64,000 bases of DNA from Tistrella mobilis (lineage in GTDB: Bacteria; Pseudomonadota; Alphaproteobacteria; Tistrellales; Tistrellaceae): positions 310,001 to 374,000 of the forward strand of contig NZ_JBBIAB010000004.1 in NCBI RefSeq assembly GCF_039634785.1, given 5' to 3'. Positions 1-64,000 of this stretch are shown one piece after another. The notes beneath the pieces were generated by a model. The model was not told where the DNA came from, did no database searches, and was given only the letters and a program-made list of their open reading frames with translations. The position numbers were made by a program, and so were the translations under genes. Each line of letters begins with the position of its first letter. The stretch's first letter is position 1.

Positions 1-738
1 GGGCTCTGGGCCGAGGGGCATCCGAAGAACGCCCACAGCTATTTCGGCTATATCGACGAGCCGCAGTACCTGTCGGGCATCGTGGCCGGCCATGCCTCGA
101 AGACGAAGAAACTGGGCTTCGTCGCCGCCAAGCCGATCCCGCAGGTGCTGCGCAACATCAATGCCTTCACGCTGGGCGCGCGGTCGGTCGATCCGACCAT
201 CACCACCCAGGTGATCTTCACCGGCGACTGGTCGATGCCGGTGAAAGAGGCCGAGGCCACCAACAGTCTGGCCGATCAGGGCGCCGACGTCGTGACCTGC
301 CATGTCGACAGCCCCAAGGTGGTGGTGGAGACCGCCGAACGCCGGGGCATGTTCACCTGCGGCTATCACGCCACCCAGGCGCCGCTGGCGCCCAAGGGCT
401 ATCTCACCGGCGCCGAATGGAACTGGGAGAGCCTTTATCCCCGCTTCGTGAAGGACGTGCTGGCCGGCACCGACATCCCGTCGCTGGTTCGCGGCGGGCT
501 GAAAGAGGGCATCGTCAAGACCTCGGCCTATGGTGCCGCGGCGCCCGAGGCCGGGCGCGCCGCGGCCGATGCGGTCAAGGCGCAGTTCATGGCCGGCGAT
601 TTCGCAATCTTCAAGGGCCCGATCAGGGACAACAAGGGCGGCACCGTGATCGCCGCCGGCACCACCCACGGCCAGACCGACATCGCGCTTGAAAAGATGG
701 ACTACCTGGTCGAGGGCGTGATCGGCGCCACCGCCTGA
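1..738 (+). CDS. BMP-family ABC transporter substrate-binding protein (3' part)
   Basis: The frame is open from base 1, so the gene starts left of the window; about 245 C-terminal residues are present. The stretch with WAEGHPKNAHSYFGYIDEP, YLSGIVAG and GFVAAKPIPQVLRNINAF is typical of the BMP/PnrA-like periplasmic lipoprotein family, which binds nucleosides or related heterocycles. The C-terminal half has the usual DVVTCHVDSPKVVVETAE and GAEWNWESLYP blocks. It heads an operon with two permeases, an ATPase and two amidohydrolases, so it is probably the periplasmic receptor for the nitrogen compound they degrade. Family assignment is firm; the ligand is inferred only from context. Confidence 0.9.
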   Translation, partial: GLWAEGHPKNAHSYFGYIDEPQYLSGIVAGHASKTKKLGFVAAKPIPQVLRNINAFTLGARSVDPTITTQVIFTGDWSMPVKEAEATNSLADQGADVVTCHVDSPKVVVETAERRGMFTCGYHATQAPLAPKGYLTGAEWNWESLYPRFVKDVLAGTDIPSLVRGGLKEGIVKTSAYGAAAPEAGRAAADAVKAQFMAGDFAIFKGPIRDNKGGTVIAAGTTHGQTDIALEKMDYLVEGVIGATA

Positions 739-806
739 TCGGCCCCCTCCCCCGATCGACTCCTCCCCCCGCATCCTCCATCGCCGTCAGGAAGTTGCGC
801 AGCGCC

Positions 807-1925
807 ATGCTCCAGGCCCGGACGATGTCAGACCCGAAACTCCGGCAGGCGGCCGAGGCCGTCGCCATTCCCGTGCTGGCGGTCGCGGTCAGCATGGTGC
901 TGTTCGGCGCCTTCGTGGCGGCGGTGGGGGTGGATCCGATCGAGCTGTACCAGCTGATGTATCGCGGCGCCTTCGGCACCTGGTTCTCGTGGCAGAACAC
1001 GCTTCAGCGTGCCGCCCCGCTGCTGCTGGTGGCGCTGTGCACCGCCCTGCCCGCCCAGATGGGGCTGGTGGTGATCGGCGCCGAGGGGGCGCTGGTGCTG
1101 GGCGGGCTGGCGGCCATGGCCGCCGGCCTGCCGCTGGCCGATGCCGGGGCACCGGTGCTGGTGGTGCAGCTGGCCATGGCGGCGGCCGGCATGGCGGCCG
1201 GTGCGGTCTGGATCGGCATCGCCGGCGGGCTGCGCCATGCCCGCGGCGTCAGCGAGACGATTTCCAGCCTGCTGATGGTCTATATCGCGATCGCGGTGCT
1301 GAACCACATGGTCGAAGGGCCGATGCGCGACCCGGCCAGCCTGAACAAGCCCTCCACCCCCGCCATCGGCGATGGCTTCATGATCGGCGACATGCCGGGC
1401 ATGGATGTGCATTGGGGCTTCGTGATCGGCGTCGTCTTCTGCCTGGCCGCCTGGGTTCTGATGTTCAAGACCACCTTCGGCTTTGCCGCCCGCATGGTCG
1501 GCGGCAATGTCCGCGCCGGCCGGGCCGCCGGCCTGCCGGTGGGCGGGCTGATCGTCGCGGTCACCATGATCGGCGGCGCGGCTGCGGGACTTGCCGGCAT
1601 GGTCGAGGTCGCGGCCGTCCATGGCCGGGCCAATGCCACGCTCGCCGCCGGCTATGGCTTCACCGGCATTCTGGTCGCCTTTCTTGCCCGCCAGAACCCG
1701 CTCGCCATCATCCCGGTCGCGATCCTGATGGGCGGGATCGGCGCCAGCGGCGGCCTGCTTCAGCGCCGGCTGGACCTGCCCGACGCCACGGTTCTGGTGC
1801 TGCAGGGCATCCTGTTCGTGGTGCTGCTTGCCAGTGAAACCCTCTATGGCCGGCTGCGCCTGCCCTCTCTCCCCCGCCGCCGCAACGCCGCCCCCGCGGC
1901 ACCGGCCGCCACCGGAAAGGCCTGA
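807..1925 (+). CDS. BMP-type ABC transporter permease 1
   Basis: Integral membrane protein of about 372 residues with many hydrophobic segments; it matches the YufP/BPD_transp_2 type of permease that pairs with BMP-family receptors (motif region GVSETISSLLMVYIAIAVLNHMV). I place the start at the ATG at 807, 12 bases after AGGAAG; a TTG at 795 and an ATG at 825 are alternatives. The C-terminus ends in an Ala/Pro-rich tail. It lies 68 bases after the receptor gene and 4 bases before the second permease, so the two form the transmembrane pair of one importer. Confidence 0.88.
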   Translation: MLQARTMSDPKLRQAAEAVAIPVLAVAVSMVLFGAFVAAVGVDPIELYQLMYRGAFGTWFSWQNTLQRAAPLLLVALCTALPAQMGLVVIGAEGALVLGGLAAMAAGLPLADAGAPVLVVQLAMAAAGMAAGAVWIGIAGGLRHARGVSETISSLLMVYIAIAVLNHMVEGPMRDPASLNKPSTPAIGDGFMIGDMPGMDVHWGFVIGVVFCLAAWVLMFKTTFGFAARMVGGNVRAGRAAGLPVGGLIVAVTMIGGAAAGLAGMVEVAAVHGRANATLAAGYGFTGILVAFLARQNPLAIIPVAILMGGIGASGGLLQRRLDLPDATVLVLQGILFVVLLASETLYGRLRLPSLPRRRNAAPAAPAATGKA

Positions 1926-1929
1926 TCCC

Positions 1930-2856
1930 ATGGAAGACGCGGCTCTGGGCTGGTGGGGTGTGCCGCTGGCGGTGATCGCAGGCGCGATCCGCATCTCCAC
2001 CCCCTTTCTCTTCGTCAGCCTGGGCGAATGCCTGACCGAGAAGAGCGGCCGGATCAATCTCGGCCTGGAAGGCACGCTGGTGATGGGCGCGATGAGCGGC
2101 TACGGCACCGCCTATCTCACCGGCTCGCCCTGGGCGGGCGTGCTGGTCGCGGGGCTTGCCGGCACGGCCTTCGGGCTGCTGCATGCGCTGATCTGCGCCC
2201 TGCCGCGGGTCAACGACATCGCGGTCGGCATCGCGCTGATGCTGCTGGGCACCGGCCTCGCCTTCTTCCTGGGCAAGCCCTTCATCCAGCCCACCGCCCC
2301 GCATCTGCCGGCGATCAGCCTGGGCTTCTGGAGCGAGGTGCCGCAGATCCGCGCGGCGCTGGAGGTGAACGTGCTGTTCGTGATCGGCGCGCTGCTGGCG
2401 GTCGCGATGCTGTGGGCCTTCCACGCCACCCGCTGGGGGCTGATCATCCGCATGGCCGGCGACAGCGCCGATGCCGCCCGCGCCATGGGCTACGACCCCG
2501 ACCGGGTGCGGATGTGGGCGACGATGACCGGCGGCTTCCTGGCCGGTGTGGGTGGCGCCTTCCTGTCGCTCTACTACCCCGGCAGCTGGAATGAAGGCCT
2601 GTCGAGCGGCCAGGGCATCACCGCGGTGGCGCTGGTCATCTTCGCCCGCTGGAACCCGATGTGGTGCTTCTATGCCGCACTGCTCTTCGGCGGCGCCAGC
2701 GCCCTCGGCCCCGCGCTCCAGGCGGTGGGGGTCACCCAGGGCTACTACCTGTTCAACGCCGCCCCCTATCTGCTGACCCTGGTGATCATGGTTCTCGCCT
2801 CCTCTTCGCGCCGCCGGCTGGCGGGCGCGCCGGGCGAGCTGTCGGTCACCCGCTGA
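1930..2856 (+). CDS. BMP-type ABC transporter permease 2
   Basis: About 308 residues and polytopic, with the sequence [23 protein letters not shown] that marks the second permease (YufQ-like) of nucleoside/BMP-type ABC importers. The ATG at 1930 follows GGAAAGG and lies 4 bases after the stop of permease 1. Longer in-frame extensions into the upstream gene are unlikely. It pairs with the preceding permease and with the ATPase at 3593. Confidence 0.9.
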
Positions 2857-2903
2857 TCCCGCTCCCGACCGCCCCACGCCCGCCCAACCCGAGGATGCCC
2901 GTC

Positions 2904-3592
2904 ATGACCGCGACCGCCTTCAACACCATCCCCGGCGACCCGTATCCCTGGCCGTTCGACGGCCGGCTTCTGCCCGCCAATACCGCGCTGATCATCATCG
3001 ACATGCAGACCGATTTCTGCGGGGTCGGCGGCTATGTCGACAAGATGGGCTACGACCTGTCGCTGACCCGCGCGCCGATCGGGCCGATCGGGGCAGTGCT
3101 GGCGGCGATGCGGGCCCGGGGCTATCACATCATCCACACCCGCGAGGGCCATCGCCCGGATCTGTCGGACCTGCCGGCCAACAAGCTCTGGCGGTCGCAG
3201 CGCATCGGCGCCGGCATCGGCGATCCGGGCCCCTGCGGGCGGATCCTGGTTCGCGGCGAACCGGGCTGGGAAATCATCCCCGAACTGGCGCCGCTGCCGG
3301 GCGAACCCGTGATCGACAAGCCGGGCAAGGGATCGTTCTGCGCCACCGATCTGGAGCTGATCCTGCACACCCGCGGCATCCGCAACATCGTGCTCGCCGG
3401 CATCACCACCGATGTCTGCGTCCACACCACGATGCGCGAGGCCAATGACCGCGGCTTCGAATGCCTGTTGCTGGAAGACTGCTGCGGCGCCACCGACCGG
3501 GCCAATCACGATCATGCCATCCGCATGATCAAGATGCAGGGCGGCGTTTTCGGCTCGGTCTCCAGCTCCACCGCCTTCATCGAGGCCCTGCC

Positions 3593-3596
<4 letters not shown>
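2904..3596 (+). CDS. isochorismatase-family amidohydrolase, biuret hydrolase-like
   Basis: Cysteine hydrolase of the isochorismatase fold, 230 residues from the ATG at 2904, chosen because GAGG sits 9 bases upstream; the ATG at 2895 directly abuts that GAGG. The catalytic triad is visible as D33 (IIIDMQTDF), K139 (IDKPGKGSF) and C172 ([15 protein letters not shown]). From memory, the blocks ADPYPWP-like N-terminus, [29 protein letters not shown] and [10 protein letters not shown] closely resemble rhizobial biuret amidohydrolase (BiuH). A related ureide or carbamoyl substrate is possible. It sits inside the ABC operon and overlaps the ATPase gene by ATGA, so imported substrate is probably hydrolysed to release nitrogen. 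Confidence 0.82.
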
Positions 3597-5170
<1,574 letters not shown>

Positions 5171-5188
5171 GGGGAGCCCCGTCACGCC

Positions 5189-5863
5189 ATGCCCATCACC
5201 ATCGACGCCGCCCCTTATGCCTTCACCGCGCCCCGCGACCGGCTGGCGCTGATCGTGATCGACATGCAGCGCGACTTCCTGGAGCCGGGCGGCTTCGGCG
5301 CCGCGCTCGGCAACGACGTCACCCGGCTGCAGCCGTCGATCGCGCCGACCCGGCGCCTGCTGGACGGCTTCCGTGCGGCGGGGCTGCCGATCTTCCACAC
5401 CCGGGAATGCCATCTGCCCGACCTCTCGGACTGCCCGCCGGCCAAGCATGGCCGTGGGCCCGGGCCGCTCCGCATCGGCGATCCGGGACCGATGGGCCGG
5501 ATCCTGATCCGCGGCGAGCCGGGGGCGGACATCATCCCCGAACTGGCGCCATGGCCCGGCGAAGTGGTGATCGACAAGCCCGGCAAGGGCGCCTTCCACG
5601 CCACCCCGCTCGGCGACGAGCTTGCCCGCCGCAGCATCGGCCATCTGGTCTTCGCCGGCGTCACCACCGAGGTCTGCGTACAGACCACGATGCGCGAGGC
5701 GAACGACCGGGGCTTCGACTGCCTGCTCGCCACCGACGCCACCGACAGCTATTTCCCCGACTTCAAGGCCGCGACCATCGCCATGATCACCGCCCAGGCC
5801 GGCATCGTCGGCTGGGCGGCACCGGTGGATGCCGTCCTTGCCGCGCTGAGGGCCGATACATGA
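5189..5863 (+). CDS. second isochorismatase-family amidohydrolase
   Basis: Paralog of the hydrolase at 2904, 224 residues, with triad D25 (IVIDMQRDF), K130 ([10 protein letters not shown]) and C163 ([15 protein letters not shown]). It keeps the HTRECHLPDLSDCPPAK and IGDPGPMGRIL blocks but lacks the first enzyme's N-terminal PYPWP region and ends differently, so it may act on a related but different amide. GAGGGGA precedes the ATG. It overlaps the next gene by ATGA and is part of the same operon. Exact substrate unknown; biuret-, ureidoacrylate- or N-carbamoyl-type amides are options. Confidence 0.83.
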   Translation: MPITIDAAPYAFTAPRDRLALIVIDMQRDFLEPGGFGAALGNDVTRLQPSIAPTRRLLDGFRAAGLPIFHTRECHLPDLSDCPPAKHGRGPGPLRIGDPGPMGRILIRGEPGADIIPELAPWPGEVVIDKPGKGAFHATPLGDELARRSIGHLVFAGVTTEVCVQTTMREANDRGFDCLLATDATDSYFPDFKAATIAMITAQAGIVGWAAPVDAVLAALRADT

Positions 5864-6234
5864 CCGGATCTCCTGCCGTCGATCTTCCCGCCGTGCTCCG
5901 CGCCGGCCTGCTCGACCCCGCCGCCCGCGCGGCGCTGGACTGGCAGCCCTTCCGCCCGGGTGTCGAGGCCCACTGGCTGCACCGCAGCCCCGATGGCGGC
6001 CCGGCGGCGGCGTTGCTGCGCTATGCCCCCGGATCCGAGGTGCCGCGCCACGCCCATATCGGCCGCGAGACCATCCTGATCCTCGACGGCCGCCAGAGCG
6101 ACGATGCCGGCACCTACGAGACCGGCACGCTGGTGGTCAACGACCCCGGCACGGAACACAAGGTGCGCAGCGACACCGGCTGCACCGCCCTGCTGATCTG
6201 GGAACGCGCGCCGCGGCTTTACGAGGGCACCTGA
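5860..6234 (+). CDS. ChrR-like cupin domain protein
   Basis: Small protein of 124 residues with a single cupin barrel. The metal-binding signature is readable as PGSEVPRHAHIGRETILILDG followed by GTLVVNDPGTEHKVRS. The closest family I recognise is the ChrR/anti-sigma cupin type, here without a sigma-binding N-terminal zinc domain and with no sigma gene nearby. It is the last gene of the ABC/amidohydrolase operon (ATGA overlap). It may therefore be a small metal-dependent enzyme or sensor for the pathway rather than an anti-sigma factor. Confidence 0.7.
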   Translation: MTGSPAVDLPAVLRAGLLDPAARAALDWQPFRPGVEAHWLHRSPDGGPAAALLRYAPGSEVPRHAHIGRETILILDGRQSDDAGTYETGTLVVNDPGTEHKVRSDTGCTALLIWERAPRLYEGT

Positions 6235-6253
6235 CCCGCCGCGCCAGGCGCTG

Positions 6254-7387
6254 TCAGTGGAGGCCGATGATCGCCTCGGCGAGATCCCAGACCGGCTCGC
6301 GGGTCTTCAGCGGATAACAGAGGTGCTCCGCCAGCATCTGCGGGTACACATAAATGTGCTCCGTCATCATCGTCGGGAGGCCGTCGTAATAGCGCTGCGG
6401 TGTACCAAAGCGAAGCAGATCCGCGACGTCGCGGCGCGGCAGCCAGAGGGTGAAAGATCCGTTCCGATGCCCGTCCCGCCACAGATCGACGAGGTCCAGC
6501 TCGTCCGTTCCGAAAAAATCGCGGGCATCCTTTTGATCGTGAAGACCGGCAATTTTCCAGCCCTGCCCCAGACCGCCCGCAACCATCCTGGTCGTCCACA
6601 GCCGGTAGAGGGCGCGCGCCCGGATGATCTTCGCGAACCACAGCACCGCGTCGATCTCTTTGCCCCGGTTCAGAAGCTCTGCGACCCCGGTGCGCAGCAC
6701 AACCTCCAGCCGGGCCGCCAGGTCATTCATTTCCTTCAGATGTCTTTCGACTTCGGGCGTGTAATCCGGGTCCTGCGCAATCCCGTCGATGCGGTGATGC
6801 AGCGACCGGCGCAATGATCCGTAGTCCTCGTCCTCGACCAGAGCGATCTGGTCAGGCGACAGCACAAGGTCCGGGTGGCGTCGGCGCATGTGCTTCCAGC
6901 TTGCCTCCAATACCGCCGCGTCCAGATCGACCGGCCGGGTGAAGCGCAAGGGCAGCACCTCCCGCTCCGGCAGGACCGCCATGTCGGCAGCGCCTTTCGA
7001 GACGAGCACCCGGGCCAGATCCTCCAGGGCTTCGGAGAAGCCGCATGTCGCGAAATTCGCATAAAGCCGGTCCGCCACCTTGAGCGGCATAGTCGTGTCG
7101 TCGATCCGGATGGGGATCACGAAACGGCGGCCGGTCTGCTCTTCCCGCGCCAGCGCCGCATTCAGCTCCCTATTCACCCAGCCGGAACGGATGGCCGCGT
7201 CGGACACCACGACCACGACAAAACCGCTCCGCTCCAGACCGTCATAGATGGCATCGAGCAGCGAGTCGCCGAGCGTGATGCTCCACTTGTCGAGCCAGAC
7301 CGGAATGCCCTTTGCGAGAAGCCCCACGGCCAGCCGCAGCACGAAGGGCTTGTCCACTGATGCATGCGAGATGAAGACGTTCGACAT
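6254..7387 (-). CDS. TIR-domain protein with unknown C-terminal domain
   Basis: 377 residues. The first ~130 form a TIR (TIR_2) domain: NVFISHASVDKPF, GIPVWLDKWSITLGDSLLDAI, FVVVVVSDAA and SGWVNRELNAAL. The glutamate E74 in WVNRE aligns with the catalytic Glu of TIR NAD-hydrolases such as SARM1 (WVHKE). The remaining ~245 residues are soluble and not recognised by me. A GGGAGG box precedes the ATG. Bacterial TIR proteins with effector-like partners often act in antiphage defence by NAD depletion; that role is inferred here. No Thoeris ThsA-like or other defence gene is adjacent. It converges on the ABC operon. Confidence 0.8.
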   Translation of the reverse strand: MSNVFISHASVDKPFVLRLAVGLLAKGIPVWLDKWSITLGDSLLDAIYDGLERSGFVVVVVSDAAIRSGWVNRELNAALAREEQTGRRFVIPIRIDDTTMPLKVADRLYANFATCGFSEALEDLARVLVSKGAADMAVLPEREVLPLRFTRPVDLDAAVLEASWKHMRRRHPDLVLSPDQIALVEDEDYGSLRRSLHHRIDGIAQDPDYTPEVERHLKEMNDLAARLEVVLRTGVAELLNRGKEIDAVLWFAKIIRARALYRLWTTRMVAGGLGQGWKIAGLHDQKDARDFFGTDELDLVDLWRDGHRNGSFTLWLPRRDVADLLRFGTPQRYYDGLPTMMTEHIYVYPQMLAEHLCYPLKTREPVWDLAEAIIGLH

Positions 7388-7488
7388 GGGGCCTCCCGAC
7401 GGCGGCGACCGCGCTTATGGCCCCATTGATTCAATCGGAGATTCGGTCAGGTGACAACATCATCGCGTCCCGCCGTCTTAGCCTCCGC

Positions 7489-8148
7489 TCACCGCCGCAT
7501 ACCCCGGCCCACCCCGCCCGCCGGCGCCAGAAACAGGCAGCGGGTCATCGCCACCAGTTCGGCCAGCACCCGTGCCGGGTCGTCCGGGTCGATGGCGGTG
7601 CCGGCCAGGGCCACCAGCCGGGTGCGGTTGCGCAGCACGTTGTCGCGGATGCCCAGGGCCGCATGCAGCCGCCAGCCGAGTTCCGCCCGATTCAGATGCG
7701 GCGCAAGGCGGGCCAGCACGTCCAGGAACAGGCCCAGATGGTCGACCTCTTCGGCCAATGCCCGGCCGAGCCTGGGGTCGGCGCTGCGGCGGGTGACGGC
7801 GCGGAAGTTCAGGAACACGCGATAATCCGAGGTCGGGTCATAGCGCCAGCGCACCGACGGCTCCAGCAGCGCCGTCAGCACCGCGTCCAGCGGCGGCGGT
7901 GACGGCCGCGCCGCATCGACCGCCGCGGTCAGCTGGTTCAGGCGTTCGGCATTGAAGCGGGTGTAGCAGCGCGCCATCGCCGCGACCATCAGCGCCTCAC
8001 GCGATCCGAAATGATAGCTGATCGCCGACACCGCCACCCCGGCCGCGGCCGCGATCCGGCGCACGGTGATCCGGTCGGGATCGTCCGTGGTCGCCATCAG
8101 GCGTTCGGTGACCTCCAGAATGCGGGCCGTGGTCAGTTCGGTGGACAT
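7489..8148 (-). CDS. TetR/AcrR-family transcriptional regulator
   Basis: 219 residues with an N-terminal helix-turn-helix (ITVRRIAAAAGVAVSAISYHFGSREALM) and an all-helical C-terminal ligand/dimer domain. It is transcribed away from the metallophosphoesterase gene at 8338, with a 189-base intergenic stretch between them, and lies upstream of the TIR gene on the same strand (101-base gap). It may regulate itself or either neighbour; ligand unknown. Confidence 0.88.
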   Translation of the reverse strand: MSTELTTARILEVTERLMATTDDPDRITVRRIAAAAGVAVSAISYHFGSREALMVAAMARCYTRFNAERLNQLTAAVDAARPSPPPLDAVLTALLEPSVRWRYDPTSDYRVFLNFRAVTRRSADPRLGRALAEEVDHLGLFLDVLARLAPHLNRAELGWRLHAALGIRDNVLRNRTRLVALAGTAIDPDDPARVLAELVAMTRCLFLAPAGGVGRGMRR

Positions 8149-8337
8149 GCAGCTCCGATGGGCATGGGGCCGGCTGCGCTTCGCGACGGTTCGATGACGG
8201 CTTTCGGGCGGCGTTCGAAGCCGGTCACCAGGGTGACATCATGACCGCTTATGGTCGGCACGTCACCTCGCCGCGGCCGCATACACCGGGCTGCGACGGG
8301 GGCCGGAAGGATCTGACCGGCCGAAAGGTTCGCGCCC

Positions 8338-9183
8338 ATGCGCATCGCCCTGGTTTCCGACACCCATATCGCCGCCCGTGCACGGGCCTTCACCGCCAAC
8401 TGGCACATCGCCGCCCGGCTGATCGAGGCCGAGCGCCCGGATCTGATCATCCATCTGGGCGACATCACGGTCGACGGCGCGGGCGATCCGGCCGAGCACG
8501 GCCAGGCGCTGGAGGCGATGCAGGCGCTGTCTGCCCCGCGCCTGGCCGTGCCGGGCAATCACGATCTGGGCGACAACCCGCCCCATCCCGGCGCCCATGT
8601 CGCAAGCCCGGTGACCCCGGCCCGCCTGGCCGCCTGGGCGGCCGCTTTCGGCCCCGATCACTGGGTGACCGAACTGGCGGGCTTCCGGCTGATCGGGCTC
8701 AACGCCCAGCTCTTCGGCACCGGGCTGGATGCCGAGGCGTCCCAGATCGCCTGGCTGGCCGCAACGCTCGCCGCCGCCCGCGGGCCCGTGGGCCTGTTCC
8801 TGCACAAGCCGCTGTTCCGCGACCGTCCCGGCGACGACGAGGCCCATGTCCGCTATGTCCCGGCGGCGCCCCGGGCCCGGCTGATGGAGCTGCTGGCGGG
8901 GGTGGATCTGCGCTTCGTGATCTCGGGCCATGCCCATCAGGCCCGGCGGCTGGTGGTCGGCGATGTCGAACATCTCTGGATGCCCTCCACCGCCTTCATC
9001 ATCCCCGACCACATTCAGGAGCGGATCGGCGAGAAGCGGGTCGGCTGGGCGATGCTGACCCTGGATGGCGGCCGCCATCGCCTGGATTTCCGCCACCCGG
9101 CCGGCCTGCCCGAGAACGACCTGCTCGACCATGACGACGCCTATCCGGCGGTGCGGGCACTGCGGCGATCCCCCCCTGCCTGA
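8338..9183 (+). CDS. calcineurin-like metallophosphoesterase
   Basis: 281 residues with the full metallophosphoesterase set: DTH (8-10), GDIT (about 41), GNHD in PGNHDLGD and GHAH near residue 201. The proportions fit the CpdA/Icc type of cyclic-nucleotide or phosphodiester hydrolases, but the substrate cannot be read from sequence. It lies 71 bases upstream of the peptide ABC operon on the same strand and could be co-transcribed. It has no signal peptide, so it is probably cytoplasmic. Confidence 0.85.
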   Translation: MRIALVSDTHIAARARAFTANWHIAARLIEAERPDLIIHLGDITVDGAGDPAEHGQALEAMQALSAPRLAVPGNHDLGDNPPHPGAHVASPVTPARLAAWAAAFGPDHWVTELAGFRLIGLNAQLFGTGLDAEASQIAWLAATLAAARGPVGLFLHKPLFRDRPGDDEAHVRYVPAAPRARLMELLAGVDLRFVISGHAHQARRLVVGDVEHLWMPSTAFIIPDHIQERIGEKRVGWAMLTLDGGRHRLDFRHPAGLPENDLLDHDDAYPAVRALRRSPPA

Positions 9184-9254
9184 CCCCTGTCTCTCTGGCC
9201 GGTATCCCCCGATCCGTCCCTCCCCGATCTGCATTCGACGAGGCCCGACGCCCC

Positions 9255-10859
9255 ATGACCATCACCCGTCGCGACCTGCTGCGCCTGATCGGCGCCGGCA
9301 CCGCCACCGCCGCCCTGCCCGGCGCCTTTTCGTCCATCGCGCAAGCGGCGGGGGCCCAAGCGGCGGGAGTGCCTGCGGCCGGCAACGATCCGCGCCCGGT
9401 TCTGCGCATCGCCGTTCAGGCCCTGCCCGCCAGTCTGGAGCCGCTGGAGACCATCTCCAATATCGGCCTGCGCCAGACCACCTGCCTGTTCGACAGCCCG
9501 CTCCGCCGGGATTTCAAGGCAGAGGCCGCCACGCCCGGCACGGCGAAGATCGATCCGCAGCTCGCCACCGCCGTCACCCGGATCGACGATCTCACCTGGC
9601 GGATGACGCTGCGCCCGGGGGTGACGCTGCATGACGGTTCCACCCTCTCGGCCGCCGATGTGGCGGCGACCTTCGCGCCCGGCCGGATCGGCCCCGACAC
9701 GCCCTGGCCCGAGGTCCGGATCCTGTTCGGCCATCTGGCCGAGGTCCGCACGGTAGACGCGCTGACCGTCGATCTCGTCACCCGGAACCCCGACCCGGTG
9801 ATGCCCCAGCGCCTGGCCGCCTATGGCGCCTGGATCGTGGGGGCGAAGGCGATGGCGGCCGGCGGGCCTGAGACCATGCGCACCGCCCCGGTCGGGGCCG
9901 GCCCCTATAAGCTGGCCGAATTCGTCCGCGACACCCGGCTGGTCCTCAACTCTCACGACGACTACTGGATGGGCCGGCCGGCGGCGCGCGAGGTGCACAT
10001 CGAGGTGGTGCCCGAGGCCGCAACCCGGATCGCCGGGCTGATCTCGGGCGAATACGACATCGTCACCAATCTTCTGCCCGACCAGATGCCGCAGCTCGAC
10101 GGCTATGACGATGTCGAGGCGGTGGCGGTGCCGCTCGATCTGGTGCACATGCTGTTCTACGACACTCGCCGTCCGGCGGTGGCCGATGCCCGCATCCGCC
10201 AGGCGCTGAATTACGCCATCGACTATGATGCGCTCGGCCGCGCGGTCTGGGGCGAACGGTTCAGCCGGCCGAACGGCCTGCAGACCCCCGCCTTCGGGCC
10301 GCTCTATGATGCCGACCGCCGGCATTTCCCCTTCGATCCCGCCCGCGCCAAGGCGCTGCTGGCAGAGGCCGGCTATGGCGGCACGCCCGTGCGCATGCGC
10401 CTGATCTCGGGCTATTACGTCGGCGCCGAAGCGGCCGGGCAGATCATCCAGGCGATGTGGGCGCAGATCGGTGTGCCGCTGGAGCTGGAATTCGTCGAAA
10501 GCATGAAACAGGCGCTGGAACCCGGGGCCGACGTCCGGATGATCTCGGCCGCCTTCCGCTTTCCCGATCCGCTGGGCGGCGGCGTGGTGCCGGCCTGGGG
10601 GCCGGATTCGGCGGTGCAGAAGCGCGGCTTCTGGTCGTCGGACCGGTTCAACGCCGCGATCGCCGAGCTTCGGGCGGCGCAGGAAACCGCCGACCGCCGG
10701 CGGATCTTCCAGCATCTGCTCGACCTCTTCGATGAAGAGGCGCCGGGGGTGGTGCTTTATGGCGTCAACGAGGTCTACGGCAAGCGCCGGCCGGTCAACT
10801 GGACCCATTACCCGCTCTACTATCTCGATCTCCGCCCCGACAACCTGTCCTTCGCATGA
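9255..10859 (+). CDS. ABC transporter substrate-binding protein, family 5 (peptide type)
   Basis: 534 residues, SBP_bac_5 (DppA/OppA) family. The N-terminus MTITRRDLLRLIGAG plus a hydrophobic stretch and AQA looks like a twin-arginine (Tat) signal. Family features include GVTLHDGSTLSAADVAATF, GAGPYKL and the ISGEYDIVTNLLPDQ region. It is the first gene of a five-gene transporter operon and overlaps the ATPase gene by ATGA. Likely ligands are peptides, opines or similar; not determinable here. Confidence 0.92.
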   Translation: MTITRRDLLRLIGAGTATAALPGAFSSIAQAAGAQAAGVPAAGNDPRPVLRIAVQALPASLEPLETISNIGLRQTTCLFDSPLRRDFKAEAATPGTAKIDPQLATAVTRIDDLTWRMTLRPGVTLHDGSTLSAADVAATFAPGRIGPDTPWPEVRILFGHLAEVRTVDALTVDLVTRNPDPVMPQRLAAYGAWIVGAKAMAAGGPETMRTAPVGAGPYKLAEFVRDTRLVLNSHDDYWMGRPAAREVHIEVVPEAATRIAGLISGEYDIVTNLLPDQMPQLDGYDDVEAVAVPLDLVHMLFYDTRRPAVADARIRQALNYAIDYDALGRAVWGERFSRPNGLQTPAFGPLYDADRRHFPFDPARAKALLAEAGYGGTPVRMRLISGYYVGAEAAGQIIQAMWAQIGVPLELEFVESMKQALEPGADVRMISAAFRFPDPLGGGVVPAWGPDSAVQKRGFWSSDRFNAAIAELRAAQETADRRRIFQHLLDLFDEEAPGVVLYGVNEVYGKRRPVNWTHYPLYYLDLRPDNLSFA

Positions 10860-11800
10860 CCGCACTCACCGTCGAAAACCTCAGGATCGACGTCCCGGGC
10901 GGCCCGGCGGTGGCGGGGCTCGACCTCGCCATCGGCCGCGGCCGGGTGTTCTGCCTGGTGGGCGAAAGCGGCTGCGGCAAAAGCCTGACGGCACTGGCAC
11001 TGATGGGGCTGTTGCCGGCGGGCGCCCGGGTGGTATCCGGCACCGCCCGTATCGACGGCCGGCCCTTCCGCCCGGGCGGCCCCACCCCTGCCGGGCTCGC
11101 CATGGTCCACCAGGACGCCATGGCCTCGCTCGACCCGCTGATGACGGTCGGCCGGCAGATCGCCGAGCCGCTGGTGGCACAGGCGGGTCTGGGCCGTCGT
11201 GCCGCCATGGCCGAAGCGGTCCGGCTGATGGAACGGGTCGGCATCGCCGGGGCGGCGGAACGGGCCCGGGCCTGGCCGCATGAATTCTCCGGCGGCATGA
11301 ACCAGCGGGTCGCGATCGCCATGGCGCTCGCCTGCCGCCCCGCCCTGCTGATCGCCGACGAGCCGACCACCGCGCTCGACGTCACCGTCCAGGCCCAGAT
11401 CCTGGACCTGCTGACCGGTCTCGCCGCCGAAACCGGGATGGGGCTGGTCTTCATCACCCATGACCTGGGCGTGGTCGCCGAAATCGCCGACGAAATGGCG
11501 GTGATGTATGCCGGGCGGATCGTCGAACAGGGCCCGGTCGGCCGGATCTTCGATGCCCCCGCCCATCCCTATACCGCCGAACTTCTGGCCTGCCGACCCG
11601 GACCTCACATGCCCCGCCCTCAGGCGCGTGACCGCCGCCTTGCCGCGATTCCGGGCATGGTGCCGCCGCCCGGCCGGCGCGGCCCGGGCTGCGATTTCGC
11701 GCCGCGCTGCCGGCATGCAATCGAAAGCTGTTCGATGACGCTTCCGAAATTGCTTCCGGTTGCTGGTGGCGGCCTGGTCGCCTGCGGGGTGCCGGCATGA
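10856..11800 (+). CDS. peptide-type ABC transporter ATP-binding protein (DppD/OppD-like)
   Basis: 314 residues with Walker A GESGCGKS (36-43), signature FSGGMNQRVAIAMAL and Walker B LLIADEPTTALD. The C-terminus carries the oligopeptide-ABC extension with HPYTAELLACRPG and a cysteine-containing tail (GCDFAPRCRHAIESC) typical of the DppD/OppD Fe-S-like C-terminal motif. It overlaps both neighbours by ATGA, so the operon is tightly coupled. Confidence 0.93.
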   Translation: MTALTVENLRIDVPGGPAVAGLDLAIGRGRVFCLVGESGCGKSLTALALMGLLPAGARVVSGTARIDGRPFRPGGPTPAGLAMVHQDAMASLDPLMTVGRQIAEPLVAQAGLGRRAAMAEAVRLMERVGIAGAAERARAWPHEFSGGMNQRVAIAMALACRPALLIADEPTTALDVTVQAQILDLLTGLAAETGMGLVFITHDLGVVAEIADEMAVMYAGRIVEQGPVGRIFDAPAHPYTAELLACRPGPHMPRPQARDRRLAAIPGMVPPPGRRGPGCDFAPRCRHAIESCSMTLPKLLPVAGGGLVACGVPA

Positions 11801-12828
11801 CCGGCCATCCCGGTCTCAGACCTCCCAGCCCCGGCCATCCCCGCCTCAGCGCCGAAGGGCTGGGCCTCGGCGTGGTGCTGCGCGATCGCGGCCTCTTCGC
11901 CCGTCCACGCCGGGTGGCGATCGTGTCCGGCATCGATCTTCAGGTGGCACCGGGGGAAATCCTGGGGCTGGTGGGTGAAAGCGGGTCGGGTAAGACCACG
12001 ATCGGCCGGATGCTGGCGGGCGAGATCGCCCCAGATGCCGGCCGGGTGCTGCTGGATGGTGCTGCCCTCACCCTGCCCCTGCCGCCGGCCCGGCGGCGGG
12101 CGGTGCAGCTGGTGTTTCAGGACACGCTCGGCGCCTTCGACCCGCGCATGACCCTTGGCCGGCAGCTCGACGAGCCGCTGGCGGTGGCGGGGTTGCCCCC
12201 GGCCGACCGGCGCCGGCGTATCTTTGCGGCGCTCGACGCCATGGGCCTCGATCCCGCCCTGCTCGACCGCTGGCCGCATCAGGTCTCGGGCGGGCAGCGC
12301 CAGCGCGCGGTGCTTGCCCGCGCGCTCAGCCTGGATCCCTCGGTGCTGGTGCTGGACGAACCGGTCTCGGCGCTCGACGTCTCGGTCCAGGCGCAGGTGG
12401 TCAATCATCTGGCGGCGCTGGCCGGGGATCGTGGCCTCGCCATGGTGTTCATCAGCCATGATCTGGGCGTGGTCGGCCATCTGGCCCATCGGGTGGCGGT
12501 GCTCTATCTGGGCCGGGTGGTGGAAACCGGGCCGGTCGACGCAGTGTTCGGCGCCCCCGCCCATCCCTATACCCGCGCCCTGCTCGATGCCGTACCGGTC
12601 GCCCATCCGGGGCTGCGCCGGCCGCGCCTGCGCCTTGAAGGGGAGCCGCCGGCGATCCTGAACCCGCCCACCGGCTGTGCCTTCCATCCGCGCTGCCCCC
12701 AGGCGCAAGAGATCTGCCGGCGGGCCCGGCCGGACCTCGCGCCCGCGGCGCCCCCCAACCGGCCCGACGCCCCCCATCTCGCCGCCTGCCATCTTTTGAC
12801 CGACACCCCCTCCCTGGCCGAGGCCTGA
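11797..12828 (+). CDS. peptide-type ABC transporter ATP-binding protein (DppF/OppF-like)
   Basis: 343 residues, the second ATPase of the heterodimer: Walker A GESGSGKTT (60-68), signature VSGGQRQRAVLARAL, Walker B LVLDEPVSALD. It has the OppF-type C-terminal extension with HPYTRALLDAVP and CAFHPRCPQAQEIC. It overlaps the previous gene by ATGA and lies 6 bases before the permease gene. Confidence 0.93.
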   Translation: MTGHPGLRPPSPGHPRLSAEGLGLGVVLRDRGLFARPRRVAIVSGIDLQVAPGEILGLVGESGSGKTTIGRMLAGEIAPDAGRVLLDGAALTLPLPPARRRAVQLVFQDTLGAFDPRMTLGRQLDEPLAVAGLPPADRRRRIFAALDAMGLDPALLDRWPHQVSGGQRQRAVLARALSLDPSVLVLDEPVSALDVSVQAQVVNHLAALAGDRGLAMVFISHDLGVVGHLAHRVAVLYLGRVVETGPVDAVFGAPAHPYTRALLDAVPVAHPGLRRPRLRLEGEPPAILNPPTGCAFHPRCPQAQEICRRARPDLAPAAPPNRPDAPHLAACHLLTDTPSLAEA

Positions 12829-12834
12829 TCCGCG

Positions 12835-13773
12835 ATGTCCCGCGCCCTTCTGATCCGCCTGGCCCGCACCCTGGTCACCGCGCTGATCTGCATCACCCTC
12901 ACTTTCGTCGTGCTCCGGCTGTCGGGCGACCCGCTCGACGCGCTGCTGCCCGAGGATGCGCCCCAAAGCATCCGCGACGCCTATGCCGCCCGCCTCGGCC
13001 TCGACCGGCCGCTTTACGAGCAGTATCTGGGCTATCTGGGCGGGCTCGCGACGGGGGATTTCGGCCGCTCGCTGCTCGACGGGCGCAGTGCCGCGGGCGT
13101 GGTGGCCGAACGGCTGCCGGCGACCCTGCTGCTGGGCGGCACCGCCTTCGCCCTCGCCTTGCTGATCGGCATCCCCGCCGGCACCATCGCCGCCCTTCGC
13201 CGCGGCGGGCCGGTCGATCGGGGCGTGATGGGGGTGGCGGTCTTCGGCTATGCGATGCCGAATTTTTTCCTGGGGCTGGTGCTGATCCTGGTCTTCGCGC
13301 TCTGGCTCAGGGTGTTGCCGTCATCGGGCTTCGGCACCGCGGCGCATCTGGTGCTGCCGGCGCTCACCCTCGGCACCGCCATGGCCGGCAAGCTCGCCCG
13401 TTTCGTGCGCGGCGCCGTGCTCGATGTCCTGGGCCAGCTGCATCTCAGGGTCGCGCGCGGCAAGCGCCTCGGCCGCATCCGCCTGGTCGCGGCCCATCTC
13501 GCCCCCAATGCCGCCGTGCCGGTGATCACCTTCCTGGGGTTCGAAGCCGGGCTGCTGGTCGGCGGCGGGGTGGTGGTCGAAAGCGTCTTCGGCTGGCCGG
13601 GGGTCGGCCGGCTGCTGGTCCAGTCGGTGGCGGCCCGCGACCTGGCGGTGGTGCAGACCATCATTCTGATGATCGCGCTCGCCATGATCCTGGCCAATCT
13701 CGCCGCCGACCTGCTCCATGCCCGGCTGGACCCACGGGTTCGCGCGGCCCTTGCCGGAGAGGCCCGCCGATGA
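12835..13773 (+). CDS. peptide-type ABC transporter permease (DppB-like)
   Basis: 312 residues, polytopic. The N-terminal pattern (one membrane helix, LRLSGDPLDALLPEDAP, then RLGLDRPLYEQYLGYL and GDFGRSLLDGR) is the hallmark of DppB/OppB permeases. The ATPase-coupling loop reads ARGKRLGRIRLVAAHLAPNA. The stop overlaps the start of the second permease (ATGA). Confidence 0.93.
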   Translation: MSRALLIRLARTLVTALICITLTFVVLRLSGDPLDALLPEDAPQSIRDAYAARLGLDRPLYEQYLGYLGGLATGDFGRSLLDGRSAAGVVAERLPATLLLGGTAFALALLIGIPAGTIAALRRGGPVDRGVMGVAVFGYAMPNFFLGLVLILVFALWLRVLPSSGFGTAAHLVLPALTLGTAMAGKLARFVRGAVLDVLGQLHLRVARGKRLGRIRLVAAHLAPNAAVPVITFLGFEAGLLVGGGVVVESVFGWPGVGRLLVQSVAARDLAVVQTIILMIALAMILANLAADLLHARLDPRVRAALAGEARR

Positions 13774-14678
13774 GACCGATCTCAGCCCTGCCCGCAGCCG
13801 GCCGGCTGCATCGGCTGTTCCGGCCGCTCAAGGCCGGGGGGCCGGCGCGCGGTCGCGGCCTGCCCTGGTCGATCCGCTGCGCCCTGGGCTTTCTGGCGGC
13901 ACTCGTCCTGCTCGCGATCTTCGCCCCCTGGGTGGCGCCTGCCGACCCGCTCACCATGGATCTGGGTGCGCGGCTGCGCCCGCCGGCAGGTTTCGGCGGC
14001 ACCCTCGCCCATCCGCTCGGCACCGATGCGCTCGGCCGCGACCTGCTCTCGCGCGTGCTCTACGGTGCCCGGGTGTCGATCCTGATCGCGGTCGCCGGCA
14101 CCGCGATCGGGGCAGTGCTCGGCACCTGCGCCGGCTTCCTCGCCGCCCGTTTCCGCGGCCTGGCCGACCAGCTGCTGATGATGCTGGTCGACGTGCAGGC
14201 GGCCCTGCCGTCGCTGATTCTGGCGCTGGCGGTGATCGCCTTTCTCGGCAACGATCTGGTGCTGTTCGTGATCCTGGTCGGGCTCGACGGCTGGGAGCGC
14301 TATGCCCGGCTGTCGCGCAATCTGGTGCTCGCCACCGGCTCGGCCGGCTGGGTGCGGGCGGCGCGGATGACCGGCATCACCGGCGCGCGGCTGCATCTGG
14401 GCCATGTTCTGCCCAATGTCGCCGGCCCGCTGGTGGTGCAGGCAACCCTCAACTTCCCGGGCACGATCCTGCTGGAGACCGCCCTCTCCTTCCTGGGTCT
14501 GGGCGTCCAGCCGCCGGCCACCTCGCTCGGCCAGATGCTCGGCGACGGGCGCGGGCTGCTGCTCAATGCCTGGTGGATCGCGGTGATCCCCGGTCTGCTG
14601 ATCCTGGCCACCACCATGTCGGTCTGCCTGATCGGCGATCATCTCCGCGACCGGCTGGATCCCACGACCGGCAGCTGA
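13770..14678 (+). CDS. peptide-type ABC transporter permease (DppC-like)
   Basis: 302 residues, polytopic, DppC/OppC family: HPLGTDALGRDLLSRVLYGARVS at the start of the core and the coupling loop RAARMTGITGARLHLGHVLPNV, followed by LLETALSFLGLGVQPPATSLG. It is the last gene of the transporter operon. It ends 4 bases before the stop of the convergent response-regulator gene, leaving no room for a separate terminator. Confidence 0.93.
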   Translation: MRPISALPAAGRLHRLFRPLKAGGPARGRGLPWSIRCALGFLAALVLLAIFAPWVAPADPLTMDLGARLRPPAGFGGTLAHPLGTDALGRDLLSRVLYGARVSILIAVAGTAIGAVLGTCAGFLAARFRGLADQLLMMLVDVQAALPSLILALAVIAFLGNDLVLFVILVGLDGWERYARLSRNLVLATGSAGWVRAARMTGITGARLHLGHVLPNVAGPLVVQATLNFPGTILLETALSFLGLGVQPPATSLGQMLGDGRGLLLNAWWIAVIPGLLILATTMSVCLIGDHLRDRLDPTTGS

Positions 14679-14682
14679 ACCG

Positions 14683-15390
14683 TCAGCCGCCGCGCATGCG
14701 CTGATATTTCAGGATCGCCTGGGTCCGGCTCTCCACGCCCAGCTGGCGGAAGATCCGCGACAGATGGCCCTTCACGGTGTTGAGGTTCAACCCCAGCAGA
14801 TCGCCGATCTGCTGGTTGGAATGGCCGCGGGCCAGCAGGTCCATGATCTCCATCTGCCGCTCGGTCAGCGCGGCGCCGCTCTCGCCCTCGCCCGCCTCCG
14901 CCAGGCCGGCATCCCCGGCAATCGGCAAGGCAGCCGCCGGGATCGGCGCGGGCCCGCGTTCTGCCTCGGCATCACGCGCCAGCAGTTCATAGGGGAAATA
15001 GGTGCCGCCGACCTGGATCATCCGCAGGATGCCGATGATCACCTCGTCATGGGTCGATTTCGGAATGTAGCCGCGCAGGCCCGCCGCCAGCGCCGCCCGC
15101 AGATCGGACTTGCTCTCCGACATGGTGAAGGCCACCACCGGCGCCGGCTCCAGCCGCCGCCGGATCCGGTCCAGCCGGTCCTGGCCCAGGAAATCCGGCA
15201 GATAGAGATCGACCACCGCAAAGCTGAACCGCATGCCCTCGTCGAGCAGCGCCTCCAGCGCCGCCAACCCGTTCGCCTCCACGATCTCGACCGGATCGAA
15301 CACCTCCGCCAGCAGATGCCGCAACCCCGCCCGCACCACCGAATGGTCGTCGACGATCAACACACGATAGGCGGAGACGGGCTCGGACAT
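14683..15390 (-). CDS. NarL/FixJ-family response regulator
   Basis: 235 residues. The receiver domain (1-125) has the acidic pair D14/D15 (VLIVDDHSVVRAGL), phospho-acceptor D61 (FAVVDLYLP) and the conserved Lys K111 (GYIPKS). A Pro/Ala/Glu linker follows, then a LuxR-type helix-turn-helix at the C-terminus (LTERQMEIMDLLARGHSNQQIGDLLGLNLNTVKGHLSRI). No histidine kinase is encoded in the window, so its partner is elsewhere. Target genes are unknown. Confidence 0.93.
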   Translation of the reverse strand: MSEPVSAYRVLIVDDHSVVRAGLRHLLAEVFDPVEIVEANGLAALEALLDEGMRFSFAVVDLYLPDFLGQDRLDRIRRRLEPAPVVAFTMSESKSDLRAALAAGLRGYIPKSTHDEVIIGILRMIQVGGTYFPYELLARDAEAERGPAPIPAAALPIAGDAGLAEAGEGESGAALTERQMEIMDLLARGHSNQQIGDLLGLNLNTVKGHLSRIFRQLGVESRTQAILKYQRMRGG

Positions 15391-15535
15391 GGGTCGGGCG
15401 GCATCCTCGGGATTGGGTGTCGTGTCGAGGATAGCGCGGGGCGGGGGGAACGCAAAGCTGCGTCACTGCGCTCCAGAGGACCAACATGTCTGCAATAGCC
15501 CTCGCCAACAGCAACAACGGCGCCCATGAGAGACA

Positions 15536-16429
15536 TCACATCCGCCGGATCAGGCTCTTGATCCAGCTCATGCAAAACTCGATGGCCCAGTCTGTCTGTT
15601 GAGGCGTCAACGTCAGCATCGGGCCGCCACCCGCTCCATGTCCCAGCGGGTTCCGGACGTGCTTGAAAAAGGACCTCAGAGTATCCGCTTCCCAAGACGT
15701 GATGAAATGGCCAGCACGTTCGCTCGCCAGATTTTCGATGAAGTTCGCCGCACCTCGCTCACGGCCGCCAGACAAGCCGCGCTCATCTGAGATGATCTTG
15801 ATGGCACTCTCAAGGGCCTTTGCGGCATGAAAGGCGGGATCACGCCCCCCAGTGTCGCGCAGGCCGATTGCCGCTCTGATATCAGCATCGACATTGCACC
15901 ATCGTTCGCCCCGCAGCACCTCCCAAAATGGGGCTTCGATTCGGGTTTCCGACAGGGCGTCGTCCGCTTTGTGGAACATCCCCGCCTGATAGTGAAACGG
16001 GAACGAAAGCCGACGGAGACGCTGGTTCAGTTCTTGAAGGGTTGCGCGAACTTCTTCTTCCTGATCCCGGTTCTCAAATTTTTGAAATAAAATTTCCAAT
16101 ATATTTAATCTATTACTTATTTCATGATCAAAATTAGACTCATTTTCCTGCAAGGACATCAAAAATTCACAACAATAAAATGCCCAATCATTTTGTCTTG
16201 GCAAACCGCCTACACGGTGTGGAGGCCCAAATAACTCATCCTCACCAATCTCGCGACAGACTGAACAGTGCACTTCCTCGGTCATTTCATCTACAAATTC
16301 TTTCCCAAAAATTCGAATAGAACTATCGTGCCATAACCTCGCCATCTGTCGTACAGCCAGTACTTCATTCGATCTATCAGTCCCCCACGCATAATCATGA
16401 TACCGAGCACTGAAAAGGTCCGTGATCAT
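15536..16429 (-). CDS. AbiJ-like HEPN-domain protein (putative abortive infection RNase)
   Basis: 297 residues from the ATG at 16429, chosen because GAGGA sits 5-6 bases before it; upstream in-frame ATGs at 16456 and 16555 lack such a box. The N-terminus (ITDLFSARYHDYAWGT) resembles the AbiJ N-terminal domain type 4. A CxxC-like pair (HCSVCREI) follows. The C-terminal 100 residues look like an Abi_C/HEPN fold ending in R259-N-P-L-G-H264-G, which fits the HEPN Rx4H RNase motif. The middle of the gene (about 16080-16400) is strikingly AT-rich compared with its neighbours, suggesting transfer. Defence function is inferred from family resemblance, not proven. Confidence 0.62.
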   Translation of the reverse strand: MITDLFSARYHDYAWGTDRSNEVLAVRQMARLWHDSSIRIFGKEFVDEMTEEVHCSVCREIGEDELFGPPHRVGGLPRQNDWAFYCCEFLMSLQENESNFDHEISNRLNILEILFQKFENRDQEEEVRATLQELNQRLRRLSFPFHYQAGMFHKADDALSETRIEAPFWEVLRGERWCNVDADIRAAIGLRDTGGRDPAFHAAKALESAIKIISDERGLSGGRERGAANFIENLASERAGHFITSWEADTLRSFFKHVRNPLGHGAGGGPMLTLTPQQTDWAIEFCMSWIKSLIRRM

Positions 16430-16437
16430 CTGCGTCC

Positions 16438-16581
16438 TCACGATCCGCTCCGACATTTCGATCGTAGAAGAGCAGAACCTCGTCGGGCAACCTGTTCGAG
16501 CGCCTCGTCCTTGGCGATTGTCCCCCTGTCGACATCCACGTCCGCTTTTTTCCACGCCGCAAATTTTTCATCGTGGAGGAT
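16438..16581 (-). pseudogene. 5'-truncated antitoxin-like fragment
   Basis: Reading the minus strand, an open frame without a start codon begins near 16581 and stops at 16438, giving HDEKFAAWKKADVDVDRG then TIAKDEALEQVARRG and a short tail. The spacing of W, DVD-RG and DEALE resembles the C-terminal half of CopG/RHH-type antitoxins. It ends only 8 bases before the HEPN gene start, as an upstream operon partner would. The 5' end is lost exactly where a 14-base repeat and the broken small-membrane gene begin. The fragment is short and the assignment is tentative. Confidence 0.35.
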
Positions 16582-16594
16582 AATTCACCCCATG
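16581..16594. repeat. 14-base direct repeat, copy 1
   Basis: The sequence TAATTCACCCCATG occurs here and again at 16930-16943, flanking the frameshifted copy of the small membrane gene. It may be a duplication or insertion scar, though chance reuse of a start-codon context is possible. Confidence 0.5.
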
Positions 16595-16613
16595 AAGAAC
16601 GCTTTGCATTCCA

Positions 16614-16882
16614 TTGCTCGAAACGTTCGCCCCCTGGCCCGAACGCCTCACCTCCCTGCTCCTCTGCATCGTCGGCGTCTTCGCTGTGTGGTGGACGCCG
16701 CTTTATGGCGGCGAGATCGGGGCGGCGTATATCGCGGGGTTCTGCGTCTATCTTCTGGTCGTGAAGGCGATGCTTCTGCGGCGGGGCGTTCGGAACGGCG
16801 GCCCTTGATGAAGACGAGGGGGCTCGACGGGGAGGTGACGTTCGCACTGATGGCTGCGGTCGTGGTGCGGCTGGTCAGCTGA
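16614..16882 (+). pseudogene. frameshifted copy of small membrane protein gene (copy 1)
   Basis: Bases 16632-16805 are about 97% identical to 17623-17797 (five substitutions by eye). The encoded WPERLTSLLLCIVGVFAVWW and MLLRRGV blocks match the intact copy at 17578. One T is missing after GGGGCG (GCGTT here, GCGTTT in copy 2). This throws the frame so that it stops early at RRGVRNGGP, while the true C-terminus (RRPLMKTRG to VVVRLVS) continues in another frame to 16882. No convincing in-frame start exists; the ATG at 16592 with GGAGG belongs to a different frame. I read it as a recent duplicate that has decayed. Confidence 0.75.
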
Positions 16883-16929
16883 TGTCAGGTGAAACCGCCA
16901 TAAACTGATCCCATTTTGTCACGACCACC

Positions 16930-16943
16930 TAATTCACCCCATG
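16930..16943. repeat. 14-base direct repeat, copy 2
   Basis: Second copy of TAATTCACCCCATG (first at 16581-16594). Here the ATG opens only a seven-codon frame, so the similarity is not explained by a shared coding start. Confidence 0.5.
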
Positions 16944-16985
16944 GTAGATTCATCAGGGAGATGAATACCTCGGAGTTCTCCTGTC

Positions 16986-17585
16986 ATGACTTCCGCTGCA
17001 TCCGAGCTGAATAGAGCGATCGTCGACCATCCCGGTACCAATGCATCTCTTGTTCCGAAGCGCTTCATCTCTGATCGGGATCTCAGACGTGTCTGGTATC
17101 TGGAGCCACAGAGAACATGGATGTTCGTCGAGACGTCGCCACCACCCGGGGTCGATCTGCCAGGCGTCACCGATTTTCTGAGAGAGATGTTGAGCGTCCG
17201 GGCGATGCCTCACACCTCCCGCGCAGACTTGCTCAAGCGGATTGACGGATGGGGCGCCGCCGATGTGACGCACCGCCTGATGAGTACGCGCCTCAAGGCG
17301 CTCATAGGATTGGCGCTGTCCGAGCCGTGGCGGTTTCCCGCCCTGCTTTCTGACGACGAGCTTCGGCGCTATATGCGGCGCTTCGGTGAGATCGCAGAAA
17401 TTTCATCCACCGCGGGGGACCTGTCAGCGCTGAGCGCGATCCCCCTCACCAAAGTGATGTCGGCTTTCCTGGCCTACGTCGTTGGGCTTGGAAGCTATTC
17501 TATGAGCCGCATCTCCATGTTCTACGGGAACAATGCTCAGGCTTACAAAGAAGAGGCAATCAAACGAGGCCTGTCCCTTGACTGA
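16986..17585 (+). CDS. hypothetical protein, 199 residues
   Basis: I do not recognise this family. The protein is soluble-looking and mixed in charge, with a C-terminal stretch (about residues 145-175, LTKVMSAFLAYVVGLGSYSMSRI) that could be an amphipathic or membrane-associated helix. There are no obvious catalytic motifs. GGAG lies 10 bases before the ATG. Its last 8 bases overlap the TTG start of the small membrane gene at 17578, whose ribosome site (GAGG) lies within this gene, so the two are translationally coupled and probably work together. Its G+C is lower than the surrounding core genes. Confidence 0.7.
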   Translation: MTSAASELNRAIVDHPGTNASLVPKRFISDRDLRRVWYLEPQRTWMFVETSPPPGVDLPGVTDFLREMLSVRAMPHTSRADLLKRIDGWGAADVTHRLMSTRLKALIGLALSEPWRFPALLSDDELRRYMRRFGEIAEISSTAGDLSALSAIPLTKVMSAFLAYVVGLGSYSMSRISMFYGNNAQAYKEEAIKRGLSLD

Positions 17586-17874
17586 ACCAAACGAAACATC
17601 AGGCGCCGTAACGAGCCGCGATCCCTGGCCCGAACGCCTCACCTCCCTGCTCCTCTGCATCGTCGGCGTCTTCACCGTGTGGTGGACACCGCTTTATGGC
17701 GGCGAGATCGGGGCGGCGTATATCGCGGGGTTCTGCCTTTATCTTCTGGTCGTGAAGGCGATGCTTCTGCGGCGGGGCGTTTCGGAACGGCGGCCCTGGG
17801 TGAAGACGCGGGTGCTCGCCGGGTGGGTGGCGGTCACATTGGTGGCGGCCGCCGTGGTGCGGATGGCGTTTTGA
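17578..17874 (+). CDS. small membrane protein, intact copy 2 of a local family
   Basis: 98 residues from a TTG at 17578, chosen for GAGG 8 bases upstream; an ATG at 17533 in the same frame lacks this. After a short polar N-terminus there is WPERLTSLLLCIVGVFTVWW (helix 1), IAGFCLYLLVVKAMLL (helix 2), a basic RRGVSERRPWVKTR loop and a third hydrophobic segment LAGWVAVTLVAAAVVRMAF. No known family recognised. A near-identical broken copy lies at 16614 and a diverged paralog at 17944. Coupling to the 199-residue protein suggests a functional pair, for instance effector and membrane partner, but that is speculation. Confidence 0.72.
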   Translation: MTEPNETSGAVTSRDPWPERLTSLLLCIVGVFTVWWTPLYGGEIGAAYIAGFCLYLLVVKAMLLRRGVSERRPWVKTRVLAGWVAVTLVAAAVVRMAF

Positions 17875-17943
17875 TGGATGCTGAAAGCTCACCTGCCCGG
17901 ACTGCGTTCCTCGCCCAGATGCTCAGACGAAGGGGCCACCCGG

Positions 17944-18252
17944 ATGTGGCGCACCCTTAAGACCTTGTTTACGCCTGCCCGCCTCTCCTGGCCCGAATAC
18001 CTCGTCCTTGCTTTGGCCGTGCTGCTGATGGTCTGGTCGGCCTGGTGGGGGCGTCTGATAACGGGCGAGGCGCTGACGCCGTATTTCGCCGGGATGCTGA
18101 TCTATATGGTCGTGGCGCGTCTGCTCACCGGGCCCTGGGACGAGGCAGTTGCGGGCAGGCCCGGGATGCGGCGCAAGCCCTGGGTGCAGACGCGGGTATT
18201 TGCCGGCTGGTCGGTGATCACCTTCCTCGTCGAGGCTGCGGTCAGGCTTTGA
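17944..18252 (+). CDS. small membrane protein, diverged paralog (copy 3)
   Basis: 102 residues from the ATG at 17944 (AAGGGG about 8 bases upstream); an earlier in-frame ATG at 17878 is less well placed. It shares the layout of the gene before it: WPEYLVLALAVLLMVWSAWW, a GE-x-x-x-x-YFAGMLIYMVVARLL second helix, RRKPWVQTRVFAGWSVITF and a third hydrophobic segment ending VEAAVRL. Alignment of WPE, the YxAG region and RxPWVxTRVxAGW with the 17578 product shows common descent at perhaps a third identity. Function unknown. Confidence 0.7.
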   Translation: MWRTLKTLFTPARLSWPEYLVLALAVLLMVWSAWWGRLITGEALTPYFAGMLIYMVVARLLTGPWDEAVAGRPGMRRKPWVQTRVFAGWSVITFLVEAAVRL

Positions 18253-18350
18253 ACGGCAGGGGTTGCCGAGGATGACGGCAGCGGTGACGGCGCGCTATGC
18301 TGCGCGCCCATTCCCTGTCCTGCCTTTCCCCATACCGGAGCCTGCATGCG

Positions 18351-19304
18351 ATGACGACCGCCGCCACCCCCCGCCTGCCCGTCACCGCCATCATCGCGCC
18401 CGGTTGGGATCAGCCGCGCTGGCAGCGGGCGCTCGTGGCCGCGGCGCCGGGGCTGGAGGTCAGGCTCTGGCCCGATCTGGGGGATGTGTCCGAGATCGAG
18501 GCGGTGCTGCTCTGGAAGCAGCCGGCGGGTGCGCTTGCGGGCATGAGCCGGCTCGGTCTCGCCCAGTCGCTGGGAGCGGGGGTGGAGCATCTGCTGAACG
18601 ATCCGGCGATCGGCGACCATGTCGCCCTCGGCCGGGCGGTCGACCCGGCGATGACCGGCGAGATGGTGCGCTTCGTTGTCCATGCCGTGCTGGCAATCTC
18701 GGTCGACGCGGCCGGCTATCGCGCCCAGCAGGCCGCCGGCCTGTGGGAAGAGCGGAGCGTGCCGGGCGGCGCGCTCAGGGTCGGCATGCTGGGGCTGGGG
18801 GAGCTGGGGGCCGCGGCGGCGCAGGCGCTGGCAGGCCTCGGCTTCACCGTCACCGGCTGGTCGCGCAGCGCCAGGCAGGTGGCGGGCGTCACCTGCCTGT
18901 CGGGCGCCGACGGGCTGAACCGGCTGATCGGCGGCGCCGACTGCCTGGTCAACCTGCTGCCGCTGACCGACGAGACCCGCGGGCTGATTGATGCCGCCCT
19001 GCTGGCCCGCCTGCCCCGGGGGGCGCATCTGGTGAACGTCGCCCGCGGCGGCCATGTGGTCGAAGCCGATCTGCTTGCCGCACTCGACGACGGCCGGCTG
19101 GCCTCGGCGACGCTCGACGTGACCGCGGTCGAGCCCCTGCCCCAGGGCCACCCCTTCTGGTCGCATCCGAAAATCGTGCTCACCCCCCATGTCGCGGCGG
19201 CCAGCACCCCTGAGACCATGGCGCCCATCCTGGCCGAAAGCCTGCGCCGACATGCCGCCGGCCGGCCGCCGCTCGACCCGGTGGAGCGGACCCGCGGATA
19301 CTGA
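18351..19304 (+). CDS. D-2-hydroxyacid dehydrogenase, GhrA-like (glyoxylate/hydroxypyruvate reductase)
   Basis: 317 residues from the ATG at 18351 (GGAG 10 bases upstream). NAD(P)-binding GMLGLGELGAAAAQAL lies near residues 143-158. The catalytic set of this superfamily is present as R (NVARGGHVVEADLL), E (DVTAVEPLPQGHPFW) and H (VLTPHVAAAS). Overall it resembles E. coli GhrA. It probably reduces glyoxylate or hydroxypyruvate in the cytoplasm. No operon partner; the next gene is 434 bases away. Confidence 0.88.
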   Translation: MTTAATPRLPVTAIIAPGWDQPRWQRALVAAAPGLEVRLWPDLGDVSEIEAVLLWKQPAGALAGMSRLGLAQSLGAGVEHLLNDPAIGDHVALGRAVDPAMTGEMVRFVVHAVLAISVDAAGYRAQQAAGLWEERSVPGGALRVGMLGLGELGAAAAQALAGLGFTVTGWSRSARQVAGVTCLSGADGLNRLIGGADCLVNLLPLTDETRGLIDAALLARLPRGAHLVNVARGGHVVEADLLAALDDGRLASATLDVTAVEPLPQGHPFWSHPKIVLTPHVAAASTPETMAPILAESLRRHAAGRPPLDPVERTRGY

Positions 19305-19475
19305 CCGACGTTCAGTTGAACCGCTGCGAACCGATCTCAAACCGGGCCGCAATTGGTGCAGTGCGGCATAAATCCGCCGTTTTTTCCCGCCGGTTTCCCC
19401 CGCCATCACCCTTGACCGGCCGGCCTTGGCGGCGCCACACTCTTGATGCCGGATCGGAGCGAACAAGGGGGAAGA

Positions 19476-19496
19476 CCCCCGGCCCCGGACCGGGGG
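19476..19496. promoter_or_regulatory. inverted repeat, 7-bp stem
   Basis: CCCCCGG and CCGGGGG flank a 7-base loop. No T-tract follows, so this is not a canonical terminator; it may be a weak one for the dehydrogenase gene or a leader structure of the cox operon. Confidence 0.35.
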
Positions 19497-19516
19497 AGGA
19501 TTGAGTCAGGAACACC

Positions 19517-19541
19517 CGGCGGGATGACGGTCGTCCCGCCG
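19517..19541. promoter_or_regulatory. inverted repeat, 8-bp stem
   Basis: CGGCGGGA and TCCCGCCG with a 9-base loop, about 200 bases before coxS. It could be an operator or an untranslated-leader hairpin. There is no direct evidence for a role. Confidence 0.35.
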
Positions 19542-19738
19542 CCCATGCGGCCCCAGCCGTGCCCCTGCGCGTTCCCGCCATCGCGGTGGTCGATCGCGCG
19601 GCTGCACGTTCGCCGCCGGAATGTCGCCGCCCCTCTCCCCGTCCACCCTGGGGCCTGCCTGCCCGGGCCGGCACCGCGTGACCTGCGGCAGCCTTGCGTG
19701 TGCGGCTGTCCGTCTACCGACCGATGGGGAGGTTATAC

Positions 19739-20209
<471 letters not shown>

Positions 20210-20279
20210 CCGCCGCCATCCGCCAGGACAGACCCGGCGGGCGAAGATCCTGCCGGGCGACGGGAGGAGTGAGGACGAG

Positions 20280-22667
<2,388 letters not shown>

Positions 22668-22677
22668 ACACCTCCTG

Positions 22678-22698
22678 ACCCGGCGCCCCGCGCCGGGT
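22678..22698. promoter_or_regulatory. 9-bp hairpin between the large and medium subunit genes
   Basis: ACCCGGCGC and GCGCCGGGT with a CCC loop, immediately followed by TTA. It sits in the only sizeable gap of the S-L-M unit and could attenuate or stabilise the transcript between the subunit genes. Confidence 0.45.
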
Positions 22699-22728
22699 TA
22701 CCGGGACGTCATCGGGGAAGACACCGAT

Positions 22729-23529
22729 ATGTACGCATTCGAATATCACCGTCCCTCGTCGGTCGCCGACGCCGCCCAGGCGCTGGGTGCCAACGAGGAC
22801 GCCAAGCTGGTGGCGGGGGGCATGACCCTGCTGCCGACCATGAAACAGCGTCTGGCGGCACCGTCGGACATCATCGACCTGAACGGCATCGCCGAGCTGG
22901 CCGGCATCAGCCGCGACGGCGACACCCTGGTCATCGGCGCCATGACCCGCCATGCCGCCGTCGGCCGCTCCGACGAGGTGAAGGCGGCGATCCCGGCGCT
23001 GGCGCATCTGGCCTCGCATATCGGCGATGCCCAGGTCCGCAACCGCGGCACCATCGGCGGCTCGCTGGCCAACAACGACCCGGCGGCGGATTATCCGGCG
23101 GCGGCGCTGGCGCTCGGCGCCGACATCGTCACCGACCAGCGCAGCATTCCGGCGGACGACTATTTCGTCGGCATGTTCGAAACCGCGCTGGAACCGGCCG
23201 AGATCATCCGCGAGGTCCGCTTCCCGATCCCCGAGAAGGCCGGCTATGTGAAGTTCCCGAACCCGGCCTCGCGCTACGCCCTGGTCGGCGTGTTCGTGGC
23301 CCGGGCGAAGGACGGCTCGGTCCGCGTCGCGGTCACCGGCGCCGGTCCCTCGGTCTTCCGGGTGGAGGCGATGGAAGCCGCCCTTGCCGCCGATTTCCGC
23401 CCCGAGGCGCTGGACGGCATCACCGTGCCGGCCGACGGGCTGAATTCGGACATGCATGCCGGTGCCGAATATCGCGCCCATCTGATCGGCGTGATCGCAA
23501 AGCGCGCGGTGGCGGCCGCCCTCGGCTGA
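22729..23529 (+). CDS. coxM: form II CO-dehydrogenase-like medium (FAD) subunit
   Basis: 266 residues. FAD-binding motifs of the vanillyl-alcohol-oxidase type are present: LVAGGMTLLPTMK (about 27-39) and RGTIGGSLANNDPAADYPA (about 106-124). It completes the heterotrimer and passes electrons onward from the iron-sulfur subunit. Third in the S-L-M order, which differs from the M-S-L order of form I cox operons. Confidence 0.92.
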   Translation: MYAFEYHRPSSVADAAQALGANEDAKLVAGGMTLLPTMKQRLAAPSDIIDLNGIAELAGISRDGDTLVIGAMTRHAAVGRSDEVKAAIPALAHLASHIGDAQVRNRGTIGGSLANNDPAADYPAAALALGADIVTDQRSIPADDYFVGMFETALEPAEIIREVRFPIPEKAGYVKFPNPASRYALVGVFVARAKDGSVRVAVTGAGPSVFRVEAMEAALAADFRPEALDGITVPADGLNSDMHAGAEYRAHLIGVIAKRAVAAALG

Positions 23530-23557
23530 GCCGGGCGGCTCCACGGCCTGCCGTGAT

Positions 23558-23603
23558 GGGTGCGGGCCAGGACGGGTGCGGGCCAGGGCGGGTGCGGGCA
23601 CGG
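23558..23603. repeat. 16-base tandem repeat, about 3 copies
   Basis: Units GGGTGCGGGCCAGGAC, GGGTGCGGGCCAGGGC and a partial GGGTGCGGGCACGG follow the coxM stop. The last unit forms the left arm of the hairpin at 23591-23619. Confidence 0.6.
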
Positions 23604-23619
23604 ATCACGTGCCCGCACC
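23591..23619. terminator. 12-bp hairpin after the medium subunit gene
   Basis: GGTGCGGGCACG and CGTGCCCGCACC are perfectly complementary around a 5-base loop. There is no T-run after the stem, so a Rho-independent role is uncertain. It may mark the end of the structural-gene transcript or be an mRNA-processing site before the accessory genes. Confidence 0.5.
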
Positions 23620-23714
23620 GCCGTCTTCGCATGTCGTGACGGCTTGCCTGCGGCTGTCCCCCGCGCCAGATTTACGATGCATGCCGATCCATTCCATCCC
23701 TCGAGGAGCCGGTC

Positions 23715-24677
23715 TTGACGCTCTTCCCCTCCCCCGTCCCGCTGCCTGCCTCGGTCGCCGACACGCTGGCCCTGCTCGATCAGGGCGATTATGTGGCCGA
23801 CGAGGCGCTCGCGACGGTGCTGTTCCTGGCCATGCGTCTCGGCCGGCCGCTGCTGCTTGAAGGCGAGGCCGGCGTCGGCAAGACCGAAATCGCCAAGGTG
23901 CTGGCCAAAACCCTCGGCCGCCGGCTGATCCGCCTGCAATGCTATGAAGGCCTGGATCAGGCCCAGGCGCTCTACGACTGGAATTATGCCCGCCAGATGC
24001 TGGAAATCCGGCTGGCCGAAGCCTCGGGCGAGGCCGGTGAAGCCGGCGCGCGCGAGCGCCTGTCGGAGGATCTGTTCTCGGAACGCTTCCTGCTCCGCCG
24101 GCCGCTGCTGGATGCGATCAGCCCCGATCCGGCCGGCGCGCCGGTGCTGCTGATCGACGAGATCGACCGCGCCGACGAGCCCTTCGAGGCCTTTCTGCTG
24201 GAGCTTCTGGCCGATTTCCAGGTCACCATCCCCGAGATCGGCACCATTCGTGCCGAGACCCCGCCGATCGTGATCGTGACCTCGAACCGGACGCGCGAGA
24301 TCCATGATGCGCTGAAGCGCCGCTGCCTCTACCGCTGGATCGACTATCCGGATGCCGCGCGGGAAGTGGCGATCATCCGCCGCAAGACGCCCGCGGTCGC
24401 CGAGGCGATGGCCGCCCAGATCGTCGGCTTCGTGCAGCGGCTGCGCGCCCAGGATCTGTTCAAGGCACCGGGCGTGGCCGAAACCCTCGACTGGGCCAAT
24501 GCCCTGGTCCAGCTGGATGCCGTCGACCTCGACCCCGGTCTGATCGACGGCAGCATGGGCGTGCTGCTGAAATACCAGGACGACATCGCCCGCATGACCG
24601 GCGCCGAAACCGCCCGCCTGCTGGCCGAGACCCGCGCCGACATGGCGGCGCGCAGCCATGAGACGAGACCGGCTTGA
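23715..24677 (+). CDS. MoxR-family AAA+ ATPase (CoxD-like maturation factor)
   Basis: 320 residues from a TTG at 23715 with GAGGAG 6 bases upstream. Walker A GEAGVGKTE lies at 50-58 and Walker B VLLIDEIDRADE near 144-154; sensor-1 TSNRTREIHDALKRRC follows. In cox clusters the MoxR partner (CoxD) works with a VWA protein to mature the copper/molybdenum centre; here the VWA gene follows with a 4-base overlap. Its exact action on form II enzymes is not established. Confidence 0.9.
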   Translation: MTLFPSPVPLPASVADTLALLDQGDYVADEALATVLFLAMRLGRPLLLEGEAGVGKTEIAKVLAKTLGRRLIRLQCYEGLDQAQALYDWNYARQMLEIRLAEASGEAGEAGARERLSEDLFSERFLLRRPLLDAISPDPAGAPVLLIDEIDRADEPFEAFLLELLADFQVTIPEIGTIRAETPPIVIVTSNRTREIHDALKRRCLYRWIDYPDAAREVAIIRRKTPAVAEAMAAQIVGFVQRLRAQDLFKAPGVAETLDWANALVQLDAVDLDPGLIDGSMGVLLKYQDDIARMTGAETARLLAETRADMAARSHETRPA

Positions 24678-25933
24678 TCCAGGACGGCACCAGCGGCCGC
24701 CTGCCGGCCAATATCGGCCGCTTCGCGCGGCTGCTGCGCCGGGCCGGCATCGCCATCGGTCCGGGGGACGTGCTGGTCGCGGCCGCGGCGGTGGCCGCCG
24801 TCGACATGGCCTCGCGCACCCAGGTGCATGCGGCGCTCAAGGCGACGCTGGTCAAGCGGCGGGAGCATCTGCCGCTGTTCGAACAGGCTTTCGACGTGTT
24901 CTGGCGCGATCCGCAGCTGCGTGAACGCCTGCTGTCGCTGCTGCTGCCGCAGGTGGAAAGCGAGCGCACCCCCGACGGCCGCAAACTGGCCCGCCGTCTG
25001 GCCGATGCCTTTGCCGGCGATGCCCCGCCGCCGCCCCCGCCACCGGAAGAGAAGCTGCGCGAAGAGACCCGGATCGATGCCAGCCTCACCTGGGATGCGA
25101 CCGAGCGGCTGAAGACCCGCGACTTCGAACAGATGAGCGCCGACGAGGCGGCCGAGGCGCGCCGCGCGATCCGCCTGCTGCGCGCCCGCCTGCCCGAACG
25201 GCCGGTCCGGCGGCTGAAGGCCGCACCGCGCGGCCCGCGCATCGATCTGCGCCGCAGCCTGCGCGGCCAGATCCGCACCGGCGGCGAGGCGGTGACGCTG
25301 GCCCGCCGCCGCCATCGCCGCGCCCGGCCGCCGCTGGTCGCGATCGTCGACGTCTCGGGCTCGATGGATGCCTATGCCCGGATGATGCTGCATCTGCTGC
25401 ACGCGATGATGCAGGATGCCGGGCAGCGGGTGAGCGTGTTTCTGTTCGGCACCAGGTTGAGCGAGGTGACCCGCGAACTGGCGCGCCGCGACCCGGACGA
25501 GGCGCTGGAGGCGATCGGCCGTAAGGTGAAGGACTGGTCGGGCGGTACCCGCATCGGGCCGGCGCTTGCCGCCTTCAACCGCCGCTACGCCCGCCGGGTG
25601 CTGACCCGCAATGCCGTGGTGCTGCTGGTGACCGATGGGCTGGACCGGGCCGAGGACGACAGCCTGAGCCGGGCGGTGGAGCGGCTGGCGCATCTGACCC
25701 CGCGGCTGATCTGGCTGAACCCGCTGCTGCGCTTCGACGGCTTTCAGCCGGCGGCGCGTGGCGTGCGGGCGATTTTGCCCCATGTCCACGAGTTCCGGGC
25801 GGTGCATAATCTGACCGGGCTCGAAGCGCTTGCAACCGCGCTGACCCGGACGAAGGCCGAGGCGGACCCGCGGCTTGAAGCCTGGCGGCGCGGCCTGCGG
25901 GCCGACGATGCCGCAGTCCCGATCAGGAGGTGA
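24674..25933 (+). CDS. VWA domain protein (CoxE-like)
   Basis: 419 residues from a TTG at 24674 that overlaps the ATPase stop. The C-terminal half is a von Willebrand A domain with the MIDAS motif D226-V-S-G-S230 (VAIVDVSGSMDAYARM) and later T (WSGGTRIG) and D (LLVTDGLDRAED) elements. A poly-proline segment at about 118-124 joins it to a helical N-terminal region. It is expected to act as the adaptor of the MoxR ATPase during enzyme maturation. Confidence 0.9.
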   Translation: MIQDGTSGRLPANIGRFARLLRRAGIAIGPGDVLVAAAAVAAVDMASRTQVHAALKATLVKRREHLPLFEQAFDVFWRDPQLRERLLSLLLPQVESERTPDGRKLARRLADAFAGDAPPPPPPPEEKLREETRIDASLTWDATERLKTRDFEQMSADEAAEARRAIRLLRARLPERPVRRLKAAPRGPRIDLRRSLRGQIRTGGEAVTLARRRHRRARPPLVAIVDVSGSMDAYARMMLHLLHAMMQDAGQRVSVFLFGTRLSEVTRELARRDPDEALEAIGRKVKDWSGGTRIGPALAAFNRRYARRVLTRNAVVLLVTDGLDRAEDDSLSRAVERLAHLTPRLIWLNPLLRFDGFQPAARGVRAILPHVHEFRAVHNLTGLEALATALTRTKAEADPRLEAWRRGLRADDAAVPIRR

Positions 25934-25938
25934 CGCAG

Positions 25939-26277
25939 ATGACCGGCGGATCCGATATGGCCACGGGCGACGACGTTCTGGGTGCCGCACTCGACTGGCG
26001 GGGCCAGGGCGTGGGCGTGGCGCTCGCCACCGTGGTCTCCACCTGGGGCAGCGCGCCGCGCCTGCCCGGATCGCAGATGGCGGTGGCGGCCGACGGCCGC
26101 TTCGCCGGCTCGGTCTCGGGCGGCTGCGTGGAAGGTGCGGTGATCGAGGCGGCCCAGGCCTGCATCGCGGGTGCCGCCCCGAAGCTGATGGATTTCTCGG
26201 TCGGCGACGATCAGGCCTGGGCGGTCGGCCTCGCCTGTGGCGGCCGGCTGGAAGTCTGGGTCGAACGGCTGGATTGA
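25939..26277 (+). CDS. XdhC-family protein, N-terminal (XdhC_CoxI) half
   Basis: 112 residues from the ATG at 25939, 8 bases after AGGAGG; a GTG at 25930 is in frame but overlaps that site. The block ATVVSTWGSAPRLPGSQMAV followed by GSVSGGCVEGAVIE is the XdhC_CoxI domain that handles molybdenum cofactor before insertion into xanthine dehydrogenase-type enzymes. The Rossmann half is encoded separately by the next gene. The protein ends cleanly at RLEVWVERLD, so this is a split arrangement, not a truncation. Confidence 0.87.
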   Translation: MTGGSDMATGDDVLGAALDWRGQGVGVALATVVSTWGSAPRLPGSQMAVAADGRFAGSVSGGCVEGAVIEAAQACIAGAAPKLMDFSVGDDQAWAVGLACGGRLEVWVERLD

Positions 26278-26293
26278 CGGGAGCGGCAGCCTG

Positions 26294-27025
26294 ATGGACG
26301 CGACACTGATCCGCCGCATCGCCGAAGACCGCGCCGCACGCCGTGGCGTGGCGCTGGTCACCGCGCTCGACGATGCCGCGACCACCGCCCTGGTGGCGAC
26401 CGACGGCGGCGACATGGGCGCCGCCCTGCCGGCGCCCGTACGCGATGCCGCGCTTGACGCGATCCGCCAGGACCAGGCGACCAATGTGGAGGCCGAGGGC
26501 CGGCGCTGGTTCGTGAACGTCTTCGCGCCGCGCCCGCGGCTGATCGTGATCGGCGCGGTGCATATCGCCCAGGCGCTGGCGCCCATGGCGGCGGCGGTCG
26601 GCTATGACATGGTCGTGGTCGATCCGCGCGGCGCCTTCCTGACGCCCGACCGTTTCCCCGGCGTCACCGCCCGGATCGCCTGGCCCGAGGATGTGCTGCC
26701 CGAGATCGGCCTCGACCCGGCCTCGGCCCTGCTGGCGCTGACCCATGACCCGAAGCTCGACGATCCGGCCCTGACCCTGGCGCTCGACGCGCCGCTGTTC
26801 TATATCGGCGCGCTGGGCAGCACCCGCACCCATGCAAAACGCGTCGCCCGGCTGGAAGAGGCCGGGTTCGATGCCGGCCGCATCGCCCGCATCCACGCGC
26901 CCGTAGGCCTCGCCATCGGCGCGCGCACGGCGCCGGAAATCGCCCTCTCGATCCTGTCGGAAGTGGTGGCCGTCCGCCGCCTCGGCAGTGCCGAGGCGCT
27001 GCGGCGGCGGCCGCCCAAGGGCTGA
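26294..27025 (+). CDS. XdhC-family protein, Rossmann half
   Basis: 243 residues from the ATG at 26294 (GGGAG upstream). It contains the XdhC_C Rossmann fold: RLIVIGAVHIAQALAPMAAAVG and VVVDPRGAFLTPDRFPG, then GALGSTRTHAKRVARL and HAPVGLAIGARTAPEIALSIL. With the preceding small gene it makes one XdhC equivalent, thought to sulfurate or carry the cofactor into the hydroxylase. Confidence 0.88.
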   Translation: MDATLIRRIAEDRAARRGVALVTALDDAATTALVATDGGDMGAALPAPVRDAALDAIRQDQATNVEAEGRRWFVNVFAPRPRLIVIGAVHIAQALAPMAAAVGYDMVVVDPRGAFLTPDRFPGVTARIAWPEDVLPEIGLDPASALLALTHDPKLDDPALTLALDAPLFYIGALGSTRTHAKRVARLEEAGFDAGRIARIHAPVGLAIGARTAPEIALSILSEVVAVRRLGSAEALRRRPPKG

Positions 27026-27082
27026 TGCCCGGGCCTTTCACCCCATCCCGTCCCCCCTCCAGCATGTGAACCGATCGCCCCC

Positions 27083-28774
27083 ATGGATTTCTCCGAACAT
27101 CCGCTCGACGACGCAGACGGCGTTCTGCTGGCCCACGCGATCGCGGTCGAAGGCCGCGTGCTGAAGAAGGGGCACCGGCTGGATCCGGAGACCATCGCGC
27201 TGATCCGCAAAGAGGGCCGCACATCCGTGCTCGGCGCCCGTCTCGGGGCCGACGACGTGCACGAGGACGAGGCGGCGCGCCTGGTCGCCCAGGCGGTGGC
27301 CGGGCCCAATGCCCGCATCGCCCGGGCCTTCACCGGCCGGGTCAATCTCTACGCCGCCACCCGCGGCCTCTGCCGGATCGACGAGGCCCTGATCAAGGCG
27401 ATCAACCGGGTCGACGAGGCCATCACCATCGCGACGCTCGCCGACGACACCGCCTGCGAAAGCGGCGAGATGCTGGCGACGATCAAGATCATCCCCTTCG
27501 CCGCGCCCAGGGCGGCGCTGGACCGGGTGCTGGCGGTGATCGCGAAGGCCGGCCGGCCGGCGATCCGCATCGCCCCCTGGCAGGTGATCCACGCCGCCCT
27601 GATCCTGACCGAGCTGCCGCATCTGAAGCAGTCGATCTATGAAGAGACCGCCCGCGCCATCGGCAGCCGGTTGATGCATCTGGGCGCCCGCACTCCGGTG
27701 ATCGAACGCGTGCCCCACGACCGCACCCGGCTGGCCCGGGCGCTGGCCGATATCGCGCGGGAGCCGATGGATCTGATCGTCGTGGCCGGCGCCTCGGCGA
27801 TCGTCGACCGCGCCGATGTGATCCCGGCGGCGCTGACCGATATCGGCGGCACCATCGTGCGGCTGGGCATGCCGGTCGATCCCGGCAATCTGCTGATGCT
27901 GGGCCGGCTGGCCGGCCGGCCGGTGATCGGCGCGCCGGGCTGTGCCCGCAGCCCGAAGATCAACGGCTTCGACCGGGTGCTGCAGCGCGCGGCTGCGGGC
28001 GAGGCGATCGAGGCGCTGGACATCGCCGATTTCGGCGTCGGCGGCCTGCTGAAGGAAGTGGGCGAACGCCCGCTGCCGCGCGCCGCCGCCTCGCCCGGGC
28101 CGCGGCGCGGCGCGCCCAAATCGGTGCGCAACGTCGCCTCAGTGGTGCTGGCCGCCGGCCGCGGCACCCGCATGGGCGGGCCGGTGAACAAGCTGGTGCG
28201 CGAGATCATGGGCAAGCCGCTGATCGGCCATGTGCTCGATGCAGCCCTTGAAAGCCGGCTGAGGGCGCTGACCGTCGTCACCAACACCGATCCCTCGGTG
28301 CGCCTTGCGATCGGCGGCCGGCCGGTGCCGGTGGTGGTGAATGAAGAGCCGGAAGCCGGCATGTCGCGCTCGCTCGCGATCGGCCTCGCCGACGTGCCCG
28401 AGGGGGCCGAGGCGGCGCTGGTGCTGCTCGCCGACATGCCCGGCATCACGCCCCGCCATATCGACATGCTGATCGATGCCTATGACCCGGACGAGGGCCG
28501 GCTGATCGTGGTGCCGGTCTGGCAGGGCAAGCGCGGCAATCCGGTGCTGTTCGACCGCCGCTTTTTCGCCGAGATGATGGCCCAGACCGGCGACCGCGGC
28601 GCCCGCGACGTGATCCGCGCCCACGAGGATGTGGTGGTCGAGGTGGACATGCCCGATGCCGCCTGCCTGGGCGATATCGACACGCCCGAGGCGCTGGCAG
28701 CCGCCGAAGCCGCCGCCCGCGCCCAGGGCCTGCCGCCGGCGAGCGGTGCGCCCCTTCCCGCCGCAGGCGGGTGA
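27083..28774 (+). CDS. MoeA-like / MocA-like fusion, molybdenum cofactor cytidylyltransferase
   Basis: 563 residues in two modules. Residues 1 to about 340 form a molybdopterin-binding MoeA/MogA-like domain (DLIVVAGASAIVDRADVIPAAL, GMPVDPGNLLMLG). From about 353 an NTP-transferase domain of the MobA/MocA type follows, with VVLAAGRGTRMGG at 354-366 and LVLLADMPGITPRH further on. This fits synthesis of molybdopterin cytosine dinucleotide, the cofactor form used by CoxL-type enzymes, and explains its place at the end of the cluster. CTP rather than GTP specificity is inferred from context. Confidence 0.88.
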   Translation: MDFSEHPLDDADGVLLAHAIAVEGRVLKKGHRLDPETIALIRKEGRTSVLGARLGADDVHEDEAARLVAQAVAGPNARIARAFTGRVNLYAATRGLCRIDEALIKAINRVDEAITIATLADDTACESGEMLATIKIIPFAAPRAALDRVLAVIAKAGRPAIRIAPWQVIHAALILTELPHLKQSIYEETARAIGSRLMHLGARTPVIERVPHDRTRLARALADIAREPMDLIVVAGASAIVDRADVIPAALTDIGGTIVRLGMPVDPGNLLMLGRLAGRPVIGAPGCARSPKINGFDRVLQRAAAGEAIEALDIADFGVGGLLKEVGERPLPRAAASPGPRRGAPKSVRNVASVVLAAGRGTRMGGPVNKLVREIMGKPLIGHVLDAALESRLRALTVVTNTDPSVRLAIGGRPVPVVVNEEPEAGMSRSLAIGLADVPEGAEAALVLLADMPGITPRHIDMLIDAYDPDEGRLIVVPVWQGKRGNPVLFDRRFFAEMMAQTGDRGARDVIRAHEDVVVEVDMPDAACLGDIDTPEALAAAEAAARAQGLPPASGAPLPAAGG

Positions 28775-28830
28775 TCTCTGGTATAATCCTGCCGCATCCC
28801 TGATAGCGAGGCCGGCCAACCGGCCCGAGA

Positions 28831-28870
28831 GACCTGTCCCATTTCCGACAGACCTGTCCCGTTTCCCGAG
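28831..28870. repeat. 20-base tandem repeat, two copies
   Basis: GACCTGTCCCATTTCCGACA is followed directly by GACCTGTCCCGTTTCCCGAG just before the methyltransferase start; the second unit contains its GAGG ribosome site. Such CCTGTCCC motifs recur as short intergenic repeats in many proteobacteria; whether this one does in this genome is unknown. Confidence 0.6.
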
Positions 28871-28881
28871 GAACACGCCCC

Positions 28882-29739
28882 GTGACCACCCTGCCCCCCC
28901 ATGCCGAACGCACCCGCCAGCAGAGCGATCTCTGGTCGTCGAAGGCCCGGACCTGGAGCCGCTGGGCCCGGCCGCTGGAGGCGATGGCGACCCGCTTCAA
29001 CGAGATCCTGACCGAGGCGGCGGGCGTCACCCCCGGCGCACGGGTGCTGGATCTGGCTGGCGGTGCCGGGGAGCCGGCGATGACGCTGGCCCGCAAGGTG
29101 GGCGGGGACGGTTTCGTGGTCTCGACCGATCTGGTGCCGGCCATGCTGCCCACCATCCGCGAGCGCGGCCGGGAAGCGGGGCTTGGCGGCGTGCTGACGG
29201 TCGCCGCAGCAGATATGGAACATCTGCCCTTCGCCCCGGCGAGTTTCGACGCCGTGGTCAGCCGCTTCGGCGTGATGTTCGCCCCCCACACCCAGGCGGT
29301 GGCCGACGGCATCCGCCGGGTGCTGCGCCCGGGCGGCCGCACCGCGCTGATGATCTGGACCACGCGTGAAGCCAGCACCATGCTGGAGGTGCTGGGCACC
29401 GCGGTCGAAGCCGAACTTGGCGTGGAGCCCGCCCATCCGGACGCCCTCGGCCCCTTCCGTTTCGGCAGCTGCACCCGCCTGCCCGACGCGCTGACCCGCG
29501 CCGGCCTGACCGGGGTTACCGCCGAAACCCACGTTTTCTCGCCACGCCCGCGTCTGGCCGACGATTTCTGGCGCCCGCAGCTGGATATGAGCTGGGGCCA
29601 CCGCCTGGACGCCCGCCCCGAGGCCCGTCCGGCCATCGAAACCCGCATCCGCACCGCCTTCGCCGCCCTCGCCGATGCCGAAGGCCGGGTGCCGCTCCGG
29701 GCCGAGATGCGGGTGGTGTCGGGGGTGGCGCCGGGGTGA
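28882..29739 (+). CDS. class I SAM-dependent methyltransferase
   Basis: 285 residues from a GTG at 28882 preceded by GAGGAA. Motif I is VLDLAGGAGEPAMTLA (about 56-71), with later TDLVPAMLPTIRERG and MEHLPFAPASFDAVVSRFGVMF, the UbiE/COQ5-like (Methyltransf_11) pattern. Substrate unknown. It stands alone between the molybdenum cluster and a toxin-antitoxin remnant. Confidence 0.87.
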   Translation: MTTLPPHAERTRQQSDLWSSKARTWSRWARPLEAMATRFNEILTEAAGVTPGARVLDLAGGAGEPAMTLARKVGGDGFVVSTDLVPAMLPTIRERGREAGLGGVLTVAAADMEHLPFAPASFDAVVSRFGVMFAPHTQAVADGIRRVLRPGGRTALMIWTTREASTMLEVLGTAVEAELGVEPAHPDALGPFRFGSCTRLPDALTRAGLTGVTAETHVFSPRPRLADDFWRPQLDMSWGHRLDARPEARPAIETRIRTAFAALADAEGRVPLRAEMRVVSGVAPG

Positions 29740-29874
29740 ACACCCGCGGGCGCACAGGACACCAGCGGGCGCACGGGGGGTTGACGCCCCCCGCGTAGCG
29801 CCCCAATTCGTTTTGAATCGTCGTGCCGGCGCAAGGAAAGATCCGGGCGGGGCAGCTGCGGGAGGAGAGGCGCC

Positions 29875-30123
29875 ATGTCGACCGTCAATCTCAAGGATGC
29901 CGAAGCCGGCCTCCCGGAACTGGTGGACAAGGCCGGAACGGGCGAGTTCATCACGATCACCCGTCACGGCAAGCCTGTCGCGGCCCTCGTGCCTGTGGAA
30001 GCCGCGGAACTGGCCCGCAAGGCAATGGCCCCCAGACCCGTCGGTCTGGCATCCTACCTCAAGACCTTTCCGGGTCTTGATGTGGAACGCAATCCCGCCC
30101 CGTCGCGAGATGTGGATCTGTGA
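29875..30123 (+). CDS. Phd/YefM-type antitoxin
   Basis: 82 residues with the prevent-host-death pattern: NLKDAEAGLPELVDKAG, then FITITRHGKPVAALVPVEAAE, and a C-terminal segment (LASYLKTFPGLDVERNPAPSRDVDL) of the kind that wraps its toxin. GGAGAGG precedes the ATG. Its expected partner, a PIN/VapC-type or Doc toxin, is not intact: only a C-terminal PIN remnant follows in the same frame. It may now be an orphan. Confidence 0.88.
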   Translation: MSTVNLKDAEAGLPELVDKAGTGEFITITRHGKPVAALVPVEAAELARKAMAPRPVGLASYLKTFPGLDVERNPAPSRDVDL

Positions 30124-30225
30124 GCGGATTTCAACAAGATCGTCGTGGTTACCCGGAATATCCGGCATTTCCTGCCCCTCGGGGTTCAGGCGCTCGCGCC
30201 TGACGACGCCGCCACCATGGCGTGA
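30124..30225 (+). pseudogene. PIN-domain (VapC-like) toxin C-terminal remnant
   Basis: Directly after the antitoxin stop, the same frame reads ADFNKIVVVTRNIRHF, then LPLGVQALAPDDAATMA and a stop at 30223-30225. The VVTRNxRHFxPLGVxxLxP pattern is the conserved C-terminus of PIN toxins, in which the TRN-x-x-x-F segment closes the nuclease fold. About 100 upstream residues carrying the catalytic acids are missing, so the toxin has been deleted down to its last 33 codons. Confidence 0.7.
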
Positions 30226-30288
30226 TCCCGGCTGGCCCCGGCGCCCCCGGTTGGCCCGGGCCCCCGCCCCGTCCGAAATCCCCTCACC

Positions 30289-30304
30289 TGTGACACATCT
30301 CACA
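30289..30304. promoter_or_regulatory. CRP-like palindrome
   Basis: TGTGA-CACATC-TCACA matches the cAMP-CRP consensus half-sites exactly, with the standard 6-base spacer. It lies 96 bases before the PadR gene start and is plausibly an activator or repressor site of a CRP/FNR-family protein for the efflux operon. Confidence 0.55.
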
Positions 30305-30344
30305 TAGCGCACCACCACCCGTCATGGCACAGTGCGGCGGGGTT

Positions 30345-30359
30345 ATATCGGATCGATAT
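30345..30359. promoter_or_regulatory. inverted repeat, likely PadR operator
   Basis: ATATCG-GAT-CGATAT, a perfect 6-bp inverted repeat 40 bases before the PadR start. PadR proteins usually bind AT-containing palindromes in their own promoter, so autoregulation at this site is a reasonable inference. Confidence 0.5.
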
Positions 30360-30399
30360 CACGGGACGATCCACCAGGGAGACGGGACGGGCCCACGCC

Positions 30400-30957
30400 A
30401 TGGACGTGCGGACGTTGTGCCTGGGCGTGCTGACGCTCGGCGAGGCCACGGGTTACGAGATCAAGCAGGTTTTCGAGGGGGCCTTCGCGCATTTCCACGC
30501 GGCGGGCTTCGGCTCGATCTATCCCGCCCTGGCCGATCTGGCCGCCGAAGGGCTGGTGACGGTCACCGAGGTGGAGCAGGAAGGCCGGCCCGACAAGAAG
30601 ATCTACAGGATTACGCCCGAAGGCCTGACCCGCTTCACCGAGGCGCTGTGCCGCACGCGCCCGCGGGAGCGGGTGCGCTCGGAATTCATGATCCAGATGT
30701 TCTTCGCCGCCCTGCTGCCGCCGGCGCGGATCGAGGACGCGCTCAAGATCAAGGCCGGGGAATATCGCGAGATCCTGGCCGATCTGGACCGGCGCGAGGC
30801 CGAGGCAGAGGGCGAGATTCCGCCCGGGCCGCGTTTCACCCTTGAATTCGGGCGCGCCGTCTATGGCGCCGCCCTCGCCCATGTCGAAACCCGGGGCCCT
30901 GCCCTGGTCGAAGCTCTTGCCGCAACCGCCGCCCGGAACGACGGGGATCCTTCATGA
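30400..30957 (+). CDS. PadR-family transcriptional regulator
   Basis: 185 residues. The N-terminal winged helix is typical (LCLGVLTLGEATGYEIKQVFE, FGSIYPALADLAAEGLVTVTEVEQEGRPDKKIYRITPEG), followed by a helical Vir_act_alpha_C-like dimer domain. It overlaps the RND adaptor gene by 4 bases, so it is the first gene of the efflux operon and very likely its repressor. Confidence 0.92.
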   Translation: MDVRTLCLGVLTLGEATGYEIKQVFEGAFAHFHAAGFGSIYPALADLAAEGLVTVTEVEQEGRPDKKIYRITPEGLTRFTEALCRTRPRERVRSEFMIQMFFAALLPPARIEDALKIKAGEYREILADLDRREAEAEGEIPPGPRFTLEFGRAVYGAALAHVETRGPALVEALAATAARNDGDPS

Positions 30958-32180
30958 ACCGCTCCATCCTGCTCGCCCTGATTCTGGCCGCCGCCCTTGG
31001 TGCCTGGATGTATACCGGCCGCATCGAATACGGTTTCGACGCCGATGCCGCCACCGATCCGGCGGCGGATGCAGCGGCCGGGACGGCGCCGGCCGCTGGC
31101 GAGGCGGCCCCTGCGGCGGCGGCGGAGCCGTTCACGGTCAGGGTGGCCGAGCTGACGCTGACCGCCCAGGTCCGGGATCTGGTGGTCAGCGGCCGCACCG
31201 AGATGCGCCGGGTGGTGGATGTGGCCGCCGAAAGCGCGGGCCGCGTCATCGAACTGCCCGTGTCCCAGGGCAGCCGGGTCAAGGCCGGGGCCGAGATCGC
31301 GAAGCTCGACACCCGCGATCTGGAACCGCGTCGCGCCCGCGCCCAGGCTCTGGTCGAACAGCGCCGGGCGGAACTGAAGGCCGCCTCGTCGCTCAGCGCC
31401 AAGGGCTTCCAGACCGAGCTGCGCCTGGCCGAGGCCAAGGCCGAGTTCGAGGCCGCCCGCGCCGAACTTGCCCAGATCGAGCAGGAAATCGACGACACCA
31501 TCGTCCGTGCGCCCTTTGCCGGCATCGTCGACCGCCGCCATGTCGAAATCGGCGACTATGTCTCGCCCGGCACCCAGGTCGCCCGGGTGCTGGCGCCCGA
31601 GCCCTATCTGATCGTCGCCGACATCGCCGAACGCGATATCGGCGCCATCAGGGTCGGCCAGCAGGCCCGCGCCCGGCTGGCCGACGGCAGCCTGGTGACC
31701 GGCTCGGTCGCCTATATCAGCCGTCAGGCCGATGCCCAGACCCGCACCTTCCGGGTGGAGATCGAGGTCGGCAATCCCGACGGCCGGCTCCCCGGCGGGG
31801 TGACCGCCGAGGTGGCGGTGCCGCTGGATCGCAACCCGGCCGTGCTGCTCACCCCCGCCCTCCTGTCGCTCGACGAGCGCGGCCGGGTGGGTGTCAAGGT
31901 GGTGGACGGCGACGACCGGGTCGCCTTCGACGTGGTCTCGATCCTGTCCGCCAGCGATGCCGGGGTCTGGGTCACCGGGCTTGCCGAACATGCGCGCGTG
32001 ATCGTGGTCGGCCAGGGCTATGTCGCCCCCGGCGACCGGGTCGTTGCGGTCGAGGTGCAGCCGCAGGAGCTGCGCGGCCTGGTGCCGCTGCCGCCCGAGG
32101 TGGAGCGCATGCTCGACCAGCTCGATCTGTCGGCGGCCGGCGCCGCCACGGCCCCGGCGCGTGAAGGGGCCGGCTCGTGA
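30954..32180 (+). CDS. RND efflux periplasmic adaptor subunit
   Basis: 408 residues with a single N-terminal membrane or signal segment (ILLALILAAALGAWMYTG), an Ala/Pro-rich linker, then the HlyD/AcrA-type barrel-sandwich: VVDVAAESAGRVIELPVSQGSRVKAGAEIAKLD and the coiled-coil hairpin and IVRAPFAGIVDRRHVEIGDYV. It bridges the inner-membrane pump to an outer-membrane channel; no OprM/TolC gene is in the window. Its stop overlaps the pump gene by ATGA. Confidence 0.92.
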   Translation: MNRSILLALILAAALGAWMYTGRIEYGFDADAATDPAADAAAGTAPAAGEAAPAAAAEPFTVRVAELTLTAQVRDLVVSGRTEMRRVVDVAAESAGRVIELPVSQGSRVKAGAEIAKLDTRDLEPRRARAQALVEQRRAELKAASSLSAKGFQTELRLAEAKAEFEAARAELAQIEQEIDDTIVRAPFAGIVDRRHVEIGDYVSPGTQVARVLAPEPYLIVADIAERDIGAIRVGQQARARLADGSLVTGSVAYISRQADAQTRTFRVEIEVGNPDGRLPGGVTAEVAVPLDRNPAVLLTPALLSLDERGRVGVKVVDGDDRVAFDVVSILSASDAGVWVTGLAEHARVIVVGQGYVAPGDRVVAVEVQPQELRGLVPLPPEVERMLDQLDLSAAGAATAPAREGAGS

Positions 32181-35100
32181 AGACGCTGATCAATGCCTGC
32201 CTTGCACGCAGCCGCACGGTGCTCAGCCTGCTGCTGCTGCTGCTGATCACCGGTTCCGTCGCCTATAACGACATCCCCAAGGAAAGCGACCCCGACGTCG
32301 CGATCCCGATCCTCTACATCACCATGCGCCATGACGGCATCTCGCCCGAGGATGCCGAGCGGCTGCTGATCCGCCCGATGGAGCAGGAACTGCGCTCCGT
32401 CGAGGGGCTGAAGGAGATGCGTGCCACCGCCGAGGAAGGCTATGCCACGGTGGTGCTGGAATTCGAGGCCGGCTTCGACATCGAAAAGGCCAAGCGCGAC
32501 GTCCGCGAGCAGATGGACATCGCCAAGGCCGACCTGCCCGGCGAGACCGAGGAACCGGAACTGCACGAGGTCAATGTCGCGCTGTTCCCGATCCTGGTGG
32601 TGACGCTGTCGGGCGATGTCGACCAGCGCCTGCTGATCCGCCTCGCCCGTGATCTGAAGGACAAGATCGAGGGACTCTCGGGCGTTCTCGAGGTCGACAT
32701 CGCCGGCGATCGCGAGGATCTGGCCGAGATCGTGGTCGATCCGCGCGCGCTCGACAGCTATGGCATTTCGCAGGACGAGCTGGTCCAGCTGGTCGGCCGC
32801 AACAACCAGCTGGTGCCGGCAGGCGCGCTCGACAGCGAGGCGGGCCGGGTCTCGGTCAAGGTGCCGGGGCTGATCCAGTCGATCGACGACATTCTCGACA
32901 TGCCGATCAAGGCCATCGACGGCCGGGTCGTGACCTTCCGCGATGTCGCGGTCGGCCAGCGCAGCTTCAAGGATCCGGAATCGCTCGCCCGCGTCGACGG
33001 CAAGCCCGCGATCGCGCTGGAGGTGACCAAGCGGATCGGCGTCAACATCATCGACACGATCAACGAGGTCCGCGCGGTCGCCGATGCCGAGGCCGCCCTC
33101 TTCCCCGAGGGCGTGAAAATCTCGTACAGCCAGGACAAGTCGCAGCAGATCGAACTGATGCTGTCGGACCTGTCGAGCAATGTGGCGAGCGCGATCATCC
33201 TGGTGATGATCGTGGTACTGGCGGCGCTGGGGCTGCGCTCGTCGATCCTGGTCGGCATCGCCATTCCGGGCTCGTTCCTGACCGGCATCCTGGTGCTGCA
33301 CGCCATGGGGCTGACGGTCAACATCGTGGTGCTGTTCTCGCTGATCCTGGCGGTGGGCATGCTGGTCGACGGGGCGATCGTGGTCAGCGAATATGCCGAC
33401 CGCCGCATGCTGGAAGGCGCGCACCGCATCCAGGCCTATCGCGAGGCTTCCACCCGCATGGCCTGGCCGATCATCTCGTCCACCGCCACCACGCTCGCCG
33501 CCTTCCTGCCGCTGCTGTTCTGGCCGGGCATCGTCGGCGAGTTCATGAAATTCCTGCCGATCACCCTGATCGTCACGCTGTCCGCCTCGCTCGCCATGGC
33601 GCTGATCTTCCTGCCGGTGCTGGGCAGCATCATCGGCAAGCCGGCGAAATCGAGCGGCCGGGTGGTGGAGATGCTGCGCGCGGCCGAAGACGGCGACATC
33701 CGCTCGGTCGGCGGGCCCGCCGGGCTTTATGTCCGCACCCTCGACAAGGCCGTCCGCTACCCCTGGGTGGTGGTGGCGATCGCCCTGGTCACGGCGGTGG
33801 TCACCCTGCAGGCCTATGGCATGTTCGGCCGCGGCGTCGAATTTTTCCCCTCGGTCGAACCCGACAACGCCCAGGTCCAGGTCCGCGCCCGCGGCAATAT
33901 GTCGATCTCGGAAAAGGAGACCCTGGTCCGCGAGGTGGAGGCCGAGGTGCTGAAGCTCGACGGCTTCAAAACCGTCTACACCCGCACCGGCACCATCCGC
34001 GGCGAGGATCTGCCCGAGGACGTGATCGGCATCATCAATCTGGAATTCGCCGACTGGCGCACCCGCCCGCATGCCAGCGAAATCCTCGAAACCATCCGCC
34101 AACGCCTGAAGCACCATCCGGGGCTGGTGATCGAGGCCCGCGAGGAAGAGGCCGGCCCCCCGGTCGGCAAGGCCATCCAGATCGAACTGGCCAGCCGTTT
34201 CCCCGAAACCCTGCCGGGCGCCGTCGACCATGTGCTCGCCGGCATGCACGAAATCGGCGGCATGATCGACATCGCCGACAGCCGGCCGGTGCCGGGCATC
34301 GAATGGGAAATGGTCGTCGACCGCGCCCAGGCGAGCCGCTTCGGCGCCGATGTGCTGGGGGTGGGCAATGCCGTGCGTTTCGTGACCCAGGGCGTCAATG
34401 TCGGCACCTATCGCCCGGACGATACCGATGACGAGGTCGAAATCCGGGTCCGCTTCCCTGAAATCGACCGCACCGGCGACCGGCTGGACCAGCTGCGCAT
34501 CCAGACCGCGATGGGCCAGACGCCGATCAGCAATTTCGTCGAACGCCGCGCCGCCCCCACCCAGGGCATCATCAACCGCACCGATGCCCGCCGGGTGATG
34601 ACGGTGGATGCCGAAGTGCCCGATGGCGTGCTGGCCGACAACAAGGTGCGCGAGATCCGCGCCTGGCTGGCGGCCAATCCGCTCGATCCCCGGGTCGAGG
34701 TCAAGTTCAAGGGCCAGGACGAAGAGCAGCGCAAGGCCCAGGAATTCCTGAGCCGCGCCTTCGGCATCGCGCTGTTCCTGATCGCCATCATCCTGGTCAC
34801 CCAGTTCAACAGCTTCTATCAGACGGCGCTGATCCTCTCGGCGATCGTGTTTTCGTCGCTGGGGGTGCTGATCGGCATGATGGCGACCGCCCAGCCCTTC
34901 GGCATCGTGATGGGCGGCATCGGGCTGATCGCGTTGGCCGGCATCGTGGTCAACAACAACATCGTGCTGATCGACACCTATAACGAGATCCGGGGCAAGG
35001 GCGTGGATGCCGTGGAAGCCGCCCTCCGCACCGGCGCACAGCGCCTGCGGCCGGTGATGCTGACCACGGTCACCACCATGCTGGGCCTGGTGCCGATGAT

Positions 35101-35320
35101 GCTGTCGATCAATGTCGACATCCCGAACCGGGTGATCGCGATCGGCGCCCCCTCCACCCAATGGTGGACGCAGCTGTCCAGCGCCATCGTCTACGGCCTG
35201 GGCTTCGCCACCCTGCTGACCCTGATCCTGACCCCGTCGATGCTGGTGCTGGGCGACCGGGTCGGCCGCTGGGTGCGGCGGGTGGCCGGCCGCCTGTCGC
35301 GGCGGAAGGCCGACGCCTGA
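32177..35320 (+). CDS. RND efflux pump permease subunit
   Basis: 1047 residues, full length for an AcrB/MMPL-type RND transporter, with two periplasmic loops and about 12 membrane helices. The proton-relay helix 4 reads AVGMLVDGAIVVSEYADRR, carrying one aspartate where AcrB has two (LVDDAIVV). This is a variation also seen in other RND subfamilies. The second half repeats the pattern (GLIALAGIVVNNNIVLIDTYNE). PadR-controlled; substrates unknown. Confidence 0.92.
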   Translation: MKTLINACLARSRTVLSLLLLLLITGSVAYNDIPKESDPDVAIPILYITMRHDGISPEDAERLLIRPMEQELRSVEGLKEMRATAEEGYATVVLEFEAGFDIEKAKRDVREQMDIAKADLPGETEEPELHEVNVALFPILVVTLSGDVDQRLLIRLARDLKDKIEGLSGVLEVDIAGDREDLAEIVVDPRALDSYGISQDELVQLVGRNNQLVPAGALDSEAGRVSVKVPGLIQSIDDILDMPIKAIDGRVVTFRDVAVGQRSFKDPESLARVDGKPAIALEVTKRIGVNIIDTINEVRAVADAEAALFPEGVKISYSQDKSQQIELMLSDLSSNVASAIILVMIVVLAALGLRSSILVGIAIPGSFLTGILVLHAMGLTVNIVVLFSLILAVGMLVDGAIVVSEYADRRMLEGAHRIQAYREASTRMAWPIISSTATTLAAFLPLLFWPGIVGEFMKFLPITLIVTLSASLAMALIFLPVLGSIIGKPAKSSGRVVEMLRAAEDGDIRSVGGPAGLYVRTLDKAVRYPWVVVAIALVTAVVTLQAYGMFGRGVEFFPSVEPDNAQVQVRARGNMSISEKETLVREVEAEVLKLDGFKTVYTRTGTIRGEDLPEDVIGIINLEFADWRTRPHASEILETIRQRLKHHPGLVIEAREEEAGPPVGKAIQIELASRFPETLPGAVDHVLAGMHEIGGMIDIADSRPVPGIEWEMVVDRAQASRFGADVLGVGNAVRFVTQGVNVGTYRPDDTDDEVEIRVRFPEIDRTGDRLDQLRIQTAMGQTPISNFVERRAAPTQGIINRTDARRVMTVDAEVPDGVLADNKVREIRAWLAANPLDPRVEVKFKGQDEEQRKAQEFLSRAFGIALFLIAIILVTQFNSFYQTALILSAIVFSSLGVLIGMMATAQPFGIVMGGIGLIALAGIVVNNNIVLIDTYNEIRGKGVDAVEAALRTGAQRLRPVMLTTVTTMLGLVPMMLSINVDIPNRVIAIGAPSTQWWTQLSSAIVYGLGFATLLTLILTPSMLVLGDRVGRWVRRVAGRLSRRKADA

Positions 35321-35376
35321 TACCCGTGAACGCCGACCACCATTCACCCGTGGGGATCCCGAAACCGCGCGGCCTG

Positions 35377-35736
35377 TCAGGCCGTCTTCGCAGCGTGGTC
35401 TCGCTTTTGCACGATCATCGCGACCTCGGCGTTGTGACGGGTTCCCCATTCGCATAGCGGCGCAAGCACCTGGGCCAGACTTCGGCCAAACCCGGTCAGT
35501 TCGTATTCGACATGCGGCGGCACCTTCTGGAAATCGATACGCCGAACGACGCCGTCTTCCGTCAGCTCCTTGAGGTGCTGAATCAGCATTTTCTCGCTCA
35601 CGCCGGTCACGAGCCTGCGGAGCTGGCCGGTGCGCCTGGCACCGCCGGCCAGATGATAGACGATCAGTGGTTTCCACTTGCCGCCGAGAATGGCCAGAAC
35701 GGCTTCCAGGCCACATTGAAAATTTGCCCTGGTCAT
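35377..35736 (-). CDS. HxlR-family transcriptional regulator
   Basis: 119 residues, a single winged helix: CGLEAVLAILGGKWKPLIVYHLAGGARRTGQLRRLV, SEKMLIQHLKELTEDGVVRR and VPPHVEYELTGFGRSLAQVL are diagnostic. It has a cysteine near the N-terminus (C8), the position used for quinone or electrophile sensing in relatives such as YodB. It is divergent from the NmrA-like gene, which it probably represses. Confidence 0.92.
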   Translation of the reverse strand: MTRANFQCGLEAVLAILGGKWKPLIVYHLAGGARRTGQLRRLVTGVSEKMLIQHLKELTEDGVVRRIDFQKVPPHVEYELTGFGRSLAQVLAPLCEWGTRHNAEVAMIVQKRDHAAKTA

Positions 35737-35756
35737 CCTGATCTCCTGTTTCTGAC

Positions 35757-35774
35757 ACTTACAAAAAGGTCAGT
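35757..35774. promoter_or_regulatory. candidate HxlR operator
   Basis: ACTTAC-AAAAA-GGTCAGT is an imperfect inverted repeat with an A-rich centre in the 121-base divergent gap, similar in form to YodB/HxlR operators. It overlaps the region where both promoters must lie. Confidence 0.4.
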
Positions 35775-35857
35775 ACTGGATCGTGAGTCTGCCCTGTCTT
35801 ACCTGGATCGGACGACGATGTCGACGCGCAGGAGCACCAGCGCATAAAGGGAACATC

Positions 35858-36736
35858 ATGACCAGGATCCTTGTGACGGGCGCCACCGGCAATATCGGCC
35901 GAATGACCCTCGAACATCTTTTGAAGCGCAGGCCTGCCGGCGATCTTGTCGGTCTTGCCCGGGACCCCGCCCGGGCGGCAGGCCTTGCCTCGAAGGGGAT
36001 TGAGATCCGTCGAGGCGACTATTTCGACCACGACGGACTTCTGCGCGCCTTCGACGGAATCGAGAAAGTGATGCTCGTTTCCGCCACGGCTTTTACGGAT
36101 CGGACAACCCAGCACGACAACGTCATCACGGCGGCACGACATGCCGGCGTGAAGCACCTCGTCTACATGCCGATCATCCATAAGCCCGGCTCGGTCTTCA
36201 TCCTCCCGCAGGTGACCGAAGAAGACCGCCGCGTCGAGGAAAAGCTGAAGGCCTCTGGTTTGACTTACACGCTGGTGCGTCATCCGCCGTTTCTCGAAAA
36301 CATCGAACTCTATGCCGGTGGCAATCTTCTGAATGCCGGTGTCAATGCCCCAACCGGCGCCGGCAAGGCGGCCTATGCCTGCCGCGACGACCTGGCAGAA
36401 GCGCATGCCGTCGTGCTGAGCGAGGCGGGACATGAAAACAAGGCCTATTCGCTCTACGGCGGTCCGGCCGTGTCCTTCGCGGATGTCGCGCAGATTCTGT
36501 CTGACCTCAGCGGCAGGCCGGTGCCGTTCAATGCCATTCCGGACCAGGACTACATCGCCCGGCTGATGGCGGCAGGGCTGCCCGAGCCGGCTGCCGGCTT
36601 CGTTCTGGCCTGGGTGCACGGCGTCAATGCCGGCGAGTGGGACGGCCAGAGCGACGATCTGGAGAAACTTCTCGGCCGCAGGCCGACGACACCGACCGGG
36701 TTCCTGCGGACCCTCTATGGAGGGAACCGCGGATGA
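35858..36736 (+). CDS. NmrA-like NAD(P)-binding oxidoreductase
   Basis: 292 residues from the ATG at 35858 with AAAGGGA upstream. The Rossmann motif VTGATGNIG lies at 6-14. The rest follows the NmrA/QorB-type atypical short-chain family (FDGIEKVMLVSATAFTDRTTQHDNVI, GVKHLVYMPI), with no classical YxxxK site obvious. Relatives reduce quinones or act as redox sensors, and pairing with an HxlR regulator is common. Likely an inducible quinone reductase, not proven. Confidence 0.85.
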   Translation: MTRILVTGATGNIGRMTLEHLLKRRPAGDLVGLARDPARAAGLASKGIEIRRGDYFDHDGLLRAFDGIEKVMLVSATAFTDRTTQHDNVITAARHAGVKHLVYMPIIHKPGSVFILPQVTEEDRRVEEKLKASGLTYTLVRHPPFLENIELYAGGNLLNAGVNAPTGAGKAAYACRDDLAEAHAVVLSEAGHENKAYSLYGGPAVSFADVAQILSDLSGRPVPFNAIPDQDYIARLMAAGLPEPAAGFVLAWVHGVNAGEWDGQSDDLEKLLGRRPTTPTGFLRTLYGGNRG

Positions 36737-36740
36737 CGGC

Positions 36741-37514
36741 TCAGGCGATGACCACCTCGCCGACCAGATCGGTCAGCGCCTCCAGCGCCGGCAGATCGCG
36801 GGCGCGGGTGTCGGTCACCAGCAGATCGATCCGCTCGGCCGGGCAATAGCCGACCCGGCTGCGCTGGCCGATCTTGGCATGGTCGGCCAGGATCGCGACC
36901 CGGTCGGCACGGGCGGTCATGGCGCGGGCCAGTTCGGCCTCGTCATGGTCGTGGCTGGTGGCACCCGCGCCGGCATCCACCGCAACGGGGGACAGCAACG
37001 CCCAGTCGGCATGATGGCGCAGGGCTTCCGCGATGGTGGCGGCCCCCAGCGTGGCCCCGGCCCCCGGGACCACCCGGCCGCCCAGCTGGATCACCTCCAG
37101 CCCGCGCGTGTCGGCACCGGCCATGGCGATGCGGCCGGCGACCTCGAAGGAATTGGTCACGATCGTCAGCCCGGTCAGGGTGGCGAGCACGGCGGCCAGT
37201 TCCGCCACCGTGCTGCCGGCATCCAGGAACAGGGTCTGGCCGGGCTCGATCTTCAGCGCGGCGGCGCGGGCGATCGCCTGCTTCTCGCGCGGGCGGATCC
37301 GGCTGCGCTCGGCCAGCGGCGGCTCGGCCGCCGGCCGCGGGGCCAGCACGCCGCCATGCACCCGGCGCAGCGCGCCGCGCGCCTCCAGCTCCACCAGATC
37401 GCGGCGCACGGTTTCGCGCGACACGCCCAGATCGGCGGCAATGCGATCGGTGGCGACCCGTCCCAGGGTCGCCACCAGGGCGCGGATCCGCTGATGGCGT
37501 TCATCCGCAAGCAT
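36741..37514 (-). CDS. DeoR/GlpR-family transcriptional regulator
   Basis: 257 residues. N-terminal helix-turn-helix: RIRALVATLGRVATDRIAADLGVSRETVRRDLVELEARG and RRVHGGVL. The C-terminal sugar-phosphate sensor domain contains FLDAGSTVAELAAVL and TIVTNSFEVAGRI. It ends 4 bases from the convergent NmrA-like gene and starts 3 bases after the stop of the secreted protein gene upstream of it on this strand, so the two may be co-transcribed. Confidence 0.9.
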   Translation of the reverse strand: MLADERHQRIRALVATLGRVATDRIAADLGVSRETVRRDLVELEARGALRRVHGGVLAPRPAAEPPLAERSRIRPREKQAIARAAALKIEPGQTLFLDAGSTVAELAAVLATLTGLTIVTNSFEVAGRIAMAGADTRGLEVIQLGGRVVPGAGATLGAATIAEALRHHADWALLSPVAVDAGAGATSHDHDEAELARAMTARADRVAILADHAKIGQRSRVGYCPAERIDLLVTDTRARDLPALEALTDLVGEVVIA

Positions 37515-37517
37515 CGG

Positions 37518-38420
37518 TCATTTCCGGGCGGCGGGCTGACGGGCCGGCAGCCGGCGGCCGGTCGCGATCTCGGTCACCGCGCCGTCGGCCAGGCTGATGC
37601 GATAGATCTCGCGGGTCACATTACCGGCAAAGCCCAGCTCGACGATCGAAACGGTCTTGAAGCTGACCGGGATCGGGTCGGGCAGGATCTGGTTGAAGGC
37701 TTCGGCGGTCTGGTTCATCGCCGCCTGCAGCTCGGGCGTGAACCGGGCCATGCTGTAGACCAGGGTGGTGTGCGGGTTGTGGCTGCGCAGCTCCTTACCG
37801 CCGTCCACCACATTGACGCCGCTGACGCCCACGGTCTGGACCAGCTTCTTGCCGGCATCGCCCATCGCGGCATAGACCGGGCCGGTCACGCGCGGCAGCG
37901 GTCCGTCGCGCAGCGGCGCCAGGGCGGCGGTGGCGGTGGTGTTGAAGGCCATCATCGCCTCGAAGCCGTCGCCTTCCTTGGCAAGGCCCAGATCCAGCCA
38001 CCAGGGGCGGCCGGCGCCCTTGGCCGCCTCGGTGGTATAGAACCGGCCGAGGGTGACGTTCAGCACCGGCGGCAGCTGGGGCAGCGCCTCCAGCATCCGC
38101 GCCGGCGTTGCGGGATCGGCATTGTGGACATGGACCACGGTGACATGGGGGATGTTCGGCTTCACCGCCTCGGCCACCAGGTCCAGTTCCAGAAGCCGTT
38201 CCTTCAGCGGCCCGCGGATGGTGCGGTCCAGAAGATCATTCACCTCTGCCGGCAGGGCATAGACCAGGCCGAAGGTGCGGACATGGGGGCGGAAATCGGC
38301 CTGGGAGAGCGCCGAATTGTCGATATCCGCCGCCCGGGCGGGGGCGGCGAAGGTCATGGGCAGCACCACGGCCGCAGCGGCCGCAAGCGTGGCGAGGCCA
38401 CCGGAGACGAGCTTGAACAT
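37518..38420 (-). CDS. secreted 2H-phosphoesterase-like protein
   Basis: 300 residues with a Sec signal peptide (hydrophobic stretch, then APARA-AD, cleavage about residue 31). Two H-x-T/S motifs, H92-V-T-V and H217-T-T-L, sit 125 residues apart. This is the arrangement of the 2H phosphoesterase superfamily (LigT/CPDase-like), in which both histidines and threonines form the active site. Such an enzyme would hydrolyse cyclic phosphodiester bonds, here in the periplasm. Overall family not recognised, so the call rests on the motif pair and length. Confidence 0.55.
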   Translation of the reverse strand: MFKLVSGGLATLAAAAAVVLPMTFAAPARAADIDNSALSQADFRPHVRTFGLVYALPAEVNDLLDRTIRGPLKERLLELDLVAEAVKPNIPHVTVVHVHNADPATPARMLEALPQLPPVLNVTLGRFYTTEAAKGAGRPWWLDLGLAKEGDGFEAMMAFNTTATAALAPLRDGPLPRVTGPVYAAMGDAGKKLVQTVGVSGVNVVDGGKELRSHNPHTTLVYSMARFTPELQAAMNQTAEAFNQILPDPIPVSFKTVSIVELGFAGNVTREIYRISLADGAVTEIATGRRLPARQPAARK

Positions 38421-38558
38421 GGCTGTCTGTCCTTGGGAGGGGAAGTTCCGTGCGGACGCCGCCGCACGGCCGCCATCCTGCCGCGGCTGGTTTGCAGATC
38501 GATGTCGCTTGTGTGTATTTCCGTGGACTCGTGCATTTCTGTGGATATGCCTCCGCCC

Positions 38559-39167
38559 TCATCTGAACACGCGCATGCCCTCGGCGATCCGGGTTGCGGT
38601 GGTGATCAGGCACAGCCCGCCGAAGATCCAGGCCGCCCAGGGAAAGGCCGCCGGCCACAGGCAGATGATCACGAAAACCAGGATGGTCTCGGTGCCCTCG
38701 GTCAGCCCGCCCAGATAGTGGATCGCCTTGCCGCGATGGCCCGAGGGCGGCACGCCGCCGCGCCGGGCGGCGATCGCCGCGAAGGCCAGAAAGCTCGATC
38801 CCGTGCCGACGAAGGCAAAGATCAGGAAGGCCGCCGGCAGGGCATTCACCGCCGGATCGGCCAGGGCGAAGCCCAGGGGCACGGCGGCGTAGAACAGGAA
38901 GTCGCAGGCGATGTCCAGAAAGCCGCCGCGATCGGTCGGCCCTGCCGCGCGGGCGACCGCGCCATCCAGCCCATCTGCGATGCGGTTAACCAGAATGCAA
39001 CCAAGCGCAGTCCAGAATGCCCCCAGGGCAAGGGCGGGCATGGCGGCAAGGCCGACCCCGAAACCGGCGAGCGTCAGGGCATCGGCCCGGACACCACGAC
39101 CGGCGAGGCCGCGGCCGATACGGTCCAGGATCGGGTCGAGACGTCGGCGGACTGGAATGTCAAACAT
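38559..39167 (-). CDS. CDP-alcohol phosphatidyltransferase family protein
   Basis: 202 residues from the ATG at 39167; the frame stays open further upstream to 39371, but that extension is polar and unlike the family. The signature is readable as DGLDGAVARAAGPTDRGG then FLDIACD, i.e. the D-x2-DG-x2-AR...G-x3-D-x3-D pattern with one residue fewer between AR and G than usual. Several membrane helices surround it. It transfers a phosphoalcohol from a CDP-activated lipid or alcohol in the inner membrane. The acceptor is unknown. Confidence 0.82.
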   Translation of the reverse strand: MFDIPVRRRLDPILDRIGRGLAGRGVRADALTLAGFGVGLAAMPALALGAFWTALGCILVNRIADGLDGAVARAAGPTDRGGFLDIACDFLFYAAVPLGFALADPAVNALPAAFLIFAFVGTGSSFLAFAAIAARRGGVPPSGHRGKAIHYLGGLTEGTETILVFVIICLWPAAFPWAAWIFGGLCLITTATRIAEGMRVFR

Positions 39168-39357
39168 GAGACCTGGCGAAGATGGGGCCCGGAATGCGCG
39201 TGGAAGGGAACCGGCGGCGAAAGATGCGCCCTCCGCATCATGACATGCCTGACAATTCCATGCAGAGCCCCCTATATTCTGAACTGGCACTGCCGGCCGC
39301 AGATCACGCCGCCGGCATCGCCGCGAGACCGGTATCGCAGCGGGAAACTGACCGACG

Positions 39358-39963
39358 ATGACCCAGAACAACGCCGTCGATCCGATCGCGGATATCGGCC
39401 ATCAGACCGAAAGCGCTGCGGCGCGCCGCGAACGGCTGATCCGCTTCATCTCGTCCCAGCCGTTGCCGATCATGCCGCTCAGCGTCTCGATCGACGAGGA
39501 TGGCGAGATCCGCCGCAAGGATGCCACCGATCCGCTGCGCTTCACCTTCCGCTGGCGCGAGATCGCCTATACCGGCACGCTGCGCGCGGCCCCGGAAGGC
39601 GTTTTCCTCAGCCTGATCGCCGATCTGGGCGTTCTGCCCTATTCGGCCGAGGCGCCGGAGCGGCGCCGACGCTTTCTGTCGCTGGTCGGGCGGAAATCCT
39701 GGTCGGGCCGCACCGGCATCGGCGTCGAGGTGACGCCGCGCCAGCATATCGTGGTGGTCAATCAGGAACAGCTGATGGAACCGCCCTATTCGGCCAATGC
39801 CATCGTCGGTCAGGTCGCCCGCATGGCGCTGACCGCCGCCCCCGTGGTCAGCTGGCTGCATGACGAACTGGCCCCGCCGCCAGAGGTGGCCGTGAAGGCG
39901 GGGTCACGCCCGCGCTCGGGCCGGCCCTTCACCGCCGACCGCCGGACCCACGCCCCGGTCTGA
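39358..39963 (+). CDS. hypothetical protein, 201 residues
   Basis: Not recognised. A soluble protein with a helical N-terminus (AARRERLIRFISSQ), a beta-rich centre (MPLSVSIDEDGEIR, LRFTFRWREIAYTG, HIVVVNQEQLMEPP) and a basic C-terminal tail (SRPRSGRPFTADRRTHAPV). Codon use matches the core genes, so it is likely a conserved cellular protein. It is divergent from the phosphatidyltransferase gene, with about 190 bases between them. Confidence 0.7.
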   Translation: MTQNNAVDPIADIGHQTESAAARRERLIRFISSQPLPIMPLSVSIDEDGEIRRKDATDPLRFTFRWREIAYTGTLRAAPEGVFLSLIADLGVLPYSAEAPERRRRFLSLVGRKSWSGRTGIGVEVTPRQHIVVVNQEQLMEPPYSANAIVGQVARMALTAAPVVSWLHDELAPPPEVAVKAGSRPRSGRPFTADRRTHAPV

Positions 39964-40038
39964 TCGACCGGCGGATCGGAACCCGCATCGCCCGCACGGG
40001 TTGGTCTCCCTCCCCCCCCTCACGGAAGGAGAGACCCC

Positions 40039-40590
40039 ATGCCCGTGATCGAAAACGCCCGCATCCTGATCCTCGCCACCGACGGCTACGAACGCGCGGA
40101 ACTGACCTATCCGCGGGACGAGCTGCTGCGTCGCGGCGCAAAGGTTCAGATCGCCGCCCCCGAAGCCGGCCGCATCCGCAGCTGGGATGAAACCGATTGG
40201 GGCGACCGGGCCGAGGTCGACCTGAAGGCCGCCGATGTGCGGATCGAGGATTTCGACGCCCTTGTCCTGCCCGGTGGCCAGATCAATCCCGACAAGCTGC
40301 GTCAGGTGCCCGAAGCGGTGAAGGTGGTGAAGGATTTCGTGGCCTCGGGCAAGCCGGTCGCCGCGATCTGCCACGGCCCCTGGATGCTCGTCGAAGCCGA
40401 TGCGCTGCGCGGCCGCACCGTCACCTCCTACCCCTCGATCGCGACCGACGTCCGCAATGCCGGCGCCAGCTGGATCGATGAGGAGGTCGTCACCGACCAG
40501 GGCATCATCACCTCGCGCAATCCGGGCGACCTGCCGGCCTTCGTCGACAAGATCGTCGAGGAAGTGGCCGAAGGCCCTCATGCCCGCTGA
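40039..40590 (+). CDS. DJ-1/PfpI-family (type 1 glutamine amidotransferase-like) protein
   Basis: 183 residues. The nucleophile elbow AAICHGPWML places C111-H112, and ILILATDGYERAELTYPRDEL near the N-terminus holds the conserved glutamate. These are the hallmarks of the PfpI/YhbO/YajL group of stress-related hydrolases or deglycases. GGAAGGAGA precedes the ATG. Stand-alone gene; reaction not resolvable from sequence. Confidence 0.9.
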   Translation: MPVIENARILILATDGYERAELTYPRDELLRRGAKVQIAAPEAGRIRSWDETDWGDRAEVDLKAADVRIEDFDALVLPGGQINPDKLRQVPEAVKVVKDFVASGKPVAAICHGPWMLVEADALRGRTVTSYPSIATDVRNAGASWIDEEVVTDQGIITSRNPGDLPAFVDKIVEEVAEGPHAR

Positions 40591-40628
40591 GCGGCCAGAT
40601 AGAGGCTCAGGGTCGGGCTGAGGAAGGG

Positions 40629-41795
40629 TCAGGGGGTCGTCAGAAAGACCAGCCCCCGCCGGGCGAGTGCCGCCACCGCGGCACGCAAGGCCGCCGGATC
40701 CTCCGACGGCAGGCCGGCCAGGATCTCGCCCATCGTCGCGATGTCGCGGTCCAGCAGCAGTGCCAGGATCGCGCATTCCGGCGCATTCAGGTGGGTCGTC
40801 ACGCCGCCAGCCCTGATGTCGGCCGGCCCCGTCGCCGGCAATACCGGGCGCCGGCGCAGGGCGGGCTGAACCAGAACCGCATCTTCCGGTCCGCCGGCCC
40901 CGGTGGCCAGCCCCAGGGCCATGGCCCCGGCCAGCGGGCGCGCCGCGGCCTGCGCCGCCTGGAAGCGGTCCAGATCCAGCCCGGCGCTCAGATCGGCCAG
41001 AACCGCCTTCAGCTGCGCTTCATACGCACCCCTTGCGGACGGATCCATCGGCACCGGTGCCGCCAGCCGGTCCGCCATCTCTCGCAGCCGCCAGCGCAAC
41101 ACCTCCGCCCCGTCCGGCCGCTGGATCGCCAGCGTCAGATGCAGCGACTGCCCGCCCGCCTCGGCAACCTCGGCACGGTGGTAGTCGCCCTTGGGCAGGA
41201 ACAGCAGATCCCCGGGCGCCAGCACCATCTCCGCCTCGGGCGGGCCCGGATCGCGGCGGGGATCGACCGTGTCGCCGCCGAAGGGCGGGTCGCTGCGCCG
41301 GCCGTGACAGAACCAGCGCTTGCGGCCGGCGATCTGCACCACCAGCACGTCATGGCCGTCGCGATGGATCTGGAAGGCGCCATCCCGGGTGAAGCTGGCA
41401 TAGGCATTGACGGTGACCGGCGCCTCGACATGACGTTCGACCATGGCGGCCAGCGCGGCCAGTGCCTGAACATGCCGATGCATGCCGAGCAGCACCAGGC
41501 TGGCCCCGCCCTGACACAGTGCCTGAAGCTGGGCATCCAGCAGCACCCGCCGGCCGTCGGGGGAAAGCCGGGTCAGCATCTCCAGCGGCACCTCGCGGCC
41601 CGCCCGCATCACCGAAACCTCGCCCTCGACCAGCGCCTGCGCCGACAGACGGGCATTCACGCCCGCCCATGGCAAAAGACCGGCACAGGCGGCTGCCTGT
41701 CCGGTCTTCACATGCAGGCGCTGCCCTGCCTCCATGGCCGCAGACAAAGGGCTGTCCGGGCATCGCCGCAGAAGATCTCTCAGTGTCGCGATCAT
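40629..41795 (-). CDS. JmjC/cupin_4-type 2-oxoglutarate oxygenase
   Basis: 388 residues. The iron-binding facial triad is H144-x-D146 (FQIHRDGHDVLVVQIAGRKRWF) and H206 (FLPKGDYHRAEV), followed by SLHLTLAI, as in ribosomal oxygenases of the YcfD/MINA type. Residues about 330-388 form a winged-helix-like tail (LNAPECAILALLL, AALRAAVAALARRGLVFL). Enzymes of this family hydroxylate peptide or protein side chains. Its start lies 21 bases after a 49-residue peptide gene with GAGGG between, so that peptide is a plausible substrate; a ribosomal protein is the conventional alternative. Confidence 0.78.
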   Translation of the reverse strand: MIATLRDLLRRCPDSPLSAAMEAGQRLHVKTGQAAACAGLLPWAGVNARLSAQALVEGEVSVMRAGREVPLEMLTRLSPDGRRVLLDAQLQALCQGGASLVLLGMHRHVQALAALAAMVERHVEAPVTVNAYASFTRDGAFQIHRDGHDVLVVQIAGRKRWFCHGRRSDPPFGGDTVDPRRDPGPPEAEMVLAPGDLLFLPKGDYHRAEVAEAGGQSLHLTLAIQRPDGAEVLRWRLREMADRLAAPVPMDPSARGAYEAQLKAVLADLSAGLDLDRFQAAQAAARPLAGAMALGLATGAGGPEDAVLVQPALRRRPVLPATGPADIRAGGVTTHLNAPECAILALLLDRDIATMGEILAGLPSEDPAALRAAVAALARRGLVFLTTP

Positions 41796-41816
41796 GCAGG
41801 CCCTCAGGCCCCGCCA

Positions 41817-41966
41817 TCAGGACGTGGTGGGACCTCCGTCGGGTTCGGCGACGTCCATCAACCGGGTCGCCGGCGCCAATGCCCAGACCTCAAGCGCCGG
41901 CCGCAGCCAGAGCGGGCGATCCTGAACCGGCTGCCGGTTTTCGGTCGCGATCTCGTTTCGCGTCAT
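41817..41966 (-). CDS. short peptide (49 residues), possible modified-peptide precursor
   Basis: Starts at the ATG at 41966, with GGGGG 7 bases upstream; a longer frame from 42005 lacks a good site. The product begins MTRNEIATENRQPVQDRP, continues LWLRPALEVWALAPATRL and ends MDVAEPDGGPTTS. The W-x-R-P-x-L-x-x-W segment followed by a small-residue, Gly/Thr/Ser tail is reminiscent of leader-core layouts of ribosomally made modified peptides. It is encoded just before the JmjC oxygenase, on the same strand. No database check was possible; real translation is likely from the ribosome site, but the function is inferred. Confidence 0.5.
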   Translation of the reverse strand: MTRNEIATENRQPVQDRPLWLRPALEVWALAPATRLMDVAEPDGGPTTS

Positions 41967-42054
41967 ACTTCTGCCCCCAATGACAGACGATGGCATTATT
42001 GCCATCCTGCTTCTTGATATCTGATCTGCGGTGCACTGTCATCAGACCGAAAGG

Positions 42055-42969
42055 TCACCTGGGCAGCATGCTCTGCGGTGTCTGATAGACCTCGGCAAAA
42101 TAGCCACGGAACAGGCGCATCGCGGGGCTGAGATCAACGCCCTGGCGCCAGGCCAGGCCGACATTCATCGGCGGCACCTCTTCGGCCATCACCACCGTTT
42201 CGATGCGTTTGCCTTCCAGCGACCAGGGCCGATAGACCATGTCCGACAGGATCGAGATCCCCTGGCCGTTGGCCACGATCGATCGAACCGCCTCGATCGA
42301 CGAGGTGCGCAGGCGGATATTCGGCTGGTGTTGGGTGCGGTTCCAGTATTTCAGCGCCGAATGGGCGGCCTCGTCGACGGTCAGCATGATATAGGGCTCC
42401 TCCGCGATGTCGCCGAAACGCACCCGGTCGCGGCCGAGCAGCGGGTGCCCGGCCGGCAGCCATAACCGCCGCTGGCTCGACATCAGGGTTTCGGTGACCA
42501 GTTCCGGATTGTTGACGTTGGAGGTCAGCACCACCGCCATGTCGAAGCGGTTGGTGACCAGCCCGTCCTCGATCATCTCGCGGCTGAGTTCATAAAGCTG
42601 AATGCGCAGATTGGGATAGCGTCGCTCCAGCCGTTCCAGATGCTGGGGCAGGAAATAGCCGAGCACGGTATAGCTCGCCGCCACCGACAGCGTGCCCGAG
42701 AAGGCATCATCGGCGGTGCCCGGCTGCAGCGCTTCCTCGATGCTCGCCAGGATCCTGTAGCCCGCCGCCAGGAAACGGCGGCCGGCATCGGTCAGCTCCA
42801 TGCCATGGGCGGTGCGGTCGAACAGCCGGCTGCCGGTCTCGGCCTCCAGCTCCTTGATCGCCGCGGTGATCGCCGATTGCGAGATCGACAATTCCTTGGC
42901 CGCCCGGGACACCTGCCCGAGCGTGGCAGTGGCCACGAAGTACTTCACGTGGCGGAAGTTGAGCGACAT
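42055..42969 (-). CDS. LysR-family transcriptional regulator
   Basis: 304 residues from the ATG at 42969, 8 bases after AGAAGG; the GTG at 42978 sits right on that site. N-terminal helix-turn-helix: LNFRHVKYFVATATLGQVSRAAKELSISQSAITAAIKELEAETGSRLF. A LysR substrate domain follows. It is divergent from the pxpA operon across a 274-base AT-richer region, so it most likely controls that operon. The peptide and JmjC genes follow it on the same strand after 88 bases. Confidence 0.92.
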   Translation of the reverse strand: MSLNFRHVKYFVATATLGQVSRAAKELSISQSAITAAIKELEAETGSRLFDRTAHGMELTDAGRRFLAAGYRILASIEEALQPGTADDAFSGTLSVAASYTVLGYFLPQHLERLERRYPNLRIQLYELSREMIEDGLVTNRFDMAVVLTSNVNNPELVTETLMSSQRRLWLPAGHPLLGRDRVRFGDIAEEPYIMLTVDEAAHSALKYWNRTQHQPNIRLRTSSIEAVRSIVANGQGISILSDMVYRPWSLEGKRIETVVMAEEVPPMNVGLAWRQGVDLSPAMRLFRGYFAEVYQTPQSMLPR

Positions 42970-43243
42970 CCGCGACACCTTCTGATTTTCAGATAATGCC
43001 TCACCGCATTTTCGGAACAGATGCCTGAACGGGGGTCAGCGCCCTCGATGATATGCATGAGAATGAAGGATTTGAAAGAGCCGTTGAAGATTCAAGCGTT
43101 CAATTTTTTCGATAATGCATTCTCATAATTTAGAAATTGCCGAGGGGTTAAATCATGGATCACCATATTGTCATGAAGACGTGAACAAGCGCGTTCCGGT
43201 ATCACGCCACCGCGTCGGATCGCATGCAGCAGGAGAGAGACGC
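42970..43243. promoter_or_regulatory. divergent LysR / pxp promoter region
   Basis: This AT-richer gap holds the arms ATGAGAATG (43057-43065) and CATTCTCAT (43118-43126), a 9-bp inverted repeat 52 bases apart, and the word ATAATGC twice, the second next to the right arm. Such spaced dyads suit a LysR tetramer that loops DNA. The region must carry both promoters; exact sites are not resolved. Confidence 0.45.
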
Positions 43244-44026
43244 TTGGCTAAAAGACTGGTCGATCTCAATTGTGATCTCGGTGAGAGCTTCGGCCACTGG
43301 ACGATCAGTGAAGCTCCGGACGATGTCCTGCTCGACCTGATCAGCTCGGCCAATGTCGCCACCGGTTTCCATGCCGGCGACCCCAACCTGATGGACCGGG
43401 TGGTGCGGCTGGCGGCCGAACGCGGTGTGGCGCTGGGGGCCCATCCGGGCTTTCGCGACCTGCAGGGTTTCGGCCGGCGGGTGATCCAGGCCCGGCCGGA
43501 AGAGCTGGTGAACGACATCATCTATCAGCTGGGGGCGCTGCGCGAATTCGCCCGCCGTCACGGCGTTCGCCTTCAGCACGTCAAGCCGCATGGCGCACTC
43601 TATATGGAGGTCGCCCGCGACGAGACCCTGTCGCAGCTGCTGGTCGAGGCGCTGCTGAAGTCCAGCCCCGAAACCTATCTTTACTGCATGGACGTGTCGG
43701 TGACCTGCGCGGTCGCCCGCGCCGCGGGGCTGCCGGTGATCCGCGAATTCTATGCCGACCGCGACTACGACAACTCCGGTTCGATCGTCTTCGCCCGCCG
43801 GATGCGCGCGCTGGACCCCGAGGAGGTGGCCCGCAAATGCGTCCGGGCCTGCCTGGAGGGCCGGGTCCGCACCGTCGAGGGCGACGATATCGAGATCGAG
43901 TTCGAATCGATCTGCTTCCATTCCGACACGCCGGGCGCGCTCAAGATCGGCACCGCCATCCGCGCCGGGCTGATCGATGCCGGCATCCGCATCGCCAATG
44001 CCGCAGAGGTCGCCGCCGCGGCCTGA
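43244..44026 (+). CDS. pxpA: 5-oxoprolinase subunit A (LamB/YcsF family)
   Basis: 260 residues from a TTG at 43244, 8 bases after AGGAGA; the longer open frame from 43115 is unsupported. All family blocks are visible: [52 protein letters not shown] and [14 protein letters not shown]. With PxpB and PxpC it cleaves 5-oxoproline to glutamate using ATP. It heads an operon that also holds a biotin carrier and a biotin carboxylase. Confidence 0.93.
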
Positions 44027-44037
44027 CGACCACGCCC

Positions 44038-44105
44038 GCCCTTCTCTTCCCCCGCCCGTCTCTTCCCCCCGCCCGTTTCTTCCCCCCGCCCGTCTCTTCC
44101 CCCCC
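44038..44105. repeat. C-rich tandem repeat, four units of about 17 bases
   Basis: Units of the form GCCCGTCTCTTCCCCCC (16, 17, 17 and 18 bases) fill the gap between pxpA and the biotin carrier gene. The tract is pyrimidine-only apart from single Gs, so unit number may vary by slippage and could alter coupling between pxpA and the genes after it. Confidence 0.75.
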
Positions 44106-44171
44106 GCATCTCCACGGTCTCAAGCCCCCGAACCACACCCGCATTCCTGCCAGCCGGAAGGACCCTCATCG

Positions 44172-44408
44172 ATGGCCGAAATCCGCTCGCCGCTTCCCGG
44201 TACCTTCTATCGCCGCCCGGCCCCGGACCAGCCGCCCTTCAAATCCGACGGCGACACGGTCGCGCCGGGCGAGGTGATCGGGCTGATCGAGGTGATGAAG
44301 TCGTTCATCGAGGTGAAGGCAGAGGTCGCCGGCACCATCACCCGCTTTCTGGCCGAGAACGAGACCCCGGTGATGGCGGGCGCGGTGCTCGCCGAGCTTG
44401 AAGGCTGA
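44172..44408 (+). CDS. biotin carboxyl carrier (biotinyl-domain) protein
   Basis: 78 residues, just a biotinyl domain, from the ATG at 44172 (GGAAGGA upstream). The biotinylation site is K43 in IEVMKSF, with the usual flanking IRSPLPGTFYRRP and AEVAGTITRFLAENETPVMAGAVL. It is shorter than housekeeping AccB because it lacks the long N-terminal region. It partners the carboxylase gene 7 bases downstream, inside the pxp operon. Confidence 0.9.
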   Translation: MAEIRSPLPGTFYRRPAPDQPPFKSDGDTVAPGEVIGLIEVMKSFIEVKAEVAGTITRFLAENETPVMAGAVLAELEG

Positions 44409-44415
44409 GGGCGCG

Positions 44416-45780
44416 ATGGCGATCCGCAAGCTCTTCATCGCCAATCGGGGTGAGATTGCGGTGCGCATCGTCCGCGCCGCACAATCCCTCGGCATCGCCA
44501 CGGTGCAGGGCCATTCCGAAGCCGATGCCGACATGCTGGCGGTGCGGCTGGCCGATCAGGCGGTGTGCATCGGTCCGGCCCCGGCGAAAGCCTCCTATCT
44601 GAACGCCGCCCGGATCATCGAGGCCGCAAAGGCCAGCGGCGCCGATGCGATCCACCCGGGCTACGGCTTCCTGGCGGAGAACGCCGCCTTTGCCGATGCC
44701 GTCGAGGCGGCGGGGCTGATCTTCGTCGGCCCCTCGGCCGAGACCATCCGGGTGATGGGCGACAAGGCCGCCGCCCGCGCCGCCGCCATCGCCGCCGGCG
44801 TGCCGGTGGTGCCCGGCTCCGAGGGTCGGCTTGCCGATGTCGAGGCCGCCGTGGCAGCGGCCGAGGCCGTCGGCTATCCGGTGATGATCAAGGCGACCGC
44901 CGGTGGCGGCGGCCGCGGCATCCGCATCGCCGGGACCGAGGCGGAGCTGCGCAGGCTGGCCCCGCAGGCAGCATCCGAGGCCGAGGCCGCCTTCGGCGAT
45001 GGCGGGCTTTATCTGGAGCGGGTCATCCGCGATGCCCGGCATATCGAGGTCCAGATCCTGGGCGACGGCCGCCACGCCATCCATTGCTTCGAGCGCGAAT
45101 GCTCCCTGCAGCGCCGGCGCCAGAAGGTCTGGGAAGAGGCCCCCGCCGCCTGCCTGGATGCCGCCACCCGCGCCGAGCTTTGCGCCTCGGCGGTGGCCCT
45201 TGCCCGTTCGGTCGACTATCGCGGCGCCGGCACGCTCGAATACCTCTATGACGAGGCGACCAACCGCTTCTACTTCATCGAGATGAACACCCGCATCCAG
45301 GTGGAGCATCCGGTGACCGAGATGGTGACCGGCATCGATCTGGTCGCCTGGATGATCCGCATCGCCGGCGGCGAGCCGCTCTCGATCGCACAACAGGATG
45401 TCCGCCTTCGCGGCCATGCGATCGAGGTCAGGATCAATGCCGAGGATCCCGCCAACGGCTTCATGCCCTTCCCCGGGCTGGTGGGCGCGATGTCGGTGCC
45501 AGATGCCCCGCATATCCGCTTCGACGGCATGATCTACGAAGGCTATCAGATCCCGCCCTTCTACGACTCGCTGCTGGCCAAGCTGATCGTGACCGGCGAG
45601 AGCCGCGGGGCTGCGATCGACGCGCTGGCGGCGGCGCTGGAGACGATCCGGATCGAGGGGCTCAAGACCACCATTCCGCTGCATGCGGCACTCGCCGCTT
45701 CGCCCGAGGTGCGCGAGGGCCGCACCCATACCCAGTTCCTCGAAGCCTGGCTGGCCGCAGGCGGCCTCGCCACCCGATAG
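44416..45780 (+). CDS. biotin carboxylase subunit
   Basis: 454 residues, full-length AccC-like ATP-grasp enzyme: FIANRGEIAVRIVRAA at the N-terminus, the glycine-rich ATP loop TAGGGGRGIRI, HIEVQILGDG, ECSLQRRRQKV and EMNTRIQVEHPVTEMVTGIDLV. It carboxylates the biotin of the small carrier protein. In this operon it probably serves the PxpB/PxpC pair, PxpC being annotated in many genomes as a biotin-dependent carboxyltransferase-like protein; a second housekeeping accC presumably exists elsewhere. Confidence 0.93.
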   Translation: MAIRKLFIANRGEIAVRIVRAAQSLGIATVQGHSEADADMLAVRLADQAVCIGPAPAKASYLNAARIIEAAKASGADAIHPGYGFLAENAAFADAVEAAGLIFVGPSAETIRVMGDKAAARAAAIAAGVPVVPGSEGRLADVEAAVAAAEAVGYPVMIKATAGGGGRGIRIAGTEAELRRLAPQAASEAEAAFGDGGLYLERVIRDARHIEVQILGDGRHAIHCFERECSLQRRRQKVWEEAPAACLDAATRAELCASAVALARSVDYRGAGTLEYLYDEATNRFYFIEMNTRIQVEHPVTEMVTGIDLVAWMIRIAGGEPLSIAQQDVRLRGHAIEVRINAEDPANGFMPFPGLVGAMSVPDAPHIRFDGMIYEGYQIPPFYDSLLAKLIVTGESRGAAIDALAAALETIRIEGLKTTIPLHAALAASPEVREGRTHTQFLEAWLAAGGLATR

Positions 45781-45789
45781 GAGGACCGG

Positions 45790-46665
45790 ATGAAGACGCG
45801 CTATTCCTTCGGGGGTGACGAGCACATCTTCGTCGAAATGGACGAAGAGATGTCGCTCGACGCCTTCTTCAAGGCGCTCACCATGAGCAACGCGGTCAAG
45901 GCCGCGGCGATCGCCGGGGTGACCGAGGTCTGCCCCGCCAATGCCAGTTTCCAGGTCAGGTTCGACCCCGACGTCATCGCGCCCGACGAGATGATGGCGA
46001 AGCTGAAGGCGCTGGAAGCTGCGGCCGAAGAGGGGCCGAAGCGCCTCGACACCCGGATCATCGAAATTCCGGTCTACTACCAGGATCCCTGGACCCACGA
46101 GACCCTGATGCGCTTCCGCGAGCGCCACCAGGACCCGAGCGGCACCGATCTGGACTATGCCGCCCGGATCAACGGGTTCGACGATGCCGCGGGCTTCATC
46201 CGCGCCCATCATTCCGCGCCCTGGTTCGTGTCGATGGTGGGCTTCGTCGCCGGCCTGCCCTTCCTCTACCAGCTGGTAGAGCGCGACCGGCAATTGCAGG
46301 TGCCGAAATATCTGCGCCCCCGCACCGATACGCCCAAGCTGACGGTGGGGTATGGCGGCTGTTTCTCGTGCATCTATTCGGTGCGCGGCGCCGGCGGCTA
46401 TCAGATGTTCGGCATCACGCCCATGCCGATCTACGACCCCGAACAATCGATCTCGTACCTCCAGGACTTCATGGTCTTCTTCCGCCCGGGCGACATCGTG
46501 AAGTGGAAGCCGATCGACCGCGCCGAATACGACGCCATCACGGCCCGGGTTGCGGCGAACACCTATGTCCCGCGCATCCGCCCGGTTTCCTTCGATCTCG
46601 ATGCCTTCAAGGCGGATATCGACGGCACCAACGCCCGGCTGATGGAGGCCCTCGATGGCGATTAA
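45790..46665 (+). CDS. pxpB: 5-oxoprolinase subunit B (KipI/allophanate hydrolase subunit 1 family)
   Basis: 291 residues, longer than the ~220 of E. coli PxpB. The N-terminal half (YSFGGDEHIFVEMDEEM) and the extra block RLDTRIIEIPVYYQDPWTHETL resemble the allophanate hydrolase subunit 1 variant with an inserted region. The C-terminal APWFVSMVGFVAGLPFLY and RTDTPKLTVGYGG match the carboxyltransferase C/D domain core. It overlaps pxpC by 11 bases, which fits a stable PxpB-PxpC complex. Confidence 0.87.
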   Translation: MKTRYSFGGDEHIFVEMDEEMSLDAFFKALTMSNAVKAAAIAGVTEVCPANASFQVRFDPDVIAPDEMMAKLKALEAAAEEGPKRLDTRIIEIPVYYQDPWTHETLMRFRERHQDPSGTDLDYAARINGFDDAAGFIRAHHSAPWFVSMVGFVAGLPFLYQLVERDRQLQVPKYLRPRTDTPKLTVGYGGCFSCIYSVRGAGGYQMFGITPMPIYDPEQSISYLQDFMVFFRPGDIVKWKPIDRAEYDAITARVAANTYVPRIRPVSFDLDAFKADIDGTNARLMEALDGD

Positions 46666-47626
46666 GGTTCTGAACCCCGGCCTCGCCACCACCGTCCAGG
46701 ATCTGGGCCGGCCCGGCTATTTCCATCTGGGCATCCCCGTCTCGGGCGCGATGGACACCCTCTCGCTCATCGCCGCCAATCTGCTGGTCGGCAACCCGGC
46801 AAATGCGGCCGGGCTGGAGGCGGTGTTCCTGGGCCCGCAGCTCGAATTCCAGCGCGACGCCACGGTCGCCGTCACCGGCGCCGACCTGCCGCCGAAGCTC
46901 GACGGCGAGGCGAAACCCGGCTGGACCGCCTTCAAGGTCAAGGCCGGCCAGGTGCTGAGCTTCGACTATCTGAAGGCCGGCGCCCGCGCCTATGTCGCGG
47001 TCTCGGGCGGCATCGACGTGCCCGAGGCACTGGGCAGCCGCTCGACCTATGCGCTCGGCGCCCTCGGCGGCTTCCAGGGCCGGGCGCTCGCCGCGGGGGA
47101 CCTTCTGCCGCTGGGCGAGGGGCCGGGGGCCGATGAAGGCCGCTCGGTCGCCCCAAGCCTGCGCCGCCTGCCCGGCACGCCGGCCGAAATCCGGGTGCTG
47201 CCCGGCCTCTACTGGCGTCTGATCACCGAAGAGGCCGGCCGCAACTTCTTCGACGACGACTGGAAGGTGGCGCCCGAGGCCGACCGCATCGGCTACCGCT
47301 TCCGCGGCGGCCGGCCGTTCAGCTTCGAGCCGCGCGAGCAGCCCTTCGGCGCCGGCTCCGACCCGTCCAACATCGTCGACGGTTGCTATCAATACGGCTC
47401 GATCCAGGTGCCGGGCGGCTCCGAGCCGATCGTGCTGCATCGCGATGCCGTGTCGGGCGGCGGCTATTTCACCCTGGGTGCGGTGATCTCGGCCGATATG
47501 GACCTGATCGGCCAGTTGCAGCCGCATACCCCCACCCGCTTCGTGAAGGTCGACATGGCGACCGCGCTCACCGCCCGCCGGGATCGCGCCTCGCTGATCG
47601 CCCGCCTGCACGATGCCCTGGTCTGA
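46655..47626 (+). CDS. pxpC: 5-oxoprolinase subunit C (KipA/allophanate hydrolase subunit 2 family)
   Basis: 323 residues: [71 protein letters not shown] and [18 protein letters not shown] are the conserved stretches of the family. It works with PxpB in ATP-dependent opening of 5-oxoproline. It is the last gene of the operon and is followed by a strong hairpin. Confidence 0.92.
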   Translation: [323 protein letters not shown]

Positions 47627-47635
47627 CCGATGACC

Positions 47636-47669
47636 GGTCCTCCGGGCGGGGGAGACCGCCCGGAGGACC
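47636..47669. terminator. 14-bp hairpin after pxpC
   Basis: GGTCCTCCGGGCGG and its exact complement flank a 6-base GGGAGA loop, beginning 10 bases after the pxpC stop. There is no T-tract, but the stem is long and G+C-rich; it probably ends the pxp operon or protects its 3' end. Confidence 0.65.
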
Positions 47670-47770
47670 AGACCACCTGCCTACCCGCCTGAGCAAGAAG
47701 AAGACAGCCGAAAACAAGAACAAACACGAAACAACGTGAACGTTCAAAGACGACATCAGAGGCTCACGTC

Positions 47771-48832
47771 ATGAAAAAGCTCGCGATCGCTCTTCTGGCC
47801 GGCACGCTCTTCACAGGCGCTGCCCAGGCCGCGGACTGGTTTCCCTATCCCGCCGCCGAGGTGACCCCGGCCTTCTCGGCCGACGGCACGTCGAAGGACA
47901 TCGACTATGTGCCGCTCGACAAGGCGTCCAAGCCGTGGAACGTCTGCGTGTCCTTCCCGCACATGAAGGATGCCTACTGGCTGGGCGTCGACTATGGCGT
48001 CACCGAAGAGGCGAAGCGCCTGGGCGTGAAGCTGAACGTGGTCGAGGCCGGCGGCTATACCGAACTGCCCAGGCAGATCAGCCAGATCGAGGATTGCGTC
48101 GCCTCGGGCGCCCAGGCGGTGGTGATCGGCGCAATTTCCTATGACGGGCTCAACAATCTGGTCAAGGAACTGGCGGAAAAGAAGATCCCGGTGATCGACG
48201 TGATCAACGGCATCTCGTCGCCCGAACTGGCCGCCAAATCGCTGGTGTCGTTCTACACCATGGGCAGCGAGACCGGTAAGTATCTGGCCGCCAAGCATCC
48301 GGCCGGCTCCGCCCCGGTCAAGGTCGGCTGGTTCCCGGGGCCCGCGGGCGCCGGCTGGGTGGAAGCCGCGCATAAGGGTTTCATGGACGCGGTCAAGGGC
48401 TCGGCGGTTCAGGTGCTGGAACCGCGTTATGGCGATACCGGCAAGGAAGCCCAGCTGCGTCTGGTGGAAGACGTGCTCCAGGCCACGCCCGACGTCGCCT
48501 ATATCGCCGGCACCGCGGTGACCGCCGAAGCCGCCCAGGGCCTGCTGCGGGAACGCGGCCTCACCGACAAGGTCGGCATCCTCGCCTTCTACATGACCCC
48601 CGGCGTCTATCAGGGCATCAGGCGCGGCTTCATCGAAGCGGCACCGGCCGACAGCATGGTCATTCAGGGCCGCATCGCCGTCGATCAGGCGGTGCGCATC
48701 CTGGAAGGCAAGGACTATGTGAAGCATGTCGGCCCGAAGATCTTCGTGGTCGACCAGAAGAACATCGGCAAGGTGGCGCGCGAAAGCATCCTGCCGCCCG
48801 AGAACTTCTCGCCGGTCTTCTCGGTGAACTGA
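47771..48832 (+). CDS. TorT-like periplasmic substrate-binding protein
   Basis: 353 residues with a Sec signal (MKKLAIALLAGTLFTGAAQA, cleavage before ADW). The mature protein starts DWFPYPAAEV and continues with WNVCVSFPHMKDAYWLGVDYG, the TorT pattern within the periplasmic sugar-binding (Peripla_BP_4) superfamily. Classic TorT works with the TorS kinase in TMAO sensing. Here no torS or tor reductase is present, and the following genes are RbsA/RbsC-like ABC subunits, so this TorT-like protein most likely serves as the importer's receptor. Confidence 0.85.
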   Translation: MKKLAIALLAGTLFTGAAQAADWFPYPAAEVTPAFSADGTSKDIDYVPLDKASKPWNVCVSFPHMKDAYWLGVDYGVTEEAKRLGVKLNVVEAGGYTELPRQISQIEDCVASGAQAVVIGAISYDGLNNLVKELAEKKIPVIDVINGISSPELAAKSLVSFYTMGSETGKYLAAKHPAGSAPVKVGWFPGPAGAGWVEAAHKGFMDAVKGSAVQVLEPRYGDTGKEAQLRLVEDVLQATPDVAYIAGTAVTAEAAQGLLRERGLTDKVGILAFYMTPGVYQGIRRGFIEAAPADSMVIQGRIAVDQAVRILEGKDYVKHVGPKIFVVDQKNIGKVARESILPPENFSPVFSVN

Positions 48833-48934
48833 TACCGGGCCGATCCCGAACCGCTCCACCGGCGGGGTGCCGGATCCGTCCGCACCCTGCCGGTCTGCGC
48901 ACCCCCGCAGTCAACGAGCAGGCAGCCCGAGACC

Positions 48935-50464
48935 ATGGCCCAGACATCAGACACCAGCCCGCCGCCCCTGATCGAAACCCGGGGGCTGACCAAACGCTAT
49001 CCGGGCGTCACGGCGCTGAACGCGGTCGATTTCGACCTCCGGCGCGGCGAGGTCCATGTGCTGTTCGGCGAGAACGGCGCCGGCAAATCCACACTCATCT
49101 CCATGCTCGCCGGCGCCTCGACGCCGAGCGAGGGCGAGATCCGCCTCGACGGCCGGCCGGTCGCCTTCCACTCGGTCGCCGATGCCCGCATGGCCGGGAT
49201 TTCGGCGGTCTTTCAGGAATTCTCCCTGGTCCCGACCCTGTCGGTGGCCGAGAACATCTTCCTCGGCAACGAGTTGAAGACCGGGCCGTTCATCGACCGG
49301 CCGGCCATGCGCCGGGCCGCCGATGCGCTGTTCGCCCGGCTCGATTTCCGCATCGATCCGCGCCGCAGGGTGTCGGATCTCAGCCGTGCCGAACAGCAGA
49401 TGGTCGAGATCGCCAAGGCGCTGCAGGGCAAGGTTTCGCTGCTGATCCTGGACGAGCCCACCGCCTCTCTGACCGATCGCGAGGTCGACCATCTGTTCAA
49501 GGTGGTGACGGCGATGAAGGCCCAGGGCGTCGGCATCATCTACATCTCGCATCGCATCCAGGAATTCGCCCGCATCGCCGACCGGATCACCGTGCTGCGC
49601 GACGGCACGAAGATCGGCACCTATCCGATGCAGGGCACCGACGAGGCGACGCTGGTCGAGCTGATGGCCGGCCGCGCGATCACCGAAATCTACCCCGCCA
49701 TCGCCCATGCCCCCGGGGCGCCGCTGGTGACGATCCGCGGGCTGAAGGCCTGGGGTGTCGACGGCATCGATCTCGACATCCGCCCGGGCGAGGTGCTGGG
49801 GGTGGCGGGGCTGGTCGGCTCGGGCAAATCACGCGCCTTCCGCGCCATGATGGGTCTGCTGCCGGTCGATGCCGGCCGGGTGATCTGGCATGACCGGGAA
49901 GCGGCGCAGGATGTCACGGGCCGCTCCACCCGCGCCATGATGGCCGCGGGCGCGTACTATCTGCCGCCGGATCGCAAGACCGAGGGGCTGCAGCTTGCCT
50001 TCACGGTGCGCGACAACCTGGCTCAGGGGGTGCTGCCCGGTCTGCCCGGCCGGGGTCTGCTGCCCTGGCCGCGCATCCGCAAGACCTGCGAGCAGGTGGC
50101 GGAGCGGGTGGAACTGCCGCCCGCCTATCGCGGCCGGCCGGCCGCCCAGCTCTCGGGCGGCAACCAGCAGAAAACGCTGTTCGGCCGCGGGCTTGGCCGC
50201 GATTACGCGCTCTACGTCTTCGACGAGCCGACGGTCGGCGTCGACATGGGCGCCCGCGCCGCGATCTACCGGCTGATCCGCGATCTGGCCGAGGCCGGCA
50301 AGGCGGTGGTGGTGATCTCGTCGGATCTGCCCGAGGCGATGAACCTCGCCCACCGGCTGGTGGTCTTCTCCCGCGGCCGCATCGCCGCCGAACTCGGCCG
50401 CGAGGACATCTCGGAAGCGGCCGTCCTGGCGCATTTCTTCGCGGAAGAGGAGGAGGTCGCATGA
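48935..50464 (+). CDS. RbsA-type sugar ABC transporter ATP-binding protein
   Basis: 509 residues, two ATPase domains. Domain 1: Walker A GENGAGKST (45-53), signature SRAEQQMVEIAKAL, Walker B LILDEPTASL. Domain 2: GLVGSGKSRAF and LSGGNQQKTLFGRGL, with VFDEPTVGVDMGARAAIY. Unlike the BMP-type ATPase at 3593, the second P-loop keeps GKS. It overlaps the permease gene by ATGA. Confidence 0.92.
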   Translation: MAQTSDTSPPPLIETRGLTKRYPGVTALNAVDFDLRRGEVHVLFGENGAGKSTLISMLAGASTPSEGEIRLDGRPVAFHSVADARMAGISAVFQEFSLVPTLSVAENIFLGNELKTGPFIDRPAMRRAADALFARLDFRIDPRRRVSDLSRAEQQMVEIAKALQGKVSLLILDEPTASLTDREVDHLFKVVTAMKAQGVGIIYISHRIQEFARIADRITVLRDGTKIGTYPMQGTDEATLVELMAGRAITEIYPAIAHAPGAPLVTIRGLKAWGVDGIDLDIRPGEVLGVAGLVGSGKSRAFRAMMGLLPVDAGRVIWHDREAAQDVTGRSTRAMMAAGAYYLPPDRKTEGLQLAFTVRDNLAQGVLPGLPGRGLLPWPRIRKTCEQVAERVELPPAYRGRPAAQLSGGNQQKTLFGRGLGRDYALYVFDEPTVGVDMGARAAIYRLIRDLAEAGKAVVVISSDLPEAMNLAHRLVVFSRGRIAAELGREDISEAAVLAHFFAEEEEVA

Positions 50465-51519
50465 CCGACACGCCCGCACCCGCCACCGGCATGACCAAGG
50501 GACCCGCCCCCATGACCGATACCGCCCGGGGCGCCGCCGCCAACCCGCTGCGCCGCCTGTTCGTCCGTCTGGGTGTCCTGCCCTTCTTCCTGGCCGGGGC
50601 GCTGATCGTGTTCACGATCCTCTCCGACCGCTTTCTCACCGTCGACAATCTGGTCAATGTCGCCCGGCAGTCGGTCTATCTGATGCTGGTCTCTCTGGGC
50701 CAGATGCTGGTGCTGATCACCGGCGGCTTCGACCTGTCGGTGGGGGCCGCGGTCGCGGTCACCTCGGTGGTCTCGGCGCTGGTGATGACGGCGCTGGGTC
50801 AGCTCTTCCCCGATGCCGTCTGGCTGGTGATCGTGGCCGGCGCTGCCGCCGGCTTCTGCGCCGCCATGCTGATCGGCCTGGTCAACGGCATCGGCGTCGC
50901 CGCCTTCGGCGTCTCGCCCTTCATCATGACCCTGGGCGTCAGCTCGGTCGCGGCCGGCATTTCGCTGTTCCTGACCGGCGGCGTGCCGGTTTCCGGCCTG
51001 CCCTTCGAATTCGCCGACCTCTTCGGCTTCGGCCGGCTGTTCGGCGTGCCGGTGCCGGTGCTGGTCGCGGCGGTGGCGGCACTGGCCATGTGGGTGGTGA
51101 TGAGCCGCACCCGCATCGGCATGCATGTCTATGCCATCGGCGGCAACATGAAGGCGGCGCATCTGTCGGCGATCGACACGAAGAAGGTGCTGGTCTTCGC
51201 CTATGTGATCTGCGCGCTGATCGCCTCGCTGACCGGGCTTCTGCTCACCGCCCGGGTGGAAAGCGGCGAGGCCAATCTGGGCGGCACCATCGCGCTGGAG
51301 AGCATCGCCGCCTGCGTCATCGCCGGCGTGTCGCTGCGCGGCGGCATCGGCCGGGTTGAAAACGTCGTGCTCGGCGCCTTCTTCATCGTTCTGGTCCAGA
51401 ACGGCATGAACCTGGCGCAGATCAGTTCCTATATGCAGATGGTGCTGCTCGGCGCCCTGCTGATCCTGGCCGTGGTCTTCGACCAGATCCGCTACCGCAT
51501 GCTGATGGGGCGGGGTTGA
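50461..51519 (+). CDS. RbsC-type sugar ABC transporter permease
   Basis: 352 residues with about ten hydrophobic segments. Family markers: SLGQMLVLITGGFDLSVGAAVAVTSV, VNGIGVAAFGVSPFIMTLG and YAIGGNMKAAHLSAIDTKKVLVFAYV. A polar N-terminal tail of some 35 residues precedes the first helix. It completes the importer with the TorT-like receptor and the tandem ATPase. Confidence 0.92.
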   Translation: MTDTPAPATGMTKGPAPMTDTARGAAANPLRRLFVRLGVLPFFLAGALIVFTILSDRFLTVDNLVNVARQSVYLMLVSLGQMLVLITGGFDLSVGAAVAVTSVVSALVMTALGQLFPDAVWLVIVAGAAAGFCAAMLIGLVNGIGVAAFGVSPFIMTLGVSSVAAGISLFLTGGVPVSGLPFEFADLFGFGRLFGVPVPVLVAAVAALAMWVVMSRTRIGMHVYAIGGNMKAAHLSAIDTKKVLVFAYVICALIASLTGLLLTARVESGEANLGGTIALESIAACVIAGVSLRGGIGRVENVVLGAFFIVLVQNGMNLAQISSYMQMVLLGALLILAVVFDQIRYRMLMGRG

Positions 51520-51529
51520 CCCCCGCCCC
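51507..51529. terminator. 9-bp hairpin spanning the permease stop
   Basis: GGGGCGGGG and CCCCGCCCC pair around a loop that contains the TGA stop codon. It lies between converging genes (permease and glutathione transferase) and could terminate from both sides; no T-tract is present. Confidence 0.5.
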
Positions 51530-51540
51530 CGTCACCGGGA

Positions 51541-52251
51541 TCAGCTGCCGCTGCCGCCTGTAGACGCCGCCGTCTGACCGAAGAGCAGCTTCTTGCCCTC
51601 TTCGGTCACGGTCGGCCGCGACATGTAGGGCTCACCCTTTTCATAGGCGCGGACCGTGGCCGGCCGGGTGCGGATGTCGTCGAACCAGCGGCGCAGATCG
51701 GGGAAATCGTCCAGGGTCTGCTGCTGGCGCTTCCACGGCACCACCCAGGGATAGCTCGCCAGATCGGCGATGGAATAGTCGTCGCCCGCAATATAGCGCC
51801 GGCCCTTCAGCCGCCGGTCGAGCACGCCGTAAAGCCGGTTGGTCTCGTTCACATAGCGTGTGATGGCATAGGGCAGCTTCTCGGGCGCATAGAGCCCGAA
51901 ATGATGGTTCTGCCCGGCCATGGGGCCAAGCCCGCCCACCTGCCAGAACAGCCATTCGGTGACGGTCTTGCGGGCGCGCAGTTCCGTGGGCAGCAGCCGG
52001 CCGGTCTTCTCGGCCAGATAGAGCAGGATCGCGCCCGATTCGAACACGCTGACCGGCGCGCCGCCATCGGCCGGCGCATGATCGACGATCGCCGGCATGC
52101 GGTTGTTGGGCGAGATCGCCAGGAAGTCCGGCTTGAACTGGTCGCCGGCGCTGATGTCGACCGGATGGATCCGATAATCCAGCCCGGTCTCTTCCAGGAA
52201 CATGGTGATCTTGTGGCCGTTGGGGGTCGGCCAGTAATAGACGTCGATCAT
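51541..52251 (-). CDS. glutathione S-transferase, YfcG/nu-class-like
   Basis: 236 residues from the ATG at 52251 (GAGG 8 bases upstream); a GTG at 52263 is possible. Thioredoxin-fold N-terminus: IDVYYWPTPNGHKITMFLEETGLDYRIHPVDIS, NNRMPAIVDH, and ESGAILLYLAEKTGRLLP. The C-terminal helical domain has DDYSIADLASYPWVVPW. It probably acts as a glutathione-dependent disulfide reductase or detoxifier. Arranged in tandem with a paralog 8 bases upstream. Confidence 0.9.
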   Translation of the reverse strand: MIDVYYWPTPNGHKITMFLEETGLDYRIHPVDISAGDQFKPDFLAISPNNRMPAIVDHAPADGGAPVSVFESGAILLYLAEKTGRLLPTELRARKTVTEWLFWQVGGLGPMAGQNHHFGLYAPEKLPYAITRYVNETNRLYGVLDRRLKGRRYIAGDDYSIADLASYPWVVPWKRQQQTLDDFPDLRRWFDDIRTRPATVRAYEKGEPYMSRPTVTEEGKKLLFGQTAASTGGSGS

Positions 52252-52259
52252 GGGCGGCC

Positions 52260-52964
52260 TCACCCGGCTTTGGGATAGTTGGATGGGAAGAGCGCGCGCT
52301 GCGCCTGTTCGTCGATCACGGTCTTAAACTCGTGATCGCTGCCCGCCCTGCGGGCCCGCTCTGCCGCCGGCCGGGCATCGACCGCCTGGAAGAGACGCTT
52401 CAGGTTGGGATAGTCGGCCAGCGGATCGGTCTTGCCCTTCAGCACCCGCTCGGCACGTTCCAGCCAGCCCCAGGCCGAGATGTCGGCGATGGTGTAGCTG
52501 TCGCCCGCGATCCAGTCGCGCCCGTCCAGATGCCGGTCCAGCACCTCGTAATGCCGCTCGGCCTCGCGCCGGTAGCGGTTGCGGGCATAGTCCAGCCCCT
52601 CGGGGGCGGCGTGCTGGAAATGCACCGCCTGGCCCGAGAACGGCCCCAGCCCCGAGGCGATGAACATCAGCCAGGACAGCAGCTCCGGCCGGTCCTGGGG
52701 CGCGCCCAGAAAGCTATTAGCCTTTTCGGCTATATAAATCAGAATCGCAGTCGAATCGAATACGCGCGCCGGCTTGCCGCCGGGCCCGTCGAGATCGACG
52801 ATGGCCGGCACCTTGGCGTTGGGATTGATCGCCAGGAAGGCCGGATCGTGCTGCTCACCCTTGCGGGTATCGACCGGCACCAGCTCGTAGGGCAGACCAG
52901 TTTCCTCCAGCAGCAGCGCCACCTTCGCCGGGTTCGGGGTCGGGTGATAATAGAAGCGGATCAC
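52260..52964 (-). CDS. glutathione S-transferase, second of tandem pair
   Basis: 234 residues from a GTG at 52964, 8 bases after GAGGG; the longer frame upstream overlaps the exporter gene and is rejected. IRFYYHPTPNPAKVALLLEETGLPYELVPVDTRKGEQ and NAKVPAIVDLDG mark the thioredoxin domain; DSYTIADISAWGWLERAERVL marks the helical domain. Close paralog of the next gene, likely arisen by tandem duplication. Confidence 0.88.
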   Translation of the reverse strand: MIRFYYHPTPNPAKVALLLEETGLPYELVPVDTRKGEQHDPAFLAINPNAKVPAIVDLDGPGGKPARVFDSTAILIYIAEKANSFLGAPQDRPELLSWLMFIASGLGPFSGQAVHFQHAAPEGLDYARNRYRREAERHYEVLDRHLDGRDWIAGDSYTIADISAWGWLERAERVLKGKTDPLADYPNLKRLFQAVDARPAAERARRAGSDHEFKTVIDEQAQRALFPSNYPKAG

Positions 52965-53001
52965 GAGGGCTACCCTCTCTGTTTTCGGGGGGGGGAGGAA
53001 C

Positions 53002-53928
53002 TCAGGATCGGGCCGGCCGCCGCACCGGGCGTGCCACCAGCAGCACGCCGGCGACGATCGCCAGGATGGCGAGGGCCTCGGCCGGGGCGGGCAGTTCGCC
53101 CAGCACCGGGATGGCAAGGGTCGAGGCGACCACCGGCACCAGGGCGATGATGCCGGTCGCGGCCGCAGGCCCCAGCAGGCCGACCGCGCGGTTGAAGGTG
53201 ATCACCGCCACCGCGCTCATCAGCACGCCCTGATACAGGCCCTGCACGACGATTTCGCCCGTGGTGGCGGTGCCCAGACTGGACAGGCCGGCCGCCAGAT
53301 AGACCGGCAGGAACAGCAGCGCCGACCAGAAGCAGATCAAGGCCGCCGACTGGATGGGGGTGATCAGGCTGCCGCGGAAGCGCAGGGTATAGACCGCCCA
53401 GAGTGCGGCGGCCCCCAGCAGGGCCAGGATGCCGCCGGGATCGGGCAGGCCGTGGATGGCGGTGCCGATCAGGATCAGGGCCACCTGTCCCGCGACGATG
53501 GCGCCATAGCCTGCCCAGCGCCGCAGGCCGTGGCGTTCCCCCAGGAAGATGGCCCCGAGCACGCCCGCGAACAGCGGCATGGCGGTGGGGGCGATCGAAG
53601 CGGCCTGGGCCGCAGAGGTCAGTTGCAGCCCCGCCGCGACCAGCAGCACGAAGGGCACCCCCCAGAGCAGCGAGAAGACCAGCCCCTCTTTCCACGCCCG
53701 GGCCGGCAGCGGCCGGCCGCGCGGGAACAGGGCCGGCAGCAGCAGCACCGCGCCGATGCCGAAGCGCAGGGCGGTGATGTCCCAGACCTCCAGGCTGTGG
53801 ACCACCGCAAGCCGGGTGACCACGAACCAGCCCGAAAAGATCGAGACCGCAAGCGCCGCCCAGGCGAAGCCCTCGATCCCGCGCCCTTGAGGGGCCGTCT
53901 GCTGCATGGCCATCGCCCATCCATCCAT
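53002..53928 (-). CDS. EamA/DMT-family transporter
   Basis: 308 residues with ten hydrophobic segments and the internal repeat of EamA carriers (AWAALAVSIFSGWFVVTRLAV; GGILALLGAAALWAVYTLRFRG). It probably exports metabolites. The start at 53928 has GGGAA upstream; ATGs at 53913 and 53907 are alternatives. It is divergent from a TetR gene that may control it, and the two glutathione transferases follow on the same strand. Confidence 0.9.
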   Translation of the reverse strand: MDGWAMAMQQTAPQGRGIEGFAWAALAVSIFSGWFVVTRLAVVHSLEVWDITALRFGIGAVLLLPALFPRGRPLPARAWKEGLVFSLLWGVPFVLLVAAGLQLTSAAQAASIAPTAMPLFAGVLGAIFLGERHGLRRWAGYGAIVAGQVALILIGTAIHGLPDPGGILALLGAAALWAVYTLRFRGSLITPIQSAALICFWSALLFLPVYLAAGLSSLGTATTGEIVVQGLYQGVLMSAVAVITFNRAVGLLGPAAATGIIALVPVVASTLAIPVLGELPAPAEALAILAIVAGVLLVARPVRRPARS

Positions 53929-53948
53929 TCTGTTCCCGGAGCGCCGTC

Positions 53949-53976
53949 TTGTGTTTTATGACGCTTGTTTTATAAT
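53949..53976 (+). promoter_or_regulatory. candidate sigma-70 promoter for the TetR gene
   Basis: TTGTGT, a 16-base spacer and TATAAT, about 70 bases before the TetR start. The segment also holds a repeated TTTTAT word, possibly part of the TetR operator shared with the divergent exporter. Confidence 0.5.
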
Positions 53977-54045
53977 GCACGTTAGAAAACGGTTGGCAAG
54001 ATGCCGATCGCATGCACCAGGACGATTGGGGGACGGAGCTTCGCC

Positions 54046-54654
54046 ATGGCGCGCCCGCGGGAATTCGACGAAGAGCAGGTGCTGGATGCCGCCACCCGGT
54101 GCTTCTGGGCGCGGGGCTATGAACTGACCTCGGTCCGCGATCTGGTCCAGCATACCGGGATCACCAGCGCCAGCCTGTACAACGCCTTCGGGGACAAGCG
54201 TGCCCTCTATGGCCGCGCGCTGGATCACTACATCGAAAGCGGGATCGCCGAACGCATCCGGCGCTGTTCGGCCATGGCGCCGCGCGCAGGTCTCGCCGCC
54301 TTTTTCGACGAACCGCTGGAGCGATCGATCTCAGATCCCGATCACAAGGGCTGCATGCTGATCAACGCCTCGCTGGAGGTGGCCCCGCATGATGCCGGCT
54401 TCCGCGAGGTGGTCGCCGAAGCGCTGCGGCGGATCGAGGCCTTCTTTCTGGACCGGATCACCGCCGGTCAGGCCGATGGCAGCGTCACCAGACGCCTGGC
54501 CCCGCAGGATCTGGCCGCCCATCTGCTCGGCACGCTGATGGGGCTGCGCACCCTGTCGCGCGTGCGGCCCGAACCGGCGCTGCTGACCGCGCTGGTGCAG
54601 ACGGCGCTGGCGCTGCTCGACGACCCGGCGACCGCTGAAACCTCTGCCGACTGA
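54046..54654 (+). CDS. TetR/AcrR-family transcriptional regulator
   Basis: 202 residues from the ATG at 54046. The helix-turn-helix region reads EEQVLDAATRCFWARGYELTSVRDLVQHTGITSASLYNAFGDKRALY, the AcuR/YxaF-like subgroup. A C-terminal helical domain (DHKGCMLINASLEVAPHDAGFREVV) follows. Divergent from the DMT exporter and glutathione transferases, which are its likely targets. Confidence 0.9.
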   Translation: MARPREFDEEQVLDAATRCFWARGYELTSVRDLVQHTGITSASLYNAFGDKRALYGRALDHYIESGIAERIRRCSAMAPRAGLAAFFDEPLERSISDPDHKGCMLINASLEVAPHDAGFREVVAEALRRIEAFFLDRITAGQADGSVTRRLAPQDLAAHLLGTLMGLRTLSRVRPEPALLTALVQTALALLDDPATAETSAD

Positions 54655-54812
54655 ACGCTCCCGCAAAGATTGTATTGCCGATCGGTCACATCTCTCTTGT
54701 TTGCGGCAAAGCTTCGCGAATAAGATGAAAGTGCTCGATGCATCGGAAACCTGCCCGTTGGACCGCCCTCACCCTCGATCGCGGCCTGTCTCACCTGCCT
54801 CATCCCGATGTA

Positions 54813-54825
54813 TTGCAAAATGCAA
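54813..54825. promoter_or_regulatory. inverted repeat upstream of the glucanase gene
   Basis: TTGCA-AAA-TGCAA, a perfect dyad 27 bases before the start codon at 54852. Position and symmetry suit a repressor site, regulator unknown. Confidence 0.4.
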
Positions 54826-54851
54826 CATATTTGACAGAAGGGATCGGCAGG

Positions 54852-56201
54852 ATGGCGTCCATCACCCTCACCGTCACCAACAATTCGGGCACGCCGGACA
54901 AGGATGTCTATCTGGGCTTCTGGGGCAGTTCGCTGAGCGCGACCATCAACGGCGCCGCGATGACCGCCCAGACCTGGTATGCGCTGTCCACGATCACCAG
55001 CTTCACCATCGAAGACACCACCAGCGGCCGGATCTATGTGGCCTATAGTGCCACCTCGTGCACCATCGATCCGAACGCCTCCATCCTGACCGGCAACGAC
55101 AACGTCTTCGACAAGTTCGAGCTGACCTTCGACGGCACGCCGACCGGCTGCGCCGATCTGACGGCGATCGATTTCTGGAGCATTCCGATGAGCCTGGAAG
55201 CCTCGTTCCAGGGCACATCCACCGGCAGTCTGGCGGGGCTGACCGGCAGCACCACCGCCGCCGACGTCTACACGGCACTCGCGGCCCTCAGCGATCCGGT
55301 CCAGTCGACCCCGGCTGCGAAAGCGGTGATCGCGGCCTTCGCGGCCGACGGCAATCCCCTGCCGGCCGGCGTGTCGCAGCAGCTGCTCAACCCCGCCTCG
55401 GGCGTGGTCACCGACGGCTCGGGCAATTTCGTCCGGATCATCGGCCCCAACAGCTATCCGCCCTTCGGCAGCCCGTCGACCGACGCCATGCCCGGCCTGC
55501 CGGCCACGCCCTACGACACCTTCCTGTCCTATTACGATGCGCTGATCGAAACCTTCGGCCCGAAGACGACGGCGCCGGTCCCGGGCTTTACCAGCCTCGG
55601 CGGCGGCACCATCGCGCTGATCAAGGGCAATTTCGCCGGCAACGACAAGGAAACCGGCCCGATTTACGAGGCCCAGACCTACGATCTGACCGCATCGATC
55701 GATGCAGCCGGCACCATCACGCTCTCGGGCAGCACCGGCCAGTTTTCCACCGTCACCATCACCATCGACCGCTGGAACCTGCTGAACCCGGCCGCAAGCT
55801 ATGGCGCGAACCCGGCCTTTTCGCTGAATGGCGGCGCGCTTCAGACCCCGGGCAACGACGTCTGGGGCTGGGTGCTTGGCGATCTCTTCGCCGGGCTGAA
55901 CATCGGTGCCATCGGCTCGGCCGTCACCGTCCAGGGCTCGGGCGGCACGATTGCCGTTGGTGACATGGCAAGTTCCGACTGGTTCTCCACCCTGCCCGGC
56001 CAGGGCCTGCTGTTCGCGGCGCTGTGGCCCACCGGCATCAGCAATCACTGGAACCAGTGGGCGGCCGCCCTGAACCCCTGTTCCCAGGCCTATAACTTCG
56101 CCTTCGCCGAACGTTTCTCGGCACCGCAGCTGAACCTGAACCCGGCCAGCGTCGACACGCTGACCGTCACCCTGCTCGACCGGACCGTCACCTCGGGCTG
56201 A
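54852..56201 (+). CDS. GH64-like beta-1,3-glucanase family protein
   Basis: 449 residues from the ATG at 54852 (AAGGGA 9 bases upstream); a longer frame from 54738 is not family-like. The fold resembles thaumatin-like GH64 enzymes: SITLTVTNNSGTPDKDVYLGF at the start, FDKFELTFDG with E90 and DLTAIDFWSIPMSLE with D107 in the places of the catalytic acids. Later SNHWNQWAAALNPCSQAYNFAFAERFS matches the C-terminal part of that family. No signal peptide is visible, unusual for a glucan hydrolase; it may leave by another route or act on internal glucans. Confidence 0.7.
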   Translation: MASITLTVTNNSGTPDKDVYLGFWGSSLSATINGAAMTAQTWYALSTITSFTIEDTTSGRIYVAYSATSCTIDPNASILTGNDNVFDKFELTFDGTPTGCADLTAIDFWSIPMSLEASFQGTSTGSLAGLTGSTTAADVYTALAALSDPVQSTPAAKAVIAAFAADGNPLPAGVSQQLLNPASGVVTDGSGNFVRIIGPNSYPPFGSPSTDAMPGLPATPYDTFLSYYDALIETFGPKTTAPVPGFTSLGGGTIALIKGNFAGNDKETGPIYEAQTYDLTASIDAAGTITLSGSTGQFSTVTITIDRWNLLNPAASYGANPAFSLNGGALQTPGNDVWGWVLGDLFAGLNIGAIGSAVTVQGSGGTIAVGDMASSDWFSTLPGQGLLFAALWPTGISNHWNQWAAALNPCSQAYNFAFAERFSAPQLNLNPASVDTLTVTLLDRTVTSG

Positions 56202-56281
56202 ACGCGCGCTTCCCCCTTCCACCGAACGCGCGTTCGGCTATTCTGCGCCGCGATCCCTCCCCCGGATGCGTGGTGCCCCCG

Positions 56282-57538
56282 ATGTCCAGTTCCTGCCCGC
56301 CATCACCCTCCCCCGCCCTTGCGGCCGACATGCCGGCCGGCCTGCCCGGCTGGGCGGTGGCGGCGCTGATCGCGGCGGTGGCCGGCATCGGCACCGAGGC
56401 CTTTGCGGTGGCGCCGCTGCTGATCGATATCGCCCGCGATTTCGACATGGCCGCCACCGATGCCGCCTTCGCGATCAGCGCCTATGGGCTGGCGGTCGCG
56501 GTCTCGGCACCACTGTTCGGCCTGTTCGCCGGGCATCTGCCCCGGCGGCGGCTGATCGCGGCCGGCATGGTCATCGCCACCATCGCCGGCATCGTCGCTG
56601 CCACCGCGCAGAGTTTCGGCATGCTGCTGGCGGCCCGCATGCTCTCGGGCCTGGCCTGCGGCGCGGTGCTGCCCACCATCTATGCCTATGTCGGCGACAT
56701 GGTGCCCTTCGCCGCCCGCGGCCGGGTGATGGGCCGGGTGATGTTCGGCTGGGCGATCACCATGGTCACCGGCGTGCCGCTGGCCGGCATCGCCGCCGAA
56801 CATCTGGGCTGGCGCGGCACGTTGACTGCAGCAGCGCTGATCATCCTGGTTCTGGCGGTTGCCGTGCTGCGCCTGCCGCAGCCGCCCGCGCGCACTGCCA
56901 CCGGTCCCGCCGCCGGAGGCCACGACAACGCCGGGGGCCACGACGCGGCAGGCTTCCTGGCGCGGCTGCGCCATGCGGTCACCCGGCCGGGGGTGGCGGC
57001 GCTGCTCGCAACCAACCTCGCCAATATGGTGTCGTTTTACGGCATCTATGCCTATGTCGGCACGGCGCTGCGCAATCTGGAGGGCAGCGGTGCCGCGGCG
57101 GCCGGCGCCATCGTGCTCTGGTATGGCGTTGGCCTGGCGGGCTCCACGCTCAACGCCCGGCTGGTCGACCGCGTCGGCAAGGATCGCGCCCTCACCGTGG
57201 CGCTGGCGGTTCTGGCCGTCGACATGGTCGCCATGTCGCAGAGCCTGGGCCGGCCGGTCGCCTTCGAGGCGACGCTGATCCTCTGGGGCCTGGCTCAGGG
57301 CACGGTGGTCACCGCGCTCAACACGCTGGCCACCGAACGTGCCGGCACTGCCCGCGGGCTGGTGATGGCGCTGACGAGCGCCGTCACCTATCTGGGCATC
57401 AGCACCGGCACCGCGGTTCTGGGGCTGGTGATGGCCGCCCACGGCTTCGCGGCGGTCGGGCTGGCGGCGGCGACCATCAGCCTGGCCGGGGTCGCCGCCG
57501 CCCGGGTCTCGGCCCGCCAGGGGCGGATCGGCGGCTGA
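56282..57538 (+). CDS. MFS transporter (DHA1/AraJ-like)
   Basis: 418 residues from the ATG at 56282 (a GTG at 56270 is also in frame), about 12 membrane helices. Motif A is degenerate in LFGLFAGHLPRRRLIAAGM; GTEAFAVAPLLIDIARDF and GYLRDMFG-free pattern place it near the AraJ/YdhP group of drug or sugar exporters. Substrate unknown. Stop is directly next to the convergent LysM gene. Confidence 0.9.
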   Translation: MSSSCPPSPSPALAADMPAGLPGWAVAALIAAVAGIGTEAFAVAPLLIDIARDFDMAATDAAFAISAYGLAVAVSAPLFGLFAGHLPRRRLIAAGMVIATIAGIVAATAQSFGMLLAARMLSGLACGAVLPTIYAYVGDMVPFAARGRVMGRVMFGWAITMVTGVPLAGIAAEHLGWRGTLTAAALIILVLAVAVLRLPQPPARTATGPAAGGHDNAGGHDAAGFLARLRHAVTRPGVAALLATNLANMVSFYGIYAYVGTALRNLEGSGAAAAGAIVLWYGVGLAGSTLNARLVDRVGKDRALTVALAVLAVDMVAMSQSLGRPVAFEATLILWGLAQGTVVTALNTLATERAGTARGLVMALTSAVTYLGISTGTAVLGLVMAAHGFAAVGLAAATISLAGVAAARVSARQGRIGG

Positions 57539-58774
57539 TCAGCCGTCATGCCCGGGCAGGACGAAGACCTGGCCCGGATAGATCAGGTCCGGGTTGCGGA
57601 TCTGGTCGCGATTGGCTTCGAAAATGGTGGTGTAGCGGATGCCCTGGCCATAGGTGGCGCGGGCGATGCGCCACAGATAGTCGCCGGGCTGGATGACGAC
57701 ATAGGTCTGGCCCTCGGGCAGCATCATCGGCGAGGCCGCGCGCGAGAACGGGGTTTCCAGCCGCGCCAGCACCTTGCCGCCTTCGTCGACCAGGTCCACC
57801 CGCAGGGTCGCCTTGCCTTCCGGGATCCGGCCTTCCGGCGTCACCACCCAGATGCCGCCGCGATCGGGGTCGGGCCGGGCGGTGGCGATCAGGTCGTTGT
57901 CGAGATAGATCCGCACTTCCTTGCCGGCCCTGGCCCGCCCCGACAGGCTGACCCGGCCCTGATCGTCGTAATCGATCACTTCCAGGCTGAGCGGGCCTTC
58001 CGACACGCCGGTCGGGTCGCTGCGCTGAAGCAGACGGCCGGTGCCGTCGCCGTCACGCGGCATCAGCACCGCCATCGGCTGATCCGGCTGGGGCTTCGCA
58101 TCCCCCGCCGCCGCCGAGGCCTGGGGGGCCGTGTCGGGCACGGCCAGCACCACGACATCCTTCGATTTCACCTTCGCGCCCCCGGGCAGGGTCGCTTCCA
58201 GATCGAGTTCGCGATTGCCGCGGTTGAGCGGCTTTTCGGGCAGGATCACCCATTCGCCCCGCTCGTCGGCCCGGGCGCGGCCGATTTCGGTGCCGCCGTC
58301 GCGCAGCACCACCTCGGCATTGGGCTCGGCGCGGCCGGCGACCACGGTGTCACCGCGCGGATTGACCCGCACGATGTCGAAACTGGGCGCTGCCGGTTCG
58401 GCGACGGCCCCGGGGGCGGGCGCCGGTGCGGCGGGTTCAGGCGTGGCGGGCTTCACCAGCACGTCGCGGCCGGTGGCCTCGGCGGCCGGCGCGGGTGCCG
58501 GTGCGGAGGTCGCCGTCTCGGGCGCGGATGCCTGCGGAGCCGCCGCGGCCTCAGGTGCCGCGGCCTCAGGCGCCGCGGTCTGAGGTGCCGGGGCCTGCGG
58601 CGCTGAAGCTGCAGGGGCCGGTGTCGCCGCCGGCGCGGCGGGTGCCGGGGCCGTCGGCACCGGTGCGGTGGCCACGGCCTTGTCCTCCGCGTCCCCACCC
58701 CAGATCAGCCATCCGGCGATGGCGGCGATGATCGCGGCCAGAACCGCGATGATGGCGATATTCCGTGACGTCAC
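57539..58774 (-). CDS. LysM-domain membrane-anchored protein
   Basis: 411 residues from a GTG at 58774 with GGGGAGG upstream. One N-terminal membrane anchor (IAIIAVLAAIIAAIAGWLIW), a ~90-residue Ala/Pro/Glu-rich linker with repeated PEAAAPE-like words, several Big/bacterial Ig-like beta segments (VVAGRAEPNAEVVLRDGG; VSLSGRARAGKEVRIYLDN) and a C-terminal LysM (YVVIQPGDYLWRIARATYG to NPDLIYPGQVFVLP). It should bind peptidoglycan in the periplasm while tethered to the inner membrane. Similar LysM proteins are frequent next to core genes in alphaproteobacteria. Confidence 0.9.
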   Translation of the reverse strand: MTSRNIAIIAVLAAIIAAIAGWLIWGGDAEDKAVATAPVPTAPAPAAPAATPAPAASAPQAPAPQTAAPEAAAPEAAAAPQASAPETATSAPAPAPAAEATGRDVLVKPATPEPAAPAPAPGAVAEPAAPSFDIVRVNPRGDTVVAGRAEPNAEVVLRDGGTEIGRARADERGEWVILPEKPLNRGNRELDLEATLPGGAKVKSKDVVVLAVPDTAPQASAAAGDAKPQPDQPMAVLMPRDGDGTGRLLQRSDPTGVSEGPLSLEVIDYDDQGRVSLSGRARAGKEVRIYLDNDLIATARPDPDRGGIWVVTPEGRIPEGKATLRVDLVDEGGKVLARLETPFSRAASPMMLPEGQTYVVIQPGDYLWRIARATYGQGIRYTTIFEANRDQIRNPDLIYPGQVFVLPGHDG

Positions 58775-58884
58775 CTGCGCCTCCCCTTGCGGACCACACG
58801 TCGTGCGTGGTCACGCATTCCCGTCCGCAGGAACATTAAACGTCATCCCGGAATGCTTCAACGCCGGCTGAGGCCCCGGACCGC

Positions 58885-59778
58885 TCAGGACGGCAGGCCC
58901 GCCCCCACCAGGATGGCGATCGCCACCGCAATCGCCGTCGGCACGGCGGCGACCAGCCCCAGCACCACCAGCCGGGCCGGCTTTCCGAACCGCCCCTGGC
59001 CGATGCCCAGACGGTTGGACAGCCGCGCCGCGGGCCCGTCGGCGAAGGGCACCAGCAGCAGGATGGCGAGGCAGGCCACGACCAGACCGCTTGGCCGCGA
59101 CAGCACCAGATGGGCGGCCAGCAGCGCCAGCGAACCGCCGGCGGCAACGACACCGGCCTGCCCGAAAGCGGCCCGGCCGGGCAGAAGCAGCCAGGGCAGG
59201 AAGCCCGCCCCGGCGGCGGCGGCCATGAACCCCGCCTGCCCCACCGAGGCACTGCCGCCATTGATCGCCACGAAGCCCAGGCCCAGCGCCGCCAGGATCA
59301 CCAGCAGCTGACGCCCGGCGCCGTCTGCTTCGGCCTTCTGGCTCAACCGGCCGAGCAGGGCGGCAAAGCCCAGGCCCAGCCCGCCCAGCAGCAGCACCAG
59401 ATCGACGGTTTCGTACCGGCCGAGCCGGGCGCCGGCCATCCAGAGCGTGCCGCCGCCCACCACCAGAAGGGCGGCGGGGATGGCGGCGATCCGGGCGGGC
59501 CTGGGGTTGAGCAGCCCCAGCATGGCCGCCGCTGCGGCGGCGGCCGTCAGCAGATAGGGCAGTTTCTGGGTGCTGGACGGGGGCGGCAGCGCCGGCCGGC
59601 CCAGCATCAGCACCAGCCCGGCCAGCAGCCCCAGCGGCACCGCCACCACCGCGATCCGCCAGCCGGTGGCGCCGCCCGCCAGCCAGCGCAGCACCGGCGG
59701 CAGCAACAGCCCCAGTGCGAACGGCCAGATCAGGGTCACCGCCAGCGGGTGCTCGACAAGGCTGAACAGGTCGGTCAA
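58885..59778 (-). CDS. polytopic membrane protein, unknown function
   Basis: 297 residues from a TTG at 59778 with GGAAGG 9-10 bases upstream; the upstream extension to 59907 is polar and not convincing. It has about eight to ten hydrophobic segments rich in Ala/Leu/Gly and no recognisable motif. It starts [36 protein letters not shown]. Divergent from icd. I cannot assign a family. Confidence 0.65.
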
Positions 59779-59901
59779 CGGAGAGGGCCTTCCGGTGGTG
59801 AAGCGGCTGTGCCGAAGACCGTGGTCCGAACCGCGCCCCGGGTCAAGCCGGTGCGGTGCACGCGCAATCTTCGGTATCTGCGGAAGCTGTTTGCGGCCGG
59901 T

Positions 59902-59929
59902 TTGCAACGGCCGCGCACGATGCTATGTT
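59902..59929 (+). promoter_or_regulatory. candidate icd promoter
   Basis: TTGCAA, 16 bases, TATGTT, about 112 bases upstream of the icd start in the 262-base divergent gap. Plausible housekeeping promoter; not unique. Confidence 0.35.
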
Positions 59930-60040
59930 GCGCGCCGATCGCGACCGGCGTTTGCCGCCCCGGACCGTCCCGGCCCGGGAGCCGCCCCGGTCGCAACGGC
60001 GCCCCCCGGGGTGCCGCGCATCGCCGAGGAGATCGTCCGC

Positions 60041-61258
60041 ATGACCAAGATCAAGGTCGCCAATCCTGTCGTCGAACTGGACGGTGACGAGATGACCCGC
60101 ATCATCTGGCGGTTCATCAAGGACAAGCTGATCCTGCCCTATCTCGACGTCGACCTTCTCTATTACGATCTCGGCGTCGAGCATCGCGACGCGACCAACG
60201 ACAAGGTGACGGTGGACGCCGCCGAGGCGATCGCCAGGCACGGCGTCGGCGTGAAGTGCGCGACCATCACCCCCGACGAGGCCCGCGTCGAGGAGTTCAA
60301 GCTGAAGCAGATGTGGAAGTCGCCGAACGGCACCATCCGCAACATCCTGGGTGGCACCGTCTTCCGCGAGCCGATCATCTGCCGCAACGTGCCGCGCCTG
60401 GTGCCGGGCTGGACCCAGCCGATCGTGATCGGCCGTCATGCCTTTGGCGACCAGTATCGCGCGACCGACTTCAAGGTGCCGGGCAAGGGCACCCTGACCG
60501 TCCGCTTCCAGCCGGAAGACGGCGGCGAAGCGATCGAGTACGAGGTGTTCAAGTTCCCGGGCTCGGGCGTCGCCATGGCGATGTACAACCTGGACGAGTC
60601 GATCCGCGGCTTCGCGCGCGCCTGCATGAATTACGGCCTGCAGCGCGGCTATCCGGTGTATCTGTCGACCAAGAACACGATCCTGAAGGCCTATGACGGC
60701 CGCTTCAAGGACCTGTTCCAGGAGGTCTTCGACGCCGAGTTCGCCGACCAGTTCAAGGCCGCCGGCATCGTCTACGAGCATCGCCTGATCGACGACATGG
60801 TCGCCTCGGCCCTGAAGTGGGACGGCGGTTTCGTCTGGGCCTGCAAGAACTATGACGGTGACGTGCAGTCCGACACCGTCGCCCAGGGCTTCGGCTCGCT
60901 GGGTCTGATGACCTCGGTGCTGATGACGCCGGACGGAAAGACCGTGGAGGCCGAGGCCGCCCATGGCACCGTCACCCGTCATTTCCGCGAGCACCAGAAG
61001 GGCCGCGAGACCTCGACCAACCCGATCGCCTCGATCTTCGCCTGGACCCGGGGCCTCGGCTATCGCGGCAAGTTCGACGGCAACGACGCCCTGATCGGCT
61101 TCGCCGAGACCCTGGAGCGGGTCTGCGTCGAGACCGTCGAGGCCGGCCACATGACCAAGGATCTGGCGATCCTGGTCGGCAAGGATCAGGCTTGGCTGAA
61201 CACCAACGCCTTCCTCGACAAGATCGACGAGAACCTCAAGAAGGCCATGGCTTCCTGA
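60041..61258 (+). CDS. icd: NADP-dependent isocitrate dehydrogenase
   Basis: 405 residues, the homodimeric subfamily common in alphaproteobacteria and eukaryotes. [42 protein letters not shown], the [13 protein letters not shown] and [33 protein letters not shown] blocks are essentially textbook. GAGGAG lies 9 bases before the ATG. It converts isocitrate to 2-oxoglutarate in the TCA cycle with NADPH formation. The codon use is the most biased towards GC-ending codons in the window, as expected for high expression. Confidence 0.97.
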
Positions 61259-61292
61259 GGACCTGCCGTCAAGGCAGAGGGCTGACGATCGC

Positions 61293-61330
61293 GGGCGCGG
61301 CAGGGCTTCCTGCCGCGCCCGTCGTCTTTT
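61293..61330 (+). terminator. Rho-independent terminator of icd
   Basis: GGGCGCGGCAGG-GCTT-CCTGCCGCGCCC is a perfect 12-bp stem with a 4-base loop, followed within six bases by TTTT. It starts 34 bases after the icd stop and ends just before the stop of the convergent gene. Confidence 0.9.
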
Positions 61331-61342
61331 CAGGATCAGTGT

Positions 61343-62278
61343 TCAGGACGGGGGCGTCGTCCTGCTCCCCCGCGCCAGCAGATAGGCCAGGATCAGCCGG
61401 TCGCGCTCGGCCGCCAGTTCCTCGATCGGGCGGGCATCACGGCCCGCCGCCACGCCCTCGGCCAGCATGTCGACCACCTCGGGCGTCATCATCGGCGTGC
61501 CCAGATCCTGCCACCAGCTCTGGAAGGCGCCGCCCAGATGGTCGCAGAAGGCGCGGATGCCGCCCGGGCCTCCGCCCAGATGGAACAGGCTGACCGGCCC
61601 CATCGCCGCCCAGCGCAGCCCCGGCCCGTAGGCCACGGCCTTGTCGATATCCTCGACACTCGCCACGCCTTCGGCCGCAAGATGGATGGCCTCGCGCCAG
61701 ATCGCCGCCTGAAGGCGGTTGGCGATATGGCCCGGCACCTCCTTGTGCAGCCGCACGCAGACTTTGCCGAGGCCGGTATAGAAGGCATCGGCGGTGTCGA
61801 TCACATCCGCCTCGGTCAGGCCGTTGCCCATCAACTCGACCAGCGGGATCAGATGCGGCGGGTTGAAGGGATGCGCGATGATCAGCCGCCCGGGCGCCGC
61901 ACATCCGGCCTGAAGCTGGCCGAGGGTGAGCCCCGAGGTGGAACTGCCGATGATCGCCTGCGGTGCCAGCCGATCCGCGATCCGGGCATAGAGCGCGTGC
62001 TTGACCTCGACCCGCTCGGGCACGCTTTCCTGCACGAAACCGGCGCCGTCCACCGCCTCGGCGGGGTCGGTGGTGAAGCGCATCCGGCTGTCGTCGCCGG
62101 CCTGGGGCTGGCCCAGCGCGCTCAGCGCATCGGCACTGGCCGCCACCAGCCGGCGGCAGCGCGCCTCCGTATCCGGGGCGGGGTCATGGACGACCACCTC
62201 GCGGCCACTGGCGGCGAACAGCGCCGCCCAGCTCATCCCGATCGTCCCCGCCCCGAGGACGGCTATCCTGTCGAACAT
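61343..62278 (-). CDS. 3-hydroxyacyl-CoA dehydrogenase family protein
   Basis: 311 residues from the ATG at 62278 (GGAG 6 bases upstream); the ATG at 62284 abuts that site. The NAD-binding motif is IAVLGAGTIGMSWAALFAASG. The 3HCDH domain follows with QESVPERVEVKHALYARI, SSTSGLTLGQLQ and AHPFNPPHLIPLVEL (catalytic His region), then a helical dimer domain. Length and the single C-terminal domain suit L-carnitine dehydrogenase, lambda-crystallin/gulonate dehydrogenase or 3-hydroxybutyryl-CoA types; which one is open. Confidence 0.88.
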   Translation of the reverse strand: MFDRIAVLGAGTIGMSWAALFAASGREVVVHDPAPDTEARCRRLVAASADALSALGQPQAGDDSRMRFTTDPAEAVDGAGFVQESVPERVEVKHALYARIADRLAPQAIIGSSTSGLTLGQLQAGCAAPGRLIIAHPFNPPHLIPLVELMGNGLTEADVIDTADAFYTGLGKVCVRLHKEVPGHIANRLQAAIWREAIHLAAEGVASVEDIDKAVAYGPGLRWAAMGPVSLFHLGGGPGGIRAFCDHLGGAFQSWWQDLGTPMMTPEVVDMLAEGVAAGRDARPIEELAAERDRLILAYLLARGSRTTPPS

Positions 62279-62432
62279 CGTCATCTCCAACCCGTGCAGC
62301 CCCAGGGGCCGTGGCCCCAACACTACGGCGCCGCCCGCCATCTGAAAACACGGCCATTCTCCCAGGCGGTCACGTCTCGACGACGGTTGCGGGCCTGCCT
62401 ATGCTGGTGCCCCCTTCCCGATGAGGCGCGCC

Positions 62433-63530
62433 ATGACCGAACGCCGCATTCCCGTGCTGGTGATCACCGGCTTCCTCGGTGCCGGCAAGACCAGCCTGAT
62501 CGCCGGGATCTTCCGCCGCCGGCCCGAGATCGCGCCGGCGACGGCATTGATCGTGAACGAATACGGCGAGACGGGCATCGACCATGAATTGCTGCGCATG
62601 GCCGGCGAACGGCAGGTGGCGATCGATGCCGGCTGCATCTGCTGCACCCTCAGATCCGATCTCACCGACACGCTGATGCGGCTGCATCTGGATCATGCCC
62701 GCGGGCAGATCGACCGGCTGGACCGGGTGATCATCGAGACCACCGGCCTGGCCGATCCGGCGCCGATCATTCACACGCTGGCCGCCCATCCGCTGACCGC
62801 GGCGCGGTTCGCGCTGGCGGGCGTCGTCGCCTGTGTCGATGCCGAACATGGTGCCGCCCAGCTCGACACCCATGAAGAGGCGCTGCGTCAGGCGGTTCTG
62901 GCCGACCGGATCGTGATCACCAAGGCGGATCTCGCCGGGGCCGCCGCCACGGCGGCGCTGACGGCACGGCTGCAGGCGCTGAACCCGGGCGCCCTGATCC
63001 TGCCGCGAGAGGCGGCGCTGGCCGATCCCGACCGGCTGATCGCCCCCCTGCCCTATGCGCCCGAGGCCCGGGGCGACAGCGCCCGCGCCTGGCTTGCCGC
63101 CGAAGCGGCGGCCGATCGCCGGATCTGTGCCGACGGCGCCTGTTCGGTTCCGGGGCATGGGCATCATCACCATGATCACGACCAAGGGCACGGGCACGAT
63201 CATCATCACGGCCACCACCACACCGCCGATGCCCGCATCGCCACCGCCACCCGGCGGCTGCCGGCGGGGACGCCGCAGGCGCGGGTGATCCACGCGGCAG
63301 AGCGCCTGGCCGCCCGGATGGGGCCGGCGCTGCTGCGGCTGAAAGGCCTGCTGCCGCCCGAGGGCGACCGCCCGGGCGCCGCCCTGCACGGCGTGCAGCA
63401 CCGGCTGTACCCGGCCATGCCGCTCGGCCGCGATGCCGATCTGCCGGGGGAACCGACACTGGTCGCCATCACCCTGGATGCCGACCCCGCCGCGGCGCTG
63501 GATCAGCTGGCCGCCGAGGCCATGGCATGA
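62433..63530 (+). CDS. CobW/COG0523 GTPase with histidine-rich loop (putative metallochaperone)
   Basis: 365 residues from the ATG at 62433 (GAGG 7 bases upstream). Walker A G13-F-L-G-A-G-K-T20; the metal-binding CxCC motif C68-I-C70-C71 (DAGCICCTL); and IIETTGLADPAP. Residues about 241-263 hold 14 histidines in 22 positions (PGHGHHHHDHDQGHGH onward), a metal-storage loop. The C-terminal CobW_C domain follows. Such GTPases deliver Zn, Co or another metal to client enzymes or sustain cells under metal limitation. Its stop overlaps the acetyltransferase start (ATGA). Confidence 0.92.
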   Translation: MTERRIPVLVITGFLGAGKTSLIAGIFRRRPEIAPATALIVNEYGETGIDHELLRMAGERQVAIDAGCICCTLRSDLTDTLMRLHLDHARGQIDRLDRVIIETTGLADPAPIIHTLAAHPLTAARFALAGVVACVDAEHGAAQLDTHEEALRQAVLADRIVITKADLAGAAATAALTARLQALNPGALILPREAALADPDRLIAPLPYAPEARGDSARAWLAAEAAADRRICADGACSVPGHGHHHHDHDQGHGHDHHHGHHHTADARIATATRRLPAGTPQARVIHAAERLAARMGPALLRLKGLLPPEGDRPGAALHGVQHRLYPAMPLGRDADLPGEPTLVAITLDADPAAALDQLAAEAMA

Positions 63531-64000
63531 CCGCCGGGCGGGTGATCTTCAGCTGGTTCGGCATGGACCGGCCGCCATCCGGTCCAGACCACCCGCAGCC
63601 GGCCCACCCGCAGCCGCCCCGCCCGCAACCGGCCGACCTGCACCTGACGCAGGCCGATGGCGATGTCGAAACCTATCTTGCCGCCTATCGCGCCGTGGGC
63701 GGCCCCCATGGCTGGTCGCGGCGCCTGACGCTGACACGTGATGCGCTGCAGGCGATCCTGGACCGCCCGGGCCGGCGGGTGCTGATCGCACGGGATGCCG
63801 CCGGCACGGTTCTGGGGTTCGTGGAGCTGGACCTCGCCCATGGCACGCCCGCGGCCCCGGCTGCCGAGATCGTTCATTTCGGCCTGGCCCCCGCCGCCCA
63901 GGGCCGCGGCTGGGGCGGTTTCCTGCTCGACCATGCGCTTCGCACGGCGTTCGATGCCGGCGCGGCCCGTGTCGTGCTCCACACCGACACCACCGACCAC
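63527..64000 (+). CDS. GNAT-family N-acetyltransferase (5' part)
   Basis: Starts at the ATG at 63527 overlapping the GTPase stop and stays open to the window edge (158 codons), so the C-terminus is missing. After a Pro/His-rich linker (PDHPQPAHPQPPRPQP, residues about 20-35) comes a GNAT core: RRVLIARDAAGTVLGFVEL, then EIVHFGLAPAAQGRGWGGFLLDHAL, the acetyl-CoA-binding Q-x-x-G-x-G motif. Substrate unknown. Coupled with the metallochaperone gene. Confidence 0.82.
   Translation, partial: MTAGRVIFSWFGMDRPPSGPDHPQPAHPQPPRPQPADLHLTQADGDVETYLAAYRAVGGPHGWSRRLTLTRDALQAILDRPGRRVLIARDAAGTVLGFVELDLAHGTPAAPAAEIVHFGLAPAAQGRGWGGFLLDHALRTAFDAGAARVVLHTDTTDH

Follow-up and report, generated by a model that had tools for sequence, protein, structure and literature searches.

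A short peptide gene with lasso-precursor features beside a JmjC oxygenase gene in Tistrella mobilis: a probable precursor and its tailoring enzyme

A gene of 49 codons lies directly upstream of an oxygenase gene in Tistrella mobilis, and its position raises the question whether its product is the substrate of the oxygenase, and to what kind of peptide-modifying system the two genes would then belong. The stretch of DNA analysed here (the window) comprises 64,000 nucleotides of the Tistrella genome G000 (contig C4:310001-374000). The original prediction regarded the two genes as a possible minimal, compact system for a modified peptide. According to our analysis the pair is likely to consist of a precursor peptide and a tailoring oxygenase, which either separated from a lasso-type RiPP pathway or form a satellite of one. 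Positions of the features are given in Table 1.

Table 1. Features of the peptide-oxygenase pair and of its neighbours, with positions within the window
Feature	Position	Strand	Remarks
Precursor-peptide gene, lasso-type by pattern	41817..41966	-	49 codons, stop included; MTRNEIATENRQPVQDRPLWLRPALEVWALAPATRLMDVAEPDGGPTTS
Ribosome-binding site GGGGGC	41973..41978	-	6 nt 5' of peptide ATG
Leader motif WLRPALEVWALAPAT (W20-T34)	41865..41909	-	WxxPxL recognition-like; its Thr is the predicted penultimate residue of the leader
Predicted core LMDVAEPDGGPTTS	41820..41861	-	Follows from the predicted cleavage site; register common to L005, L060 and most other RRE-linked peptides
Asp at core position 8, predicted ring acceptor	41838-41840	-	Assigned by register
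JmjC (PF08007) 2-oxoglutarate/Fe(II) oxygenase gene	40629..41795	-	388 aa
Catalytic part	41178..41366	-	Invariant in 27 relatives; roles by analogy with JmjC hydroxylases
H144	41364-41366	-	
D146	41358-41360	-	
K159	41319-41321	-	
H206	41178-41180	-	
C-terminal winged helix, RRE topology	40632..40892	-	Three strands, three helices; from predicted structures
LysR regulator gene	42055..42978	-	Upstream of peptide gene and directed toward it, 88 bases between
PfpI-like gene	40039-40590		Convergent with the peptide/oxygenase pair

Both genes of the pair are located on the minus strand, with 21 bases between the peptide gene and the ATG of the JmjC gene (41795). The gene, its ribosome site and this gap, all part of the original prediction, are confirmed from the sequence, and G-rich stretches likewise precede the homologous peptide starts at L003 and L004. 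Peptide and oxygenase genes are adjacent in all three Tistrella genomes, in which the peptide start, its length and the 49-aa frame are maintained. The middle of the peptide, WLRPALEVWALAPATRLMD, is identical in 3/3 genomes, and differences occur in the N-terminus and the tail only. Substitution rates of the peptide gene (pN 0.05-0.09, pS 0.09-0.19) are too noisy in a gene of 49 codons to be more than weak evidence. The peptide does not match any Pfam or NCBIfam family, and a degenerate-pattern scan of genome contigs yields matches in T. mobilis only.

The peptide resembles the precursors of lasso peptides in several respects. W/Y/LxxP constitutes a recognition sequence (PMC12710340), lasso precursors possess a Thr as penultimate leader residue (PMC10368454), and lasso rings comprise 7-9 residues (PMC8498205). 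The window peptide possesses both leader features (W/YxxPxL and the penultimate Thr) in the form of WLRPAL and a T at position 15 and, given the predicted cleavage site, an acidic residue in the core range 7-9, i.e. Asp8. In a register aligned on W or Y, T is present at position 15 in 10 of 15 peptides and Asp/Glu at position 24 in 11 of 15; with a lasso-like leader that ends one residue past the Thr, the acidic position 24 is core position 8 and thus falls into the ring range. All JmjC-linked peptides possess both Thr15 and core Asp8, and the latter is the sole core position with the same residue across the three independent ones; when tails were shuffled, an acidic residue occurred there in all three in 0.4% of trials. 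At motif positions 3, 7 and 16 the JmjC-linked peptides furthermore share R, D/E and R/Q, respectively, residues mostly absent from the other peptides.

A scan of 3,956 small ORFs in 695 kb of loci returns the full WxxPxL/T/D pattern for RRE/JmjC-linked peptides only; from shuffling, about 8e-6 matches would be expected per ORF. As these loci were chosen for their RRE or JmjC genes, and the motif was partly derived from some of these peptides, the scan is a consistency test and not a blind one. The precursor of G762 was added after the motif had been defined and still fits. By these sequence features the window peptide looks like a RiPP precursor of the lasso type that is partnered with the oxygenase, in agreement with the modified-peptide precursor proposed originally.

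The oxygenase matches the JmjC_2 profile PF08007 with 63.9 bits (E 1.4e-17; curated cut-off 22). Its HxD...H metal ligands H144, D146 and H206, together with K159, are intact and unchanged throughout the relatives compared. The oxygenase of T. mobilis KA081020-065 is 94% identical to that of the window, and the JmjC gene shows a pN/pS of about 0.34 between G000 and G002. G000 possesses only this one PF08007 protein, and relatives at E 1e-12 are present in 45 of the 385 genomes of the class. In the tree the three Tistrella proteins of the window type group with a paralogue from a T. mobilis plasmid and a protein of Azospirillum, with support 100/100, or 80/62 once L107-L109 are added. A larger group, supported by 89/92, includes L109, a protein from a lasso-type cluster, as well as L107 and L108. 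The grouping with ribosomal-protein hydroxylases that would have counted against the original prediction is not seen with E. coli RoxA: its branch is very long and lies outside the alphaproteobacterial proteins, a placement that is unsure with a single reference RoxA. The AlphaFold2 model of the whole protein (pLDDT 82.8) has its best fold matches in NO66, MINA53 and YcfD. The window oxygenase looks like a RiPP hydroxylase and would most likely hydroxylate the core of a lasso-type peptide.

The C-terminal winged helix reported in the original prediction is present in the AlphaFold2 whole model, where three strands and three helices are followed by a further strand. Modelled alone, the domain reaches a pLDDT of 87.3 with the same order of elements as in RREs; three strands followed by three helices, the element order by which PMC12710340 defines the RRE, are found by DSSP in both models. 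The prediction had also described this fold as one often used to recognise peptide leaders, an idea with which the structure searches are compatible. RREs are the top Foldseek matches (a cyanobactin-type heterocyclase, PbtF, and the lasso B1 protein TbiB1 bound to its leader) but with E > 0.05, and at Z-scores of 6-8 they are level with MINA53 and non-RRE winged helices. When its profile was compared with those of PqqD proteins by hhalign, the winged helix gave no significant match (probability 7.9%), and the RRE reading is therefore not sequence-based. RRE topology was rejected as proof of leader binding, as ribosomal oxygenases of the same fold also possess a C-terminal winged helix. In the models, the winged helix resembles RiPP recognition elements, though not exclusively.

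Relatives of the pair are found in larger lasso-type clusters. The T. mobilis plasmid encodes a second JmjC protein, 38% identical to the window oxygenase, and plasmid p1 of Azospirillum sp. TSH100 one that is 63% identical to this plasmid paralogue. Each of these genes is immediately preceded by a short ORF (...AAWVRPTLDAMDLVTTTRVAGGFGPDNDLSPS in T. mobilis, ...AAWIRPVLEEVDIVTVTQANSNAVADQDPNQTASG in Azospirillum), and the two peptides share a WxRPxL[ED]...T segment, T15 and core Asp8. The spacing between peptide and JmjC gene is 21 nt in the window and 180 nt in Azospirillum. Neighbours of the plasmid paralogue are two PqqD-like proteins, a 2OG oxygenase, an asparagine-synthase protein, an HprK-like kinase and, by a weak reading from resemblance, sulfotransferase-like proteins. 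The best NCBIfam model of the asparagine-synthase protein is the lasso cyclase NF033535 (E 2.6e-68), its 231 bits being below the cut-off of 525; the relatives' PqqD-like protein matches the lasso PqqD model NF033536 with E 8e-17 and 61 bits, below the cut-off of 80. In Azospirillum an asparagine-synthase gene is convergent with the JmjC gene, followed by counterparts of the HprK-like kinase, of one of the sulfotransferase-like proteins and of PqqD, and a gene annotated as lasso B2 is located about 4 kb away. A second lasso-type precursor (WQTPDF..., with Asp8) lies directly 5' of the cyclase-like gene of the T. mobilis plasmid (L034:13254-13418), which makes two precursors in one plasmid region.

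A third family, in G762 (L109, G762:C38), contains a more distantly related JmjC protein of 314 aa that lacks the winged helix. Its gene adjoins a doubled cluster of PqqD-like, cyclase-like and kinase-like genes, two of each, and a precursor that keeps the register described above; L109 is a natural test of whether the winged helix is needed when PqqD is present. The expectation that small ORFs occur upstream of close JmjC homologues is borne out for the plasmid paralogue and Azospirillum, but not for L107 and L108, fairly close full-length relatives in which an adjacent peptide was not detected. The peptide is retained beside relatives of the oxygenase, against the lack of conservation that the original prediction had named as a refutation.

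JmjC_2 genes of Alphaproteobacteria occur in further settings. At L007/L065, L022, L027, L033/L072, L063, L067, L069, L071, L075 and L098 they adjoin repeat proteins, e.g. TDSDTGAYADPAGRGRG, many of which possess Tat-signal-like N-termini. In the proteins scanned, no Pfam or NCBIfam family covers these repeats; the proteins seem to be multi-core or calcium-loop-like substrates on which a second JmjC clade would act. L008/L110 (G283:C15) encodes a 50-aa peptide ending in RDFSDGGGGRSDNNDCG, with 46 bases between it and the JmjC gene downstream, and an ABC transporter relative nearby.

In the window, genes for a cyclase, a PqqD-like protein, a B2 peptidase or a dedicated transporter do not adjoin the pair, as the original prediction had noted for transporter and protease. 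On its other side the LysR gene diverges from a LamB/YcsF gene, behind which lie biotin-carboxyl-carrier-like and biotin-carboxylase-like genes (42055-45780). With the relatives' proteins as queries, tblastn detected no cyclase, B1 or B2 gene in the window; cyclase-like and PqqD-like genes are located on other contigs of G000, and a B2-like gene of this genome is distant only. Three loci, on C13, C17 and C6, possess both PqqD-like and cyclase-like genes. Around PqqD and Transglut_core3 matches, where other precursors of G000 were sought, WxxPxL peptides are encoded on C13, C17, C6 and C9 (L077, L078, L079, L080). C13 alone accounts for three of the at least six WxxPxL precursors in the lasso-like loci of Tistrella. 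Transglut_core3 occurs as one gene per Tistrella genome, located neither at the pair nor at any of the listed PqqD loci. As the adjacent cyclase and peptidase are missing, the pair is not classed as a lasso cluster, and since its relatives belong to larger lasso-type clusters, it may need partners encoded elsewhere. The description as minimal or compact is doubtful.

A scheme for the pair can be proposed on this basis. The WLRPAL segment of the leader would dock on an RRE-type domain, which may be the winged helix of the oxygenase, the PqqD-like B1 proteins encoded elsewhere, or both. The JmjC domain would then use Fe(II), O2 and 2-oxoglutarate to hydroxylate a residue of the core, with Asp8 or a neighbour as the most likely site. 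Enzymes acting in trans, candidates for which are encoded in the genome, would cut the leader after R35, one residue past T34, and form any ring between Leu1 and Asp8 of the core. Maturation in trans has a precedent in the citrulassin deiminase, which is encoded outside its cluster. A narrower proposal is tentative and rather doubtful at present: the two genes would form a RiPP unit of their own, the JmjC oxygenase recognising a lasso-type precursor through its built-in winged helix and hydroxylating it with no dedicated PqqD, cyclase or peptidase gene alongside, and the product would either pass to shared lasso machinery in trans or remain a linear hydroxylated peptide.

Other explanations account for parts of these observations. 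The pair might be an orphan remnant of a lasso-type cluster that lost its cyclase and peptidase, with a peptide left unmatured or repurposed. The lack of an adjoining cyclase, PqqD or B2 gene and the full clusters of the relatives would fit such a loss, but both genes are intact, syntenic and conserved in their motifs in three genomes, and the pN/pS of the JmjC gene and its intact catalytic residues also speak against it, so that we hold a remnant to be improbable. It is also quite unlikely that the oxygenase is a cellular ribosomal-protein hydroxylase of the ROX/RoxA type with an incidental ORF upstream. It is the sole PF08007 protein of G000, its best whole-model folds are ribosomal oxygenases, and ROX enzymes likewise possess a C-terminal winged helix; nevertheless RoxA of E. 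coli falls outside all its alphaproteobacterial relatives, the near ones of which are encoded in lasso-type clusters, the motif of the neighbouring peptide is conserved, and a housekeeping role is not suggested by an occurrence in only 45 of 385 genomes of the class.

The several precursors and cyclase/PqqD loci of G000 would also permit an oxygenase that acts in trans only, on the precursors of C13, C9, C17 or C6, while the peptide encoded next to it is acted on by a cyclase only. The residues R3, D/E7 and R/Q16, common to JmjC-linked peptides and mostly missing in others, make this very unlikely. A translated regulatory leader of the attenuator type, without a product of its own, is barely credible: the ORF is short and immediately 5' of the oxygenase gene, but its amino-acid motif is kept beside a paralogue of 38% identity and in two genera despite the different spacing, and the peptide fits the precursor pattern. 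A precursor with its tailoring oxygenase thus remains the preferred reading.

If it is correct, JmjC hydroxylases join the tailoring enzymes of lasso-type peptides, and the winged helix of ribosomal-oxygenase-like proteins would be tied to leader recognition. Several alphaproteobacterial "cupin" genes without known role may, as the pair suggests, be peptide hydroxylases. The pair is moreover a small and easily co-expressed system in which to ask whether a fused RRE is enough to direct a JmjC enzyme.

The pair probably belongs to a peptide-tailoring system undescribed in the literature searched: a JmjC hydroxylase paired with a lasso peptide is not described in the accessible parts of the sources retrieved, and searches on cupin/PqqD and on Sphingomonas peptides returned no matching description. 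RoxA/YcfD, NO66 and MINA53 have the JmjC domain, the overall fold and the C-terminal winged helix in common with the window oxygenase, but are distant in sequence and occur in another genomic context. The same domain pairing, an RRE fused to JmjC (PF08007), is noted in PMC12710340, along with bacterial JmjC homologues in RiPP-like contexts; the fusions in the accessible part of that source are fish and algal, with no precursor or lasso link. Paeninodin-type and proteobacterial lasso clusters with an HprK-like kinase (PMC8498205, PMC5067487) resemble the relatives' loci in their B1/PqqD-like, asparagine-synthase-type cyclase, HprK-like kinase and sulfotransferase-like genes, and in cores that often end in Ser; the accessible text of these sources does not mention a JmjC tailoring enzyme, and the window locus lacks their other genes. 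Among the RiPPs of the biphenomycin type, BipG hydroxylates ornithine in a precursor and PbsQ gives +16 Da (PMC12707348, PMC12257519). BipG, BpmG and PbsQ are, like the window enzyme, JmjC-type or cupin-like oxygenases in a RiPP setting, but their clusters comprise MNIO, B12-radical SAM and arginase genes and FRF cores, whereas the linked machinery here is PqqD-like proteins and asparagine-synthase-type cyclases, and the peptide is lasso-type. CanE of canucin A, an Fe(II)/2-oxoglutarate oxygenase, hydroxylates an Asp of the linear lasso precursor (PMC8498205); it acts on the C-terminal Asp and is encoded inside a lasso cluster, in contrast to the window pair with no adjacent cyclase. With BipG, PbsQ and CanE already known, the kind of system is known, and the variant is new.
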